Shown: one piece after another, positions 1 through 64,000 of the stretch
How the letters are laid out: every line of letters begins with the position of its first letter
Numbering within the stretch: the first letter of the stretch is position 1
Source of the DNA: Candidatus Altimarinota bacterium
Lineage (GTDB): Bacteria > Patescibacteriota > Gracilibacteria > BD1-5 > UBA6164
DNA: 64,000 nt
Direction of reading: 5' to 3'
Assembly (NCBI GenBank): GCA_028698305.1
Contig: JAQVDN010000006.1
Coordinates: 1-64,000 of the forward strand
Position numbers and translations under genes: made by a program
The notes under the pieces: generated by a model
What the model saw: the letters and a program-made list of their open reading frames with translations, nothing else
Database searches by the model: none
Told to the model about the DNA's origin: nothing

Positions 1-212
1 TTTTATTTTTATTCATAGTTTTTAGTTTAAAATAAATACTAATAAGTAAATTATTAGTATTTATAAGAGTTTTACAAGTGTTTTTTTGGTTTTGGATTGA
101 TTTTTAATTGTTTTTAGGTTTAATTTTAAATTATGAAATAAATATTATTTAAATTTTGAAAAAAAAATCTTTTAAAATAAAATATATAAAATATTTAATA
201 AAAAAATAAAAA
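1..212. other. intergenic leader of the window, no gene seen
   Basis: AT-rich DNA without a supported gene. On the minus strand a CAT at 14-16 followed by AAT-AAA-type codons could be the first five codons of a gene that leaves the window on the left, but this is too short to call. The start of mltG at 213 has no Shine-Dalgarno motif. Confidence 0.4.
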
Positions 213-1259
213 ATGAATAATTTTAATAACAAAAAAATAAATGAAAATAAATGATCTTTTTTCTCTAAAATAATAAGGTTTATTATTTTATTTATGATAT
301 TTTTTTCTGGATACCACTATATAAATTACAATAAATTTCTAAGCAAACCTATAATCTTAGAAGATAAATTTATAGAGATAAAATATGGTGATAATTTTTC
401 AAATCTATGAAATAAAATAAATGTTTTAGATAATGCTTATTATAAATATTATATAAAAAATAATAAACCAGATTTTGAATTACAAGCTTGAAATTATATG
501 ATTAGTTCTTGAAGTACTATTGATAATTTAATTGAGTCCCTAAATAAACCTATAAATAATGAAATTAGTATAACTATCTTAGAATGACGGAATATATATG
601 ATATAGATGAAGTTCTTAACAAAAAATGATTGATTGATGCCTGAGAATATATAAATTATGTTACTGATAGTGAAAAAATAAATGCACTAAAAGAATTTTT
701 TCCTTTTTTATGAAACATAAAAACTCTAGAATGATTTTTATATCCAGATACTTATAATGTAAGTATAAGTCCATTTAAAATAAATAATTTTGTTATAAAA
801 CAATTAGAAACCTTTGAAACAAAAGTTTATGAAAAAATACTTAAAAATCTAGATAATGAGACTATAACTGATCTTGTAAATCTTGCTTCAATAGTTGAAA
901 AAGAAGAAAAAAATAACGATGAAAAAGCGATAGTTGCTTGAATACTTAAAAAAAGATTAAATTCTTGATGGATGATATGAGCTGATGCTACAGTTTGCTA
1001 TCCATATAAATTAACAAGTAATGATTGTAAGATGTCTGTTACAAGGTATCTTTATGAAAAAAATTCTTACAATACAAGACAAATAGTTTGATTACCAAAA
1101 ACTCCTATTTGTAATCCAAGTTTTTCAACTATAAATGCAACATTAAATGATAAAGAAACTCCGTATTGGTTTTACCTACATAATATAACAACTTGAAAAA
1201 TATATTATGCAAAAACAAATGCTGAACATGAGCAAAATAAAGCAAAATATATGAGATAA
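213..1259 (+). CDS. mltG: endolytic murein transglycosylase MltG (YceG family)
   Basis: Cuts nascent glycan strands in the outer face of the membrane and so helps end peptidoglycan synthesis. The 348-residue product has an N-terminal membrane anchor (about residues 25-45), then the YceG/MltG domain: an EGRNIYDID segment near residue 125, LASIVEKEEK carrying the family's catalytic Glu near residue 230, GADATVCYPY, and the C-terminal block GLPKTPICNPS. Several of these glycines are TGA codons, so the gene is only readable with UGA = Gly. The length agrees with the family (about 340). A long hairpin terminator follows. Confidence 0.93.
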
Positions 1260-1288
1260 AAAATATTTTTATATTATTGAAATATAAT

Positions 1289-1342
1289 ACTAAACACAAA
1301 ATAAAAATGCTTTTTAAAAAGCATTTTTATTTTGTGTTTAGT
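1289..1342. terminator. perfect 54-nt palindrome, terminator after mltG
   Basis: The two 27-base halves are exactly complementary, centred between 1315 and 1316, AT-rich and flanked by A and T runs. This is unusually long for an intrinsic terminator; it separates mltG from the next gene. Confidence 0.7.
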
Positions 1343-1386
1343 TAATTTTTTATATAATAAATTAAATACTTTTTAATTATTATAAT

Positions 1387-2700
1387 ATGAAAAAATTAAT
1401 ATTTATTTTATGTTTTTTTCTATTTTCTTCTTTTTCAAATGCTCAAGATAGTACTGAAGAAAATAGTCTATTAAACAAGGTTTGAGAAAATTTTGATAAA
1501 TGATGTTTTCAATATTATTGAAATCTAGATATCTTAGATTTAAAAGATAATTTAAAAGACTCTAAATATAATTCATATAAGATAAATCTAAACTCAATTA
1601 CAGATCTAAAAATAATACAAGATAATTATTTATTACCATATAAAAAATTATACAAAGAAGAATATTTTACAAATTATAAAAATGAATATTGAATAATTCA
1701 AAAAGATCAAAATGATGATAATAAAAATACTTATACAAGTATTGATACTCTTGATAATAAAGAAGTAGTCTATGAATTAGAAAATATATTGATAGAAAAA
1801 TCTTTTAAATTTAATCTAGACTATGAAGCAAAACAAAACTATATTGATATATATATTTCCCTAGATTGAAATAATTATTCAAAAGTAGATAAATCAAACA
1901 TAAGTGATTTTGATTTTAAATACATAAAACTAAAATTTGAATGTAATAGAGATGTTTGTATAAGAGAAAAAATAAAGATCTTTGAATTAAATTTTTTAGA
2001 AACAAGAGAAGTTATTGTGATAAATTCATTTTTTGATAAAGATATATCATTTTTCTCAAATTATAATTGTGATGATAAAAAATATAATCAAGAACCTAAA
2101 TCATATGATAATTTTAATATTGAAACAAATACTCAAGAAATAAAATTGGATCTTTCAAAAAATACTTATTATAATCCAAATAGAGTAAAAGATTATGACA
2201 ATGATTGAATAAATGATGAGTTTGATAATTGTCCTCTGGTTTATAATCCAGAACAAATTGATACATGAGCTACTTGAACCTGAGATACTTGTAGTGATAA
2301 AGATAAAGATGGTATAATTTGAGAAAAAGATAATTGTATACTTATATATAATCCAGACCAAAAAGATAGTGATAAAAATAGTATTTGAGATGCTTGTGAA
2401 AGTGATAGTGATTGAGATAAGATTCCTGATACAATAGATAATTGTAAAAATACTCATAATCCAAATCAAGAAGATACTGATAATGATGGTGTTTGAGACA
2501 CATGTGATAATTGTAAAAATAAGTTTAATACTTCTCAAGAAGACGATGATAAAGATGGAGTATGAAATATTTGTGACGAAGTTGACGATAGATATATGGA
2601 ATCAAATAAATGATTTTTTATATGATTACTTATATTTATAACAATGGTTTTTTGAATTGGTATATTTTTCACTATAAAAAAATTAAATTCTAAACAATAA
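1387..2700 (+). CDS. secreted protein with thrombospondin type 3 repeats, C-terminal membrane anchor
   Basis: A 437-residue protein with a signal peptide (MKKLIFILCFFLFSSFSNAQ), an N-terminal region without recognisable homology, and from about residue 270 a run of aspartate-rich calcium-binding repeats of the type DxDxDGixDxxDNCPxxxNPxQxDxD. Segments such as DYDNDGINDEFDNCP and DTDNDGVGDTCDNC are visible, with the repeat glycine often coded by TGA. A single hydrophobic helix (GFFIGLLIFITMVFGIGIFF) and a short basic tail end the protein, so it probably sits on the cell surface anchored at its C-terminus. It ends 2 bases before the next gene, which suggests cotranscription. The long open frame on the opposite strand here is a shadow of the repeats. 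Confidence 0.8.
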
Positions 2701-2702
2701 TT

Positions 2703-5700
2703 ATGACTAAACTATTAAATCGTATTTCTCTTATACTATCACTTATAATGTGATTTACTATAACTTTTTCTTTCTATGTTTTTATATGAGAATTAGATGA
2801 TTTATATTGATGAGATATATTTATATTTTTGATTTTTACATTATTTTTCTGATTATTATTTAAAAAAATATTCTTAAGTGAATCATTTATAATGGAAAAA
2901 CTTGAATATTTTGCAAATGCAATGGAAAAAAGACTTATAGAATCTAGATTTACTTATACAAAAAAAGAAAAGATAAATGATGTTGAAAAGGTAAACGAGA
3001 TTGAAAAAATACAAGAAGAAGTAAATGCTTTACCAAAAGAACAATTTTTTGAAAATATAAATCATCAAATAGAAAAAACAAAAGAATTTAAAACAAACAT
3101 AAGTTCTAAACTTGATAAAGTAGAAGAAAAAGAATCAATTATAATGAAAAATATAGCTGAATTTTTTTCTACAAATTTACTTGCAAAGATAGGTTCTATA
3201 CTAGTTTTTATCTGAGTTTTATTCTTACTTAGCCTAATTTGGTGAGCTCTACCCTCTCTATGAAAAATAATTATTGGTTTTATTATATGATTTAGTATTT
3301 ATTTTACTTGAGTTATCCTTGATAATAAATGATTAAAATGAGAATCAAGGATACTACTTTGAACTTGAATACTGATAAATTTTTTAGTTATACTTGCTTG
3401 AAAATATATATTGGATTGAAATGTAAACTCGACTAATTATTTTTCAACTTGAATTACATTTTTATTTTTGATATTAAATACAATCTTTTGAGTAGTAACT
3501 TCTCTTGTATATCAATCAAAAACTATGCTTTTATTTTCATTTATATTTGCATATATAAATCCTTTTTTGATTTGATGAAATAGTACAAGTCCATATACTC
3601 TGGTTTGATATTCAGCTATAGTTTCAGCTTGAGCACTTATTATATGAAATAAAGAAAATAGTAACACTTTAAAATTATCAGCTTTTTTCTTATGAAATCT
3701 GTTATTTTTAGTTGCTCCTTTTGAAAATGAAATCTGATGGATAGTTAAGTTTATAGCAACTAGTTTACTTAGTTTGATTATATTAATTGATCTATTTAAA
3801 AATAATTATAAAAAATTAAATCTTGTTTTTAGTTTAACATTTTTATTTTTGATTGCATCACTTATAAATTGAAATGAAGCTTCTGTAATATCTAGTAGCA
3901 TAAGTTTCATATCTTATATAATTTCTATAATGTTTTTCTTCTTTTTGTGAATAATATTATTTATAAAAAATGCTATAAAAAATATCTTATCTATAATATT
4001 TTTCCCTATAATAGTTATACTTTGACTTTTGATTAGTTGAGATTTACCATTTATAGAAATAAGTATTTTTACAGTTTTGATAGCATATATAGTTTGATTT
4101 GTATTATTATCAAATAATAACAACAATAAAAAAGAAGAATGAAAAGAAATGTGAAATTGAGTTAGATATTTATTTTTTGCATTATTATGATTTTTTATAT
4201 TTATTTCAAATAGTTATCTAAGTTATAATTATATAGACTTAAATTTTTATTCTTTTTTAACTATCATAATAGTAAGTTTCATATTTTTAATAACATCTTA
4301 CATTTTTTCAAATAAATATAATCTATCTTATCTTTACCCTATTTGAACTATATGAGCTGTAATGATGTTGTTACCAGCTGTAAATTTGGATCTAGTTTTG
4401 ATGGCAAAATCAACTATGAATTTAAATCCAGAACAATATTTAAAAGTTACAAATCAAATAAATAATTATTTACATTTGATAAAACCAATTTCTATTTGAA
4501 GTATCATATTTTTTGGATTATTAAACACAATTTGGCCATTTTTCAGCAAGAATCTTATTCGTGAAAATAAGAGTATAAAAAGTCTTATTATCTGACTTAT
4601 AGTTTGAACTCTATTCTTAGGAGGAGAATTATTTAGATATGGAATGGAATACTTCCCTGGAATAAGTTTAGGTTATGCTTTTGTTTGATTATCTATATAT
4701 TATTTTGTATTGGCTTATATATTTATAACAAATATTTGATTTGATGAGATAAAGAATAACTTAAATTATAAGAATAGTTTATATTGATATCTATTTATAT
4801 CTATTTCATTATTTTCTCTTGCTATTACTCTTATTTTCTCAAAAAGTCCTGAAGTTGTATCTCTTGTTTGGTTGTTTGAAGCTAGTATATTATTTTACTT
4901 TTTTTCAAAAACAAAAGAGACAAAGATTTATCTAGCTGCAATTATACTTTTTATAATTTGAATAGTAAAACTTATAAATTTACAATATTTTGTAAAAAAT
5001 GGTGATTTACAATTTTTGATTCCACTTTCAATCATAATAATATCATTTGTTACAAACTTAAAAAATCTAGAATTTTTAGGAACAGATGTAAAGAAAAATG
5101 TACACGATATAATTCATATAATCTGAATGCTTGTAGTTTCTAGCTTACTTGTAAAAATAATACCTCAAACAAATCATGGTTGGAGTATACTTGGAATAGC
5201 TAGTTTTGTAGGTATTTCATGAATGATATATAACTATTTTTCATCAAAGATTCTTAAAACATTTTTTGTTATAATAACTATATTTTTTACATTTAATCAT
5301 ATATGAAGTTTTGATTATATATCAAATAAAATAATTAAAGACAATGTTAAACATCTAATTATTTTACAATATATAGCTACAGCTATAATTTGAGCTATAA
5401 CTATTTATTGGAATAAAACAAATAAGATAAGTATCTTTAATAATATACTAAATGCAAACCTGATTTTTTATATACTAGTAATTGTTTCAATGTATATTTA
5501 CGATATATTCAACAATACATTTGCTATAACTATTTTCTGGTGAATCATATCTATAATACTTCTTATCAGATGAATAAGCAATGACAAGAAAAAAATAAGA
5601 ACTATATGACTTTATCTACTTACTTTAGTTCTTGCAAAGATATTTTTATATGATATTTGGTATGGACTTGATAATGCAGTAAGTAGAGTTGTAGTGTTTA

Positions 5701-6164
5701 TAATACTTTGAGTATTACTTATATTTGTTTCTACTAGATATAGTAGAAAATATGGTGATAACTTGGTTTGAGAGTTTAGTTTAAAAAACTTGAAAGATGA
5801 AAATAATGATAAAGTTGAAATAAAACAAAAAGAAGAAAAAGTGAGAGCTGATGATGATAATAGAAAACAAAAAATAACATCTCAAATTAAAAATATAGAC
5901 TTAAAATGAATAACTAGTGCTACTTTTAAGATAAATTGAAAAATAGCATTTTCTAGTAGAAGTAAGAATATACTTCAAATAGTAGTTTATGTTATAGAAA
6001 AAACTTGATTAAAAGAATTTCAAGCACAAGAACTTAAACCATTTTATGATTTTGTAACTAAAAATTATATAAGTGATTTAAATGCTCGTGATCTGGCAAC
6101 AATTCAAAATGCTTTTAAAAATTTTGTTGAAGCAGGTTGAGAAGTGTTACTAAAAAAAGAATAA
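2703..6164 (+). CDS. giant polytopic membrane protein, DUF2339 family
   Basis: A 1153-residue integral membrane protein. Two N-terminal transmembrane helices are followed by a charged coiled-coil (about residues 65-150), then LLAKIGSILVFIGVLFLLS and more than twenty further hydrophobic helices with the DUF2339 pattern (WALPSLWKIIIGFIIGFSIYF, then INPFLIGGNSTSPYTLVGYS). It closes with a soluble C-terminal region of about 130 residues. DUF2339 proteins are widespread and functionally unassigned. Dozens of in-frame TGA codons are present, mostly where helix-packing glycines are expected. It follows the calcium-repeat protein by 2 bases, so the two may act together in the envelope. Confidence 0.85.
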
Positions 6165-6184
6165 GCAAAGCTTATTCTTTTTTT
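6152..6184. terminator. bidirectional terminator between DUF2339 gene and idi
   Basis: A 15-bp stem with an AAA loop, A run on one side and T run on the other. It contains the last codons of the plus-strand gene and the stop codon of the convergent idi gene, and so serves both. Confidence 0.8.
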
Positions 6185-6702
6185 AATTCTCAAAACAATT
6201 CATCAAAATATTCATCTACTATCTTATAAAACCAAGCTGTATAATCTTGTTTATTTTTTTGTATATCTATTTTTAAATCCGATGGTGAAATCCATCTATA
6301 ATCCATAGCTTCTTCTCTATTTAAATCAGGTTCCTTATCATAAAATCATTTATAAACATGTAGATATTCATGTTCAGTGAGTCACTTATCTAAAATTGCT
6401 TTATAAATAAACTCTGTTTTTTTAGTAAGTTCTGTATCAAATCACATTTCTTCTTTTAGTCTTCTATGAATTGCATTTTCTAGAGTTTCATTTTCTCTAG
6501 GATGAGAACAACAAGTATTTGTCCAAAGTCATCAAGAATGATATTTTCACAAATCTCTTTGTTGAAGCATAAGTTCTCATTTTGAATTGAAAACTAGTAT
6601 AGAAAAAGCTCTGTGAAGTAGAGCTTTTTCATGAACTTCAATTTTTTCTCAGATTCAAATTTGATTATCAAACTCATCAACTATTATTATATTTTCTTGC
6701 AT
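6172..6702 (-). CDS. idi: isopentenyl-diphosphate delta-isomerase, type 1 (Nudix fold)
   Basis: Interconverts isopentenyl and dimethylallyl diphosphate, the two building blocks of isoprenoids. The 176-residue protein shows the family signatures: HRAFSILVFNSKGELMLQQR, then GLWTNTCCSHPREN with the catalytic Cys and metal-binding His, followed by the Nudix-like stretch RRLKEEMGF and the EHEYLHVY motif with the metal/catalytic Glu. Length matches bacterial type 1 enzymes (about 180). It is the last gene of a run that starts with the alpha-2-macroglobulin gene and begins 2 bases after sufS. Other isoprenoid genes are not in the window, so how IPP is obtained (own pathway or host) is open. Confidence 0.9.
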
Positions 6703-6704
6703 TA

Positions 6705-7901
6705 TTACTTTTTTAATTTATCTATTACATCAAAAAATTTATCTATATCCTTTTTTGTATTATAAAGATACAAACTAACTCTTATAGAGTTAGGATATCA
6801 AGATTTTGCAAAAAGTGGATGAGCACAATGTTTTCCTGCTCTTACAGCTATACCATTTTCAGCTAATACTTCTGCAACATCATTTGAATGATAATTATTT
6901 AAAACTATAGAAAATACTCAAACTCTATTTTTTTTCTTATGACTTCATATAATTTCTATATTTTCATAGTCTTTTAATCTTTCTAAAAAATACTCAATTA
7001 ATTCTTCTTCTATTTCTTCTATTTTTTCAAATCAACCTATATCTTCTATATATTCAAAAGCTTTTAGTAAAGAAACTGCTCAAACTACATTTGGAGTACC
7101 TGGTTCAAATTTATCTGGTAATCAAGCACTTGTATATTTACTACAAGTTACTTCAGAGATTGCTCAACCTCATGAAAAACTAGGAGTTAATTCATTTAAT
7201 AAATCTTTTTTTCACCATAAAACTCAAATACCACTAAGAGCCATAACTTTATGTCATGTGAAAAATAATGCATCACAATTAAGTTTTTTAACATCTACTT
7301 TCATATGTGGTACACTTTGGCTTGCATCAACTACAAAAAGTGTGTCTTCTCTTTTTCTTCTACCGATTTCTGCCAAATCAAAAACTTGTCATGTCACATT
7401 TGAAACATGAGTTAAAGCTATAACTTTTACTCTATCGTCATATTTTTCATCAAAATCAGCAAGATCTAGATTATAATCAGAATCAACTCATATAAACTCA
7501 ACATCTACTCAAATTTCTTCTTTTAAAATAAGCCAAGGAACAAGATTTGCATGATGTTCAACTATACTAACTAAAATCTTATCTCAAACTTTTAAAAAGT
7601 TACTTTTTTTCAAGCTAGAAGTAAGTAAATTACTTGCATAAGTAGAATTGTAAGTATAGATTATCTCTTTTATATCATCTGCTCATATATGCTTTGCAAC
7701 AATTTGTTTTGATTTCTTATACAGTTTTTCAGAGTTTATAGCTATATCATAAAGTCATCTATGTATGTTACTATAATCATTTTCTAGATATTTTTTTACT
7801 CCATCAATTACTTTTTCAGGTTTTTGAGTAGTAGATGTAGAATCAAAAAAAACTAAGTCAGGATTATTTTTAAAAATAGGAAAATCTTTTTTAAAACTCA
7901 T
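6705..7901 (-). CDS. sufS: cysteine desulfurase, SufS/CsdA family
   Basis: A PLP enzyme that takes sulfur from cysteine for Fe-S clusters and other thio-compounds. The 398 residues contain HHANLVPW (PLP-stacking His), VVDASQSVPH, the Schiff-base lysine in FFTGHKVMALSGIG, the segment FEPGTPNVVG and the persulfide cysteine in RAGKHCAHPLF, typical of the SufS group. The usual SufBCD/SufU neighbours are missing; instead it sits 2 bases from idi and 1 base from an unknown anchored protein, so the gene order looks rearranged. One of several conserved glycines is coded by TGA. Confidence 0.92.
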
Positions 7902-7902
7902 A

Positions 7903-9135
7903 TTATTTTTGTTTAAGTATAATGTTTAAATAAAACTTTTTTCAATCAAATGCTCAAACTCTATTATCAATTAAATCTTCATAAATAACTTTATCAAGTC
8001 TATATGATTCAAAATAATAAGGAGTTTCACGACTAACTATAAATTCTTCTTTTCTATTTACTTGCATACCAGAACTAAACCAAAATTTGGCATAATTATC
8101 AAAACTAGTATATTCAGTATTTAACTTAGAATAAACTAAAAATTTTATAAATAACTCTTTTAATTGATAATCATTATGTTCTATTTTTTCTATCTCATCA
8201 TAATATTTTGAAAAATCTTTTCAAAGATTATTAAGTATTCAAACTAATAAGATTTTTGAAGTATTATCCAAATTATCAAAAGATGATTCAAGTTCTTCTA
8301 TATTTTTTTGTATATCTTCATTGTCCTTTTCTTTCAAACTTAATATATAAGTTTCAAAAGATTTTACATTTAAATTATTTCAAAAACTAGAAAGTAAATC
8401 TGATATATTTCATCTACTAGATAAAAAATCATCTAGTTCTCAAAGTTCATTTAAGAAAAATATATAAAGTAATTTAGAATAATTATCAAAACCATTAAAA
8501 TTATCTTCTATATCTTGTTTTAACAAATTTAAAAATTCATTATCTATATCAACTCATGATTTTCATAGATATGAAAGTAAAAAATACTTATCTATATATT
8601 CTTCACTAGCTAAAAAAGAAAGTTCAAAAATCTCTTTTTCTTTTGAAACTAGATTTTGATAATCAGTTTTTCAAGTCAAAAATGGCGCAATTTTTAGATT
8701 ATTATTTTTAAAATATGCTTCTAAATAATTAACAAATATGTATTTATATATATCTTGATTATCCGATAATAATAAATCATTTACTAAAAATGTCATCTTA
8801 TTATTTGCAAAAAGAAAATCTATTTTTGATTCACTATAATTTTTTAAATCTTTATTATGTTCTATATCAAAATCTGATAAAGTTGGTATATTAGGCATCC
8901 ATTTTATTTGATTTATATCAGGTATATAGATAAACTCTTTTTTAAGATTAGTTATATAAAATCAATCTTCTTGTTTATAACTTGATAAATAATCATTTAT
9001 TTCCTCGTTATATGATACAAGTTTAGATTCATAGATCTTTTTTTGTTTATTTTTTTCATATGTATTAAATCCTAAAAAAACTAAAAAAATGATTAATACA
9101 AAGATAAATATAAAAAATATTTTTTTATTTTTCAT
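7903..9135 (-). CDS. membrane-anchored helical protein of unknown function
   Basis: Not recognised. The 410 residues start with a basic tip and one transmembrane segment (IFFIFIFVLIIFLVFLGF), so the rest is probably outside the membrane. The exported part is acidic, lysine-rich and predicted mostly helical, with many LL/DN/FLN patterns as in helical-repeat proteins, but no clear TPR consensus. It lies between pbpC (71 bases upstream) and sufS (1 base downstream) and is probably part of the same transcript, which hints at an envelope role. Confidence 0.75.
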
Positions 9136-9206
9136 AACAAAATATATATTTAATTAATTACTAAATTGGTAATATTATATGAAATTTAAGTTTATTTCAA
9201 ACTATT

Positions 9207-11078
9207 TTACTTTAAATAAAATCTCAAATCAAAAAGTTTTTGCTCTTCATAATCATTAAGTTTTTGTAAAACATCTTTTCTATCATAATAATTATCTCTT
9301 ATCCTAGAAAAATAATCTTTACCAGAAAAATCAAAGTTATTTTCTACTCTATGACAATTTACATCTAAACAATATGATTTTTTTTCTATCCCTTCTGGTA
9401 TATCATAATCATAATTTTTTATATATCCTAACTTAATTGCTTCTTCTATTACTTGATGCCAAATGTAACCTGCTCATGTTATACCAGTTACTCAATTCAT
9501 AGATGAATTATCATTGTTTCATACCCAAATTCAAAGCACAAAATCACTATGATATGAAATTATAAGATTATCTCTAAAATTGCTACTTGTACCTGTTTTC
9601 ACTGCTTGTGGTATGGAAGTATTAAGGATTGAATTTACTCAAAAACTTATATCTCTATTATCTGGATTAGTTAAAATATCATAAAGTAAAAACTTATTTT
9701 TATCTCTTAAATCAGTCAATCTTGCATAGCTATAAACAAGATCTTGCAATGTTATACTTGGATTTCATAAAACTAAACTATAACCATAATATTCAGGAGT
9801 TTCAGTTAATTGAAATCAATAATCTTTATAATAGTTATAAACATTTTCAAGTCATAATTCAAAAGCTAATCTAACAGTTGCATTATTCAAACTATTTCAT
9901 AAAGCATTTTTAAATCTGACAAGACCATATTCTTTTAAAGAGTAATTATTACTTATATAAGTCTTATCTTCACTAAATGAGTTATATTCATTTTCTATAT
10001 CCAAGAGTAAATTATTTACTCAATAACCTTTTTCCAAAGCCATCAAATATAAAAATGGTTTCATCGTACTTCATGGTTGTCTTTGAGATTTTATAACATT
10101 TACTTGTCAATCTATTTTCTTGCTGTAAAAATCTCTACTTCCTTCATAGATGATGATTTCCCTAGTTTTTGGATTTATAGCAAAAACTGCAGCATTTGTT
10201 ACATTTTTATCTTTTAGTTCATCTAGTGTTTTATTTACTATGTCACGAGTAAAGAGTCACAATTTAGAATCAATTGTAAGTGTTTGATTTGTAGAAATAA
10301 GTTCATTACTTGCAAAAGGAAATAAATCAATATTTTGTTTTTTAGAAAGTTTTTCAATAGTCCTTTCAAAATCAAATCAAAGTTTATTTTTCACCTTATC
10401 AAAATAATTACTAAATTCTTTATCATAGATAGATTTTGTAGCTGGGTACTTTATCAAAGACAAAAGTAAAACTATTTCTTCATCAGTTAGATCGGATAAA
10501 TCTGTTTTTCAAAAATAAACTTCAAGTGCTGCTCCTACTCAATAATTATTATTTCACAAATAAACATTTTGCAAATATTGACTGAGAATCCTATTTTTTC
10601 AAGTCCCTCTCCCTAACCCTCCCCCCAAGGTAGAGGGAATATAAGGAACAGAAAAATAAAAAGCCAAAAATCATTCTCTTGCTTTTTGTAAATATGTTCT
10701 TTTGTTTTCAAGAAAAAAATGATTTTTTATATATTGTTCAGTTATAGTACTAGCTCATGAGACTATTTTTTTATTTTCAAGATTTGACTTAATAGCTCAC
10801 AATTTTGAAATAATATCAACTCAAAAATGATTGTAATAATTTTTATCTTCTATCAAAATAAGTGATTTAACAAACTTACTTTGCAAATCTAAGTCTATTA
10901 TTTTTTTATAACCAAATTCTGTTGCTTTATCTGTTATAACAATTCAATTTCTATCTCTTAAAAAAATATGACCTGGTTCATCTTTTGGAGTAAAAAAAAT
11001 AACTGGAAAAAAGCAGTAAGATAAAAAACTTACTGCTAAAATTCAAAATATAATAAATGTAATTTTCTTTTTAGTCAT
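9207..11078 (-). CDS. pbpC: class A penicillin-binding protein, PBP1C type
   Basis: Bifunctional peptidoglycan synthase. The 623-residue protein has an N-terminal membrane helix, a GT51 glycosyltransferase domain (catalytic Glu in LIEDKNYYNHFGVD near residue 80; SGASTITEQ), and a transpeptidase domain with the SxxK motif in QPGSTMKPF (Ser337) and KTGTS from Lys494. It starts 4 bases after the alpha-2-macroglobulin gene, the same pairing as yfhM-pbpC in enterobacteria. Odd feature: between AFYFS and KNRILSQYLQNVY a GC-rich element (10603-10638) adds about 12-15 residues, among them PSTLGGGLGRG, to a surface loop of the GT51 domain. The usual C-terminal PBP1C extension appears short or absent. 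Confidence 0.92.
10603..10638. repeat. GC-rich palindromic element, copy 1, in frame inside pbpC
   Basis: About 35 bases of C- and G-rich sequence (CCCTCTCCCTAACCCTC, then a G-rich half ending TAGAGGGA) stand out sharply from the surrounding AT-rich DNA. The ends can pair (TCCCTCT with AGAGGGA). It aligns over most of its length with the element at 19169-19204 in opposite orientation, sharing the core CCCTAACCCTC. It has not broken the reading frame. Confidence 0.75.
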
Positions 11079-11082
11079 AAAA

Positions 11083-14000
11083 TTACTTCACTTCAATAAT
11101 ATTAAACTTACTATTTGCTCTTATAACTGGATCATACATAAGATAAGCTGAAACAGGTGGATAAGTATAAGTTCATGCAAACTCTGGTCTGAAAAAATAC
11201 TCATATTCTGCATTTTTTCACCAAATATAGCTTGCATTCGCCATAACAACATCTGGTTTATTTTCAACATAATCCCAAGACCAATTTCTAGTAGAACCAG
11301 TTACACTTGCACTTTCTGTTTTAAATTTAGAATTTATAACTCTAAAACTTCAAGGAAGATAATCTTCTATAGTCAGGTTTCTTCTAGATTTATTATCTGT
11401 AAAATCAACTGTTATCCTAGTTTTATAAAGTTTTCATAATTCAAAATTATTTCAATTAACTTTTTCAAAAACTGAGTCACAATTAACTTTATTTTTTTCA
11501 TAATAATAATAAGTATTTGAACATTTTAAAAGTAAATTTTCATCTTTTACCTTATATATTTCTCTTTTAACTGTCATCCCATTTGTATATGGTTCTATTT
11601 TTGTAACATCAAGAGGATATTCTTTGAGTACAAAATCTACAAATATCTTATTTTCACTATTGTTTCAAACAGATAGATTTAAATTATCTCATGAAGATAC
11701 ATTTGCAAGATTATAATTTAGTTTCAACATAGCTAGATTATCTCAACCTAGATTATATTTTTTATTATCTGAAAAATTTCATAATCTAAATGAAAAATTT
11801 GTTTTAGAATTTAATTTATTTTTTTCTAGATATTTATAAAAAGCTATAAAAGCATTATTTTTTGATTGAGTGCTATAATAATAACTTGACCAATCATAAA
11901 GATATAAATCAGCGATAAGACTTTCAATATAAGAATCATAGGTACTATCTTTTAGATCAAGTAACAATGATGCAAATATAGCTTTATCAGAAGTAGTATC
12001 CCAATACCAATTTGAATCCGTTTGAGTTATTTTTTTCTTTATCAATTCTATATTTGATTTGATAAGTTCTGTATCTTTTTTATCAGATAAAACAAGTCCA
12101 TAAGTATAAGCAATCAAACTATGTCTATCTAGTTTTAATGGTTCCATAACTAAATTAGGATTTTTTCAAGCAGATTTAAGTGCCCAAAATATCTCAGATT
12201 TTTGAACATCATCACTAGCATTTTCTAGATTTTTTTCTAAATAACTAATAGCATTTTCTATAACCTTATCTTGAATTTTAATTCAAGATTTTTTCATATA
12301 TAAAAGGCTTCTAAGTACATATGGAGTTATATGAAGATCTGAACTACTATTTCATTGCCAATAAGCAAATCATCAATCAGCTACTTGCATAGAATAAATC
12401 CTATCTATTCCATAATTTATACTCTTTTCTACCTTATCTTCATCAAATAAGTCAGCAAATAAATTAGAAAATTGTTTGATAATAACATTTGGAATAGTGC
12501 TTGAAGTTGTTTGCTCTATACAACCATATGGATAAATATATAAGCTTGAAACAATTTTTTCTATTCAAGATAATCTAGAATTTGAAAAAACAAGTTCTAC
12601 ATTTGATAGATTTTTATCAGTATTTTTTCAAATAAATGATTCTAGATTTAAAGAACCATAAGATTCTATTATACCAGATTTTAAAACTTGATTTATTAAA
12701 ACTGGTGATTTTTTTATCTGTATTTTATTCTCAATCTTATCGCTATTTATAGCACTATCTCAAAGTGCACTTATAGTATAAACTATTTCATCAACACTAC
12801 TATTTGCTTTTACTTTCCATGATATATTTTTACTTTCTTTTGCTTTTAGAGTCAATTTTTTTTCAGGATCCGTTACTTCAACTCATATAGTTTTTATATC
12901 TACTTTAAAATCTATATCTTTATCAGTATTGTTAAATAAATTTGCACTTATAATAGATTGATCTCAATCTCTCAAAATTTGAGGAGTTTTATCTTCTAAA
13001 ACTACTTCTTTTCTTACTTCTATATTATTTTCACTATAACCAAAATTATTAGTTTTAGAATTTGAAACTGCCATTATTCTAAAATTTGTTAGATTGTCTG
13101 GCAAAGTAAAAGTTACACTAGCTTTTCAATTTCAATCAGTAATAATACTAGGATTAAAATAAGCAGTATTTTTGAAAATATTTCTTGTACTAACTGCACT
13201 ATCTCATCATTTAAAATCACCATATCAACTTCATCAAACTATTCATAATCTAGAAAAATAATAATTTTTTATCATACCTATATTTGTAATACTTGTTTGT
13301 ATACTAAAAGGTAGCTTTATAAATATCTTTTCTAGTGTGTTTAAATCTACATTTCACATAAGACTTATAAGAGAATCATCAACAACCATCAAAGTTAATT
13401 CACTAATAAGAGGTTTTCATTTAGCATCTTTAACAAGTAAATCAACTTTTACTTGTTCTCTTGGCTTATAAGTTTGTTTATTAGTTTTTATATCAATAAA
13501 TGATTTTTTATCTGATTTATCAACAACTATTTCTGTATATCAAACCTTATATTCTCATCAAACTTTTGTATCAATCATAGCAACTCCGATATAAGAATTT
13601 GGAGCAAAACTTTCGTCAATACTAAATTCTTTGAAAAATATATTTCATGGAACTTCTATATATTCATAATGTGTAACTCATGATTTTTCTATAGTCCAAA
13701 GGATTTTAGAGTTACTAACAGGTAATCTAACTAATACTCTTGCAGTTTCTCAAATCTTATAACTTACTTTCTCGCTTAAAACTCTTAGTTTATTGTCATT
13801 TTCTATTGGATTATTAGACTCTAAATCACTATAAGAAATAAGTGGTAAATATCTTGCTCTAGATATAAAATCTCTTAAATAAAGTCTTTTTGTTATTATT
13901 TCATTATTACAAATTTCTCACTCAACACAATCTTGTTTTGGAGTTTCTAAATAATTTTCTATATATAAACTTTTTTCACTATCAAATTTATTAACTATTT

Positions 14001-16827
14001 CATCTAGATATTTTTTTTCTATTATTTCATCTTGATTTAATCATAAAAATTCTCAAACATAATAATTATCAATAGAAGCATATTCAAAAATATATTCTGA
14101 ATTTTTATCTATCTTGTAAGAAAGTTCTAGATTTCAAACACCATTAATCTTAAAATTTTTATCATTAACATACATTACTTTCTCTATGATTTCAGAAACT
14201 TGAGAAATATTTCTATCATATCAATTTACATCTTTTACAATCTTATTTGAATACTCTTTTCTCTTTATTACAAAAACATATTTATCATTGTATGAATCAC
14301 TCCATTTTCAATTTGATAATTTTCAAATTATATTAAATCTCTCTCAAACTTTCAAAAATCTATCTTTTGATTCAAAATTTAAGCTAAGAGAATTATTATA
14401 TTTTTTATATTCTTCTGGAAGTTTTGCAATAATAGAATTTGAACCTGATATAGTGTCTCAAGCACTATCAGTAACACTAACTTCAACTATATATTTATAA
14501 TCTGAATAACTAGAAGAAAAATCAACTTTTATATCTAAATTTGCAGTTCAAGAAGCATCAAGAACTCAAGTTCAAGAAGTATAGAACTCTTTTTCAGGTT
14601 CCCAATAACATCCATAATAACAATCATCCCAATAATCATCTCAATAATAAGCTTGTTTATAAACCTTGTACTCAAAAGGTGCATTTTTAACTCTAGGTCA
14701 AGAAAAATAGGTAGAAATAACTTCAGCATTTATAGAAAAATCTCATTTATAAACTTCTGTTTCATAATAATAATTTTGCTCTTTTGTTGTTTCTTTTATA
14801 TCTACTAAAGAATTTGTTAGTCATGATGTTTTAAGCATAAGCTCATTTTTAAATTTTGGATTTTTAAAAACTTCAACATCAAAACTATAATAATAAATAG
14901 TTTTACCTTCTGATGATAAATAAACATTGTAAGTTCAAAGTGGGAAATCTGATCTCAAATTTAGAGTTTCACTATAACTTCAGTATTCATTTACTTTTAT
15001 TTCTTTTTCTAGGATATCTTCTCATTTTGAATTAGAAATCTTTAATATAAAAATTTGGTCTAATTTTGGTATAGATAGATCTTCTGATTTTCTAATTATA
15101 GTTTTTAAATTAACTTGTTCTCATGGAAGATATAACTTTCTATCAGTATAAATATGAGCAAAATATTCTCTATTTTCTCACCATCTATCTATAAATATAT
15201 CGTTTTCATCATATGAATAATCTGTTTTATAACCAAAATTCCATGGAGCAATTCAAGAATTCCAAGTTGAAACAAGATAACTTTGATAAATTCATCAGGT
15301 TGATTTAACTAAAAATGATTTATACATCTTATTCCAATCATAAGACCGTTCATCTTCAAATGTTCTATCAAAATAATCATTTATTTTTCATTTTAAATCT
15401 ACTTTTAAGACTCAAGTTGCATCAGTTTTTCATAAGATGATTTTTTCACTATAAACATTTTTTTCTATAACTGAATTATAAGTTATATCATAATCATAAG
15501 TTTCTCTGTTATAATTTTTTTGTATTTCTTCAAAATCATTTAGATAAACTCATATTTCTTGATCAGGTAAAGGATTTCACAAGAAATCAGTTACAAAGAA
15601 GAATCACTCTCCTGATTTTGAAACTTTCATAATTATATGAGAATTTACTATAGAAAAAAATATAGGTTTATTAATTCTAGAATTAAATTCTATATCAGAT
15701 TCACTTAAAAAACTAAGCATATACATTCATTTTGGATCATTTTCTCAAACAAGATCCTTAAATGAAAAATCTTTTTTTACAAGTTTATTTTGATTTATAA
15801 GCGAATTGTCTTTTACTATTATATCTTTTTCAATACATTCATATGTTTTTAAAGATGTTGAATAATTTTTGAAAAAACTATTTGAAAAATCTTTATTTTG
15901 AGTATCTGATAATACTTCTAATTTTGCATAAGTTTCTTCTGGAACTTTACACAATCTAATTTTTGTAGTAGTTTTTGGAGTATTGTAATCCAAGATTTGA
16001 AAAGTTGGAAGATTTTCTTTTGTATAAATTGATAGTGGATTTATAACTTTCATTCAAAAGTATTTATTTTCAGGAGTTGTAAAAATAAACTCTTTTTTTT
16101 CTGTTTTTTCTCAAATAGTGGTATCAAAAGAATTTAATTTGATTTTATATTCTTTTAATGGTTCAAGATTTAGATTTAAGATAATCTTATTTTTATACAA
16201 AAATATATCATCTATAGCAATCTCAACCTTTGGCTCTATAGAAATAAGTTTTTGAAACCTCAATTTAACTTCTTCTCTATTTTTTAAAAATACTTCTGAA
16301 TTTTCCTCTCAAACATCAGTAAATAAATCTAAAGCAGAATCAATATGAATAGATGTTTTAAAATCATTATTTATATTAAAATAATTTCAAATACTAAAAG
16401 TTGGATTTAGATATTTTTCACTACAAACCAATCTTTTTTCTTCTAGTGTCTCAAAAAAAACATAATTACTTTTAAAATATGAATTAGTTTCTTTTATAAT
16501 TGTTTTACAATTATCTAAGTTAAGTTCTATATTTTTTAAATCATATTTTAAACTACATTCATTAAATATAGTATCAAAAGTTATTTCATTAAAAAAAGAA
16601 TTATTTTTCCAAACCTTTGTTTTATCAAAAGTCATGATTTTTTTACAATCATCTATTGTTTTTTCTCTTGAATAATCTGATAAAATATCATTTATTTCAT
16701 CTATTTGTTTTTTCTCAAAATACGAAATAATTGGATTAATACTATATCAGATAATAACTAAAAAAATAGCTACAATTAAAATTAATAAATACTTTTTATT
16801 AATCTTATTTTTAATATTTTCAAACAT
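11083..16827 (-). CDS. bacterial alpha-2-macroglobulin with intact thioester motif
   Basis: A protease-trapping surface protein. The 1914-residue product starts with a membrane anchor (KYLLILIVAIFLVIIWYSI), followed by many beta-rich macroglobulin (MG) domains. The thioester sequence YGCIEQTTSS (Cys1436) has the complete CxEQ used for covalent capture of attacking proteases, followed by the helical thioester domain and a C-terminal receptor-like domain. In Gram-negative bacteria this protein is exported and paired with PBP1C, which is thought to repair the wall where the envelope has been breached; the same pair is adjacent here. It is the longest gene in the window and probably the first of a five-gene transcript. 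Confidence 0.9.
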
Positions 16828-16872
16828 ATCTTGTTTTTTAATTTTAAATACAATAATTATATACAAAAAAAT

Positions 16873-16902
16873 AAAAAAACTAATTTAAAATTAGTTTTTT
16901 TA
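16873..16902 (-). terminator. terminator after the DUF1704 gene
   Basis: Inverted repeat with ACTAA/TTAGT core flanked by A7 and T7, overlapping the stop codon of the DUF1704 gene and lying just upstream of the alpha-2-macroglobulin gene. Confidence 0.65.
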
Positions 16903-18444
16903 TTTTTTCTTTCATCTTATTTCTTGAAGTATTCTTACTATTTTTCTCTTAACTCAAATACTAAACTTTTCTATAACTTGAAACCTAAAATCCTCTTCTT
17001 GTAATCAAGACAAAGTTACTTTTTCTCAAAGTAACTTTTTATAGAGAATCTTACCTATCCAAAGTGGATATTTTAATTCAGTTTCATCAATTCATAAGCT
17101 TTTTCTAAATTCTTCTACAAGTCAAATATCTTCAAAAGATAATTTAGAAAAATAAAAATCTTTTAAAAATTTTTGTCTATCAACATCGATTACACTTTGT
17201 AAATAATCTACAACTTGAGTTTGTCATCTAGTATAAGATGTATCTTTTCTATTAGCTCAAGGTTCTTTTAGTGAAACAAATTTTTTAATTCTAATAACTC
17301 TATTTTTTGCTAATAAAATAATTTCATCCTTAGAAGTATCTTTTGGTTTTGTTAACTTAAAATACAACTCAAAAAATTTTTGACAAGACTCTCAATTGTA
17401 TTTCTCAGCTACAAGACTAGATATATGTCATATATTGGGAATAACTTTTACTTTATCTATATTTTCATCAAAAAGTTTCTGTGATAATGTTGCAAATCAT
17501 TCCTCAATATTAACATATCTATCTCATATAACTTTGATTGTTAAAAAAGTATTATTTCACCTTATAGCATGAACTCATACTTCATGATCAAAAAGTTCTA
17601 GAATTTTTTTAAGTGATGTTTTTTCTACCTTTAATTTAGGTATAACAAGTTTATGTGTATATTTTCAGTTTTCTGATTCCAATTCATTTTCTATTTTTTG
17701 GACAGAAAACGAAGTATAACTTTCTAATGAAACTTTAAATTGTTTTAGTCAATATAGATCAAGTAGTAACTCAAATATATGTATAATTTTTTGTTTTGTT
17801 AAAAAAATCTTAGATAAATCTAATTTTGAATTATTGTTATTTTTTGTAGATTTTTTTTCTTTTTGAATTCTGTTTCAACTATTTGGAAAGTCAAAATTAC
17901 TATATCATAATTCTTGTAAAAAAGATAAATAACTTTGTTGTTCTGTTTCTGTTAATTTAGATTTTCATTTCAAAAATTTTTTATACATTTCATCTAAAAC
18001 TCTTTGTTTTTCTCATTCATCACTTGATATTTCTGGTCAATAAACAATATCTTGAATTTTATTTACTCTTTTTAAATATATAATTCTCTTAGCATCATCA
18101 ATTTCAAAACCTCATTTTTCTGCTTCAAGATATATACTATATTTAAACATTATAAATTTAAGTCCTATTGAATTCAAATTATTAAAAACAAAATTTTTTT
18201 CTATTTCTGGCAAATTAGAATTAATTATCTCTTTTTTTAGTTTTTTAATTTCAAATAATTTTTTATCTAATTCTTTTATTTTTTTTTCTATATCTTCTTT
18301 TGTAACAAATAATCTATTTTCAAAAAAGTTATTAGTTATTAAATTTTTTCAAGAGATATAATAACTTAACAATCATCTAGTAACACTATCAAATCAAGTT
18401 TTAGTTGAATCTAAATCTTGAGTATAATCTAAAAAAGTTTTCAT
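16900..18444 (-). CDS. DUF1704 family putative zinc metalloprotease
   Basis: The 514-residue protein carries the DUF1704 (tyrosine/glutamate carboxypeptidase-like, MATCAP-related) signature: DHEVGVHAIRGNN near residue 286 (HExxxH, two metal-binding His and the catalytic Glu) followed about 25 residues later by NIEEGFATL, whose Glu would be the third ligand. Downstream there is a YTRGQ motif common in this family. A helical, lysine-rich N-terminal half precedes it. Substrates of bacterial members are not known to me. No signal peptide is seen, so it should be cytoplasmic. It stands between htpG and the alpha-2-macroglobulin gene with its own terminator. Confidence 0.82.
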
Positions 18445-18493
18445 TATAAATATTGCTAAGATATTAATTAAAATTATTATAACATATAATAAC

Positions 18494-18523
18494 AAAAAAA
18501 ACTAGAAAAATCTAGTTTTTTTT
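18494..18523 (-). terminator. htpG terminator
   Basis: Stem of A-run plus ACTAGA paired with TCTAGT plus T-run, AAAA loop, directly at the end of htpG. Confidence 0.8.
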
Positions 18524-20513
18524 ATTTCAAATAACTACTTGCAAATTTATTAGTCAATTCAACAAATTCAGATATATTTTCAATTTCTCATCATTCAAGT
18601 AAAATTGCTTGATAATAAGCATATTTAATCGTATCATTTAATTTTTGAGATTTTATATCACTATCAAATTGATTTTTCATCATATCAACTAAAGGATTTT
18701 TTGAATTTAATTCAAGAATTCTTTTTTGTTTTGGCACAGTTTGTCACATAGCTTTCATCATCTTTTCAAGTTGTGGATCTATACCATTTTTAGGAGTTTT
18801 TAATGCTCAAAGTGCTGTTCAAAGTTTATCATTTAAAACAACTTCTTCTATTTTTTCATCTCAAATTGTAGATTTAATTAAATCAAAAAGTGATTTAAAA
18901 TCTTGTTTTTTAGTTTCTTCTTTTTCTTTTTCTTCTTCTGTTTTTTCTTCCAGTTCTATATCAGAAGCTGTTATAGAAACAAGTTTTGCTCATTTATACT
19001 CATTAAAACTTTGTACTATAAATGAATCAATAGCATCTGTTAGGACTAAAACATCTATATTTTTTTCTCTAAATTGTGCCATATAAGGACTAGCAATAGC
19101 CTCATTTTCACTTTTAGCAATTATATAATAAATTGTTTTTACTTCTTTGAAAGTTTTTTTTGGTTCTGTCCCCTCGCCCTCTGGGAGAGGGTTAGGGTGA
19201 GGGATATTTCAATCTTTTTCAACTTCTACTTTTTTAATTGGTGCTTTTTCTAGATATTCATCTAGAGAAATAAATGTAGAATTATTTATAGTTTTAAAAA
19301 GTGAAGCTTCTGCTATTTGCTCTTTTAAATCAAACTCATAATGAATACCTTCCTTTACTATTTTTCAATAATTTGACCAAAATTTTACATAATCTTCTCT
19401 TTTTTCTTTTTGTGTTTTTACAAGTTCATTAACAACTTTTTTAGTAAGACCTTTTTTAATTTTTTCTAGAGTATTATTAGATTGCAACATTTCCCTACTT
19501 ATATTTAAAGGCAAATCACTTGTCTCTACAACTCCAGAAATAAATCTAAGCCATATAGGTAATAAATCCTTTGCATTCTCTAAAATAAGTACATTTTGAA
19601 CATAAAGTTTTGGTCAAAAATCTAGGTTTGGATCACTTAGATTTTGATACATATTTAATTCCTTTGGAGAAAATAAGATAGACTTATAACTTACAACTCA
19701 TTCAGCATTATTATGAATAGTAAAAAGTGGTTCATTCCAATCAAAACTTATACTTTGGTAAAATTCTTTATATTCTTCTGTTTTTATATCTTTTTTATCT
19801 TTTTTCCAAATTGGTTTAGTTTCATTTATTTGTTCAAAATCCATCAATTTTGGTTCTTTTTGTTTTTCTTCTTCAGCTCTAGAATCATAAGCTCTCATCA
19901 TAATTGGAACTCAAACATAATTACTATATTTTTTTACCAATTCTTTTATTTTCCATTCTTTTAATAATTCATTATTTGCTTCATTTATAAAAAGAGTTAT
20001 CTTAGTTCATCTAGTTTGTTTATCACTTTCAGAAATTTCATAATCACTTTTTCAATCAGAAATCCATTTGTGTGCTTTTGGGTCAAGGGCAGATTTACTT
20101 TCAACTTCTACTTTATCAGCAACCATAAAAGAACTATAAAATCATACTCAAAATTGTCCTATCAAATTATGAGCACTATCTTCTTTTGCTTTTTGTAATT
20201 TTTCTATAAATTCTTTTGTTCCAGATTTTGCAATAGTTCAAAGATGACTTACTAGCTCTTCTTTTGTCATACCTATACCATTATCTGTGATAACTAAAGC
20301 CTTATTTTTATCATCTATTTCTATAGTGATTTTAAATTCATTATCATCTCATAAAAAAGTAGTATCTGTTAGTGATTTTAATCTAGCTTTATCTATAGCA
20401 TCACTAGAGTTTGATATCAGTTCTCTTAAAAATATTTCTTTATTTGAATAAATACTATGAGTTAAAAGCTCCAATATCCTACCCGTTTCAGCTTCAAAAT
20501 TGTGTTTTGACAT
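18522..20513 (-). CDS. htpG: chaperone protein HtpG (Hsp90)
   Basis: ATP-dependent Hsp90 chaperone of the cytoplasm. The 663 residues contain the GHKL ATPase motifs ([48 protein letters not shown]), the middle domain with the catalytic-loop sequence [13 protein letters not shown], and the C-terminal dimer domain. It is longer than the usual 610-640 because of extra residues in the middle domain: a GC-rich element encodes [13 protein letters not shown] near residue 437, just before the conserved IYYIIA strand. The frame is kept, so the protein is probably functional with a surface loop added. Confidence 0.95.
19169..19204. repeat. GC-rich palindromic element, copy 2, in frame inside htpG
   Basis: About 35 bases: CCCTCGCCCTCTGGGAGAGGG followed by TTAGGGTGAGGGA. 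Its reverse complement aligns with copy 1 at 10603-10638 (shared CCCTAACCCTC core and GAGGG end). TCCCTCACCC can pair partly with the GGGCGAGGGGA end and CCCTCT with AGAGGG to form nested stems. It is read as [11 protein letters not shown] in htpG, a peptide that I recall as a frequent translation of dispersed GC-rich palindromes in other bacteria. Confidence 0.8.
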
Positions 20514-20545
20514 ATTTTTAAAAGGTTAAATATTTAAAATAAAAA

Positions 20546-20570
20546 TAGCACTTAAAAAACTTAAGTGCTA
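20546..20570 (-). terminator. terminator of the cation efflux gene
   Basis: Ten-bp stem TAGCACTTAA / TTAAGTGCTA with a five-base loop and, on the minus strand, a following T-rich tract. Confidence 0.75.
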
Positions 20571-20602
20571 ATATGATATACTTTTTTATAATTTTGTAAA
20601 GA

Positions 20603-21484
20603 TTAATTTACACATTTTATACAATCATTGTAAGGATCTAAATGAACTGATATACTCCATGTAAATTTTTCATCAATTTTAGGTATTTCTATCTCAATTA
20701 TATCAGAAACTTTATGAGCATCCACAAGTTTAATATCTGGATTAAAAACAAGATGAACTTCAACATATTTTGTATTTCAAGATTGTCTTGTTCTAAGTTC
20801 ATGAAAAGATGTTACTAGTTTTTGAGAACTAATTATATTTTCTATTTTTTGTACTTCTTCTATATCAAGAGCTACATCAAGCAATAATAAAAATCATTTT
20901 TTTATTAGTTCATATGCACTAAAAATTATATAAATAGCAATAATAATTCATAAAATTGAATCTATATAATAATATGATGTAAAATATATAACTCATAATC
21001 AAATCAATATAGCAGAATTTGAAAATAAATCTGTTTTATAGTGAAGTGCATCAGATTTTATAACCAAGTTATCTGTTTTTTTAGCTACATAATTTAAAAA
21101 TGAAACCAATATAAAAGTAATACTAACAGAAATAATCATAACAATTATAGATATTCAAAGATAACTAACAGTTTCTTTATTTATTATTTTAAAAATTGAT
21201 TCATACAATATATAAAATCAAGATAATGTAATAATTAATCATTCAAAAAGTGCTGCTATTGCTTCTACTTTTCATCTACCATAATTAAATTTATCGTCTG
21301 GATCTTTTTCAGAATTATGTACTGCAAAATAATTAAAAACAGAAACAAACATATCCAAAAATGAATCTATTGCACTAGATAATACAGATATTGATCAGGA
21401 AAAAAATCAAACAAAAAACTTTAAAAGCATAAGTAAAAATGCAGTAATTGAAGAAACTAATGTTGCTAATTTAGTAAATGACAT
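20603..21484 (-). CDS. cation diffusion facilitator family transporter
   Basis: Proton-coupled exporter of divalent metals (Zn, Mn or Fe). The 293-residue protein has six hydrophobic helices, the helix-2 metal site in SSAIDSFLDMF, the cytoplasmic sequence DPDDKFNYGRGKVEAIAALFEG, the helix-5 site SDALHYKTDLFSN (HxxxD), and a C-terminal cytoplasmic domain with HELRTRQSG, ending in HLDPYNDCIKCVN. Domain order and length are normal for the FieF/CDF family. The metal cannot be assigned from sequence; the two C-terminal cysteines are an extra that could bind metal. Confidence 0.9.
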
Positions 21485-21596
21485 AAATTATTTATTAAAT
21501 ATAAAAATCAATTCCAAATATTATTAAAATTATTATTTTAAGTAAAATTTAAATATAATAAAATTATAATAAGATTTATGAAATTTTATAAAAAAT

Positions 21597-22391
21597 TTAA
21601 AATTTACAATTTCAAAAAGTTGAAACTCAAAAAACACAATTTCATAAATTAGAATTCTCTGAAATTACTACTCATCATCAACTTGAAGATCATGTAAATT
21701 GAACATCTCATCAATAAACAAATCAATTATTTTCTATATTCCATTTTTTTCATCATACTCTTGCTATATCTTTTAAAACTAAAAATCATGTTCAATTTGT
21801 TTCAATATATTCTTTTCAACTTAAAAATGATTTAAATAAAGTACTTCATACATTTAATATATCTATTTCTCAAACAGTTTTTATAGCTTCTAATTCTTGA
21901 ATTGGAGTATTATTTGTATCTGTCATTATTCACAATCTTGAACCAGCAGTATATGGATATCTATTTATATTTGCATGTACTTTATTTACAAGATTAAAAG
22001 CTCATAGTGATTCAGATTCTTCTAAAAATCATAAAAGTTGAAAATATTTTTTATCTGAAGTTAAATAATAACTATAATATTGCTTATCTTTTGGGTCTAT
22101 ACCTTGTGTTGAATATCATATATTATCTATTATACTTTTTCATAAATATCATTGATATGCTATTATTTCTGTTCAATTCTTAACTTCTACTGAGTCTTCT
22201 GGCAATGGTAAAATATTTTTTATTGAATAAACATTTAATGCATCTTTTAAATTTGTTAATTGACTAATCCTACTTGTATCTCTTACTCATACAATATATC
22301 AATTATATGAAATAAATCATATTGTTGATAATATCACCAATATCGTAACTACTATTATTAATTCTACAAATGTAAATCATTTATTATTCAT
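21597..22391 (-). CDS. type IV pilin-like protein (prepilin N-terminus)
   Basis: The N-terminus MNNKGFTFVELIIVVTIL is a classical prepilin motif: short basic leader, Gly before the cleavage site (here a TGA codon), N-methyl-Phe and Glu at position 5 of the mature chain, then a hydrophobic helix. The 264-residue product continues with a globular domain rich in Ser, Thr and Gly and with a Cys pair (NCVFGVSTFGNC) near the C-terminus that could close a D-region loop as in pilins. It is a lone gene here; assembly ATPase, platform and peptidase genes are not in the window. A major pilin or a pseudopilin is equally possible. Confidence 0.85.
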
Positions 22392-22501
22392 TTTTAAAAT
22401 AATAACAAAATAAATACAATTTAATAATATTTAAGTTACTATTTTGTAATAATTATTTTTATTTTTCAAGTTGATTTTTTATAAAAATATTTTTTAATAT
22501 T

Positions 22502-22546
22502 AAAACAAAAGATATGAAAAAATTATTTTTTCATATCTTTTGTTTT
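22502..22546 (-). terminator. der terminator, overlapping its stop codon
   Basis: Long perfect inverted repeat (AAAACAAAAGATATGAAAAA with its complement) that includes the final codons of der. Confidence 0.75.
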
Positions 22547-23899
22547 ACCTCTTCATTTATACTCTATAATAATTGGAGTACCAAAGAATCAAAAATTATC
22601 TCTTATCCTATTTTCAAGATATCTTTTATAAGAAAAGTGAAAATGTTCTGGATTATTTACAGTCAATACAAATTTTGGAGGATTTACATCAACTTGAGAA
22701 CCATAATATATTTTTGGATTATGAGATTTTCTAGTTCAAGTTGGTGGATGTTTTAAAATAACTTGTTCCAAAAAGTTATTTATAACTCATGTTTTTACTC
22801 TTTTAAATCTTTCTAATTTTATATTTTTTGCATTTTCAAGAATCTCTGAAAGTCTTTTTTCACTTACTGCAGAAGTAAAAACAACTGAAGCCCAAGGAAG
22901 AAATTCAACTTTTGATTTAAGATATTCTATATATCTATTCATAATAGAATCTTTATCTATTCCTGGTTTTTCCAGAACCTTATCCCATTTATTTACTACT
23001 ACTATTAATCATTTATTTTCTTCTAAAACAGTTGAAATAATAGCTAGATCTTGATGAACTATTCAGTCAAAACCATCTATAACAACTGCAACTATATCTG
23101 CTCTTGTTATAGATCTTTCTGTTCTCATTACTGACCAATCTTCTACATTTCTAACTCATACTTTACTAAGTCTTCTTATTCAAGCAGTATCTATCAAAAC
23201 AAAGTTAGTATCATCATATTTAAATTTTGTATCTATAGAATCTCTTGTAGTTCAAGCCATATCTCTAACCATAACCCTATTTTCTCAAACTATAGCATTT
23301 ATAAGACTAGACTTTCATACATTTGGTCTACCTACTAAAGCAAGTTTAACATATGTATCATCAACTTCTTCTTCTTTATAATTTAATCATTTTGATTCTA
23401 AAAATCTTGCTACAAATCTTTTTATGTCTCTTATACCATCATTATGAGAAACAGAAACAGGAAAAAACTCCAATGCATTTGCAAATCATGCAATAGAATA
23501 TGCTTCCATTTTCTTTTGTTCATTATCAGCTTTATTTGCAACCAAAATAAAATCCTTTACCTTGAGTTCTCTTATTATTTTTAAAACTTGTTCATCAAGT
23601 TCTGTAACTCTATCATATTCTACAAGCCAAATTAATAGATCACTATTTTCAATAGATTTTTTTGTTCTGTCTGCAATATCTTTTGATATTTCATCATTTT
23701 TATCAAGTAGATCAAGACCTCATGAATCACTTAAAATATATGTCAAATCATTTTCAAAATCTCTATATTCAAACTCACTTATATCTCTAGTAGTTCATGA
23801 TTCATCATCAACTATCGCTATTTTATGACCAGTATACATATTGAAAAAACTAGATTTTCATACATTTGGTCTTCAAATAATTGTAACTTTTCAAAGCAT
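22523..23899 (-). CDS. der: ribosome assembly GTPase Der (EngA)
   Basis: Double-GTPase needed for maturation of the large ribosomal subunit. The 458 residues hold two G domains: [14 protein letters not shown] with DSGG and NKAD (first), [25 protein letters not shown] (second), and a C-terminal KH-like domain with [19 protein letters not shown] and [13 protein letters not shown]. The P-loop glycines include TGA codons. The length is that of the family (430-490). A plus-strand open frame inside is antisense and not real. Confidence 0.96.
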
Positions 23900-23956
23900 T
23901 TTTTGATTTTTTAGATAATATTTTTTTATAACTTATGAAGTATATTGATTTTTTTT

Positions 23957-23992
23957 AAAAAACAAGTTTGATTTATATCAAACTTGTTTTTT
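23957..23992 (-). terminator. aspS terminator
   Basis: Sixteen-bp perfect stem AAAAAACAAGTTTGAT with TTAT loop, directly after the aspS stop codon. Confidence 0.85.
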
Positions 23993-23993
23993 A

Positions 23994-25775
23994 CTATTCT
24001 AATTCTTCTTTAATTTCAATATGTAATTCATCAAGTTGCTCCCTGTCAATCACACTTGGTGCATTCATCATCAAATCTTGAGCTTTTCATGATTTTGGAA
24101 ATGCATAAACTTCTCTAATATTATTTTCATCTTTTAATATCATCATAAATCTATCCATACCTATAGCAAATCATCCATGAGGAGGAACTCAATATTGAAA
24201 TGCTTCATACATAGCACCAAATTTATCCATAACTTCTTGTTTTTTTCTACCAACTTTCTCAAAAGCTTTTACAAGAGATTCAACATCATGGTTTCTTATA
24301 GAACCAGAAAGTATTTCAAATCCATTACAAGCTAGATCATATTGAACTGATTGTATTGATAATAAATCATCATTATTAAATGCTTCAATACCTCATTTTG
24401 GCATAGAAAATGGATTATGAGCAAAATCTATTTTACCATTTATATCACTTTCTTCAAACATTGGAAAATCAGTTACCCAACAAAAAGCAAGTGTATTTTT
24501 ATCTGCTAATTCAAACTTATCTCTTAGAGCAAGTCTAACTACATTTAATATTTTTACAGCTTTTAAATATTCATCAGCTGAGAAAAATACTATATCACCA
24601 TTTTTTGGTTGTAATCTAGCCTCCATTTCTTTGATTTCAGCTTCTCACATAAATTTTAATATTGGAGATTTTTTTCCTCCTTCTTCATTATCATCATAGA
24701 TAATATAAGCTAGTCCTTTTGCTCCTGCTTTTTGAGCAACCTTAGTTAGATCATCAATTTCACTTCTAGACATTGATTTACATTCTAATTTAATAGATTT
24801 GATAACTCAACCAGTAGTTGCAACTGATTTAAAAACACTAAATTCACTCTCTAAAAATATATCTGTTAAATCAACAAATTTTAATCCAAATCTTAGGTCC
24901 GGTTTATCAGTTCCATAGTTTTCCATAGATTCTTCATAACTCATACTGTAGAATTTGTTATCCATAACAGTTTTTGGAGAAAGTGAAGCAACTACATCTT
25001 TTATATATGATTCTACCACTGAAAAAATATCAGCTTGTTCAACAAAACTCATTTCACAATCTATTTGATAAAACTCACATGCATGTCTATCCGCTCTAGG
25101 ATCTTCATCTCTAAAACAAGGTGCAATTTGAAAATATTTATCAATTCAACCAACCATCAAAAGTTGTTTGTATTGTTGTGGTGCTTGAGGAAGAGCATAA
25201 AATTTACCTGGATGTAATCTAGAAGGTATAACAAAATCTCTAGCTCATTCTGGACTTGATACAGTAAAAATAGGAGTTTGAACATCTAAAAATTCATGAG
25301 ATGTAAACCAATTTCTAGTATAATTTAAAAATCTTGATCTAAATTCTACATTTTCCAAAGCTTTTCTTCTTCTTAAATCTATATATCTATGTTTGTATCT
25401 TATTTCTTCATTTGCAAGTTCACCATGATCATCTAATTCAAAAGGAGGAGTTTTAGATCTAGATAATAAAGTAGTATTTTTTACTATTACTTCTATTTCT
25501 CAAGTTGCTAAATTAGGATTATTTTGACCTTCTGGTCTACTTCTAACAACTCATTCAATTTGTATTACATATTCACTTCTAAAATCAGAAGCTGTAGAGT
25601 GAGAACTAGCATCATCTTCAGGGTCAAAAACTACTTGAGTTAAACCATATCTATCTCTCAAATCTATAAATATGATACCTCAATGATCTCTTCTATTGCT
25701 TACCCAACCAGATAATTTAACAGTTTCTCAAACATTTTTTAAGTTTAATTCACTACACTTATGAGTTCTTAACAT
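23994..25775 (-). CDS. aspS: aspartyl-tRNA synthetase (bacterial type)
   Basis: Class II synthetase that charges tRNA-Asp (and, in organisms with GatCAB, often tRNA-Asn). The 593 residues have the N-terminal OB anticodon-binding domain ([18 protein letters not shown]), motif 2 in [15 protein letters not shown], a bacterial GAD insertion, the [10 protein letters not shown] block and motif 3 [13 protein letters not shown]. The Trp codons in this block are TGG while conserved glycines nearby are TGA, clear evidence that the two codons are read differently. gatC at 62262 fits a non-discriminating role, but this is inference. The gene has a T-box-like leader. Confidence 0.96.
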
Positions 25776-25798
25776 AAAAATTTTTATTAAAAAAATAA

Positions 25799-25987
25799 AA
25801 AGTATGAAAATATTGTCTTGTTAGATTTTTATTTTCATACTTTCGGTTCAAAATTGTTTTGAAAGGTGCCACCGAATAGTGATTCTTAATTTTATTTTTT
25901 AACGAAGATTTTCGACTTCGCAAGGTTCTACTAAGATAAATCTGTTCTTCCCTGAGCTCGCAGTTGTTTTCTGCTCAAACGCCTATG
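25799..25987 (-). promoter_or_regulatory. T-box riboswitch leader of aspS (candidate)
   Basis: Untranslated RNA just upstream of aspS. At 25842-25876 it has the canonical antiterminator: helix A1 TTCGG/CCGAA (25872-25876 with 25842-25846), the 7-nt bulge TGGCACC (25865-25871, T-box consensus UGGNACC), and helix A2 TTCAAAA/TTTTGAA closed by CAA. The variable bulge base is C, which pairs with a G73 discriminator, the base found in tRNA-Asp. A 14-bp terminator (25799-25812 with 25830-25843, then T-rich) overlaps the 3' strand of A1 by two bases. A hairpin ending CTTCGTTA resembles the upstream F-box. I could not assign Stem I or the specifier codon with confidence. It would raise aspS expression when tRNA-Asp is uncharged. 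Confidence 0.72.
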
Positions 25988-25992
25988 AGTGC

Positions 25993-26020
25993 ATTATAAT
26001 TTTATTAAAAAAAAATGCAA
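25993..26020 (-). promoter_or_regulatory. sigma70-type promoter of the aspS leader
   Basis: On the minus strand TTGCAT (26015-26020), a 16-bp spacer and a perfect TATAAT (25993-25998). Transcription would start near 25986, giving a leader of about 210 nt before the aspS ATG. Confidence 0.7.
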
Positions 26021-26125
26021 GAGTATTTTAAAAAATATTTTTACATATAATCAAGTCATTTTTCTTGAAACTTACAAGTACATATAGTAAAATAATATTA
26101 TATTTAATTTTAATAATACGATTAT

Positions 26126-27289
26126 ATGACAAACTTGTTTTATGAGATATTTAACAAAAAAGTTGAATTAACACCTGAATTAGTAAAAAACTTTTTAGCT
26201 GAAGCTGAAAAATTATTTAATAAATTTAAAGTTGATAATGATGTAGATAACTTACTAATATTAAAAAATAAAATAGAACATTTACTAGAAGAAAAACTTA
26301 AAAATTTAACTGCAAAAGAGAAAAAAGAATATAATGATATAGATGATTTTTTAGATAAAATAAATGAATATCTTGAAGATTTAGTAAAACAAGCAAATAA
26401 AAAAGAACTTGTAGATGTAGTAAAAGAAATAGATAAAACATATAGAAAATGTGATGATGTAAAAGATGAAGATAAACATAAATTTTCAAAAGTTTGTATA
26501 AAAAAATCTACAATAGAATATGAAAAAGAATTGATAGAATTACAAGTTGAATTATTAAAATTACAAAAACATATAAAAGAAACAGGTCAAAAACTATTAC
26601 TAATTTTTGAATGAAGAGATGCAGCTTGAAAATGAAGTACAATTAAAAGATTTACAGAATACTTAAATCCTAGATGAGCAAGAGTTGTCGCACTTGAAAA
26701 ACCAAGCGAAATAGAAAGAACTCAATGGTATTTTCAAAGATATATAAAACACTTACCTGCAGGATCTGAAATGGTATTTTTTGATAGATCATGGTATAAT
26801 AGAGGTTGAGTTGAACCTGTAATGTGATTTGTCTCAAAAGAAAAATATGAACAATTTCTTGATGATGTTCCAAAATTTGAAAAAATGCTTGTAGAATCTG
26901 GTATAAAAATAATTAAATTTTATTTTTCTGTATCAAAAGATGAACAAAAAGCTAGATTTGATTCAAGAGAATTTAATCCACTAAAACAATATAAATTATC
27001 ACCTATTGATAAGTTTTCTCAACAATTATGGGATAAATATTCACTAGCTGAATATAATAATTTTAAAAATACTCATCACAAAGATGCTCCATGGGTTATT
27101 ATAAATAGTGATGATAAGAAAAAAGCTAGATTAAATGCAATAAAATATGTATTAAATCAATATGATTATCCTGAAAAAATAGAAGCTAAAAAATTAAAAC
27201 TTGAAAAAAATATAGTTTTAGATTGAAAACAAAAAGTAAAAGAACTTGAAAAACAAATAAATCTAGAAGAAGATTTATTTGAACAATAA
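26126..27289 (+). CDS. ppk2: polyphosphate kinase 2 family protein
   Basis: Transfers phosphate between polyphosphate and nucleotides. The 387-residue protein has a helical N-terminal extension of about 140 residues, then the PPK2 domain: Walker A FEGRDAAGKGSTIKR, the lid [23 protein letters not shown], Walker [19 protein letters not shown], and the conserved [15 protein letters not shown] and [18 protein letters not shown] segments. The P-loop is cut by TGA codons read as Gly. Single-domain length plus an N-terminal extension fits class I/III enzymes; class and nucleotide preference cannot be settled by eye. For a cell with sparse energy metabolism, polyphosphate-driven NTP regeneration is plausible (inference). 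Confidence 0.93.
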
Positions 27290-27318
27290 AAAAAATAAGC
27301 CTACGGCTTATTTTTTTT
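27288..27318. terminator. bidirectional terminator between ppk2 and lexA
   Basis: AAAATAAGCC-TAC-GGCTTATT stem flanked by A and T runs, between convergent genes. Confidence 0.85.
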
Positions 27319-27323
27319 ATTGT

Positions 27324-27953
27324 CTAAAAACTAAATACATCAACAACTTTTCAATTTACCATTATATTATCATCTTCTGATAATATAATAGGTTTATGAT
27401 ATGTATCATTTGATTCTGGTAAAAGATAGATCAAATCTGTATCTCTTTTATATTTTTTAAGAGTAGCTGATCAATTAACTAAAAATAAAAATGCATCACT
27501 ATTATTTAATGTAGTATCATCTTTTTTTATAAGAACATAACTACCATTTTCTATAGTTTTTCATTTTACTTGAAAATTGTTCATAGAAGTACCTTCTACC
27601 TTCAAAATAAAATAATTTTTTTCATCTCATGAAATGATTTTTTTAGAAATAGGTAGAACTCAATAACCAGCTTCAACCGCATCTACAAGTGGAGTTCAAG
27701 CATTAGCATATCATAAAATAGGTATATTCATAGTAGTTTGAAAACCGATGCTATTTCATAAATTGATAGATCTATAACCTCTACCTCTAGTTAAAAATCA
27801 CTTTTTTTCTAAAGCTTCAAGATACTGAACAACTCATCTCTTTGATTTTTGATTTAGTAACAAAGTAAGTTCTTCAATAGTTGGAGATTTTGCATTTTCT
27901 CAGATATATTTTGTTATAATATCTAATACATATTGTTGTTTTTCTGTTAACAT
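27324..27953 (-). CDS. lexA: LexA repressor (SOS response)
   Basis: Self-cleaving repressor of DNA-damage genes. The 209 residues contain an N-terminal winged helix-turn-helix (LTEKQQYVLDIITKYI, SPTIEELTLLL, VVQYLEALEKK), the cleavage site Ala-Gly in GYANAGTP, and the peptidase domain with the nucleophile Ser in LKVEGTSM and the general base Lys in ATLKKYKRD. All key residues are present, so RecA-stimulated autocleavage is expected. The gene is in front of an own promoter with a palindrome over the -10 box. Confidence 0.93.
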
Positions 27954-27973
27954 ATTTTTATACTAAAAAATAA

Positions 27974-28010
27974 TATATACTGAGTATATACTCATTTTTT
28001 CTATTGTCAA
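27974..28010 (-). promoter_or_regulatory. lexA promoter with overlapping palindromic operator
   Basis: On the minus strand TTGACA (28005-28010), 16-bp spacer and TATACT (27983-27988). The -10 box lies inside two overlapping perfect palindromes, TATATAC-TGA-GTATATA (27974-27990) and GAGTATATACTC (27982-27993). These fit an autoregulatory LexA operator in position, but their sequence is unlike the E. coli or B. subtilis SOS boxes. The -35 box is inside the 3' end of the upstream gene. Confidence 0.6.
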
Positions 28011-28393
28011 ATATTTTTTTCACTATTTTTTAATATATCATTTACATGATTTTTAACTTCTTTTTTAAAAATTTTTTCCTCATCCTTTAATATATCTTTA
28101 ATATGAATTCTTATATCATTTATCTTATGTCTGATAATATGTTTATTATGCAAATTCATAAAAAGATAAACTATACTTTTTCTCATCTTAATAACATGCC
28201 TTATTTTACTTGGAGAAACAACAAGTATAATTCAAACTATAAGTATAAAAATACCAACAAAGAGTGAACCTGGAAAAAGTGGTAATATTATTGGAATAAT
28301 AGAAATAACTATAAAAAATATACCAAAAAATAACCTAATAATAAAAGGTAATTTTAATGCAAATCTAAGAGATTTTAAAATCCTATACTCCAT
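28001..28393 (-). CDS. small membrane protein, PGPGW-like
   Basis: A 130-residue protein with two adjacent hydrophobic helices around the segment IPIILPLFPGSLFVGIFILI, then LVVSPSKIRHVIK; this helix-PLFPG-helix arrangement is that of the short PGPGW/YqjA-C-like membrane family, function unknown. The C-terminal 65 residues are charged and helical (KDILKDEEKIFKKEVKNHV). Its stop codon is TAG, close to the lexA -35 element, so the two genes are packed but separately promoted. Confidence 0.72.
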
Positions 28394-28545
28394 TTTTGAC
28401 CACAAAATAGATAATAATAAAATATATCATATAATAATAAATATAATTTTAAAAACAAGTAAAAAGAAATTAATTAATAAATATTTGATTTAAAAATAAA
28501 ACTTAATAAAATTGCGAAATATTTTAACATTAATATTTTTAATAA

Positions 28546-29442
28546 ATGAAAATATGGATACTAGATTCAGAAAGAAATAAAAATGTTTATTGAGCAAAAA
28601 GGATTTTAGAAGAAGCAGAAAAAAGAAATATAAAAGTAGAATATATCTCTATTGAGGACATAGAATTAATAATTGATTGAAATTTTGAAGAAAGACTTTT
28701 TATAAAAAATGAAAAAATCATTCTTCCAGATATAATCATACCTAGAGTTGATTCATCATATCAAATAAAATCAATAATTGATTTTTTTGAAAAATCATGA
28801 AAAATAATTATTAATAGCAACGAATCTAGACTTTTAGCTAATGATAAATTTTTATCTCTTCAAAAATTAGCAAATTTTAAATTACCTGTACCAAAAACTG
28901 TTTTATTAAAATGAAGACCAAATATTGATTTTATAGAAAAACAACTTAATTATCCAATTATTTTAAAAAAACTAGACTGAGCTGCTTGAAAATGAATAAT
29001 TAAAGTAGATGATAGATGAGAATTAGAAGATATTCTAGAAATGCTTGAAGAAAGCTTATATAAATTAAATAAGGTTCTAATATTACAAGAATATATTTGA
29101 GAGAAAGCAGGAATGGATTTAAGAATATTTGTTGTTTGAGGTAGGATAATATGAAGTATGCTTAGAAAATGAAAACCCTGAGATTTTAAGGCAAATTATT
29201 CATGATGAGGTTCAACTCATAATTATGAACTAAATCAAATAGAAGAAATATTGGCTTTAGAAGCTGCAAAAGTAGTATGACTTGATATAGCATGAGTTGA
29301 TCTTCTATTTGATAAAGATAATTGATATAGGATCTGTGAAGTTAATGCTTCACCTTGATTTGAATGACTAGAAAAAGCAACTTGATTAAACATAGCTTGA
29401 GAGATACTTAATTATATAGAAAATAGATATTTTATTAAATAA
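28546..29442 (+). CDS. rimK: RimK-type ATP-grasp ligase
   Basis: ATP-dependent carboxylate-amine ligase; RimK adds glutamates to ribosomal protein S6, and relatives make other peptide-like bonds. The 298 residues show the RimK layout: NDKFLSLQKLANFKLPVPKT, the ATP-binding lysine in YPIILKKLDGAAGKG, QEYIGEKAGMDLRIFVVGG, GDFKANYSGGGST, and the metal-binding end AGVDLLFDKDNGYRICEVNASPG. Gly codons in the glycine-rich loop are TGA. Substrate is not certain. A PhnA-like gene follows 9 bases later and is likely cotranscribed. Confidence 0.85.
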
Positions 29443-29451
29443 TCAGAAATT

Positions 29452-29739
29452 ATGGCAAAAGATTATAACGACATAGATTGGGATAATTGGTCTTATGATG
29501 AAAATGATGATTGAAAATGATTTTTATGAGATGAAGAAGAAGAACATATAGTAAAAGATGCAAATTGAAACATATTAAAAGCTTGAGATACAGTTATCGC
29601 TATAAAAGATTTACCAGTTAAATGAGGGCAAAATATAAAAAGATGAGATAAATTTACAAAAATAAAATTAACTGATGATCCTGAACTTATAGAGTCTTGA
29701 AATATGGTTTTAAGAACTGAGTTTTTTAAAAAAATATAA
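29452..29739 (+). CDS. PhnA/YjdM-like C-terminal domain protein
   Basis: A 95-residue acidic protein. From about residue 36 it follows the PhnA C-terminal (KOW-like) domain: VKDANGNILKAGDTVIAIKD, then LPVKGG, and a closing NMVLRTEFFKK. The zinc ribbon that precedes this domain in typical PhnA proteins is missing and replaced by an acidic, Trp-containing N-terminus (DYNDIDWDNWSYDEND). Despite the family name, a role in phosphonate use is not established. Downstream of rimK. Confidence 0.75.
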
Positions 29740-29775
29740 AAAAACAATTCCAAATTAATTTGGAATTGTTTTTTT
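29738..29775. terminator. bidirectional terminator after the PhnA-like gene
   Basis: Near-perfect hairpin AAAACAATTCCAAATT / AATTTGGAATTGTTTT with A and T runs, between convergent genes. Confidence 0.85.
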
Positions 29776-29776
29776 A

Positions 29777-30610
29777 TTACCAATCTTTTTTATTATCATC
29801 TTCAAGTAAAGAGTTATTGAAAAAACTTTCAAATATATCCATATTTTCTCACTCATAAACTTTGTTAAATCAATCACTATTATAATTTTGTTCTTTTTTT
29901 AACATCTCTTTATATTCTTCTATTGCTTTAGCTTGTTCTCATGTTAATTTTGATTCTTGATTTTCTTGTAGATTTTCGCCAGATTCACCTTCATTTTTAT
30001 TTTCTGTATCTCAATCTTGATTATTTTTTTCATTGTTTTCTTGAGTATTTCAATCATTTGAAGAAGTATTTTTCTGGTCACCTTCACTAGATTTTTCTTC
30101 ATTTTGTTCTTGTGAATTAGAATTATCTTCTTGTGATTTTTCACTTGAATTATCTTTATTATTTTCTAAATTTTTTATTTTATCTAAAACAAAATCATAA
30201 TTTGATTTTGTTTCCATATCATAAAATAAATTAAGTGCTTTTTCATAAAATTTTAGAGACATTTCAAAATATTTTAAACTATTTTCTAAATCTTTTTCTC
30301 AAATCCTATAATAAGCATTTCAAAGATTATGATTTGTTCTAAAAAGTAACTCTTTAGAAGCATATTCTCAAACTTTCTCAAAGTATTTTATAGCAGAATC
30401 ATAATTTCATTTTACATAATTTATATTTCATAAATTATAATTTCCAGCATCATTATCTGCTTTTGTAAAATAATTTATAGATTTTTCTAAATCTTGTTTT
30501 GAGTAATATTTATCTCATAAGTAATTATAATAATAAGATCTTATATGAGATAAATTTATCAAAAAAAATATAAATAAAAACAAGAAAATTAATCAGATTT
30601 TTTTTATCAT
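29777..30610 (-). CDS. TPR-containing BatC/BatE-like protein
   Basis: Last gene of the MoxR/Bat operon. The 277 residues start with a membrane helix (IGLIFLFLFIFFLINL), followed by about four TPR-like helix pairs (YYNYLGDKYYSKQDLEKSI, NYNLGNINYVKGNYDSAIKYFEKV, RTNHNLGNAYYRIGEKDLENSLKYFE), and a low-complexity acidic C-terminal tail rich in Glu, Asn, Ser and Gln. This layout matches BatC/BatE, thought to act as the scaffolding partner of BatA/BatB. Its ATG overlaps the end of batB by 7 bases. Confidence 0.85.
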
Positions 30611-31611
30611 CTTTTATTTAATAAAGAATAAATTTTATTTTCAGTAAAATAAATAAGTAAAAATATAACAAAAAATATAAAACTTATATTGGAAAAATAA
30701 CGAGACAAATCACTTTTAACACTTAAATTTGTTTGTAAAACCTTTTTTTCTATATCTTTCATATAATTTGTAAAATCATTTATACGAGCATAAGAATCAA
30801 GTTTTATATAATTTCAAGAAAAAAGATTTGATATATATTGCAAATTTTCTTCATTTAATTTACTTATAACAAACTCTCATAAATAAGTTTGATAATTTAT
30901 CCTACCAAAAACATCTGTTCAAGTTATTATTTTTCATCATTTTTCACTTCATATTCAAGCAACAAAAACCTTAATTTTATCATCATAGTTTAGTTTTTCC
31001 AAACTTCATAAATCTGAATCTTCTCATCAATCACTTATCAAGATAACTGCTCATGAATTATTATCTGTATAATCTAATCTATTAAAAGCAAGTTCCAAAG
31101 CCTTTGTAAAATTTGTTCACTGACTAGTTAAATTTCTATAATCTACATTTTTAAGTACTCCTAAAAATATATCTATATCTGTTGTTAACGGCAAACTTGA
31201 AACTGCATCTCATGAAAATATAACAAGAGAATATCTATTTTCCTTATTATTTATAACAAAATTTCAAATTGCTTCTTTTGCAAAATCCAGTCTTGTATAA
31301 GTATTGTCACTGCTTATATCTGCAACATTCATAGATTTACTTACATCTAAAACAAAAACTATATCTATAGCTTTTGAATCTTGTGTCATTTGTACATCTC
31401 ATCTTGGTCAAAATAAACTAAGAAACAAGATAAAAAATGAATAAAGTAAAAATAAGTATTTTATAAAAAAATACTTTGGAATAGATAACTTTTTAAAATT
31501 TAAATTTAGTAAAGATTGTTTTTTATAAAATAAAAAAAATAAATAAAAAACAATACTTATTACCAAAACAAAAGTTAAAATAGAAATGATATTTATATTT
31601 GTAAATTGCAT
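30604..31611 (-). CDS. batB: BatB-like VWA-domain membrane protein
   Basis: A 335-residue protein with two N-terminal membrane helices, a von Willebrand factor A domain and a C-terminal membrane helix, the BatA/BatB architecture. The metal-ion-dependent adhesion site is complete: DVSKSMNV (DxSxS), the Thr in SQGTNFTKAL, and Asp in LISDGGED. It binds Mg/Mn and probably forms a periplasmic or extracytoplasmic complex with BatA. Its end overlaps the TPR gene. Confidence 0.87.
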
Positions 31612-31613
31612 TT

Positions 31614-32621
31614 TTAATCTAGATTACTTTTTATTTCTGGCTTATTTATAGTCAAAAGTATAAATAAAAACAATAAAATCAATAGTATAATAACAAAATA
31701 AGTATAACTTGGAGAATAATTATTTTGTTTTTCAACCTCTATCAAACTTTTTTCAAGAGTTTCCAATTTTTTGAATATATTTTCAAAAACTAAATCATCT
31801 GTTGCTTTAAAATATTGTCACGAAGTATTATTTGAAATCTCTATAAGTGTTTTATCATTTAGTGGTGGAACTTTTGCAGTTTGCAAGAATGGTCAGTTAT
31901 AATAAGAAATTGTTCCTCCTTCAGGGCTTCATATACCAATAGTATAGATTTTTATATTTTTTTCTTTACTACTTAGAGAAGCCAAAACTGGGTCAACTCA
32001 AGTATTTGCATCTCAATCTGTCAAAAGTATGATAACTTTTTCTCTATCTTTATGAGATTCATCTTTTTCAAAAAGTGTTTCTCACATCAAAATAGCATCT
32101 CAAATAGCTGTTCATCAAAGATAAGAATTATTTTGATTTATAGTTGTTGTATTTGTATTTGATATAGTTTCTTTAAGTATACCATAATCAAAAGTAAGTG
32201 GTATACTTGTAAATGGTTTTCAAGCAAAAACAACAAGTCATAATCTATTTGTCTCTTGAGATGAAATAAATTCATTTAAAACTTGTTTTGCCTTTTCTAT
32301 TCTGGTTGGAGTCAAATCAGTTGCTTCCATGCTATTTGATACATCCAAAATTAAAACTATATCTATACCATTTTTTGATATATTTTCTTTAACTGAAACT
32401 GTATTTGGATTGGCAAGGATTATAACATAAAAGAAAAATATAAAACTAAGTAAGATAAGTTTTACATAAAAAGAAAAAATATTTTTTTTATAAGTACTTT
32501 TTATATCTGAAAAAAATGAAAAATTTATTCATTTTTTTTGTCTACTATAATAAAAATAAATTATAAAAGGCAAAAAAAGTAAGAGTAAAAAATATTTTTG
32601 ATTTAAAAATTCTAAGTTCAT
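31614..32621 (-). CDS. batA: BatA-like VWA-domain membrane protein
   Basis: A 335-residue paralogue of the next gene with the same topology (N-terminal helices, VWA, C-terminal helix ending near EIKSNLD). MIDAS residues are in LILDVSNSMEATDL, GGTAIGDAIL and LLTDGDANTG. The pair batA-batB directly after moxR and DUF58 is the textbook order of aerotolerance operons. The gap to batB is 2 bases. Confidence 0.88.
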
Positions 32622-32623
32622 AT

Positions 32624-33085
32624 TTATTTATTAGAAGTTAGCTTAACTAAATTTTCATATATTTCTTTTTTTTCATAATTTTCTAGTATCTGTTCCCTAT
32701 ACTCTTTAAAATATATCTCTTTTAAAAATGATATTTCTTCTTTTTTCAAATCAAGAGAAACTATTTCATCTAGGGTAAGTTTTGAAAAATCTCTATATTT
32801 TTTTTCTTGTTCTAAATAACTTCTAAAAAGATGATTCACTTCTCTTATAAAATCTTTTGAATCAAGATAATCATATTTTTCTCAAAATAATAGGATTAAA
32901 GATCTAAAATCCATAAAAACTTGTTCTTTTTCCTCTATCATTTCATTTTTTATTTTATTTTTCTTATTTAAAAAATATATAACAAAAAAGGAAAAAACTA
33001 AAAAAACTACTACAAAAAAAATAGTATTAAAATATGAAATTACAGAACCTAAAAATAAGTTTTTTATATCATAAATATCACTCAT
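32624..33085 (-). CDS. small membrane protein of the Bat operon
   Basis: 153 residues: one transmembrane helix (TIFFVVVFLVFSFFVIYFL) followed by a charged helical cytoplasmic domain with many Glu and Lys. This position, between DUF58 and batA, is taken in other genomes by a DUF4381-like protein; I see a similar size and topology but no decisive motif. It is spaced 2 bases from batA. Confidence 0.72.
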
Positions 33086-33091
33086 AACAAT

Positions 33092-33946
33092 TTATTTTTT
33101 AAAAAATAACAATAATTCTTTAAATATATCCATTTTAGTATCTAGATATTTATACTTTATTCAAGTTTTAGTCAAAAGTTCTCAAAATCTATTTATCTTA
33201 TCATATCTAATTTTTTTATAAGAATCTATTTTTGATTTATCTTTTAATGAAATATTTAAAAAATCATTATTTAAATTCAAAGTTAGATTTAATCAACTAT
33301 TTGATAAATTATTTTCAAAATAATCAAAGATATTTATATAGATAATCTCATTTTTAAATCAAAGTAATTTTATATCTTTTTCTATATCAGTATTTAAATC
33401 ATCGCTTATTATAAACACAAGTGTATTTGAAAGTGAAATCTTATTTAGATATGATATAGCTTTTTTAGTTCTATTTTCATCAAATGTTTTTATATTTTTT
33501 TTATTTTCTAAAAAAGAAATAACTTTAAATATATTTCAAAATCATTTTTTAAAAGGAAAAAATATATTTTCTTCTCCATCATAAAGTAAAGCTCATATAC
33601 TATCTCATGATTTATTTGAACTACTAGACAATATAAAAAAAACTTCCTCTAAAATATCTTTTTTTGATTTTTCAAAAACTCAAAAATCTATATTTTTATT
33701 TATATCTATAACAAATAAAACCTTTAAATCCCTAGTCTCTTCATATATTTTAACATAGGTTTTTTGAGTTCTATTACTTGCTTTCCAATCTATATTTTTA
33801 AGTGGATCTCAAATATTGTATTCTTTATGTTCCAAAAAATCTATTCAAGTTCACTTAAAATTACTTTTATACAATCAAAAAAAACTATCTCACAAAGATT
33901 TAGTTAGATTAAAATCAAGTAATTTTATTTTTTTTGATATATTCAT
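33092..33946 (-). CDS. DUF58 domain protein
   Basis: 284 residues. The family signature YNIGDPLKNIDWKASNRT (consensus YxxGDxxRxIDWxxxAR) is clear, with the VWA-like core around it (VLFVIDINKNIDFG, LVFIISDDLN). The N-terminal helices found in some DUF58 proteins are absent, so it is probably a soluble MoxR partner. Conserved glycines (GDP) are TGA codons. Third gene of the moxR operon. Confidence 0.86.
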
Positions 33947-33961
33947 AATTAATAAAAAATA

Positions 33962-34942
33962 TTAAACTATATCTATACTATTCAATATATTTTGTACAAT
34001 TTGATTTTCACTTATATCATCAGCCATAGCCTCATAACTCAAAACAATCCTATGAGATAAACATGAATTTGCTATACTTTTAATATCTTCTGGAATAACA
34101 AAACTTCTATTATTCATAAGTGCTACTACTCTAGAAGCAGACAATAAAGCCAATCAAGCTCTAGGAGAAACTCAAAAACTTATATATTTTTTTAGATTAG
34201 AAATATCGTATTTTTCTGGATTTCTAGTTGCATCAACTATGTTTGTAACATACTCAATTATACTATCTGAAATAAATATCTTTGAAACCAAATCTTGAAT
34301 TTCAAAAATCTCTTTTTTTGTCATAACTCTTTCTATTTCTTCAACTTCTTGAGTAAGAATTTTTTTATACATAGTTTTTTCATCATCACAATTCGGATAA
34401 GAAACATTTACTTTTAGCATAAATCTATCTAGTTGTGCTTCAGGTAATTTATAAGTTCCTGCTTGTTCTATAGGATTTTGAGTTGCCATAACTATAAATG
34501 GGCTATCTAGAAAAAAAGTATCATTTCATATAGTTATATGTTTTTCAGCCATAGCTTCTAAAAGTGCAGATTGTACTTTTGAAGGAGCTCTGTTTATCTC
34601 ATCTGCTAATATAAAATTATTAAAAATAGGTCCTTTTTTTATCTCAAAATTATTTGTTTTAGTATTGTATATTTCACTTCAAATCAAATCACTTGGTAAT
34701 AAATCTGGAGTAAATTGTACTCTATTGAAACCAAGATCCAGAGTTTTACTCAAACTGTCAACTGTAAGAGTTTTTGCAAGACCTGGAACTCATTCAACTA
34801 AGATATGTCATTTTGCAAAAAGTCCTATAAGTAAACTATCTATCAAATTTTCTTGTCAAACTATCTTTTTTGAAAGTTCTGTTTTTATTTTTTTTATCTT
34901 TTCATAAGAATTTATAATATTTTCTTGAGATATATTTTCCAT
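33962..34942 (-). CDS. moxR: MoxR family AAA+ ATPase
   Basis: A 326-residue AAA+ chaperone that acts on VWA-protein partners. Walker A is in [13 protein letters not shown] (family form GxxGxxKT), Walker B in [23 protein letters not shown], sensor 1 in [26 protein letters not shown], and the C-terminal lid contains [20 protein letters not shown]. Length is normal. It probably remodels the membrane BatA/B complex encoded downstream. Confidence 0.94.
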
Positions 34943-34961
34943 TTTATTTAAAATTATAAAA

Positions 34962-35834
34962 TTAAATTTGTTTAATAAGTTCTATAAGTTCATTTTTTTC
35001 TATTGACTCATTTGAATATTTTAATTTATTAAGTATAGAAATAATCTTTCATATCAACTGTTTATCAGTCAAATCACTTGGAATAAGTTCAAAAATCTCT
35101 TCATTTGATTTTTTTTCAATTTGTTCTATATAATACTTAGTTTTTATTTTTGTGATAAAGATTTTACTTATTTTCTCTACAAAATCTTCATCATCAATAG
35201 ATGGAAAATCTAAAATGTTATTTTGACCTAAATTGTTCTCTTCTTTTTTTATTTCTTCTATTGGCTTTTTATTATTTATTTTTGATATCAATTTTAAAAA
35301 TAAATCTGTTTTAAAATAATATAAATATAATACAAAAACAATTAAAAAAATAAGAAATCAATAAGAAATTAAGAAAAATATTTTATCACTGTCATTATCA
35401 TTTTTAAACCTTTCTACATTATTTTCCAATTTCTTAGATTCATCTACATTTATAGAAATAGAATTTGTTTCCTTTACTTCATTTTCAGCTTCTATGATTG
35501 CAGGTCATATAGTATAATTTCAAGTCTTTTTAGGACTGATAGTTAAATCTATAAAATCACTTGATTTGGTTTCTGTTTGTGTTTTTCAATCAATAATAAC
35601 TACATTGGAATTATAACTACTTGAAGAACTTTTTGATAAGATAACAAAATCACTTAATCATTTTATTTCTTTTATATTTATATCCTTTGTGTTATCATGA
35701 TCAACTTGTACTCTTATCTTTGTATAATCATTTAAATCAATATTATCTTTTGAAATTGATAATTTTGCATCAAAAGCATATGAGTTTCAAAAAAACAAAA
35801 ATAATAATACAATAAAAAATCATATTTTTTTCAT
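34962..35834 (-). CDS. BatD-like exported protein
   Basis: First gene of the Bat operon. 290 residues with a signal peptide (MKKIGFFIVLLFLFF), an extracytoplasmic beta-sandwich (AKLSISKDNIDLNDYTKIRV and ISPKKTGNYTIGPAIIEAEN, the BatD 'oxygen tolerance' pattern), one membrane helix (IFFLISYGFLIFLIVFVLY) and a charged cytoplasmic tail. Full BatD proteins have more repeats, so this is a short version. Confidence 0.78.
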
Positions 35835-35974
35835 ACAAAAAGTATTAAATAATAAGTAATCAAAATTATAATACTTTAATTTAAGAATTTGTTAAGAAAT
35901 TTTTTAAAATTAAAAGTAAAGTTTATTTTTAATTTTTTTTTATATAATAAAATTATTATTAAATTATATAAAAA

Positions 35975-37393
35975 ATGAGTTTAATTATATATTTATTATC
36001 ATTTCTAGAATGATTTGTTACATTGTCTATTGAAATAATAGCAATAAGAAAATTTACACCTATAGTTTGAGCAAATTCTATATCAACTTCTATTATATTA
36101 TGAGTTATATTACTTGCTTTATCATATGGTTATTATATATGATGAAAAAATAGTAAGAATAAAAATCAAGATGAGATTAAAGATAAGATTATTTTTAATT
36201 TATCTATATCTAGTGCTTTTTATTTATTTTTTACTTTTATATTTGATATATTTATATTATCAAAAATTTTAAATGCCACAGAAAATTATTTTATATCTAT
36301 TTTATTATCATCTTTTATACTATTTTTCATACCTATATTTTTAGCTAGTCAAACTATACCTTTATTATCTGAATTATTAAAATGAGATAATACTTGAGAA
36401 AAAATATGAAAACTTCTTTTTTTCTCCACAATTGGTTCATTTTTATGATCAGTTGTAACTTCTACAGTACTTTTTTCGAGTATAGGAGTAGAAAAATCCG
36501 CAACTCTAAATTCATTTATATTATCAAGTTTAGCTATTTGTCTTATATTTATAACTTATAAAAAAATAAAAATAAGTTATATTGTTGCTATTTTTACTTT
36601 TTTAATATCAATATTACTTTTAACAAATAAAGAAATCTTAAATAATAACATAATCTATAAAACATCTAATTCTTATCATAATTTAATTATTGCAAATATA
36701 GAAAATGATAAAAGAGTTTTTTTTCAAAATGCTTGATATGCTTCATGAATTGATTTAAATACTTGAAATAGTTTTTTTAAATACATAATAGAAATAAAAA
36801 ATAAACTTATAGAAAATAGATATGAAAATATAGCTATAATTTGAGCAGCTGGTTTTACACTACCAAATGAAATGAGTCAATTTGATTTTATAAAAAATAT
36901 AGATGTAGTAGATATAGATTGAAGTTTAAAAGAGATATCTGAAAAATATTTTTTGGAAAAAAATCTAAGTGATAAAATAAATTTTATAAATGAACCTTCT
37001 AGATATTTTCTACAAAATACTATTAAAAACAATAAAAAATATGATGCTATAGTTATAGACATATATCATTGAGATAGCTTACCACCTCAAACTCTTACTC
37101 TAGAATTTTTTCAAAATCTAAAAAAAATTTCAGAAAATATATATATAAATATGATAACTGATAATAATTTAAAAAGTGATTTTTCAAAAAAATTGTTAAA
37201 TACTATGGAGTCTTCTTTTTGAGAAATTTATTATAAAGATGTTAATCAATATAAACAAATAAACTCTAAAACTAACTTTGTAATGACAAACCTAAATCTA
37301 GAATGATACGAAAAATATAAAAAAGAAAATGATTTATGAATATATACTGATGATAAACATTCTATAGAAATAGATTTATATAAAACAAGATAA
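35975..37393 (+). CDS. membrane spermidine-synthase-like protein
   Basis: 472 residues in two parts. Residues 1-220 form about six hydrophobic helices (first MSLIIYLLSFLEGFVTLSIEIIAIR); residues 250-460 are a Rossmann methyltransferase-like fold as in spermidine synthases: IAIIGAAGFTLPNEM (motif I), VDIDGSLKEIS (acidic residues that bind the nucleotide-sulfur substrate), and YDAIVIDIYHGDSLPPQTLTLEFF, close to the DxxD..P gate of SpeE. Whether it makes polyamines is unclear: such membrane fusions are common in bacteria and mostly untested. Confidence 0.8.
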
Positions 37394-37483
37394 AAAAAGA
37401 AACTATAGAAACTAAAAATATGATTCAATCTCAAGCTCTAGCTTCACTTTCATTTAAAATTCTTATATCAAAACCAATATAAC

Positions 37484-37518
37484 AAAAATATAGAAAAATA
37501 AAAATCTTTCTATATTTT
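37484..37518 (-). terminator. terminator of the pirin gene
   Basis: AAAAATATAGAAA / TTTCTATATTTTT inverted repeat covering the pirin stop codon. Confidence 0.7.
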
Positions 37519-38205
37519 TACATCTATAATTACAAAATCACTATCTGTTTTTGAGATAAAATTATAATTACCTCAAACAGTATATCTTATCTGATCTCAA
37601 GATTTTAATATTTCTCAATCTATTTCTATTTCTCACTTATTTACATACAAAAATAATCCTCTTCTTTTTCATATTTTATAATCAAAACTATGACTTTTTT
37701 CAAATTGTCATCTATAAACATTTACATCACTATCAAGAAATCAAATTACATCATCTTTATTATTTGAAGCAAGTAGATTTAATTTATTTTTTACTAGATA
37801 AACTTTAAAATCTCTATAATTTGGTCTATTTCCTAAATGAATTGGAATAAACCAAATCTGAAAAAGATGAGCTTCACTATCACTAAGATTTTTTTCGCTA
37901 TGCAAGATTCAAGTTCCTGCAGACATAGTTTGTATATCTCAGTTTTTTATAGTAGCAGTATTTCCCAAATTATCACTATGTGTAATCTCTCAATTAAGCA
38001 TGATAGTTAATATCTCCATATTTGAATGTGGATGAAGTCAAAATCAAGAATTTCAAGATATATAATCATCATTAAATACTCTCATATTTCAAAATCACAT
38101 ATTTTCAGCATCAAAATATTCTGCAAACGAAAAAATATGGCGAGACCTAAGCCAACCATGATTTGCTTCATAAACGAGATTACTTTTTATTATTTGGTTT
38201 TTCAT
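37510..38205 (-). CDS. pirin family protein
   Basis: A double cupin of 231 residues. The N-terminal cupin has the metal-binding residues in FGLHPHSNMEILTIMLNGEITHSDN and the pirin block GDIQTMSAGTGILHSEKN, followed by FQIWFIP. Pirins are iron-binding proteins; some act as quercetin dioxygenases, others in redox or transcription control. Typical bacterial length. It stands alone between convergent or unrelated genes, so its role here is open. Confidence 0.92.
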
Positions 38206-38270
38206 AAATTTTTTTATAAGTTTTTACTATAAAAAGTATAGCTGAAAAATAGAAAATAGCAAGTAATAAA

Positions 38271-39107
38271 TTAATTTACAATTACTTTAAAAATTCAATT
38301 CTCTGTTTTTATATTTATATTTAAATTATGTAAAACAATTATTTTTTTAACTATTGATAATCATAATCAATATCATTGTCAATATTTAGAGTTATTTGCT
38401 TGATAAAAAATATCAAAAAGTTTATCTTGTTCTTCTTTTGTTATAAAAATATCTGTTTTATTTGATATTTCAAAACTATTTTTTGTGATTTTAATTATTA
38501 TTTTTTCATCTCAAATATTGTACTTAATTGCATTATCAATTAGATTTTTTATCAAAGTATCTAGTAAAACTTCATTTCAATTTACTATGAAATCTCATTT
38601 TGAATATAGTAATATTTTTTCATTTGTATATTTTTGAACAATACTTAAAAATGATACTTTTTTTAAAGAATTTAATTCATTTTTTTCACTTAAAAATAAT
38701 AAAGAATCTATTATTTTTTGCATATTTTCAATTTCTTCTGAACTTGATTTTATCAAATCTTTATCATATCATAAATCAAGTAATTCCAAATTTGTTTTAA
38801 TTATAGATAAAGGAGTTTTTATCTCATGAGCTAAGTTATGATTATAACTTTTAAGTTTTTCATTATGTTCTTCTATAGGTTTTATAGTTATCTTGGCTAA
38901 TACATAAGAGAAAAAATAAACTATAATAGTTAATATAAAAAATATTAGATATTTTGAAGTAGAATTTTTTCACATCATTCAATATCATGAAAAATTTCAT
39001 CACATATAATGATTATAATATGGAAAAATTGATGCTAATAAAATAGCAAAAAACAATAAAATAATTGATATTTTTATTGCTAATTTATGCTCTTTTGATA
39101 AATTCAT
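38271..39107 (-). CDS. sensor histidine kinase
   Basis: 278-residue kinase with two N-terminal membrane helices that enclose a very short external loop (YYNHYMGGNFSGYGMMGKN), so it may sense within the membrane or bind metal by the Met/His/Tyr-rich loop. Cytoplasmic motifs: H box NLAHEIKTPLSII (phospho-His), N box LIKNLIDNAIKYN, G2 box GYGLGLSIVKKI. Many glycines are TGA. It follows its response regulator by 10 bases on the same strand. Confidence 0.92.
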
Positions 39108-39117
39108 AATTTTAAAA

Positions 39118-39780
39118 TTATTCTATAATATAACCTACTCCCTTGATAGTTTTTATAAATGTTTTTGAAATTTTTTTTCTTATAACAGAAATATGTGCTT
39201 CTAAAGTAACAGATGACAAATTAAGATTTTCTTCTTGTTCTCACCAAACATGTTCCAAAATTTGAACCTTTGATTTAGGATATCATCTATTTATAGATAA
39301 AAATTCTATTATCAAATATTCTTTATTTGATAATTCTATCTCCTCTTTTTTCAAAAAAACTTTATGTTTTGATAAATTTATTTCTATTTCTCAAATATTA
39401 ATTATTTCTTGAAATTCCATATTTTTTCTTCTTGCAATTGATTTTATTCTAAGCTCTAATTCTTTTAATTCAAATGGTTTTGTTATATAATCATCAACTC
39501 ATAAATCAAACATTTCTACTTTATCATCAAGCATACTATTTGAAGTCAAAGCTATAACTGGGATATTATTACCTTGTTTTCTAAGTTTTACAATAAACTC
39601 TCTTCCATTCATTATAGGCATATTTATATCCAAAATTATTATGTCATAAATATTATATCTTATCTTTTCAAAAGCATCTAATCAATTAATTGCAGTTTCT
39701 GCTACATATCAAACTATTTTTAGATATTTAGATATATTTTCTCTGATTTTAGGATTATCTTCAATTATAAGTATTTTCAT
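39118..39780 (-). CDS. OmpR-family response regulator
   Basis: 220 residues. Receiver domain with acidic pocket (IIEDNPK), phosphoacceptor Asp in IIILDINMPIM, Thr/Lys in ALTSN and YITKPF; C-terminal winged helix with EIELSNKEYLIIEFL and ISVIRKKI, ending GVGYIIE. Partner of the kinase just downstream. A hairpin (39792-39823) separates it from the DUF2202 gene, so that gene is a candidate target rather than an operon member. Confidence 0.94.
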
Positions 39781-39791
39781 ATTCTCAAATA

Positions 39792-39823
39792 AAAAGTTAT
39801 TATACATTTAGTATAATAACTTT
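39792..39823 (-). terminator. terminator after the DUF2202 gene
   Basis: AAAGTTATTATA / TATAATAACTTT stem between the DUF2202 gene and the response regulator gene. Confidence 0.65.
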
Positions 39824-39844
39824 TAAGTTTAAAAGAAGTTTAAA

Positions 39845-40912
39845 TTATTCACTTATTTTTTCCAAAGCTAAATCTCTCAAAACTGAAAGCATAGCATTGT
39901 AATTTTGTTTTGTAATAGTAGTATAATTTTTAGTTTGTATTTCTTTAGATAACAAATCAATTTTTGATACCAAATTAGTTAATTCTGCATTATTCATTTT
40001 TGAAAGTGTTTTAGTATATCTTGTATCTATAGTATTTTTATATTTATTTTTAAGAGAATTAAAATTTGAATTAACTGCTCAATTTCATTTATTTGCATTT
40101 GAAGAATTTCACATAGATTGTCATTGATTTTTATTAGCTTCTTCTTTTGCGCAGTTTTCCTTTATAGAATTACTTGATGCTTGAGTTGGTAGAATAACTC
40201 ATTCTGATTCTAATTTTTCTGCCATTTTATATTTAAGTGTACCTCATTTTGTATTTACTTCATCTGAAGTTAAGTATTCACTGTAATCTATAGTAGTAGT
40301 TAATCATGCAATATTTATTGCACTTAAAAATCATCTTAAATGATTATATGATGCTCAACCAATATTTGTAAAAATTATTTTAAAATCAGTGTTATCAGTG
40401 GTTTTTATAGTTTCTGTTATATCTTCTATATCAAGCATTTCAATTTTAACTCAAACTTCAAGTGCTTTTAATAAACTAATAGATCCTTCAGCTTTTAAAG
40501 CATCAAATTCATCAGTTAATTCACCATATCAAGTTGGTACTTCTAAAGCATATCTATCAAGTAAAGATTTAACAGCATCTTTATGTTCTGTTTCTGAATC
40601 TGATATATTTTTAAAAACTTGTACTCCATATAATTCATAAAAATACATATACATATCATGAGCTAAAGATTCTTCACTATAACCATAATAAAGCATTTCT
40701 TTTTCTGCTTCACTTAATTCTTGAGTTTCTATTCATACAATCAAATCAGATGGATTATATTGTTGTTTTGATAAACTCATAGATCAAGTTTGTTGTCATT
40801 GTCATTGTCAATTTCACATACCATTTCCATTCATTGCATATGAATAATTAAAACCTAATCAAATTAATGAAATAGTAGCAATTGATGCTAATAAAATATT
40901 TTTTGTTTTCAT
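39845..40912 (-). CDS. secreted DUF2202 ferritin-like protein
   Basis: 355 residues with a signal peptide, then a Met/Gly/Gln-rich stretch (MNGNGMGNGQGQGQQ), then a DUF2202 four-helix domain: EESLAHDMYMYFYELYG, FKNISDSETEHKDAVKSLLD and GGASYNHLRGFLSAI contain the Glu and His residues arranged as in ferritin-like di-metal proteins. The C-terminal 110 residues are low-complexity and helical. Exported DUF2202 proteins often lie near metal- or stress-sensing systems; here a two-component pair is next to it. Metal binding is inferred. Confidence 0.85.
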
Positions 40913-41052
40913 ATATAAATATTTAAAAATTAAATTTAATCTCATTTGAGATATGCACATAATACAACTCAAGTTTAAATTAACTTTAAATTTTGATTTT
41001 TTATTTAAACAAATTATAATTAAATAAAATTATTAGCTTAAAATACATAAAA

Positions 41053-41526
41053 ATGAAACACACTATACTTAAAACACTAGATGATTTGTTTATAAATTAT
41101 GAAAACTATGAACATGAAGCTGTTTTTACTTGTGATGATGCAAAATGAGTAATAGTTCCAGGAAAAAGAGTAAAATCTCTACTTATAAGAAACAAAAATA
41201 AAACAAGATTTTATATGATTGTTTTATGAGATGAAAAGATGCTTGATGCAAACTCTCTTAGAAAAAAGCTATGAGAATCAAAAATAAGCTTTACAGATAG
41301 TGATACACTTTATTCATTAATTTGAGTAAGACCTGGTCATGTAAGTCCTTTTGCTCTGATAAAAAATAACGAAAAAAATATAAAAGTGATTTTTGATGCT
41401 TGACTAAAAGATATAATGGTATGATTTCATCCATGACAAAATGATAATACAACTGTTTTAAATATGTCTTGAGTTGAAAAATACTTAGATTTCTTAGGTT
41501 TTGAATATGAATATTTAGAAATATAG
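41053..41526 (+). CDS. YbaK/ProX-type aminoacyl-tRNA deacylase
   Basis: 157-residue trans-editing enzyme that removes a wrong amino acid from tRNA. Motifs of the ProXp/PrdX group: VIVPGKRVKSLLIRNKNKT with the conserved Lys, YMIVLGDEKML, LYSLIGVRPGHVSPFALI with the family's GxxPGxVSPF, and GFHPGQNDNTTVLN. Likely target is mischarged tRNA-Pro (Ala or Cys). Conserved glycines are TGA. A terminator follows. Confidence 0.9.
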
Positions 41527-41545
41527 ATTTTTTGTAAAAAACAAT

Positions 41546-41570
41546 AAAAAGGACTTTGAAAGTCCTTTTT
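41546..41570. terminator. bidirectional terminator
   Basis: AAAAAGGACT / AGTCCTTTTT stem with TTGAA loop between the deacylase gene and the convergent PspC-domain gene. Confidence 0.85.
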
Positions 41571-41571
41571 A

Positions 41572-43404
41572 TTACTTATTAATAAATTTCTCAATTAAAT
41601 CAGATTCTTTATAATATTTTCTATCAAAAATATCATCATCTAAAAACACATCAATTATAGAAAAATCTTTTAAAATCAATCAAGTTCAAGTTTCTTGTAT
41701 ATCAAAACTAGCATTTATACTTAAACTTTTGTCTCAAAAATCAACATAAACCTTATCTTCTTTTTCATCATGCCAGTATACACTATCTATCATCCAATCA
41801 GAATAAATTCAATAATCATTATAATATTTTCTCTTATAATTATCTTGATGTTTTAGAGGTATCAGATCTGAAAAATTTGATCTAATATAACTAGAATAAT
41901 AATTTCTTTTTCAATGAAGCAATTCAAAATCATCTGGGTTACATATAAAACTAGATTGTTCTTGACTATAAAAAACAGATTTATTTCAACAACTTGTATC
42001 CATATAAGAACTATATTTTTCATAATAATTACTTACTTTTGCATTTTCAAAATAGTGATAATATCATCTTACATTTATGCTTATTCATTGTGGAACATAT
42101 AAGATAAATTGTCTAAAAATAGGAGCAAAAGGAACTTTTTTTGAATAAATATTATTATTTTCAAAAGATAATTTTATGTTATTATCTAGATTTATAAGAG
42201 ATGGATTTATTATAGATTCTTTATAAGAACCAAATATATTTTCATCTCAATAAATAGTATTATTTATCTCTAGTTTTAGCTCACTTCAAGTTGAATTTAA
42301 TAGCTTTATACTACTTGCTCTAGATAATCAAAAATCAAGTCCTCTATTATTGTATGTATTTAAATCTAAGATAAAACTTCAACTATTTCATAAATTTATA
42401 CTTGATGATTGAACAATCTCATTTTTAGAATTGTATTTTTGAACTAAATCCAATGCTGTAGAAAAAAATAAAAATATTCATAAAAGCAAAGACAAAAATC
42501 AAGTTAACAATATATATTTATTTAGTATTTTTTTGTTTAAAGCATATGAAAAACTTGCCAATGAAAATATGATAAATGAAAATAGCGAAAATATAATACC
42601 ATACATAAGATAACTAGGTAAACTAGAAACAAAATCTATATTTTCTAAACTAAAATCTGTTAAATAAAAACTTAGTAAAACTAAAAATCATATAACAACA
42701 AATCATAGAAATACTCATATAAATCCAAAGAACAAAAATCTAAAAATAGGAAATATATTTTTTGTAATAAAGGTAAAAATATATTTAATTAATTTAAATA
42801 ATTTTTTTGTAACAAATGGAAATATATTTAAAAAACTAGCTGTTAGATTATAAATTCAGTTTCTAACTGCATAAACAATTTGTTTTCTAAAAAATGAATA
42901 AACACTATCTTCAGAATAATCTACTCACTTCAAAGGAAGTATGATTCAAGCAAGTATATATAACCAAATACTTAATCACAGAGGAAATATAAGAATCAAA
43001 AGTATGATCCTAACTGCAAGTTTAGAAATACCTATTTTCTCTCAAAGTGTTTTTGATATTCAAAGAAAAATAGCTTCCTCATTATCTCTAATCCAGCCAT
43101 TTTTTTCTAGATTGATAAAAAATAAATCTGATTTAATTTCTTTTTCTGTATCTATTTTTTCATTTAAATAATCAGAAAATATCACTTCTGGTTCTCATAC
43201 TTCTTTTAAAATTCTAATTATCTTTAAATCATTTGGCTTTTTTTCTATAGACAATTTTTCGAAAACCATTTCTTCTATATCAAGATAAAGTTCATTTTCT
43301 ATACTATGTTTTTCTACAAATTTCTTTATTTTTTTAAGATAAGTATTTACTAAATCTTTTTGTTTATCTGAAAGTTTCAGTTTATATTTTTCAAATTTAT
43401 CCAT
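41572..43404 (-). CDS. PspC-domain membrane protein
   Basis: 610 residues. The N-terminal 70 residues are helical and charged as in HAAS/DUF1700-type partners of PadR regulators. Then a PspC domain (ISKTLGEKIGISKLAVRIIL, then LSIWLYILAGIILP), several more membrane helices (RFLFFGFIGVFLGFVVIG and others) and an extracytoplasmic C-terminal half of beta type with many Asn, Ser and Tyr, like the DUF4097/adhesin-type domains seen after PspC. It is 19 bases downstream of the padR gene, the usual arrangement for envelope-stress modules. Confidence 0.82.
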
Positions 43405-43423
43405 ATTTATTTATTATATTTTA

Positions 43424-43744
43424 TTATTTTTTAAGTATTTTTTGTATAGAGTTTTTTATATCTACCCAATTTTTTTCCATCAAGACTAGCATATCTGCTC
43501 AATCTTGAGTGAGATTATAATATTTTCTTGGATGTCATGAGTCTGATTCAATCCAATAATAATTTATCAAATTATCTGTTTTGAGACGAGATAACAAAGG
43601 ATATATAGTTCCCTCTGCGACTATCAAATCTCATGATTTAAGTATACTTATAATCTCAGCACCATATATATCTCATTTAGATATAATTCACAAGATTATG
43701 TATTCTAAAATCCCCTTTCTCATCTGAGTTGAAATCTTTTCCAT
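43424..43744 (-). CDS. PadR family transcriptional regulator
   Basis: 106 residues, a single winged helix: MRKGILEYIILGIISKGDIYGAEII, then EGTIYPLLSRLKTDNLI and the wing residues RKYYNLTQDG are the PadR signature. The short form without a long C-terminal helix is typical of PadR subfamily 2, which dimerises and represses its own operon. Two of the conserved glycines (GDIYG, GHPRKYY) use TGA. It is followed by the PspC-domain gene. Confidence 0.92.
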
Positions 43745-43750
43745 TTTTAT

Positions 43751-43802
43751 AATATTACTATGTATTACAAGGTAATATTATTTTAAAAATATTTTTTGTC
43801 AA
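43751..43802 (-). promoter_or_regulatory. padR promoter with palindromic operator
   Basis: On the minus strand TTGACA (43797-43802), 16-bp spacer, TAATAT (43775-43780). The perfect inverted repeat TATTAC-AAG-GTAATA (43763-43777) covers the start-site side of the -10 box, and a second copy of the half site gives AATATTAC (43751-43758) against GTAATATT (43772-43779). Position and symmetry fit autoregulation by PadR. Confidence 0.6.
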
Positions 43803-43864
43803 TAAATTTATATAAAATGAAAAAATAAATACAATTATATAGATTTAAAATTAAAACCTATTTT

Positions 43865-44182
43865 ATGGAAAACAATGAATTGACTCCAGAAGAAATAAAA
43901 CAAAAAAAAGCACTTATAAAAAAGATAGTTTTTATAACTATCTTGCTTGATATACTTATAATTTACTTTGCTGTATATTTCTTTGTATTTAAAAAAGAAA
44001 CTCCTATTGAAACTCAAACTGTTTCTATACAAAACTATACTATAGCTGAAACTTTAGATGTTTCTTGTAACATAGATAGTGATTGTGAAACTCCTATGGA
44101 TTATATGATTCGCTCAAATTGTCCTTATACTTCGAAGTGTTTAGAAAAAAAATGTAGTGTAGTTTGTCCTGAGACTAGATAA
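43865..44182 (+). CDS. membrane-anchored small protein with six-Cys C-terminal motif
   Basis: 105 residues: acidic N-terminus, one transmembrane helix (IVFITILLDILIIYFAVYFFVF) and an exported tail with the pattern C-x4-D-C-x3-P-M-x9-C-P-Y-x3-C-x4-C-x3-C (SDCETPMDYMIRSNCPYTSKC). A near copy of this motif occurs in the lipoprotein at 59339-60691 (SDCELPMEYAIKSNCPYTVKC). The cysteines probably form disulfides outside the cell. It has no TGA codon and is complete under any code. Own terminator follows. Confidence 0.78.
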   Translation: MENNELTPEEIKQKKALIKKIVFITILLDILIIYFAVYFFVFKKETPIETQTVSIQNYTIAETLDVSCNIDSDCETPMDYMIRSNCPYTSKCLEKKCSVVCPETR

Positions 44183-44183
44183 T

Positions 44184-44210
44184 AAAAAAGATAGCAAAGC
44201 TATCTTTTTT
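44184..44210 (+). terminator. terminator after the six-Cys protein gene
   Basis: AAAAAAGATAGC-AAA-GCTATCTTTTTT, also usable by the convergent gene that ends at 44210. Confidence 0.85.
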
Positions 44211-44725
44211 TAATTTAGATTTTTATAACTACTTTTTGAAACTTCTCCATTTACAAGCTCATAATTTCAAGGAAAATTTTTAAAATCAGCAAGTATCTTA
44301 TCAAATGGATTTATATTGTTTTTTATTATATATTTTTTAGTTTCATTTATATAATCAAGTGCTATATTGTAGTAAATATTATAATGAGTCATATAATATC
44401 ATCCTAATTGTTCTTTGAGTATAAGAATCTTTTCTAGGATTATATATTCCCTTTCTGAAATTTCAAAACCACAATAGTTACTTTTAAAAATAAATCATTT
44501 TAAATAATTACTTTTTAAGTCACTTAATCTATAATTTTTGAAAATATATTCTAAAACTTGTAACAAAATCTTTTTTTCACTAAACCTTATTTGATTTAGA
44601 TCTATATTTTCTAGCTCTATCAAAAATAGAATTATATTGTTATTTTCTCTATAATCAGAGAAAAAACTATGGAAATTGTAATATCTAGAAGCCTTTAGCC
44701 TCTCAAAATTTCTTTTTACTCACAT
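44210..44725 (-). CDS. hypothetical protein (171 aa)
   Basis: Not recognised. 171 residues, starting MGVKRNFERLKASRYY, with many aromatic and Ile/Asn residues and alternating helices (LLQVLEYIFKNYRLSDLKSNYLKG), no signal peptide, no clear membrane segment. It contains TGA codons (GVKRN, FPGNYELVNG) and the reading frame is intact, so it appears to be a real gene. It is next to hsdR but separated by 120 bases. Confidence 0.6.
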
Positions 44726-44847
44726 AAAAACAAAAAAATTACAAAAATAAAAACTCTGTTTTTAAGTGTATCATTTTTGTAATCATTTTGGCAAAAATTT
44801 TGAGTTGACGAAGTGGGAAAAGTGAGTTTAGGTAATTATTTATTATT

Positions 44848-47800
44848 TTAAGAATAAACACTTATTCATTCTCAAACATAATTATCATAAACATAAAAAT
44901 AAACATCATCTACTTTTTCTTTTAATACAATTTCATTATAACTCTGTGGTAATTCATCATATAAAAAATCCTCAATTGTGATTTTTACTGATGCTCTAGT
45001 ATCCGCTTTTTTTCTCCAATCTAAAACAAGTTTTTCACTTCTTAATTTTTGAAGTAATTCATGAGCTATTTTTTTGATTTTCTTTTCTTCGTCTGGACTA
45101 ATATCTTCTTTTAAAAGTATATCAAACAAAGCTAATTCTTCATCTGTTAATCATTCCATTTTTCATCTTCTTTCTTCATCATTTAACATTTGAGCTAAAA
45201 CTACAAGTGAATTAAATGTATCATCTATATTTTTAGATCAAGAGTTATATTCTCAAAGTATAAAATTTAATTTATCAATAAATTTTTTTCTTGATTTGTT
45301 TTTTCTCACCATTTCCTCAATTTTTTCTTCAATAGCCGTTTTAAAACTTTCAAGTTGCATATTTTTTCTACTACTTACAAAATAGTTTTTTAGTGCTTCA
45401 AAATCAATCTTACTTAAATCTTTTACTTCAAATTTTTTCTCTATTTTATACTTTTCAGTTACCAAAGAATAATCAAGTAAATCTTCCATTTCTTTTTTTA
45501 TTTCATCCAAATTATAATCATCTATAGAAAGACTTCTAATTCTTTCATTTATGATATTTAATAACTGAATATATTCACTAAATTCACTTGCTTTTACATC
45601 TGGTAAAATAGCTTTGTATAATAGATTTATTTTTGAGAATCTGTTTTGAAATTCTTTTTTTGTTTTTTCACTTGTTAAAACAGTGTTTACAAAATCTTCA
45701 ATTGTTTGTATTCTATAAATTCAAGAAACTTTAAATATATCAGATAAACTCAAATTCAATCACCTCAAAAAATAAACCATTTCTGACTGTTCTTGTTTTA
45801 ATTTAATTACAAGTTCTCATTTTTCTTTTATGATATCTCAAATTTGATTTCACTCTTCTGTTGTTGCATAAATAGAAAGTGCTTTTTGAAGATTATAAAA
45901 AACTCCGATATAATCCACTATCAAACCATTTGTTTTTTCTTTATAAACTCTATTTACTCTTGCAATAGTTTGCATAAGAGTATGATTTTTTAGAGGTTTA
46001 TCCAAATACAAAGTGGTCATATCTGGCACATCAAAACCTGTAAGCCACATACTACAAACAAAAACAAGTTTTAATTTCTTTTCTCATACTTCATAACTAG
46101 TTTTTTTGAAAAGTGTTTCTAAATCATCATTTTGTATTCTTTTTCTAATTGGTGCAAAATCAATTCACAATTCTCTAAAAGTAGCTATTTCATTTTGATT
46201 ATCTCATAAGCTTATCATAACTGAAGTATCCAGTTCATCTAAAAACTCTAATCTATTTTCTAGTTCTGCTTTACGAGTATTTGTAAGTCTAGTTTTTAAT
46301 TCTTTTTCAATACTTTCTCTATATTTTTTTAGTTCTTCATTTACTTTAACATACATTTTTACAGCTGTTTTTTTATCAATAGAAACAACCATTGCTTTTC
46401 AAGTATTTCATCTTTCTAGATAATGATTAACTATATCAAAAGCAACTTTATTAAGTCTATCTTCTGAAGTTAAAATCTTGTATCAAACTTGAAACTTTTT
46501 CTCTAATTCTTCTGATTCTTCATCATTTAAATTATAACTATCTTGTATTTTATCTATTTCAGCCTGTAAGCTAGGATTAATATTTTCTACTTCTGGAACT
46601 CTATTTTCATAATAAATTGGAACTGTTGCTCAATCTTCTACAGACTGAGCAAAGTTATAAACAGAAACATATTCTCAAAATACTTCTTTTGTTTTTTCTT
46701 TTTCTTCAGCTATTAAAGGAGTTCAAGTAAAACCAATAAAACTTGCATTTGGGAGAGATATTCTCATATTCATGGCAAGTGTACTATATTGGCTTCTATG
46801 AGCTTCATCAGTGATAATTATGATATCATCTCTTTCAGATAATAATTCAGGATCTTGAAATTTATGAATAAGTGTAAAAATATATCTATGATCTGCTTTT
46901 AATAATTTTTTCAAATCAGCTACACTTTCAGCATGAGTTTCTTTTGTTTTTACTATTCAAGCATTTTTATAACCTTTTGCTATTTGTTTATCTAGTTCTG
47001 TTCTATCTGTAACAATTACAAAAGTAAAATTTCCTTTGAATTTTCTATTTATTTTTTGAGTTAAAAACATCATAGAATATGATTTTCCACTTCATTGAGT
47101 ATGCCAAAAAACTCAAAGTTTCCCTTGTAGTTGTTTTCTATTTTCTACATTTTTTAAAGCTTTATTCACTCATAAATATTGATGATTTCTTGCTACTATT
47201 TTTATAATATTTCCTTTTGATTCATCAAATAAAGTAAAGTTTTCAAATATATCTAAAAATCTCGTTTTATCACAAGTTCATTTTATAATAGTTTCTAAAC
47301 TTACTTTTGGAGTTTCGTTTTCGTCAGTTACTTTTTTCCAATCATTGAAATGTTCAAATCATGAACTTATAGATCAGATCTTACTATCTATTCCATTTGA
47401 AATAATGAGAAAAGTATTATACCAAAATATTTGTGGTATAGTATTTTTATAGTCAGCTATATTATTATAAAAAGCATCTTTTAGATTTTTTCAAGCTCAT
47501 TTTAGCTCAATAAAGATCATAGGAATACCATTTACAAACCCGATTAAATCAGGTCTTCTTATATACAATTCTCAAGTAATCCACATTTGACTCACAAGCA
47601 TAAAATCATTATTTTCTGGATTCTCTAGATCTAGAACTTTTACTTTTACTATTTCATTATTTCCATCATCATCTGTATAATTCACAGTAACTCAATCTTT
47701 TAGTAAATCATGTATTTCTTTATTTGCTCTATCCAAAGACAAAGTGCTTCTATCTTGAGTTATTATTTCAAGAGTTTTCAAAATCCCCTCACTTGGTAAG

Positions 47801-47991
47801 TCAGGATTAAGTTCTCTTAATTTTGGTTCAAGGTATTTTGTAAGAACTACTTCTCATCTATTGTTTCTTGCTAGTTTTTCTTCACCTTCTTTTGTGAAGG
47901 CATCTATAAAGCAATCTTTTGACCAAAGATGCCTAAATATTTCAATTGCAGTTTTTTCTACAAGATTGTTTTCTGTGAATTGGTTAGTCAT
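44848..47991 (-). CDS. hsdR: type I restriction enzyme, R subunit
   Basis: Motor and nuclease of a type I restriction system. 1047 residues: N-terminal nuclease domain with PDLIGFVNGIPMIFIELKGA (PD-(D/E)xK residues), SF2 translocase with Walker A HTQGSGKS (about residues 300-307), DEAH at residues 395-398, IGFTGTPL, MWLTGFDVPDMTTLYLDKPL and QTIARVNRVYK, and a helical C-terminus that binds the methylase. It belongs with hsdM and hsdS upstream, but five cargo genes lie between. The first 16 codons are duplicated at 49003-49051, where they form a dead-end reading frame. Confidence 0.96.
47944..47991. repeat. direct repeat, native copy (5' end of hsdR)
   Basis: The 48 bases that encode the first residues of HsdR (MTNQFTENNLVEK and on) recur at 49003-49051 in the same orientation with two substitutions and one inserted T. 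The two copies flank the zeta-toxin module. Confidence 0.9.
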
Positions 47992-48054
47992 TATTTGTAT
48001 ACATTTTTGTTATATAAAAAAAGTTTAGATTGCTCTAAACTTATAAATAAATCA

Positions 48055-48210
48055 CTAAAAACGAGCTATTTTTTTAATTTCTTCATACATAGCTTTTGTT
48101 TTTGAATTCTTTTCAAATAACTTTTTTTGTCTTTGAAAAGATCATTCTAATCATTGTAAAACTAATTTTTTAAATTGTTTTTCTTTTTTTTCTCTTTCTT
48201 TTTTAGTCAT
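48055..48210 (-). CDS. 51-aa basic protein overlapping the zeta-toxin-like gene
   Basis: Small, strongly charged helical protein: MTKKEREKKEKQFKKLVLQG and then LEGSFQRQKKLF, ending EEIKKIARF. It begins 49 bases before the stop of the zeta-like kinase gene and is read in another frame, so the two are translationally coupled. Toxin-antitoxin modules often show such overlap, although in known epsilon-zeta systems the antitoxin comes first. It has TGA codons at QG and EG. Antitoxin function is a guess. Confidence 0.6.
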
Positions 48211-48983
48211 AGTATCTCAATTATAGATTTAAATAAAAATTTTATTTTGTATCTAATAGTTAATTTTTTTCTAAATAATTCATCTAAATTATCAATTAAT
48301 CAGTTTAATATATCATTATTATAGCTAATTCCAATCTTTTTGTCAAAAGATTTTTTGTCCACTATTTTTTTATTTATATTAAAAAGTCATTTAGAATTTT
48401 TATATGCAAATAAGAAAAATATATCTGTGTATTTTTTCTTTATTTCAAAGGCATTATTTATAGAATTTAAAAATTTTTCTATAAATACATCTTTTGGTAC
48501 ATTTCTTTTTCACTCTATTTCTCTCAGCTTTGTATAATAGTATGATAATAATGGATCTTGATATATCAAAACAACTCAAAAATCCCTTTTATGTTTTATA
48601 CACATTGAAATATTTTGTTCTACAACATTTTCATTTCAAAAAGTTCCATCTACTATTACATTTAAGTCATTTTTTATACAATAACTATATATTTTATTTG
48701 CTACTTTAGTTGATAATCACTGAAACTCAGAAGCATTTTTTCAAGCATATCAATCAAATAAAATTCTATATTTATCTATATCTATGATTATAAAATTGTG
48801 ATTATTTTCTATACTTTCTATAAATTCTGTTTTTCAAGCTCCTGGTGCTCAAGCAAGAAATATGACACTCGGAGTAATATCTCAATTAGTTTTAAATTTA
48901 TCTATTCAATTTTTTTCATATTCTGAAATGATAAATTCAAATATTTGTTTTACTCCTTCTTGATTTGGTTGAAATTTTTGCAT
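48162..48983 (-). CDS. zeta-toxin-like P-loop kinase
   Basis: 273 residues. Walker A LAGAPGAGKTEF (residues 43-54, two of its glycines are TGA), then IIIDIDKYRILF with the acidic pair, and NVIVDGTFGNEN, which is the zeta toxin / UDP-sugar kinase pattern (substrate-binding DxDxxR, strand plus DGT). A helical, lysine-rich C-terminus follows. Zeta toxins phosphorylate UDP-N-acetylglucosamine sugars and block wall synthesis; other members phosphorylate other small molecules. The gene lies between duplicate copies of the hsdR start together with a 51-aa partner, so it looks like an inserted module. Confidence 0.78.
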
Positions 48984-49051
48984 ACTTTTATAATAAGATG
49001 TAAATTGCAGTTTTTTTCTATGAGATTGTTTTCTGTGAATTGGTTAGTCAT
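48950..49051 (-). pseudogene. orphan copy of the hsdR start, dead-end reading frame
   Basis: Reads MTNQFTENNLIEK, then goes out of register with HsdR because of one extra T and meets a TAA after 34 codons. It starts 6 bases after the 381-aa gene, in the place where hsdR would be expected to start, and overlaps the first codons of the zeta-like gene. Interpreted as the remnant left when the zeta module was inserted. Confidence 0.75.
49003..49051. repeat. direct repeat, second copy (hsdR 5' end)
   Basis: Copy of 47944-47991 with an extra T in the T run and CAAGA changed to TGAGA. About 1.0 kb separates the copies. Confidence 0.9.
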
Positions 49052-49057
49052 GGTAAA

Positions 49058-50203
49058 TTATTTATTTAAATTATTTCTATATAAATCATTTTTTAAATTT
49101 TCAAAATTATTATTATATAATAAATCAAACTCTTTTTCATTTTCAATAAATATATTATGAATTTTACTATCACTGTATCATTGCTTTTTTCTAGCTCATA
49201 TAACATCAAATACATCATTATCTAAAGAATACTTATAAAGTTTATAAAAATAACTTGATTCTTTCATTTTAATTATAGATTTATTTCATAAATACCAAAC
49301 TTTAAATCAATGATGTTCAATATCTCTTATATCATACTCGAAAATTTGATTATTAACATCTTCTTCTGTCATATCAGGTAAAGAATTAATCCATACTATC
49401 ACATTTTGTGCTTCACTATCTTTATTTAATATATCTAAAATTAAACTATAAATTTCTTTTCATATAATTTTTTTTAATTTATCAATAGAAAAATGTAATT
49501 GAGGAAATCATGGAGTATCTATTCAAAACTTTTTACTAAAATCATATTCATAAACTCATAATGGATACTTAACTAAGTGCAATATTGTTAAAATATAGAT
49601 AACTGATTTAAAAAATTGGTAGTATTTGATAAAAGAAGATTCTTCAAATGTTTGACAATTACTTTTCATTTTTCACATACTATTTGTATATTTATATCAT
49701 TTTGTATGAACATAATTATGCAAATCAGATAACTTTAATATTTCTTTTTTAAAGTTAATTTTATTATTTAGTATTTTAAAGTTTTCATGTTTAGATATTT
49801 TATTCCAAATATCTTCAAATCTTGGAGTATTTTCTTTTGACCTATGCCATTCTTTAATATCTTCATGTCAATTATCATATAAATTCCAAAAAACTGATAG
49901 CATTCACAATTCTAAAACTCATCTTAAAGAAACTATTGCTTGCTTATAAAATCAAAATAACATTAAATTATATGAAACCTGTAATTCCTCAAAAGAGTCA
50001 ACAAAAGGAGCAAAATGTCATGAAAACATATTATCAAAAGTATGAGGAACAAGTCCTCATACTGCATGATATAACCAAAAATAATCGTAAAAATCTTTCT
50101 CAATTGAATTATTATTTTTAATAAATAACTCAGTTTCTTCTTTTACATCAATACTTTTTTCAGTTTTATATGTTAATGGTAGCATACTTTTTTTACTTAA
50201 CAT
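49058..50203 (-). CDS. hypothetical protein of the restriction island (381 aa)
   Basis: Not assigned. 381 residues, no membrane helix. Segments such as YKQAIVSLRGVLELGMLSVF, then LSDLHNYVHTKGYKYTNS look like the HEPN-like/abortive-infection proteins often found in restriction loci (helical, with a His close to an R/N-rich turn), but the match is by feel only. The C-terminal half has an alpha/beta character (QNVIVWINSLPDMTEEDV, IEHHGFKVWYLGNKSII) suggestive of a second domain. Its start overlaps hsdS by 11 bases, and its stop lies just before the hsdR start copy. TGA codons are frequent. Confidence 0.65.
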
Positions 50204-51353
50204 CTAAACTCTCAACATCCAACTCACCACTCACAAGTCTTGGAATAAGCAAATCTCTTGTTTCTTTTAAATTTTGATTTTGTTTTTTAATATTTCAAAT
50301 TTCTAAAAATAATTTAGAAACTATTTCTTCAAAATCATTTAATAGATTTTCAGGAATATATAAAGATAATAATCACATTATATCTTTTGGATAAACATGA
50401 GGTTGTGCAGATCATCTTTGTAATCAAGTAATTTCAACTTGTCTATTTATCAATTGTAAATACCAAAAGTAAACAAAATTTGTAACTTTTCAGTCAATAT
50501 ATGAACAATCAGATGCCCAAATATCATCATAATAAAAATTAACATATCAAGCATTAGCTCAAGAAGCACTTATTGTAATTACTGGTCACATTGTATTTGA
50601 AATATTATGATAACATGAAGGACTTAATCATCATGCTACTACTGGAATAATTCATTCCTTAACAGTAGCTTTTGTTATATTCTTTCATTTAGGAATATTT
50701 ATAATATCTCAAATCTTCTTCACTTCCCACCCTTCAGGTATCATCCTAAAATTATCATTTCAACTCTCAATCATTTTTATATTTTCACTTCACGGAAAAT
50801 TATATTTCACAAACCATTCTTCATAAATACTTTGTGCTGTTTCTTCTAAAATATTTATTCTTTTATTGTTATTTTCTATTAAATCATCATATTTTGAAAG
50901 TATTGAAGCTATTTTTTGTTGGGTTGAAAGTGGTGGGAGAAGAATTTCAATTCTTGATAAACTAGATTGAGACAATTTTGGTTGTGCTGCTCAAGTTATA
51001 TATCATCAAATATCATTTCAAGAAAACCAATACATTATAAAATCAGTATCAGCAATGTTTGATTTTCATAAAATAATATGAGAGTGATTATTAACCCAAA
51101 ATTTTCATTCAGCAAAAAAAGCAATTGGAGTATTTCTTTCAGTTAAATTTGCTCAATCTTCAGAAATTAATAAATATCTTCAATCAAAAATAAAATCATC
51201 AATGTAATCAATAATTCAAGATGCTCAATAATATGGATAATTTCCTTGTTTTTTAGTTCTTTGAATTGTACTTAATGGAATTCTTCTATTATCAAAAAAA
51301 TCAATAATATCTCATAATCTTACTTTTTTCCATCATTTTTTTATTTCTTGCAT
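50193..51353 (-). CDS. hsdS: type I restriction enzyme, specificity subunit
   Basis: 386 residues with two target-recognition domains, each followed by a helical spacer. The first spacer is [21 protein letters not shown] and [20 protein letters not shown]; the second is [20 protein letters not shown], then [18 protein letters not shown], the standard HsdS C-terminus. The two TRDs read half sites of a bipartite DNA target and guide HsdM/HsdR. Overlaps the 381-aa gene by 11 bases. Confidence 0.94.
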
Positions 51354-51358
51354 AGTTT

Positions 51359-52081
51359 TTATTTTTTATTTAAAATATATGAATTACAAAAATTAACAGC
51401 ATCTTTATTAAGTTTTTCTAATTTATCATGATTAGATTTTTGTAAATAAGAGTATTCATCTCAAATTAACTTTACTCAAATCACTTCTAAAGAAGGAATT
51501 ATAACTTTATCTCAACAAAAATTTAAAAAGTAATATTCTTGATTATAAAAATATAATTCTCATATTATATTAGTTCAATCTTTCAATTTTATATCAACAT
51601 ATTTTGAGGCAAATACATTAAATCAAAAAACTGAAAATATAAGTATAAAAACTAAACTAATTATTTTTAAAGTAAATTTATCAAATTCAGATTTATTTAA
51701 TTTATTTCTAAAATTTTCATATTTTTTTGGAAAAAATTTTCTTAAAATCGGTTTTCAAAAAAATAAAATAAAAAAGTAAATAAATATAAATATTTTTCAA
51801 ATAATTCATAGTCACCAAAAATGGACTATACCATATAAAAATAATCAAAAAATAAAGAAAAATAATGATGGAACAGACAAAATAAATAAAAATAAAAATA
51901 TAATAAACAAAATTATTGAAAATTTTAAACTTACATAGAAAAATCATTGAAAACCAGAATAGCTCATCAACATAATAAGTTGAAAAGCTACTCATAATCA
52001 ATAAACAGAAGATGTAATGAGAATTTTATTTTTTTCTATAAATTCTCAGAATTCTTTGATTTTATCTATATATTGTTTCAT
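51359..52081 (-). CDS. membrane protein inside the hsd locus (240 aa)
   Basis: Not recognised. About five hydrophobic helices (ILITSSVYGLGVAFQLIMLM, FSIILFIIFLFLFILSVPSLF, FTLKIISLVFILIFSVFGFN) and then a short extracytoplasmic beta-like tail (VDIKLKDGTNIIGELYFY) with a final Cys-containing helix. It lies 5 bases upstream of hsdS, cotranscribed with it. A fragment of the hsdM 3' end lies just before its start. A membrane protein in a type I restriction operon is unusual; it might be the effector of another defence module. Confidence 0.7.
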
Positions 52082-52097
52082 GATATTTTTTCTTTAT

Positions 52098-52119
52098 TAA
52101 ACTAATTTACTCATATTTT
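52098..52119. repeat. direct repeat, hsdM 3'-end copy B
   Basis: Twenty-two bases identical to 53206-53227 in hsdM. On the minus strand they still read NMSKLV followed by TAA, which is the exact C-terminus of HsdM. Confidence 0.85.
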
Positions 52120-52128
52120 TAAATTTTA

Positions 52129-52157
52129 TTGTCTTTTTTAATAAAATTTTATATAAT
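52129..52157 (+). promoter_or_regulatory. promoter of small RNA gene 1
   Basis: TTGTCT (52129-52134), 17-bp spacer, perfect TATAAT (52152-52157) on the plus strand, opposite to all surrounding genes. Confidence 0.7.
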
Positions 52158-52163
52158 CTAATT

Positions 52164-52235
52164 ACTTAGATGTAGCTTTCTTAATCTTTTAAGAAAGTAG
52201 ACCCCCTTGACTTCGGTTTTAAGGGGATTTTTTTT
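52164..52235 (+). ncRNA. small RNA gene 1 in the hsd island (candidate)
   Basis: About 72 nt from the predicted start to the end of a T8 tract. It forms two hairpins: CTTTCTTA/TAAGAAAG (52176-52183 with 52190-52197, six-base loop), and a strong terminator CCCCTTGAC-TTCG-GTTTTAAGGGG (52203-52226) with a UUCG tetraloop. There is no reading frame. GC content is clearly above the surroundings. No plus-strand gene follows, so this is not a riboswitch. It lies between two copies of the hsdM tail. Function unknown. Confidence 0.68.
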
Positions 52236-52247
52236 ATATTAAAATAT

Positions 52248-52266
52248 TTTACTCATATTATCAAAA
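52248..52266. repeat. direct repeat, hsdM 3'-end copy C
   Basis: Matches 53214-53232 in 18 of 19 bases; on the minus strand it reads FDNMSKIF and TAA, against FENMSKLV and TAG in HsdM. Confidence 0.7.
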
Positions 52267-52313
52267 AAAATTTAAAATTTTTTTATCACTATATTAATAA
52301 AACTAAAAATCTT

Positions 52314-52342
52314 TTGACTTTTTGATCAAAAACTTATATAAT
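52314..52342 (+). promoter_or_regulatory. promoter of small RNA gene 2
   Basis: TTGACT (52314-52319), 17-bp spacer, perfect TATAAT (52337-52342) on the plus strand. Confidence 0.75.
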
Positions 52343-52348
52343 GTATTT

Positions 52349-52417
52349 AATACAGCTGGTCGTAGGTTTCCGTCAGGGAGCTTCATCTTCTTTGAAGATA
52401 TACCAGTTGTTTTTTTA
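52349..52417 (+). ncRNA. small RNA gene 2 in the hsd island (candidate)
   Basis: About 68 nt. The outer stem CAGCTGGT/ACCAGTTG (52353-52360 with 52402-52409) closes a branched structure and, with the T run that follows, also acts as the terminator. Inside are a TTCC-GTCA-GGGA hairpin and ATCTTC-TTT-GAAGAT (52385-52399), so the RNA would be a three-way junction. It shares a GTAG-x-TTTC stretch with small RNA 1. Its 3' end is 5 bases from the stop of the convergent DUF3800 gene. No coding potential. Function unknown. Confidence 0.7.
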
Positions 52418-52421
52418 TTGC

Positions 52422-53186
52422 TTAAAATCTTGTTACTCTACTTGAACTTTTAGGCTCAACATCAATATACTGCTTTTTTGCAATTATTTTTTCATAATGT
52501 TTAAATAATTCTTTTCTCATAAATCAAGATTTTTCAATATTTCATAAATAACTTGCTGTTTTATAAGCTCAATAAATATATCAAATCACATCTGATAACT
52601 GCATAAGATAAGAATTGTAACTATCTGTATAATAAACAGTATCTATTAAACAATTTATAGATTTTTTTCTTAATCAAAATGAAGTTCAATTCTTTTTATA
52701 ATCTTGAAAATTATTTATAATATTTTGTTCAGTTTCTAAATTTTTATCCATTATTATTAATCATTTTTTATCATTATCCTCTAAAAATCTATCTATTTTT
52801 TCAATTAAATACATAAAAGATAAATAATGTGGATGATATGGATTATCATATTTTGATTTTAAATATTGTTTATTTATTCATTGAGAAAAAAATTTAATAT
52901 CATATTTTTCAAAAATATTTATAAGTCATTCAAAGGCTTTTAATCTTTCATCAATTTTAAAGTTTTTAAAATATTTTTTTCATCAAGCCATATCAATAGC
53001 ATGAAATTCAAAGTCAAAGTTTTGAGAAAATGGTAAAAAATTTATTTCTAAATTTTTCATATCTTTTTCAATATTTTGAATATCATTAAAATTAACTCAA
53101 ATTCAATTTATAAAATGAATTGGTTGTTCTTTATTTTCTAAATCATTTCAAGTATTTCATGATTCATCAAGATAAAATAACATCAT
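52422..53186 (-). CDS. DUF3800 family protein
   Basis: 254 residues. N-terminal LFYLDESGNTGND is the DUF3800 hallmark, with further acidic positions in FEFHAIDM, GLIIMDKNLETEQN and YLMQLSDVIGYIYGAYK, arranged like an RNase H-fold nuclease core (DE..D..D). These proteins are common near restriction systems and other defence genes, but their activity is mostly unknown. It lies 18 bases after hsdM. Two ATGs are adjacent; the first was taken. The preserved acidic residues suggest an active enzyme. Confidence 0.82.
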
Positions 53187-53204
53187 AATATTAAATTTAA
53201 AAAA

Positions 53205-54722
53205 CTAAACTAATTTACTCATATTTTCAAAAATGCTTTTTTCTAATTCATGAGCCTCTTTTGTTAGAACTTTAAAGTCTTCATTTAATCTACTTATTTT
53301 TACACTAAAATCTTCATCATTTACTTTTTCTTTTTCAGTTACTCAAACATATCTTCATGGATTTAAACTATATCATTGTTCTTTTATTTCTTCTAAACTA
53401 GCAACTTTACAATAACCTTTAACATCTTTATATTCTTCAGCTCAATCTTCTCATCTATAAGCTCTTACAGTATTTGCTATTTTTTCTATATGCACTGGTA
53501 AAAACTCTCTATGAGCTCTATCTATTTGATTATATAAATCTTTTGCATCTATAAAAAGTACTTTATTTTTTCTTGGAGTATTTGCTTTTGCTTTATCCAT
53601 AAACCATAAAGTACAAGGCAAAGTTACATTGTAAAACATATTTGGTCATACGGAAACCATTACATCTATAGCATTGTCTTCTATAAGTTTTTTTCTAATC
53701 TCATTTTCAGTATTTCATGCATCACTTGCACTATTTGCCATAACAAATCAAGCTCTTCATGTATTATTTAAAGCACTATAAAAAGCCTGTACCCATAGAT
53801 AATTTGCATTATCATTATTTGGAATTCAGAAATTGTATCTTGGATCATCTTTGATTTTTTCTTTATCTATTTGTTTTAGATTAAAAGGAGGATTTGCCAT
53901 AACAAAATCAAACTGACCTATACTTTTATGCATATCTTCATACATCGTATTTCAGTTTTTTATATCTCCACTTAAACCATTTATAGCTAAGTTTAGTTTT
54001 GCTATTTTTACTGTTTCTGGTGTTTTTTCTTGACCATAAACTGATATTTCTTTTGTTGCTTCAGATAAGTTTTTTTTGTGTTCTTTAATAAAGTTTAATG
54101 ATTGTACAAACATACCTCAAGAACCACAAGCTGGATCATATATTTTACCATGATATGGTTCTATAATCTCTACTATTAGCTTTACTATTGAAGTTGGAGT
54201 AAAAAATTCTCATCATTTTTGACCTTCTCAAAGTGCAAATTTACCTAAGAAGTATTCATAAATACCTCAAAAAGCATCTCATTCTATATTATCTGGTATA
54301 GAATTGAAATTCTTTAGTAAATCTATAAGAGTTGATTTTTCTTTAAATAGATTATATGATTTTGGAAGAATTCATTTCAAATCTGGATTATTTTCTTCTA
54401 CTTCTTTCATGGCTTCATTTATAGCTTTACCTAGATTTTCACTTTCTGGTAAATGTAGTAAATAATTGAAGTTAGAATGAGCTCATAAATAAATCACTCA
54501 TTTTGCATGATAGTGATCTGACCTTAATTCTCTTTGTCTTCAGTTTGAATTACTATATTCTTTTTCTAGTTCAGCTTTTGCTTTATCAAATCTAACTTGA
54601 GCGAATTTCAAAAATATCAAGCCCAAAATTGGTTCTGATAAATTACTTAGTTTTAATCATTCATTTCACCACACTTTACAAGCTGAATCCCAAAGTGTTT
54701 TTTCTAGTTTTATTATGTCCAT
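53205..54722 (-). CDS. hsdM: type I restriction enzyme, M subunit (adenine methylase)
   Basis: 505 residues. N-terminal helical domain ([22 protein letters not shown], an HsdM_N pattern), SAM-binding motif I DPACGSGGMF preceded by [17 protein letters not shown], catalytic NPPF in [13 protein letters not shown], and [10 protein letters not shown]. The C-terminus GYSLNPGRYVG then leads to FENMSKLV. It methylates adenine in the target chosen by HsdS. It is the first gene of the island. Its last codons recur twice downstream (52098-52119 and 52248-52266). Confidence 0.96.
53206..53232. repeat. hsdM 3' end, native copy of the tail repeat
   Basis: Source copy for the two tail fragments at 52098-52119 (22 of 22 bases) and 52248-52266 (18 of 19 bases). 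Confidence 0.85.
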
Positions 54723-54909
54723 GTTTTTTTGTTATTAACTAATTATTCTTATTACTAAATTACCTACAATATAACCACTTCTCTATTTTTTTCAATAAAA
54801 ACTTGTATTTTATGCTAAAAAACTACCCCTAAATTTTAATATAGTTTTAATGTCATATACAAATTTCCTCTACTTTAAAAGAAAATATTTTCATTTAATT
54901 TTAAAATAT

Positions 54910-54937
54910 TTGACACAACTCTTTTTTACTACATAAT
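54910..54937 (+). promoter_or_regulatory. promoter of the 195-aa gene
   Basis: TTGACA (54910-54915), 16-bp spacer, CATAAT (54932-54937). It lies in a 245-base stretch between hsdM and the divergent 195-aa gene that otherwise shows nothing. Confidence 0.55.
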
Positions 54938-54967
54938 AAATCAAAATTAAAAAATAATAGAAATAAA

Positions 54968-55555
54968 ATGAGTATTGTAAATCAAGCAAGAATGGTTAGT
55001 TGTGATGTATGAGAATCAAGTATTATCCACTTATTATGATGTGATAGAAGACAAGAAAGAAAATGAGCTGATTTATACTTAGATGACGAAACAAATATAG
55101 AAGTAAAATGCAGACTTTACTGACAACCTGTAAATGTTTTGGTAGACCAATTGTTAGAGTTAAGAGATAGTGATATATATGCTTTAGTTTTTTATAAGAT
55201 GATAAACTGACATCGTCCAGTAAAAACTATTAGATTAAGCTGAAAAAATATAAGAAAAGGCTTGGCTCATTTAAGGAAAATGATGCAAGTTTCACAAATT
55301 TTTTTATTTCCTCAACCTCAAATGATAGATTTCTATAATAATTCTAAAGTAAAAGAAGCAATTATCAAGCCATCAGGATTAAGACATAAATGATTATCTG
55401 TAACTAGAGCAATTGAGATGCATGAAAATACTCAGTCTACAAAGGCTATTTTTGATACACCTATAGAATCCCAAAATAGTCATGATGTAAAAACATATGT
55501 GGTATGAGAAAAAGTAATAGAAATACTAATTTCTAGATGATATAAAGCAAAATAA
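54968..55555 (+). CDS. hypothetical protein, possible PD-(D/E)xK fold
   Basis: 195 residues, divergent from hsdM. The early segment GADLYLDDETNIEVKCRLYGQP has Asp...Glu-x-Lys spacing as in PD-(D/E)xK nucleases and Holliday-junction/archaeal-type resolvase-like proteins, preceded by helices (SSIIHLLGCDRRQERKG). The middle has Ala-Leu-Val-Phe strand and basic residues (ALVFYKMINGHRPVKTIRLS), and the C-terminus ends VVGEKVIEILISRGYKAK. It may be another nuclease associated with the restriction island, but there is no firm family assignment. Confidence 0.65.
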
Positions 55556-55578
55556 AAAACAACTTGCAGTTGTTTTTT
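55554..55578. terminator. bidirectional terminator
   Basis: AAAAAACAACT-TGC-AGTTGTTTTTT between the 195-aa gene and the convergent 186-aa gene. Confidence 0.85.
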
Positions 55579-56137
55579 ATTTTTTCATATGTAGATTTAA
55601 TTCTTCTTTTTTTTCTTTTAATCTTGATTCTAGTTCTTTTAACTTATTTACGGTATCTATTATAGTATTTCATAATTGTTTTATTTCAGCTCATGACATA
55701 GTAAGATAACCTTTTTTTAAATTAATTATAGTTTGTGATAACACAAAATGATTTAATCATATCTTACCTTCCAAAATAGCTATTTCTATTTCAAGTCTTT
55801 CTATCAAATCAGGATAAATATCTTCACTAACTGGTTCAGTATCTCAAATATCAGATTCTATGATATCTTCAACTTTTTTACTTGTACTTAATAAATTAAT
55901 ATTTTTTCACAAATCAATATTTTTTCACAAATCAACTATTAAGCCTCAAAATACTAAAAGCAATGAATAATAACTCTCTTCCATCTTTTCTTCTTGAGTT
56001 AGATTAGATATCCTTTTAAGTAATTCTCAAATCTTTTCTCTACAAGATCTTTCAAATTCAATAGAAAATTCTTTAGTTTTTTTTACATCTGCAAGAAAAC
56101 GATCTGGTAAAGATGTTAATCATTTTTCTGAACTCAT
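55577..56137 (-). CDS. helical coiled-coil protein (186 aa)
   Basis: Not recognised. Starts MSSEKGLTSLPDRFLADVKKTKEF, predicted helical throughout, with a C-terminal coiled coil (TVNKLKELESRLKEKKEELN). No membrane segment. An exact 18-base tandem duplication (55898-55915 and 55916-55933) yields the repeated DLGKNI in DLGKNIDLGKNINL, a recent in-frame expansion. The N-terminal part resembles the style of four-helix-bundle (23S rRNA-intervening-like) proteins, but I would not assign it. Confidence 0.65.
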
Positions 56138-56333
56138 TATTTTTTTAATTTAAAAAATATTTAATTTTATTGTAAAACCTTTTTATATTATGTCAAATTA
56201 TTATAAAAAATATTTTTAGCTTTGTGCAAGTAATTTTTTAAAAAAATCTTTATTATTCTTAACATTTTCTTAAAATAGAAATGTAAAATGTTTAAGCCTT
56301 AAAATGTTATTTTATATATTTAATAATATAATT

Positions 56334-57167
56334 ATGAAAAATAAATATTTATTCTTACTTATTGCTGCATTAATCTTTTCTGCAACTAATGTAAGTGCTG
56401 ATGATTCTAGTATATCAACTACTAATAAAGTTAGGATTATGACTGGAAGTTGAATGTTAAAAGAACCTAGATTAGAATCTAGAACAGAAATAAAAGCAAA
56501 AAGAGAAGAATTAAAACAAGAAGTTAAAACTAAAAAAGAAGAAATAAAAAACAATAGAGAAGATTATAAAAAGGAAGTATGAGAACTAAAAGAAATATTT
56601 TCTGAAATAACTGATGAACAAAAAGAAGAATTAAAAAATCTTAGAGAAGAACATAGAGATAATGTTAAAGAAATCCAAGAAAAACTTAAAAATAAAGAAT
56701 TGACTTTAGAAGAAAGAGAACAATTGAGAACAGAACTTGATAATGAAGTATCATCTTATGCAGAATCAATTAAAGAAATAGCTTGAGATAATTCTGAAGT
56801 AGAATCTTATGTTAATTCTAGATTAGAATTGAGAGATAAAAATAAATCTATAAGAGAAGACATTAAAAATAGTAGAGAAGAATTTAGAGGTGAAAGAAAT
56901 GAATTAGTATTAGAATTTAAAGAAGCTTATTATTGAAAAGTAGCTCAAGTTATCCCTAAATTAGCAGATAATAACTTGGAAAAATTAAGTGTAAAAATTG
57001 ATACACTTATAACTAAAACTGAAGCAAATGCTAAATTATCTAAAGAAAATAAGGATAAAATGGTTGCTCAACTTATATCATTAAAAGAAATACTTGATGA
57101 AGAACTAGAAACTAGAGATATATTAGATGAAGATTTAGAAATCGAGTTAGAAGTTGAATTAGACTAA
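56334..57167 (+). CDS. secreted coiled-coil protein
   Basis: 277 residues: signal peptide MKNKYLFLLIAALIFSATNVSA, then a long Lys/Glu/Arg-rich helix region (KAKREELKQEVKTKKEEIKN, LTLEEREQLRTELDNEV) that forms an extended coiled coil in the exported part, and an acidic tail. Function unknown; could be a periplasmic or surface spacer. TGA codons appear at GSG, VGEL and AGDN, so a standard-code reading would miss it. Terminator follows. Confidence 0.78.
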
Positions 57168-57195
57168 AAAAACTGCACTTTGTGCAGTTTTTTTT
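57166..57195. terminator. bidirectional terminator, inverted copy at 58684
   Basis: AAAAAAACTGCAC-TTT-GTGCAGTTTTTTT; serves the coiled-coil gene (+) and the MATE gene (-). Its reverse complement occurs again at 58684-58710. Confidence 0.88.
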
Positions 57196-58621
57196 AGTTT
57201 TTAATTCATTCTTCTAATACAACTTCTTCATATATTTTTTCAGATGTTTTATAATCTTCATCTATTATTTTTGTTTTTTTCCAAGATCATTTATAAAAAA
57301 CTCCTAGACATACAAATATCATCAAAAAATTTGTAATAAAAATAGAGTACCAAATACCATCTATTCACAAAGATGTATGTTTAGACAATATATATCAAAG
57401 TGGAAACTGGAATAACCATTGTGATACAAGTGTAAGATTTAAACTAGTAAGCATATTTCAAGATGCACGAAATGCCCATATTATTCACATCTGTATTCAT
57501 ATAAATCAAAAACTTAAAGCAATAGTTCTAAGAAATGTAGCTCACATATCAATTATTTCTTTTTCATTTGGTACAAAAAATCATATTAATTGTTTAGCAA
57601 ATATAAGAACTATTATTCATATTAAAGTTAAAAAAATAAAACTCATAAATATACTTACTTTTATTATTTTTTCAGCTCTATCAACATTTTTTGCTCATAT
57701 ATTTTGTCATACCAATATAGAACTAGCCATAGAGATACCCATAGACAATATAATCACCAATTGAAATACATTTCATCAAGCTCAATATGAAGCTATAGCA
57801 ACTGTTCAAAAACTAGTAACTAAAAATGTCATAACAATCATAGATAAACTACGAGCTGACATTTCTATTGATGAAGGTAATCAAAGAAAAAATGCTTTTT
57901 TTATATAAGAAAAATCTGGTTTAAAATCTGAAAATTTTATATGTATACCATATTTTCATTTTAATAATATATAAAATCATGCTATACTTGCCAAAGCTTG
58001 TGTAACTAGTGTTGCCCACGCAGCTCCAGAAACTCACAATCAAGGAAAAAATCAATATCAAAAAATAAAAAGTGGGTCTATTATAAAGTTTAAAAGAACA
58101 GTAAATAAAACTATCTTAAGTGGTATTTTTACTTCCCCTAATCATCTCATAAGAGATTGAAACATAGCAAACAAAAAGACAAAGATCATTCATATAAAAG
58201 ATATCTTTAAGAAACTAAGTGCTTCTCAAAAAACTTCTTTTTCTACTCACATAAGTGTCAAAAGATATCCTGCAGAAAAATATCATATAAATCATAAGAT
58301 TATAGATATACAAAAAACCATCATTATAGTTTGAGCAGCCACTTTATCAACCATTTTCATATTTTTTGCTCAAAAATATTGTGCTATAAGAGTCGTTCCT
58401 GCAATAGAAAATCAACTTCAAAGTGATATCATAAAAAAATTTATTGGAAAACTAACTGAAACAGCTGCAACTGCTTCTTTTCCAAGTCTACCAACCCAAA
58501 AAGCATCTGTCAATTGATATGCACTTTGCAATAAATTGGCTATCAAAATAGGTATAGCCATAGTTAAAATAGTTTTAATTATTGGCCCATTAAGTGCCAT
58601 TTCAAGTTTATTATTTTTCAT
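57194..58621 (-). CDS. MATE family efflux transporter
   Basis: Cation-coupled exporter of toxic organic compounds. 475 residues, twelve membrane helices, starting with the MATE pattern MALNGPIIKTILTMAIPILI and LTDAFWVGRLGKEAVAAVSVSFPI. The second half repeats the fold (KKAFFLGLPSSIEMSARSLS). Length normal. Gly codons inside helices are often TGA. The coding region is bounded on both sides by inverted copies of the same hairpin terminator. Confidence 0.92.
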
Positions 58622-58683
58622 ATTTTTATTATTAATGACGATTTATACTACTAATTTTAAAAAAAATATCAAATTAATATATT

Positions 58684-58710
58684 AAAAAACTGCACAAAGT
58701 GCAGTTTTTT
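58684..58710 (-). terminator. terminator, inverted copy of the one at 57166
   Basis: AAAAAACTGCAC-AAA-GTGCAGTTTTTT, at the end of the 140-aa gene. Confidence 0.88.
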
Positions 58711-59131
58711 AGTATTCTTCTATGATTAAAACAAGTATTTTCAAGAAACTATTTATTATCTTTTCCCTATCTTTTATAAAAAATCTACCTAGAGAATAAA
58801 CTTTTGTTTTTTTTGAAATCTCATCACAAATAAATTGAGGATCTATATAACCAAATTTTTTATCCATTATATTGTAAGCTAGATTAAAAGTAATCATTTT
58901 TTCTATCATCTGATCTTTATCATTTACCTTTATCTTTAAGCTAGAATTTGCAAAATTGATATAATCAAGTTTATATTTTGGTAGGATCTCTTTTTCTACT
59001 ACTTCTCATAAAGTTTCTACTAAGTCTTTTACTTCATCTACAAAATCTCAATTATACATAACTTTTGATTTTATTGGTTGTTTTTGACTTTCTCTAAGTT
59101 TTTTTACTTGCTGTTTTATGAAATCTGACAT
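58709..59131 (-). CDS. hypothetical protein (140 aa)
   Basis: Not recognised. 140 residues, basic N-terminus (MSDFIKQQVKKLRESQKQP), then helices and a few strands (LVETLGEVVEKEILPKYKLD, FICDEISKKTKVYSLGRFFI). No signal peptide or membrane segment. A TGA codon occurs at NGDF and LGEV. Separate gene with own terminator. Confidence 0.6.
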
Positions 59132-59298
59132 AAATTATTTATATTTTTAAAATACTATGGGAATATATCTATAAAATTAAAAAAAGCAAAAAAGTATTGA
59201 TAATTAAAATTATATTTAAGTTTAGAAAATATATTTGATAAAAAATATAAATAGTTTTAGATTTAAATAATATTAATTCTATTTTTATTTTTAAACTC

Positions 59299-59333
59299 AA
59301 CAAAAAACAGCCATAAATGGCTGTTTTTTGTTT
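59299..59333 (-). terminator. terminator of the 450-aa lipoprotein gene
   Basis: AACAAAAAACAGCCAT / ATGGCTGTTTTTTGTT hairpin just after the gene on the minus strand. Confidence 0.85.
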
Positions 59334-59338
59334 TAATT

Positions 59339-60691
59339 TTATTCTGTACCTTTTATAATATTTTTACAAACTTCTCAACAGGAATTAATTAAATCAAAAA
59401 TTGCATCAATTTCAGGTTCTTGAACATAAACAATAGTTCCATTTTTTAAATGTAATTCAATATCTAAATTATGAGATTGGAAAACTTCTTTAACATTTCA
59501 TGAATTTAAAATATCATTAACATCATTCCATGAATAATTTTTTAATCTTGGAAACTCTGTATAATCTTTAAAATCATAGCATCAAACAAAACATTTATTA
59601 TCTTCACATTTTACTGTATATGGACAATTTGATTTTATAGCATATTCCATCGGTAATTCACAATCACTAAAACTATGACAGTTTTTATCTAATTCTGTTT
59701 TATCTTCAAATTTAGCTTTTATTCAAAAATGATTTTCTGCTCTTTTAATAATAATATCTCTAAGTCATCAACCTCAAATCTTACTAAGCGTTTCAGATGC
59801 TTCTTTTGTAAAGTTTTCATCTAAATCTTTTTTATAATTACTTCAATCTCTTGGCATCCAAATTGAATATGTATCATCATTTTTTGTTAGTTTTACAGGA
59901 ACAGCACTTCCTCATCCTTGTGCGAGATAAGAATCAACATTTTTTACCTCACATAAATCATAACATTCTGATTTATTCAAAGTTTTTGTCATAAAACATT
60001 TTTCTTGAGAATCATAATTAGGACAAATAAATTCTTTATCTTGTATATAAAATTCTTCACACAATGTATAAAAATATAAAACATCTTCTTCTTGATCCAA
60101 AATAGTATATGAACAAAATGATTTTCCATCATCCTCATTAATCCAAGATATCTGGTCTTGTCATTCTAAAAATTTTACAATTTTTATATCCATTCAATAT
60201 TGCTCAACTATTTCATCATCTGAAATATTATTTTTTTCTTCGCAATCTACATCTATATTTTCTATATCAAAATCATCACTCTTTACTATCTCCATATCAA
60301 TTGGTCAACACATATGATTAAAAACAAGAGGTTTATTTTCACTTAATGTTAATTTTTTATTTTCTGAAATTAATTCATTATTTTGAAAAGAGAAAATCTC
60401 ATCTCAAAGTTTTATTGTATCATCATCGTTTAATGATATATGAATATATTTTCTTGAAACAATAGGAACTCAACTTCCATGAACTTGATTAATACACTTT
60501 TTATTTCAATTATTATCACTATAAAAAACATATGTTTCTCAAGCCCATCAATTATCATAAGACCAAGTAGTATTATTTAAATTATCCCAAATAGATGAAC
60601 TTAAGATATCTCAATCTATAGTAATTTTATTATTTATACTACATCAAACTAAGACTAAAAGAACTCACAATCAACATAATAGTTTTTTCAT
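59339..60691 (-). CDS. lipoprotein with cysteine-rich domain
   Basis: 450 residues. Lipobox LVLVGC with the Gly coded by TGA follows a short basic signal (MKKLLCGLGVLLV), so it is anchored by lipid at the outer face. The exported part is acidic and Asp/Asn-rich, with many cysteines, and contains SDCELPMEYAIKSNCPYTVK plus CEDNKCFVGC, almost the same as the C-terminus of the 105-aa membrane protein at 43865-44182. No known domain recognised. The paired cysteines suggest disulfides. Confidence 0.75.
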
Positions 60692-60806
60692 TTTTATTTA
60701 TATATTTATATAATAAAATAATTATAATGTTTTAATATAAAAAAGTAACATTTAAAATTAAATTCAGAATATTAAATAATTAAAAAATATAGTATTATAA
60801 AACACT

Positions 60807-60890
60807 CTATTTTTCAAGTTCAAATAATAAATCAATATCCCCGTATTCTCAAATATTTCTACCCAAAAATCTAATATTCAAACTTTTTGC
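60807..60890 (-). pseudogene. possible remnant of a MNT-type nucleotidyltransferase gene
   Basis: The minus strand reads KSLNIRFLG, RNIGEYGDIDLL, FELEK and a TAG. The pattern GR.xGEyxDIDLL resembles the GSxARGExxxxSDIDLLV active-site motif of minimal nucleotidyltransferases (partners of HEPN proteins). There is a stop codon upstream and no start, so it would be a decayed fragment. Weak evidence. Confidence 0.3.
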
Positions 60891-61078
60891 ATATTAATTT
60901 TTTTTCATATTTGTTGTTTTTCAGTTTCTATTCAAAAATTACAACTTGTTTAAAAATATTGGTAATAATAATAATAATTTTTGATAAGTTATTAAATTTC
61001 TAAAATTATACTAATTTTAATTATAAATAAAAGTTTAAATATTAATTACTAATAAGTTTGTAATCAATTTTTTAGATT

Positions 61079-61114
61079 TAAATAAAGACGGATATTAGTA
61101 TCCGTCTTTATTTA
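61079..61114 (-). terminator. tRNA-Cys terminator
   Basis: TAAATAAAGACGGATA-TTAG-TATCCGTCTTTATTTA, 16-bp perfect stem just downstream of the tRNA on the minus strand. Confidence 0.8.
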
Positions 61115-61126
61115 ATTTTGTAATAT

Positions 61127-61200
61127 TGGAGGTGCCAAGCGGGTTCGAACCGCTGTATACGGTGTTGCAGACCGCTGTATGACCACTCTACCATGGCACC
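61127..61200 (-). tRNA. tRNA-Cys (GCA)
   Basis: Complete cloverleaf of 74 nt including an encoded CCA. Acceptor GGTGCCA/TGGCACC, anticodon arm GCGGT-CTGCAAC-ACCGT with anticodon GCA, T arm AGCGG-TTCGAAC-CCGCT, discriminator U73 as expected for Cys. It is the only tRNA I find in the window; the tRNA-Gly(UCA) needed for the reassigned UGA codon is not here. Confidence 0.95.
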
Positions 61201-61230
61201 AAATTTTATTAAGCTAAGAAATTATAATAA

Positions 61231-61270
61231 AAAAAAGAAAATTTCAAATGAAATTTTCTTTTTTTTTATT
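61231..61270 (-). terminator. terminator of the 184-aa lipoprotein gene
   Basis: AAAAAAGAAAATTTCA / TGAAATTTTCTTTTTT hairpin directly after the gene on the minus strand. Confidence 0.75.
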
Positions 61271-61823
61271 ATTTACATGAAAAAGTTGATAATAATTCTA
61301 TATACCTACTTATGTCAGTTACACTTGTAGGCAGGGCTATTGTGATAAAATATCATTTTGTTTTATTACATACACTTGCTGTTTGTATAAATTTAAGTTT
61401 TGGAGTATCTAAATTGTATCTTGCTTCAAATTCATATACAAGAGATACTTCTCCATCTGCAAATGTAATATCATTTGTAGATATTTTTTTATATTCTAGA
61501 TAATCAGTTTCTGCTCACATATTGTTAAGCATAGAATAATCTTTTGATGTAGTAAGTTTTTTCAAATCATCTGATAAGATAAGCAAATTATTTGAAAAAC
61601 CATTTGAAATAGAAGTAGAAGTTGCAGCAAGTTCTATATTTCCTTCTTTTGCTTTTGGTAATATATTTTCTTTATCTTCTATGATTTCCCAATTTCAAGG
61701 AATCTTAAAATCAAAATTTTTATTTTCTACTCATTTTAAACTATTTTCTCATGTTGATTGAGTATCAGAAGAACAAGAAGTAAAAATAAAAACAACAAAT
61801 AAAATTAGATATTTTTTAAACAT
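61269..61823 (-). CDS. lipoprotein (184 aa)
   Basis: Signal peptide MFKKYLILFVVFIFTSC with lipobox FTSC, then an exported domain of about 165 residues: NFDFKIPGNGEIIEDKENIL resembles the PsbP/DUF1795-like lipoproteins ('F.IP.gW......'), with TNDITFADGEVSLVYEFEAR and CNKTKGYFITIALP. The assignment is tentative. Terminator overlaps the stop. No function known. Confidence 0.68.
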
Positions 61824-61845
61824 AATAAATAAATTATAAAATATT

Positions 61846-62199
61846 TTATACTATAAAAGAATGTATTCATCCATTTACAAATAACGGTAGTAAAAGAAAA
61901 ACAAATATTATAAATAATAAGAAAACAAATATATATAATAAAACTCAGGTAAGTTTTTGGTCAAATGTTTTTTTAAAATATAAATATATATACAATATAA
62001 TTGTTATAACTAAAAATATATAAAATACACTTATATAATTTATAAAAAAATCTCTATGAAAACCTGCTCATACAAAATAAAAGCTAGTGAAAAATAATAA
62101 AATAAAAAATATCAACATTGTTTTTGCTGATTTATATCTGAGATTTAATTTATTTTCACTCTCAAAAAAATCTTTTTTCAATATTTCTTTAAATCACAT
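61846..62199 (-). CDS. small integral membrane protein (117 aa)
   Basis: Not recognised. Charged N-terminus (GFKEILKKDFFESENKLNLR) followed by three hydrophobic helices (MLIFFILLFFTSFYFVGAGF, YISVFYIFLVITIILYIYLYF, LLYIFVFLLFIIFVFLLPLF). It starts MG with a TGA second codon. 23 bases from the downstream lipoprotein gene, probably the same transcript. Confidence 0.65.
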
Positions 62200-62261
62200 A
62201 CTTGATTTTTTTTAAATAAATAATATATTTAAAATAACAATTTTACTAATAATATAAATAA

Positions 62262-62546
62262 ATGAGTTTAACACAAGAACAAATTGAAAAATTATCAAAA
62301 AATCTAAGTAAAATAAGAATAGATAATGAAAAACTAGGTCAAGATATAAACTGAATTTTAAGATATATTGATCTATTAAATGAAGTTGATACAACTTGAG
62401 TAAAACCTACTACAACTGTCGTTGAAGTAGAAAATAATCTAAGAGAGGACATAGAAATAAGAGAAATAACTCCAAAAGAATTACTTGCTTGTTCTGGACA
62501 AAAAGTTATTGCAAACCAAATCGCTATTTCAAATATAATGAAATAA
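62262..62546 (+). CDS. gatC: Asp-tRNA(Asn)/Glu-tRNA(Gln) amidotransferase subunit C
   Basis: 94-residue small subunit of GatCAB, which turns Asp-tRNA-Asn and/or Glu-tRNA-Gln into Asn/Gln-tRNA. LTQEQIEKLSKNLSKIRIDN, then ILRYIDLLNEVDTTGVKPTT is the GatC signature. The end (CSGQKVIANQIAIS) deviates from the usual LRxDxV pattern, so the C-terminal part is divergent. gatA and gatB are not in the window. It is 2 bases from recF. Confidence 0.85.
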
Positions 62547-62548
62547 TT

Positions 62549-63586
62549 ATGATAAAAGAACTTAAACTTATAAATTTTAGAAATTTTAAGGAGAAAATAA
62601 TAAATAATTTTGAAATAGAAAATTTCATAATTTGAGAAAATTGAAGATGAAAAACCAATATTTTAGAAGCATTAAGTCAACTTTGAAATAATTCTATCAC
62701 AAAATTAAGTCTAGATGATTTAGTAGCCTTGTGAGAGGATTATTTTTTTATTGAAATAAAGAATGAAGATGATAATAAATATAGTTTCTATTATTCTAAA
62801 AAAGAAAAAAAGAAAAACTATATGATAAATAACAAAAAAACAACTAAAAAAGAATTTATTGATTTTAGTCACTCTTGTGTTATTTTTTCACCTATAGTTA
62901 TGAATATGTTCTATCTTTCTCCTTCTCTAAGAAGAGATTTTTTAGATGAAACATTAAAAAGTAGTTATAAAGAATATGAAAAACTATTAAAAGATTATAA
63001 AAAAATACTAAAATCTAGAAATTCTACACTAAAAGCAATCTGAGAAAAAAAAGTAAATGAATCTGAGATAAATTTTTGGAATAATAAATTTGTAGAAATA
63101 GCAAGTGAGATATACAAGTATAGATTTAAATTTATAAATTTTCTACAAGAATCAATTATAAATACAACTCCATACTTTTCATGAAAAGTTGAAAATGTAG
63201 TTTTTGAATACAAAACAAAGATTGATAAAGAAAATATAAAAGATTCTATAAAAAATTACTTAAACAAAAACTTTAAAAGAGATACCATTTTATGAAAAAC
63301 CCATATTTGACCACATGTAGATGATTTTGAAGTAAAAATAGATTGAGTTAGTTTGATACATTATGCATCAAGATGAGAAACAAAAAGTGTTATTATTTAT
63401 CTCAAACTTCTAGAAGGTATTTTTATAGAGAAAAAAACTTGAAAAAAACCTATTTTAATAATAGATGACTTACTCAGTGAACTTGATAGTGAGCACAAAA
63501 ATATGCTATTAAAGAAGATAAATTATTATCAAACATTTATATCAAACATCTATGAAGAAAAAAACACTTTTTATATTAAGATATAA
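62549..63586 (+). CDS. recF: DNA replication and repair protein RecF
   Basis: SMC-like ATPase that loads RecA at gaps. 345 residues: Walker A in FIIGENGRGKTNILEALSQL (three of its glycines are TGA), a coiled-coil-like middle part with SPSLRRDFLDETL, GPHVDDFEVKI, the ABC signature ASRGETKSVIIYLKL, and Walker B in ILIIDDLLSELDSEHK. Length is that of the family (about 360). A hairpin terminator overlaps its last codons. Placement after gatC instead of in a dnaA-dnaN operon is unusual. Confidence 0.93.
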
Positions 63587-63597
63587 AAAGTGTTTTT
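63560..63597 (+). terminator. recF terminator
   Basis: AAAAACACTTTTTATAT-TAAG-ATATAAAAAGTGTTTTT, overlapping the recF stop codon. Confidence 0.85.
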
Positions 63598-63683
63598 GTA
63601 AAGTTAAATAGTACAATTTTTATTTTAAAAAAGCTAAATATTATTAAGATATTAACAAAGTTTTAACATTTATTTATCAAAAT

Positions 63684-64000
63684 ATGAATTTGTATAAAAA
63701 AATTGTACTATTATTTATTACTTACTTATTTTCTATAACATGAGTAATGGCAGCAAGTGTAGATAATTTTAAGATTACTCTTAGTCCAAATACAGCAAAG
63801 GTATGAGAAGCTCTTGATCTTACTATTGAAGCTGTAGATAAAAACAATGTAGTTGCTAATGATTATAATGGTATGATTCTTATATTTTCAGAATCTGATC
63901 CAGAAGCACAATTACCTATTATACTAGAAGAAAATACTTATACTTTCAAATCCAGTGATCAATGAAAGGTTGTTTTTGAAAATGCTGTTAAATTTTTAAA
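63684..64000 (+). CDS. secreted protein with Ig-like domain, truncated by the window end
   Basis: First 105 residues only. Signal peptide (MNLYKKIVLLFITYLFSITG, VMAAS), then VDNFKITLSPNTAKVGEALDLTIEAVDKNNVVANDYNGMI, the style of bacterial Ig-like domains that provide structural repeats in surface proteins. TGA codons occur at VGEA and QGKV. The rest is outside the window. Confidence 0.72.

Follow-up and report, generated by a model that had tools for sequence, protein, structure and literature searches.

The window analysed here, a stretch of 64,000 nucleotides from a tiny, uncultured code-25 CPR bacterium, contains the essential gene aspS preceded by a structured leader, which raises the question of what kind of regulator this leader is and which molecule it would sense. 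T-boxes have been described mainly from Firmicutes and Actinobacteria, and the initial annotation had proposed one at this locus, listing a promoter, a structured leader, an antiterminator with TGGCACC and a terminator upstream of aspS. All of these elements are present (Table 1), and the product of the gene is a bacterial AspRS (NCBIfam TIGR00459/NF001750, above cut-off). Up to the terminator, the leader has four supported structures, of which the first is a short hairpin, the second is a hairpin interrupted by an internal loop, the third is again a small hairpin and the last is the antiterminator carrying UGGCACC. Stem I, already suspected of being short, belongs to the ultrashort type, and A1, with 7 bp and one bulged A, is longer than first described. 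The divergent gene upstream (window positions 26126-27289, plus strand) codes for a product that, like polyphosphate kinase 2, contains the motif GRDAAGKG.

Table 1. Elements of the aspS locus, in window coordinates.
Element	Position	Strand	Basis or remark
Sigma-70-type promoter, TTGCAT-16 nt-TATAAT	26020-25993	-	Sequence reading
aspS leader, ~200 nt	25992-25789, start about 25987	-	Sequence reading
Ultrashort Stem I: lower helix GGC/GCU, K-turn-like GUUUGA / GA, upper helix GCAG/CUGC	25955..25983	-	Covariation
7-nt apical loop of Stem I, AA-AAC-A-A	25964..25970	-	Codon/bulge/gene table, 99 leaders
Predicted specifier AAC, then conserved A	25968-25966	-	Codon/bulge/gene table, 99 leaders
Stem II with S-turn	25921..25954	-	Covariation; motif as in N. 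farcinica ileS structure
S-turn, GAA opposite GUAGA	25947-25945 opposite 25931-25927	-	In Stem II
IIA/B-like region: hairpin and conserved A-rich linker AAAUUAAG	25880..25920	-	
IIA-like hairpin CGAAG/CUUCG	25920-25903	-	Covariation
Antiterminator, A1 and A2	25840..25879	-	Covariation
A1	25879-25872 with 25846-25840	-	
A2	25863-25857 with 25853-25847	-	
T-box bulge UGGCACC	25865..25871	-	UGGC complementary to GCCA 3' end of tRNA-Asn
Intrinsic terminator, 15-bp main stem and U-tract	25789..25844	-	
GAAAG common to terminator and A1	25844-25840	-	
aspS, ATG at 25775	23994..25775	-	Bacterial AspRS, 593 aa, code 25

Each of the six genomes sampled from the genus has this leader 5' of aspS, and it also occurs there in other genera and in another family of the order. 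It does not precede every aspS, as TGGNACC occurred within 330 nt upstream at 12 of 30 aspS loci. Among 11 aspS leaders, 19 of 34 pairs showed compensatory changes, against 6.4 in shuffled alignments; with 100 leaders this rose to 31 of the 34 pairs, with a covariation score of 0.603 versus 0.208 after shuffling, and all seven helices were supported. An unsupervised covariation scan of the leaders also recovered the helices; it revealed no further covariation of the kind that a IIA/B pseudoknot would leave, and the IIA hairpin itself was supported. Additionally, a covariance model (R3) for which the only input was 27 leaders taken from other classes of the phylum matched positions 25840-25984 (99.8 bits, E=9.4e-22), and nothing else in the 64-kb window reached E<=1; these 27 leaders were discovered through a model that included relatives of the window, so that the independence of R3 concerns sequence but not discovery. 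The fold of the single sequence, with the terminator left out, was not unusual (z=0.30), which makes the comparative evidence decisive.

The initial annotation had named two outcomes that together would count against a T-box: a search with Rfam RF00230 that found nothing, and lack of conservation of the bulge upstream of aspS in relatives. The former was indeed observed, since RF00230 gave no match in the window or its own genome at gathering or relaxed thresholds, and none of 353 genomes of the class rose above the cut-off; sub-threshold matches in the class were set aside, lying mostly at other genes. The latter is contradicted completely by the conservation described above. All these data suggest that the aspS leader is almost certainly an RNA switch, namely a T-box-type antitermination leader as had been proposed for this code-25 CPR bacterium, with covariation and conservation among Ca. 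Gracilibacteria relatives behind it. Its place among the T-boxes is well supported by these comparisons, outside the family as modelled by RF00230.

Regarding the tRNA that would be sensed, the 7-nt loop of Stem I followed the pattern NN-codon-A-N across 99 leaders, and the codon and the variable bulge base were combined as AUC-U in 55 leaders, AAC-C in 38, GAC-C in one and AAC-U in one (L069), the remaining leaders having gaps or poor alignment at these sites. This split largely tracks two gene families, and the number of independent events is therefore smaller than the counts imply. The only strong covariation outside helical pairing linked the middle base of the specifier with the bulge base (rank 9). 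Where the downstream gene was identified, AAC or GAC leaders were followed by aspS, and AUC leaders by ileS or genes found near ileS. Furthermore, the bulge base complements the discriminator in the window's own genome, C with G73 of tRNA-Asn and U with A73 of tRNA-Ile. These patterns identify the AAC of the Stem I apical loop as the specifier and predict tRNA-Asn as the ligand, in place of the tRNA-Asp first put forward. The earlier argument that the bulge C fits G73 of tRNA-Asp is right in that tRNA-Asp has G73; tRNA-Asn has it too, and the base cannot separate the two. In the same genome, a tRNA-SeC(tca) called by ARAGORN probably serves to decode UGA as glycine under code 25.

An AAC specifier ahead of aspS matches the cognate tRNA only if the AspRS is non-discriminating. 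In this regard, no AsnRS above the curated cut-off was found in the genomes of 60 relatives, 57 of which have GatB_N; a divergent AsnRS candidate in the window's own genome was rejected, resembling LysRS by sequence. GatB was not found in this genome, whose assembly is 88% complete, and it is present in all five congeners at about 40 kb from aspS, a distance that would place it outside this contig; its absence is probably due to incompleteness. In the alignment the AspRS has His31 and Gly83, as at all 12 aspS loci with this leader, which we take to be the residues of the non-discriminating Pseudomonas aeruginosa AspRS. The lack of AsnRS, the GatB of relatives and these two residues all fit a non-discriminating enzyme, and this AspRS very likely makes Asp-tRNA-Asn. 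Sensing of tRNA-Asn by an aspS leader would then make sense: AspRS probably also puts Asp on tRNA-Asn, GatCAB would amidate it, and the charging of tRNA-Asn would thereby report AspRS output.

The terminator and the antiterminator are mutually exclusive, because GAAAG belongs both to the terminator and to A1; the overlap is thus of 5 nt and not of two bases as initially described. In the window, the terminator fold has -14.3 kcal/mol and only -7.3 kcal/mol without GAAAG, and since losing these shared nucleotides halves its stability, uncharged tRNA should lock A1 and prevent termination. Terminators were found in 115 of 129 leaders, and the 5-nt overlap with A1 is the commonest spacing among relatives (80 of the 115). 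With a probability of about 0.9, we propose a transcriptional T-box whose Stem I is ultrashort, with uncharged tRNA-Asn as the ligand and aspS as the gene under its control. In tRNA-Asn, the anticodon GUU would pair with the AAC of the apical loop, and the S-turn of Stem II may brace the anticodon-specifier duplex from the side. If the tRNA is uncharged, its free GCCA end would pair with UGGC of the bulge and stabilise A1/A2, which would occupy GAAAG so that the terminator could not close beside the U-tract and aspS would be transcribed; a charged tRNA would be unable to stabilise the antiterminator, and transcription would stop.

Other readings of this locus differ in the ligand or in the level of control. 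A T-box that senses tRNA-Asp through a specifier at another site, for instance the Stem II hairpin GAT that had been suggested as a candidate, would agree with the identity of the regulated gene and with G73 of tRNA-Asp, and a relative (L085) has GAC in its apical loop, with archaeal-type aspS leaders appearing alike. We consider it unlikely: the upper part of Stem II, where GAT is located, is variable and close relatives do not retain this triplet, the codon of the apical loop alone co-varies with the bulge, and AAC would form an A-C mismatch with the anticodon GUC.

That the leader acts on ribosome access rather than on termination, as in Actinobacteria, is suggested by an ultrashort architecture equal to that of the translational ileS T-boxes. 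This is very unlikely given terminators with a U-tract in most leaders, usually sharing 5 nt with A1, and given that no Shine-Dalgarno sequence is visible ahead of aspS in the window. Finally, a terminator ahead of a gene could belong to a leader-peptide or protein-dependent attenuator in which the T-box motif is fortuitous, and this we regard as hardly credible, since no ATG-started leader peptide exists 5' of the terminator in the window leader, the structure shows covariation, and codon and bulge agree with each other in many families.

Leaders of this kind also appear at other genes and in other genomes. The leader model matched in 92 of 353 genomes of the class and in 115 of 379 genomes (about 30%) of an even sample across Patescibacteria, where inspection of the weaker phylum matches covered the best 27 from outside the class. 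With the aspS model a second leader was found in the window's own genome (L063, G000:C12:121238-121397, plus strand), with a CU-AUC-AA loop and a UGGUAAC bulge. L063 precedes a 77-aa ORF and genes for CYTH-type and NYN-type proteins, and ileS starts ~3.7 kb downstream on the same strand; the genome's own IleRS (L193:4658-8440) is 1260 aa long and includes ~150 inserted residues resembling a hydrolase domain. Of 20 leaders ahead of ileS in other classes of the phylum, 19 read AUC-A, and the codon also occurs as AUC-C in some loops. Additionally, other CPR classes have GUC-A leaders with bulge U, ahead of valS where identified, and by eye the glyS leaders of the class carry GGA with bulge A and its archaeal-type aspS leaders GAC with C. 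A pattern search found no glyS T-box in the window's own genome.

Among the sub-threshold RF00230 matches of the class, some (L204-L221) lie before glyS, thrS, argG/argF and archaeal-type aspS, and those at arg genes and thrS resemble long-Stem-I T-boxes. A c-di-GMP-II riboswitch above the Rfam cut-off was also seen on a Patescibacteria contig (L309:2431-2514, minus strand).

The closest known architecture is shared with the ultrashort translational ileS T-boxes of Actinobacteria (Nocardia farcinica, Mycobacterium tuberculosis), which likewise have an apical-loop specifier and a short K-turn Stem I (K-turn-like in our leader by sequence only), a hairpin in the IIA region and a UGGN bulge; in N. 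farcinica the specifier is also followed by A, and the Stem II S-turn has GAA opposite GUAGA (NUAGA across our leaders). In contrast, the Actinobacterial T-boxes sequester the Shine-Dalgarno sequence whereas the Patescibacteria leaders have a terminator instead, and they differ further in the tRNA and gene (tRNA-Asn and aspS here; Ile, Val, Gly and Asp elsewhere), in the host phylum and in having no evident Stem III. With the canonical transcriptional T-boxes of Firmicutes (RF00230) our leader shares an antiterminator with a 7-nt bulge competing with an intrinsic terminator. Unlike them, it has no long Stem I and no elbow-binding IDTM, its specifier lies outside an internal loop, and RF00230 does not recognise it. 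According to the literature, a long Stem I carrying an IDTM is generally required in transcriptional T-boxes, and the lack of both in the aspS leader counts against our reading. Our literature search returned no report joining T-boxes with CPR or Patescibacteria, an absence that is not proof.

We consider it likely that Patescibacteria carry a large unannotated branch of terminator-type T-boxes that have an ultrashort Stem I, lack an elbow-binding domain and control tRNA synthetase genes (Ile, Val, Asn via aspS, and probably Asp and Gly). If true, this would contradict the view that a long Stem I is indispensable in transcriptional T-boxes, and an ultrashort Stem I linked to a terminator would challenge the kinetic argument for an elbow-binding Stem I in transcriptional T-boxes. 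It would also bear on which class of T-box arose first and would offer a small, testable tRNA switch. Patescibacteria are host-dependent and often scavenge amino acids, and these T-boxes would give them a visible amino-acid-sensing circuit.

Follow-up and report, generated by a model that had tools for sequence, protein, structure and literature searches.

Type I restriction-modification operon and its copied gene ends

The window, by which we mean the whole 64-kb stretch of DNA that was analysed, comes from a tiny, largely uncultured bacterium, a patescibacterium. It carries a type I restriction-modification (RM) operon with the features below, listed from hsdM onwards; G044 is a relative.

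53205..54722, minus strand: hsdM, type I methyltransferase, 505 aa (PF02384, E 3.6e-95; 90% identical to G044)
53206..53231, minus strand: hsdM tail, last codons ..FENMSKLV-stop, source of the tail copies
52422..53186, minus strand: DUF3800 protein, 254 aa, first module after hsdM (PF12686, E 1.1e-15)
52352..52416, ends approximate, plus strand: small RNA 2 (RNA2), a predicted three-way-junction RNA followed by a U-run, convergent with the DUF3800 gene
52240..52265, minus strand: hsdM tail copy 2 (17/18 over 52248-52265)
52165..52235, ends approximate, plus strand: small RNA 1 (RNA1), predicted hairpins, the last terminator-like (52203-52226)
52098..52123, minus strand: hsdM tail copy 1 (25/26); the membrane-protein start lies 16 nt further on
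51359..52081, minus strand: 240-aa membrane-like protein between tail copy 1 and hsdS, no family match
50193..51353, minus strand: hsdS, specificity subunit, 386 aa
49058..50203, minus strand: 381-aa gene of the RM operon (87% identical in G044), which would have been hsdR's upstream neighbour before insertion
49003..49051, minus strand: orphan hsdR head (46/49 columns identical to the true head), at the apparent ancestral junction of the 381-aa gene and hsdR
47992..49002, minus strand: putative inserted cassette, ~1.0 kb, kinase and 51-aa gene, absent from G044
48162..48983, minus strand: zeta-toxin-family kinase, 273 aa (PF06414, E 1.8e-24)
48055..48210, minus strand: 51-aa gene, candidate antitoxin, overlapping the kinase end; BLAST relatives beside other kinases
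47943..47991, minus strand: true hsdR head, second copy of the duplicated border
44848..47991, minus strand: hsdR, intact, 1047 aa (88% identical to G044)

The opening 49 nt of hsdR (47991 to 47943, minus strand) recur at 49051-49003 with 46 of 49 alignment columns identical, so that direct copies of host sequence bound the insert at the hsdR head. The copies differ by two substitutions and one extra A, and their first 29 nt are the same. Even at 3 mismatches, the 1.29-Mb assembly has no third site for this 29-mer; a reversed control pattern gave zero matches. Upstream of the true start we found no significant trace of the tail of the 381-aa gene (140 of 1000 shuffles were as good), and the duplication in the window can therefore not be shown to span the junction.

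The hsdM tail (53206-53231) recurs at 52098-52123 with 25 of 26 bases identical, including the first 22, and a third copy lies at 52240-52265 (17 of 18 identical at 52248-52265). Allowing at most one mismatch, an 18-mer of the tail occurs at 3 places in the window and in 0 of 100 dinucleotide shuffles; at 3 mismatches its 5 matches, with 2.5 expected, are not significant. A 19-mer at the hsdM gene end has 4 matches, with 0.52 expected. When the 64-kb window was scanned for local direct repeats (copies at most 3 kb apart, low-entropy repeats excluded), the hsdR-head and hsdM-tail pairs ranked 1 and 2 of 5.

The initial annotation had described these copies and what lies between and behind them, namely a zeta-like kinase and a 51-aa gene in about 1 kb at hsdR, and a DUF3800 gene, small RNAs and a membrane protein after the hsdM tails, and all of this is borne out. 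It had also stated that the copies keep the orientation and coding sense of their sources: every head and tail copy is indeed on the minus strand, as are the source genes, but the extra A shifts the frame of the orphan hsdR head after codon 12. The orphan head opens a 33-codon ORF overlapping the kinase start, and tail copy 1 is a five-codon mini-ORF directly before the membrane gene.

On the plus strand, the predicted folds of both RNA-like elements are better than those of shuffled sequences (z -4.0 and -3.7); for RNA1 the same holds on the minus strand (z -3.5). Promoter-like sites on the plus strand (TTGACT or TTGTCT-17-TATAAT) precede them at 52129-52157 (RNA1) and 52314-52342 (RNA2). Such sites are not in excess in the stretch (6 found, 3.8 expected), whereas terminator-like sites are (2 found, 0.1 expected). 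The 240-aa membrane-like protein has no Pfam match, and the 10 proteins scanned at the locus include neither a transposase, as an insertion sequence or composite transposon would have, nor an integrase, as expected of an integron.

Kinase cassette and comparison with a relative

The kinase family profile matches PezT (2p5t, E 1.3e-9) and zeta (1gvn, E 1.1e-5), and P-loop residues G45, P47, G48, G50 and K51 are invariant in 13 aligned sequences, which identifies a zeta-family P-loop kinase. Epsilon and PezA antitoxin genes lie upstream of their kinases and are longer than the 43-65 aa gene that is the candidate partner here, which stands downstream; upstream of the window kinase lie the orphan hsdR head and the 381-aa gene instead. 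By BLAST, 8 of 9 other kinases have a relative of the 51-aa gene next to them. The gene belongs to no Pfam, NCBIfam or PHROG family, and the downstream partner, of which few members were searched, gave no credible match in these collections. Since similar-looking small ORFs, judged by eye, also follow many viral kinases, the small downstream partner may be a widespread unnamed antitoxin. The kinase and the 51-aa gene are most likely a toxin-antitoxin pair, with the kinase as predicted toxin. Neither gene of the window cassette matches a recombinase or nuclease family.

G044 (apparently UBA7396) has the same RM operon at 88-91% DNA identity where aligned, parts of hsdS being unaligned. There, a 383-aa gene overlaps a single hsdR start with no kinase between, and the window aligns to it unbroken from 49012 to 50340, through 40 nt of the orphan hsdR head. 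This alignment shows which junction is ancestral: the homologue of the 381-aa gene is joined directly to the single hsdR start in G044, so the hsdR fragment in the window marks the old junction. The comparison points to insertion of ~1.0 kb (47992-49002) with duplication of the border. Such a locus, lacking the module and with its junction in single copy, had been proposed in the initial annotation as a check on its idea of border-duplicating insertion, and for the kinase insert at hsdR the idea stands. On the hsdM side it is less well supported: G044 has a single tail and no repeat in the scan, but the tail is followed by different cargo (76 and 121 aa) and not by an empty site, and serial insertion there, deduced from the repeats, is less certain. 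The DUF3800 protein has no match in G044 at E 1e-5.

The RM system itself, with the same genes at ~90% identity, is common to two genera, and the alignment between them ends at window positions 44833 and 54730, beyond which the flanks are unrelated. At E 1e-10, the 381-aa gene was matched in 2 of 353 genomes of the class, the window's own and G044. Insertion of the whole RM island with target duplication was considered and rejected, because neither the window nor G044 has a direct repeat at the island ends; among viral contigs, no hsdM relatives were found.

Direct repeats around related kinase loci

Of the 36 kinase loci that could be tested in the window's phylum, 12 are flanked by directly repeated local DNA (score at least 22, within 1 kb on each side of the gene), compared with 4 of 250 control ORFs; among viral kinase relatives the count was 1 of 40. 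At the other 24 loci of the phylum no repeat reached score 22. With doubtful cases removed on both sides, the counts were 10/36 and 3/249 (p 7e-8), or 8/34 for the kinases when genus g346 was counted once (p 2e-6). Control ORFs were chosen mechanically, reading with code 25 for set 1 and with table 11 for set 2, and some of them overlap. The viral sample fell from 57 loci to 40 after removal of L204, which is short, of L213 and L214, in which no ORF was found, and of repeated proteins.

In set 1, the window's class, 22 of 23 kinase loci were tested (the truncated L118 was left out). Repeats flank 9/22 kinases versus 1/225 control ORFs, 6 of the latter from one named non-patescibacterial locus (L025), and the sole positive control is the window's own DUF3800 module. 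Counting the three g346 species once leaves 7/20 (Fisher p 6e-8). Inverted repeats, used as an internal null, flank 0/22 kinases and 0/225 controls. The independent set 2, mostly from other classes of the phylum, is not significant by itself (3/14 kinases, L151 and L153 being kinase fragments only, versus 3/25 controls, p 0.65). It started from 19 places; the window's own genome, G347 and a second fragment of G305 were left out, and 14 of the 16 loci were tested, without L148 (short flank) and L149 (no kinase ORF found). The positive kinase locus L144 in this set has a dispersed repeat. Its three positive controls stem from two repeats: that of L143 is a palindromic pair around two neighbouring ORFs, one a Y1_Tnp-family transposase, and that of L149 is A/T-rich. 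At L098 the repeat folds as a terminator hairpin.

An insert of ~0.9-1.1 kb, kinase plus small gene, recurs between different host sequences in different genomes, and the direct repeats are long and variable (~25 to 260 nt). At L116 the repeat is the tail of fur, with five of seven changed codons synonymous, and at L109 it is the head of a small opposite-strand gene whose copies diverge unevenly; in both, donor and recipient alleles fit better than a fresh duplication. At L140 a two-gene junction is duplicated, the tail of a YdjM-family gene plus the head of the next (175 matches in 182 aligned bases, one copy without 76 nt), with gene 1 intact to the left and gene 2 intact to the right. L114 has three copies of an MFS gene tail, arranged around a kinase gene and a DUF3800 gene. 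At L101, L104 and L106, modules are set apart by a repeat of 27-60 nt that lies upstream of a UvrD-type helicase; 195 kb of G498, roughly one fifth of its genome, gave no further site for this repeat, and several copies hold a TATAAT-like motif. The L101 DUF3800 module has this repeat on each side and does not align in the stretches L104 and L106, which were taken as relatives with an uninterrupted target. As a general rule, flanking repeats around DUF3800 genes were rejected: 1 of 19 had them in an unbiased sample, or 1 of 13 if six seemingly mis-chosen ORFs near contig ends are excluded.

Probable insertion with target duplication and its alternatives

We consider it probable, from the arrangement of the sequences, that small cassettes were inserted into the type I RM operon with duplication of the target. 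One of them, 1.0 kb long and made up of the zeta-family kinase and the 51-aa gene, would have entered at the start of hsdR; at least 49 bp at the insertion point would now stand on both sides, the upstream copy having become an orphan head, so that hsdR stayed whole. Insertions of the same kind after hsdM would have left orphan tails between the DUF3800 gene with RNA2, RNA1 and the membrane gene. Such insertions presumably persist where the duplication happens to preserve both neighbours, and while direct repeats should ease deletion, an addictive cassette would be retained against it. The DNA step was probably host repair or replication acting on incoming DNA; candidates are template switching, staggered-break repair and crossover with a circular molecule that bears part of the gene. 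The initial annotation had proposed recombination between short homologies as one possible process. This suggests how cargo may accumulate in restriction operons without breaking the hsd genes.

Alternatively, the operon may have taken up DNA of another strain in which the cassette already stood beside hsdR or hsdM, by homologous recombination inside the hsd gene on one side and, on the other, an illegitimate join close to where the gene ends. The orphan copy would then be a remnant of the recipient's own gene. This would explain allele-like differences such as codon 11, which is ATA in the orphan head and in G044 and GTA in the true head, and the mostly synonymous changes in the L116 fur tail; the presence of the RM system in two genera with unrelated flanks also fits. 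At the other hsdR-head sites, however, both window copies agree against G044. One-sided duplication is predicted, whereas L140 has both the tail of gene 1 and the head of gene 2 duplicated, and the first arrival of the cassette beside each unrelated gene is left unexplained. We regard such transfer as rather unlikely.

A self-mobile cassette, in which the kinase and small gene (or a partner supplied in trans) act as a minimal transposon making long, variable target duplications, would suit the recurrence of a similar-sized insert in different genomes, but it seems very improbable: the varying repeat length argues against it, and a cassette transposase is improbable because neither window gene has a recombinase domain and viral relatives rarely have flanking repeats. 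No more credible is the view that the copied ends are no scars but translational coupling or regulatory sequences selected before each gene; the mini-ORF of tail copy 1, the 33-codon ORF of the head copy and the TATAAT-like motifs would be in keeping with it, yet G044 reaches hsdS and hsdR without head or tail copies, and the repeats in other genomes are unrelated sequences of different kinds. Chance similarity, dispersed repeats or misassembly, for which AT-rich composition and the repeats of L098 and L144 might speak, is disfavoured to the point of being barely plausible by the shuffles of the hsdM tail, the two-site confinement of the hsdR-head 29-mer, the lack of inverted repeats at threshold and, for misassembly, repeats of ~50 bp that are shorter than a usual sequencing read.

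Returning to insertion with target duplication, the initial annotation knew of no described mechanism of this kind, but 'insertion with long target duplication' has been described for Helicobacter RM genes (Nobusato et al. 2000, Gene 259:99; Furuta et al. 2010; via PMC3031569, PMC1643837, PMC3874152), and by sequence the locus appears to match it. As in those accounts, a relative has an uninterrupted single-copy target, and no linked transposase was found here. Unlike the RM-gene inserts described there, the insert is a zeta-kinase/small-gene cassette, a DUF3800 gene or an RNA gene; the RM operon is the recipient and not the inserted gene set; one gene end, the hsdM tail, occurs three times; and the host is a patescibacterium. 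The toxin-antitoxin-like cassette and the serial use of one gene end extend the described process. In E. coli, the DarTG2 toxin-antitoxin system likewise sits as a two-gene unit between hsdS and hsdR, at a site its authors call a potential recombination hotspot (PMC12255303); compared by description, that account, in the part consulted, mentions no duplicated hsd gene ends. The window kinase resembles epsilon-zeta and PezAT in its PF06414, PezT and zeta matches and differs from them in its small downstream partner. Like integron gene cassettes, the modules are small and stand in a row with repeated sequence between them; unlike in integrons, what is repeated is the end of a host gene or a gene-border sequence, and it differs from locus to locus. 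The E. coli ccd genes at folA-apaH were rejected as a cross-phylum case of target duplication, the intergenic DNA there being seemingly replaced, as judged by 95% query coverage.

More tentatively, and with greater doubt than belief, we suggest that the kinase/small-gene pair and some DUF3800 and RNA modules could be addiction cassettes without a recombinase, which would insert at gene ends in Patescibacteria chromosomes through long target duplication and build up arrays there, modules being separated by copies of the same gene end. If true, this would be a general route for stand-alone toxin-antitoxin systems to become chromosomal, with addiction blocking easy deletion between repeats. The toxin-antitoxin-like cassette has insertion scars in several genomes and an uninterrupted site in one relative, which makes its entry into chromosomes testable: duplication length, the orphaned side and self-retention are measurable.

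Among the smaller modules, neither RNA1 nor RNA2 was assigned to a family when the locus was scanned with Rfam, and 11 related loci scanned at gathering thresholds gave none for them either. A separate, weak Rfam match to plasmid ctRNA at 48010-48075 is under its gathering score. A convergent terminator-closed RNA behind DUF3800 genes proved unconvincing as a general feature (3/19 versus 11/188 control gene ends, p 0.12; 19 of 23 loci covered, 4 left out). A DNA search of 48 genomes with the RNA region returned mostly short AT-rich matches, and the best other match, 41 nt of the RNA1 terminator hairpin in G002, is read as a shared terminator.

Copied gene ends and the ancestral hsdR junction

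The assembly to which the window belongs comprises 1.29 Mb in 18 contigs, and its genetic code reads TGA as glycine. The genes of the type I RM operon and its cargo lie on the minus strand and are given here in order of transcription.

54722-53205, minus strand: hsdM, first in order of transcription
53186-52422, minus strand: DUF3800 gene, after hsdM
52081-51359, minus strand: gene for a 240-aa membrane-like protein
51353-50193, minus strand: hsdS
50203-49058, minus strand: 381-aa gene
48983-48162, minus strand: zeta-family kinase, overlapping the 51-aa gene
48210-48055, minus strand: 51-aa gene, overlapping the kinase
47991-44848, minus strand: hsdR, last in order of transcription

The initial annotation had reported copied ends of hsd genes in this locus, and these were confirmed. 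A second copy of the first 49 nt of hsdR, differing by two substitutions and an extra base, lies at 49003-49051, and the hsdM tail has two additional copies in the window. A scan of the 64-kb window for local direct repeats returned five with the settings used, of which the hsdR-head and hsdM-tail pairs scored highest. No hsdM-tail match at one mismatch arose in 100 shuffles of the window, and no further copy of the first 29 nt of hsdR was found in the assembly when up to three mismatches were allowed.

Relatives of hsdM at E 1e-40 are present in 6/48 genomes of the family (the window's own included), but a close one (90%) only in G044, a genome apparently of UBA7396. The 381-aa gene is conserved in the RM operon of the window's genome and G044; among 353 genomes of the class, these two alone matched it at E 1e-10. 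It has no family match at the curated cut-off; its R...E...H..VH pattern may resemble that of HEPN-like proteins. G044 has one hsdR start, which is overlapped by a 383-aa gene, and no kinase lies there. The window aligns to G044 in one unbroken stretch that takes in the 381-aa gene and continues 40 nt into the orphan hsdR head, and the full hsdR of the window aligns to G044 separately; parts of the specificity gene hsdS remain unaligned. The orphan head therefore sits at the ancestral border, and 47992-49002 is the insert.

The proposal that modules were inserted at hsd gene borders with the border duplicated thus gains support at hsdR, from the single-copy, uninterrupted junction in G044, and is plausible on the hsdM side. 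There, G044 has one tail and then different cargo (76 and 121 aa, without a Pfam match), indicating that the site is variable; no empty site was seen after hsdM.

The RM island is shared with another genus (window 44833-54730; L015 4025-11727), with ~88-91% DNA identity where aligned. The alignment ends a few bases beyond hsdM and hsdR, the flanks are unrelated, and no direct repeats were found at the ends of the island.

Kinase cassettes and flanking direct repeats

A search of 353 genomes of the class matched the kinase at E 1e-12 in 23. BLAST detected relatives of the 51-aa gene next to 8/9 nearer kinases, and an ORF of 43-65 aa follows all 22 untruncated kinases, its likeness beyond the nine nearer kinases being judged by eye and without a control. 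The small downstream ORF (window 48055-48210) is a candidate antitoxin. ORFs of 43-70 aa, with the motif ..GS..Q.. or ..A(N/S)..Q.. as judged by eye, stand behind the zeta-like kinases of this family in most loci read (L095-L117, L138-L152 and part of L174-L215), many of them in viral contigs; the few members searched against Pfam, NCBIfam and PHROGs gave no credible match.

Repeats were scored between 1 kb upstream and 1 kb downstream of each kinase, with a threshold score of 22 or more. In set 1, the kinase loci from the window's class (22 of 23, one truncated locus being left out), direct repeats flanked 9/22 kinases versus 1/225 control ORFs, each 600-1200 nt long and drawn from the loci under study, and inverted repeats 0/22 versus 0/225. 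The sole positive control was the window's own DUF3800 module. Counting genus g346 once left 7/20 (Fisher p 6e-8). In set 2, an independent set mostly from other classes of the phylum, the test was positive for 3/14 kinases and 3/25 controls (p 0.65), so that on its own this set is no evidence; the three controls that scored positive stem from two repeats, one a palindromic pair around two ORFs, of which one is an IS200-type transposase, and the other A/T-rich. Both sets together gave 12/36 kinases versus 4/250 controls (p 3e-9). Two doubtful repeats were dropped, that of L098 as a terminator hairpin and that of L144 as a dispersed repeat. Without these and, among controls, the window's DUF3800 module, the counts were 10/36 versus 3/249 (p 7e-8), or 8/34 kinases with g346 counted once (p 2e-6). 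A 53-nt repeat at L099, 85% identical, was masked by the low-complexity filter and stands outside the counts. Among kinase relatives in viral contigs only 1/40 had a repeat, a short AT-rich match; flanking repeats are therefore not inherent to the gene pair.

The duplicated segment differs from locus to locus. At L116, a fur-family gene has its last 17 codons and stop repeated behind the cassette. At L114, three copies of an MFS-transporter tail bracket first the kinase cassette and next a DUF3800 gene (PF12686, E 7e-5); the full-length transporter ORF may have gained a new C-terminus. The L140 duplication runs from a YdjM-family tail across the spacer into the head of the following gene, with 175 matches over 182 aligned bases; one copy lacks 76 nt, and the left side keeps gene 1 whole, the right side gene 2. 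At L109, a small gene on the opposite strand has its head repeated. Three species of one genus (L101, L104, L106) share a 27-60 nt repeat that lies upstream of a UvrD-type helicase gene and sets apart modules (kinase, DUF3800 and others) that differ by species; no other copy was found in 195 kb of one of the three genomes. The L101 DUF3800 module (PF12686) has the repeat on both sides and does not align within the L104 and L106 stretches covered. This helicase upstream region is a hotspot.

Two further loci, included for other reasons, have the same arrangement around other genes. In a restriction locus, L050 (2738-4535), a 167-aa GNAT acetyltransferase ORF (PF00583, E 6e-5) is bracketed by copies of a PD-(D/E)XK gene end, 71 and 28 nt long and 1.09 kb apart. 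At L096 (6295-6966), beside an Hsp70 gene, a 148-aa ORF lies between 42-nt direct repeats and adjoins a kinase cassette that lacks such repeats.

Probable insertion with target duplication

The anatomy is that of an insertion with the target duplicated over a long and variable length. The claim that no described mechanism has this pattern was not upheld, since insertion with long target duplication is known for RM genes from Helicobacter genome comparison, as cited in PMC3031569, PMC1643837 and PMC3874152; the original paper also appears among the references of PMC2654758. Type I RM operons with an embedded TA system are likewise known, for example DarTG2 between hsdS and hsdR (PMC12255303), and a 2020 review calls the manner of TA-system integration unelucidated (PMC7167474). 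Among the titles and abstract openings listed, which include few subscription papers or preprints, the pattern was not found for a TA cassette in Patescibacteria. In contrast, the target of E. coli ccd at folA-apaH (L247) seems to have been replaced: in ccd-bearing strains among the matches listed, two aligned segments together account for 95% of the K-12 query, which is consistent with replacement of the folA-apaH intergenic DNA rather than its duplication.

The duplication step could be template switching or staggered-break repair, either of which would fit L140. Homology-anchored transfer as the source of the duplicated ends also fits, as the differences at L116 are mostly synonymous, the divergence at L109 is uneven and the window copies differ at codon 11. 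A transposase encoded in the cassette is unlikely, because neither gene has such a family match. Under insertion with target duplication, copies would persist at gene ends because only there does duplication keep both neighbours intact. Direct repeats promote deletion, against which an addictive cassette would be retained, as has been argued for RM genes.

Structured RNAs beside DUF3800 genes

Two RNA-like elements lie between the DUF3800 and membrane genes of the window. The plus-strand folds of both were better than 200/200 shuffles (z -4.0 and -3.7), as was the minus-strand fold of RNA1 (z -3.5), and neither element had an Rfam match. Each has a promoter-like site 5' on the plus strand, such sites being about equally frequent in shuffles of the same stretch. 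At 52314-52416, a terminator-closed structured RNA with a TTGACT-17-TATAAT promoter-like site is convergent with the DUF3800 gene, directly behind its stop codon. A convergent RNA behind DUF3800 was counted in 3/19 loci versus 11/188 control gene ends, which makes such an RNA only a lead as a companion of DUF3800. Terminator-closed structured RNAs are likewise convergent and directly behind the DUF3800 stop at L101, L155 and L160, the last read by eye and outside the count.

What the first reader, a model, noticed from the sequence alone, without database searches (positions are those of the whole stretch)
52129..52417. Two tandem small RNA genes opposite to the restriction operon
Seen: two units, each with a near-consensus promoter (17-bp spacer and perfect TATAAT) followed about 70 bases later by a strong intrinsic terminator, both on the plus strand against all neighbouring genes. 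RNA 1 has a UUCG-capped terminator and one extra hairpin; RNA 2 is a three-way junction closed by its terminator stem. Both share GTAG-x-TTTC. No gene follows them on that strand. They lie between DUF3800 and a membrane protein. Inference: they could be antitoxin, guide or regulatory RNAs of the DUF3800 or membrane module.
Basis: partly seen in the sequence, partly recalled or inferred. Interest (0 to 1): 0.82.

Follow-up and report, generated by a model that had tools for sequence, protein, structure and literature searches.

The report
Two toxin-partner small RNA genes
Two small structured RNA genes lie opposite a bacterial restriction operon; one is the RNA that accompanies the neighbouring DUF3800 nuclease-like gene, and the other belongs to a family absent from Rfam that elsewhere sits tail-to-tail with a PemK-like toxin gene lacking a protein antitoxin, so both probably act as RNA antitoxins.

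Summary
In detail: two promoter-hairpin-terminator units lie on the plus strand at 52129-52417. The organism reads TGA as glycine (code 25). RNA2 (52350-52416) recurs 97% identical in another family, at the same place (convergent, just 3' of DUF3800, inside hsdM-DUF3800-hsdS), although the DUF3800 genes there are only 68% identical. Of 29 DUF3800 genes of the class, at least 20 carry a convergent structured RNA abutting the stop codon; ten match Rfam DUF3800-V or -IX. RNA2 shares the DUF3800-IX topology but no Rfam model finds it. RNA1 (52164-52235) belongs to a family absent from Rfam: 11 members, fixed TATAAT-N7-CTTAGATGTAG spacing, compensatory changes in 10 of 13 pairs. Seven of 11 abut the stop codon of a long PemK-like toxin gene that lacks the antitoxin ORF preceding ordinary PemK/MazF genes; the sister PemK clade carries a different RNA. 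In the window RNA1 is an orphan: no such PemK is in the assembly. Best reading: RNA antitoxins (type III-like, tail-to-tail) of nuclease toxins lodged in restriction operons. The pairing with DUF3800 and PemK is shown; neutralisation is inferred. The shared GTAG-x-TTTC is not conserved; a membrane-protein link is unsupported.

The parts
52129..52157 (+). promoter of RNA1 (TTGTCT - 17 - TATAAT)
   Evidence: all 11 family members have a TATAAT-like box exactly 7 nt before CTTAGATGTAG
52164..52235 (+). RNA1: conserved 5' ACUUAGAUGUAG, variable hairpin (about 52175-52198), terminator hairpin 52203-52226 with UUCG loop, T-tract
   Evidence: no Rfam match
52314..52342 (+). promoter of RNA2 (TTGACT - 17 - TATAAT)
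52350..52416 (+). RNA2: three-way junction whose outer stem plus T-tract is the terminator; T-tract begins about 12 nt from the DUF3800 stop codon
52422..53186 (-). DUF3800 protein (254 aa under code 25), partner gene of RNA2; conserved D7, E8, S9, G10, Q196, D199 are present
53205..54722 (-). HsdM, type I restriction-modification methyltransferase
51359..52081 (-). membrane protein, no family; probably not the partner
50193..51353 (-). HsdS, specificity subunit
48162..48983 (-). zeta-toxin-like kinase in the same operon
44848..47991 (-). HsdR, type I restriction endonuclease

Best explanation
The two units are separate small RNA genes. RNA2 is the dedicated RNA partner of the neighbouring DUF3800 gene. 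RNA1 belongs to a second RNA family, absent from Rfam, whose usual partner is a long PemK-like toxin. Each partner pair is encoded tail-to-tail: the RNA has its own promoter, and its terminator ends at the stop codon of the protein gene. Most likely the RNA folds, binds its cognate nuclease and keeps it inactive, as RNA antitoxins of type III systems do. The pairs sit inside restriction operons, where they would punish loss of the operon or shutdown of host transcription. In this genome RNA1 has lost (or never had) its PemK and is an orphan antitoxin. Shown by sequence comparison: RNA genes, conserved structure, conserved placement, partner specificity. Inferred: transcription, binding, inhibition, and the guard role.
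For: RNA2: homologue in another family with the same convergent position 3' of DUF3800 in hsdM-DUF3800-hsdS; RNA 97% identical against 67.7% for the gene and 57% for the upstream DNA. Convergent terminator at the stop codon in 15 of 29 DUF3800 genes against 7 of 99 flanking genes, two of these 7 being themselves such RNAs; Rfam adds five loci, at least 20 of 29. RNA1: 104 of 104 cells paired, 10 of 13 pairs with changes on both sides; found next to PemK_toxin genes (PF02452). RNA1-linked PemKs (182-234 aa) lack the small ORF that overlaps or abuts the start of most ordinary 109-131 aa PemKs, including this genome's own MazF. The PemK clade split (support 100/99) matches the RNA class split, RNA1 against RNA3. 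Precedent: AbiF is neutralised by direct binding of an adjacent ncRNA (PMC12373285).
Against: No expression, binding or toxicity data. Toxicity of DUF3800 is unproven. Known type III antitoxins lie upstream in the toxin operon and are repeated; these are single and convergent. Four of 11 RNA1 copies do not abut a PemK stop codon (window, G016, G022, G330). The co-variation alignment was fitted to the model's structure. The clade-to-RNA match rests on nine proteins.
Confidence: 0.55

Rival explanations
1. The RNAs are activating cofactors or scaffolds: DUF3800 (predicted RNase H-like) works as a ribonucleoprotein that needs RNA2, and the complex is a defence effector.
For: DUF3800 was modelled as an RNase H fold and occurs with Cas12a2 (PMC10910872); conserved acidic residues intact; very strong constraint on RNA2.
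Against: No variable guide segment; PemK-fold toxins with a tail-to-tail RNA are better explained by inhibition; RNA classes swap with toxin clades.
Confidence: 0.2
2. The RNAs are antisense or interference regulators: convergent transcription and base pairing with the read-through operon mRNA dampen expression of the gene they face.
For: Convergent, abutting the stop codon; in the window and G058 the operon must be transcribed through the RNA gene to reach hsdS.
Against: Conserved folds with compensatory changes and a fixed 5' single-stranded motif point to a folded RNA recognised by protein; pure antisense needs no such fold. RNA-mRNA duplexes were not computed.
Confidence: 0.12
3. RNA1 here is an anti-addiction element or a decaying remnant of a lost PemK-RNA1 module, with no role for DUF3800.
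For: No PemK of this clade in the assembly (the one PemK/MazF found has its own protein antitoxin); other orphans lie at hsdM (G016, G022); orphan RNA3 in G023.
Against: Promoter and fold are intact; the assembly is 88% complete. This overlaps with the best explanation and is separate only in denying any present function of RNA1.
Confidence: 0.1

Closest known systems
DUF3800-IX RNA (Rfam RF02968) and DUF3800-V RNA (RF02964)
   Same: Convergent small RNA abutting the 3' end of a DUF3800 gene; DUF3800-IX has the same three-way-junction topology with the outer stem as terminator.
   Different: RNA2 is not detected by either model; it lacks the conserved GAACUGU and differs in the first hairpin.
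Type III toxin-antitoxin systems (ToxIN, CptIN, TenpIN, AbiF-RCd22)
   Same: RNA partner of a toxin; ToxN-type toxins share the MazF/PemK fold (own knowledge); no protein antitoxin.
   Different: Here the RNA gene is single, convergent and 3' of the toxin, with its own promoter; no tandem repeats.
Rfam pemK RNA (RF02913)
   Same: Associated by name with pemK genes.
   Different: No match of any RNA1 relative scanned, up to E = 2.
CrePA (KilA-N toxin with crRNA-like antitoxin)
   Same: KilA-N toxin held by a small RNA (PMC12737573); one RNA1 copy abuts a KilA-N gene of PADLOC class PDC-S22.
   Different: No Cas genes seen beside RNA1; its structure is not crRNA-like.

Membership tests
DUF3800-associated RNAs (as a kind) | structured small RNA beside a DUF3800 gene | tested here: met
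   RNA2 in the window and in G058, same orientation and place
DUF3800-IX (RF02968) | match to the Rfam covariance model | tested here: not met
   no match at E up to 10
DUF3800-IX (RF02968) | three-way junction closed by a terminator stem | tested here: met
   cross-hit of the RNA2 model to the DUF3800-IX-like RNA of L067 at E 0.013
Type III toxin-antitoxin | toxin of the ToxN/PemK-like or HEPN kind without protein antitoxin | tested here: met
   for the PemK partners of RNA1 elsewhere; the window has no such PemK
Type III toxin-antitoxin | tandem-repeat RNA upstream of and co-transcribed with the toxin | tested here: not met
   single convergent RNA downstream
Type III toxin-antitoxin | RNA binds and inhibits the toxin | not testable with these tools
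   needs experiment
Rfam pemK RNA (RF02913) | match to the Rfam covariance model | tested here: not met

The most novel reading that the evidence does not exclude
A new group of RNA-antitoxin modules with tail-to-tail layout: PemK-like and DUF3800 nucleases, each held by its own small folded RNA and stacked as tandem RNA genes opposite restriction operons in code-25 bacteria. This would extend type III-like control to two further protein families and explain the DUF3800 RNAs.
Probability: 0.45. Interest if true: 0.78.

Novelty: new variant of a known kind. Interest (0 to 1): 0.62.

Why it matters
The DUF3800 RNAs have, as far as I could find, remained without a function. A second RNA family in the same position, beside PemK-like toxins that lack a protein antitoxin, gives them a concrete and cheap hypothesis to test: RNA antitoxins encoded tail-to-tail with their toxin. 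It would also show how restriction operons of a recoded candidate-phyla lineage collect guard modules.

Tried and rejected
Rfam scan of the window and of both RNAs at permissive thresholds: only chance hits. First whole-intergenic BLAST in relatives: mostly AT-rich noise besides the two real hits. Pattern scans of viral contigs for RNA1, RNA2 and RNA3: none, or chance matches in unrelated sequence. RNA1 pattern over the phylum: own genome only. RNA2 model in 288 class genomes: own genome only. DUF3800 relatives in genome contigs gave only the G058 record and none in viral contigs. KilA-N genes in general do not carry convergent RNAs (3 of 21, two with a convergent ORF), so the G330 case is isolated. 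AlphaFold of DUF3800 from two sequences is useless (mean pLDDT 36), and PDB sequence search found nothing convincing. Shared GTAG-x-TTTC: rejected as coincidence. Membrane-protein partner: not supported. The original paper on the DUF3800 RNAs is not held.

Full report
Setting. The window comes from a genome that reads TGA as glycine (NCBI code 25, SR1/Gracilibacteria): long frames for HsdM, HsdS, HsdR and others are open only under that code. On the minus strand lie HsdM (53205-54722), a DUF3800 protein (52422-53186, PF12686), a membrane protein (51359-52081), HsdS (50193-51353), an unassigned protein, a zeta-toxin-like kinase (48162-48983) and HsdR (44848-47991). The two RNA units lie on the plus strand in the 340-base gap between DUF3800 and the membrane protein.

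Observation. Both promoters (17-base spacer, perfect TATAAT) and both terminators are present, and both RNAs fold better than shuffles (z -3.25 and -4.58). No Rfam family matches. The shared GTAG-x-TTTC is not kept in relatives.

RNA2. Whole-genome search in relatives found one close copy, in another family of the order (G058). There the RNA again lies convergent to, and just 3' of, a DUF3800 gene between hsdM and hsdS. RNA2 is 97% identical, while the DUF3800 gene is 67.7% identical in DNA and 74% in protein and the 100 bases upstream 57%. I then took DUF3800 genes from 279 genomes of the class and looked at their 3' ends. Most carry a convergent structured RNA, often with a TATAAT-like box, whose T-tract starts within a few bases of the DUF3800 stop codon. 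By a fixed rule, 15 of 29 (the window's own gene included) have it against 7 of 99 flanking genes; two of those seven are themselves such RNAs, one of them beside a DUF3800 gene (L110). Rfam identifies ten of these loci as DUF3800-IX or DUF3800-V, five of which the rule had missed, so at least 20 of 29. RNA2 has the DUF3800-IX topology, and the RNA2 model gives a weak cross-hit (E 0.013) to the DUF3800-IX-like RNA of G020. It is therefore a further DUF3800 RNA that the present models miss.

RNA1. The same search gave a copy in G027. A model from two sequences found two more, neighbour inspection gave others, and a refined model over 353 class genomes found ten strong matches. With G005, found by position, there are 11 copies. 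The RNA begins ACUUAGAUGUAG, exactly 7 bases after a TATAAT-like box in all 11, followed by a hairpin of variable sequence and length and a terminator hairpin with a conserved two-base bulge. In eight copies, 104 of 104 cells pair and 10 of 13 pairs change on both sides; slid controls fall to 23-60%. The alignment was fitted to the model, but the changes are visible by eye, for example CUCC/GGAG, UGAC/GUCA and CCCC/GGGG.

Partners of RNA1. Seven of 11 (G027, G402, G415 twice, G012, G023, G005) abut the stop codon of a PemK-like gene (PF02452 for two). In G022 a PemK start lies about 40 bases from RNA1, whose terminator abuts hsdM. In G330 RNA1 abuts a KilA-N gene of PADLOC class PDC-S22; in G016 it abuts hsdM, with a gene resembling dinD on the other side (named from sequence by eye). 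In the window it lies upstream of RNA2. The RNA1-linked PemKs are long (182-234 aa) and lack the small upstream ORF seen at most ordinary PemKs of the class, including the one MazF of this genome. The sister PemK clade (G020, G022) carries at its 3' end another RNA, here called RNA3 (GGUCUUCAU...AUGAAUCGACGCGA), and the protein tree separates the RNA1-linked from the RNA3-linked clade with full support; G005 is intermediate in both protein and RNA. Such matching suggests direct recognition of the RNA by the protein.

Mechanism. PemK-fold proteins are RNases; DUF3800 has been modelled as an RNase H fold and was already linked to ncRNAs (PMC10910872). AbiF with RCd22 shows that an adjacent ncRNA can neutralise a nuclease toxin by binding it (PMC12373285). 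I infer that RNA1 and RNA2 are RNA antitoxins encoded tail-to-tail with their toxins. Several of these modules sit in restriction loci: window, G058, G005, G022 and G415 (type I), G402 (type III-like). A guard role against operon loss or phage shutdown is plausible. In the window RNA1 is an orphan, as in G016, and as RNA3 is in G023.

Limits. There are no expression data. DUF3800 toxicity is not demonstrated. The AlphaFold model was uninformative. The original description of the DUF3800 RNAs could not be read, so its account of gene order could not be compared. RNA-mRNA duplexes were not computed.

Noticed in passing
L109:2024-2092 (+), L118 about 5660-5745 (+), L108 about 670-745 (-): A third small RNA family (RNA3: GGUCUUCAU-hairpin-AUGAAUCGACGCGA-terminator), convergent to PemK genes of a sister clade; an orphan copy in G023 upstream of PemK.
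   Followed up: partly
L118:4970-6661: G023 stacks three convergent RNAs (RNA1, RNA3, a DUF3800-IX-like RNA) opposite PemK and DUF3800, a close parallel to the window's tandem pair.
   Followed up: partly
L041:4356-5249: RNA1 copy abutting a KilA-N gene (PADLOC PDC-S22); other KilA-N genes of the class mostly lack such an RNA.
   Followed up: partly
window 48162-48983: Zeta-toxin-like kinase inside the type I restriction operon.
   Followed up: no
L051:1314-1376 and 2152-2220: DUF3800 gene flanked by two DUF3800-IX RNAs, one on each side.
   Followed up: no
L082, L083, L085 (3' of PemK-like genes): More distant PemK-like genes also seem to carry convergent hairpin-terminator units with a different shared motif (ACUAUCA...GGA).
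   Followed up: no
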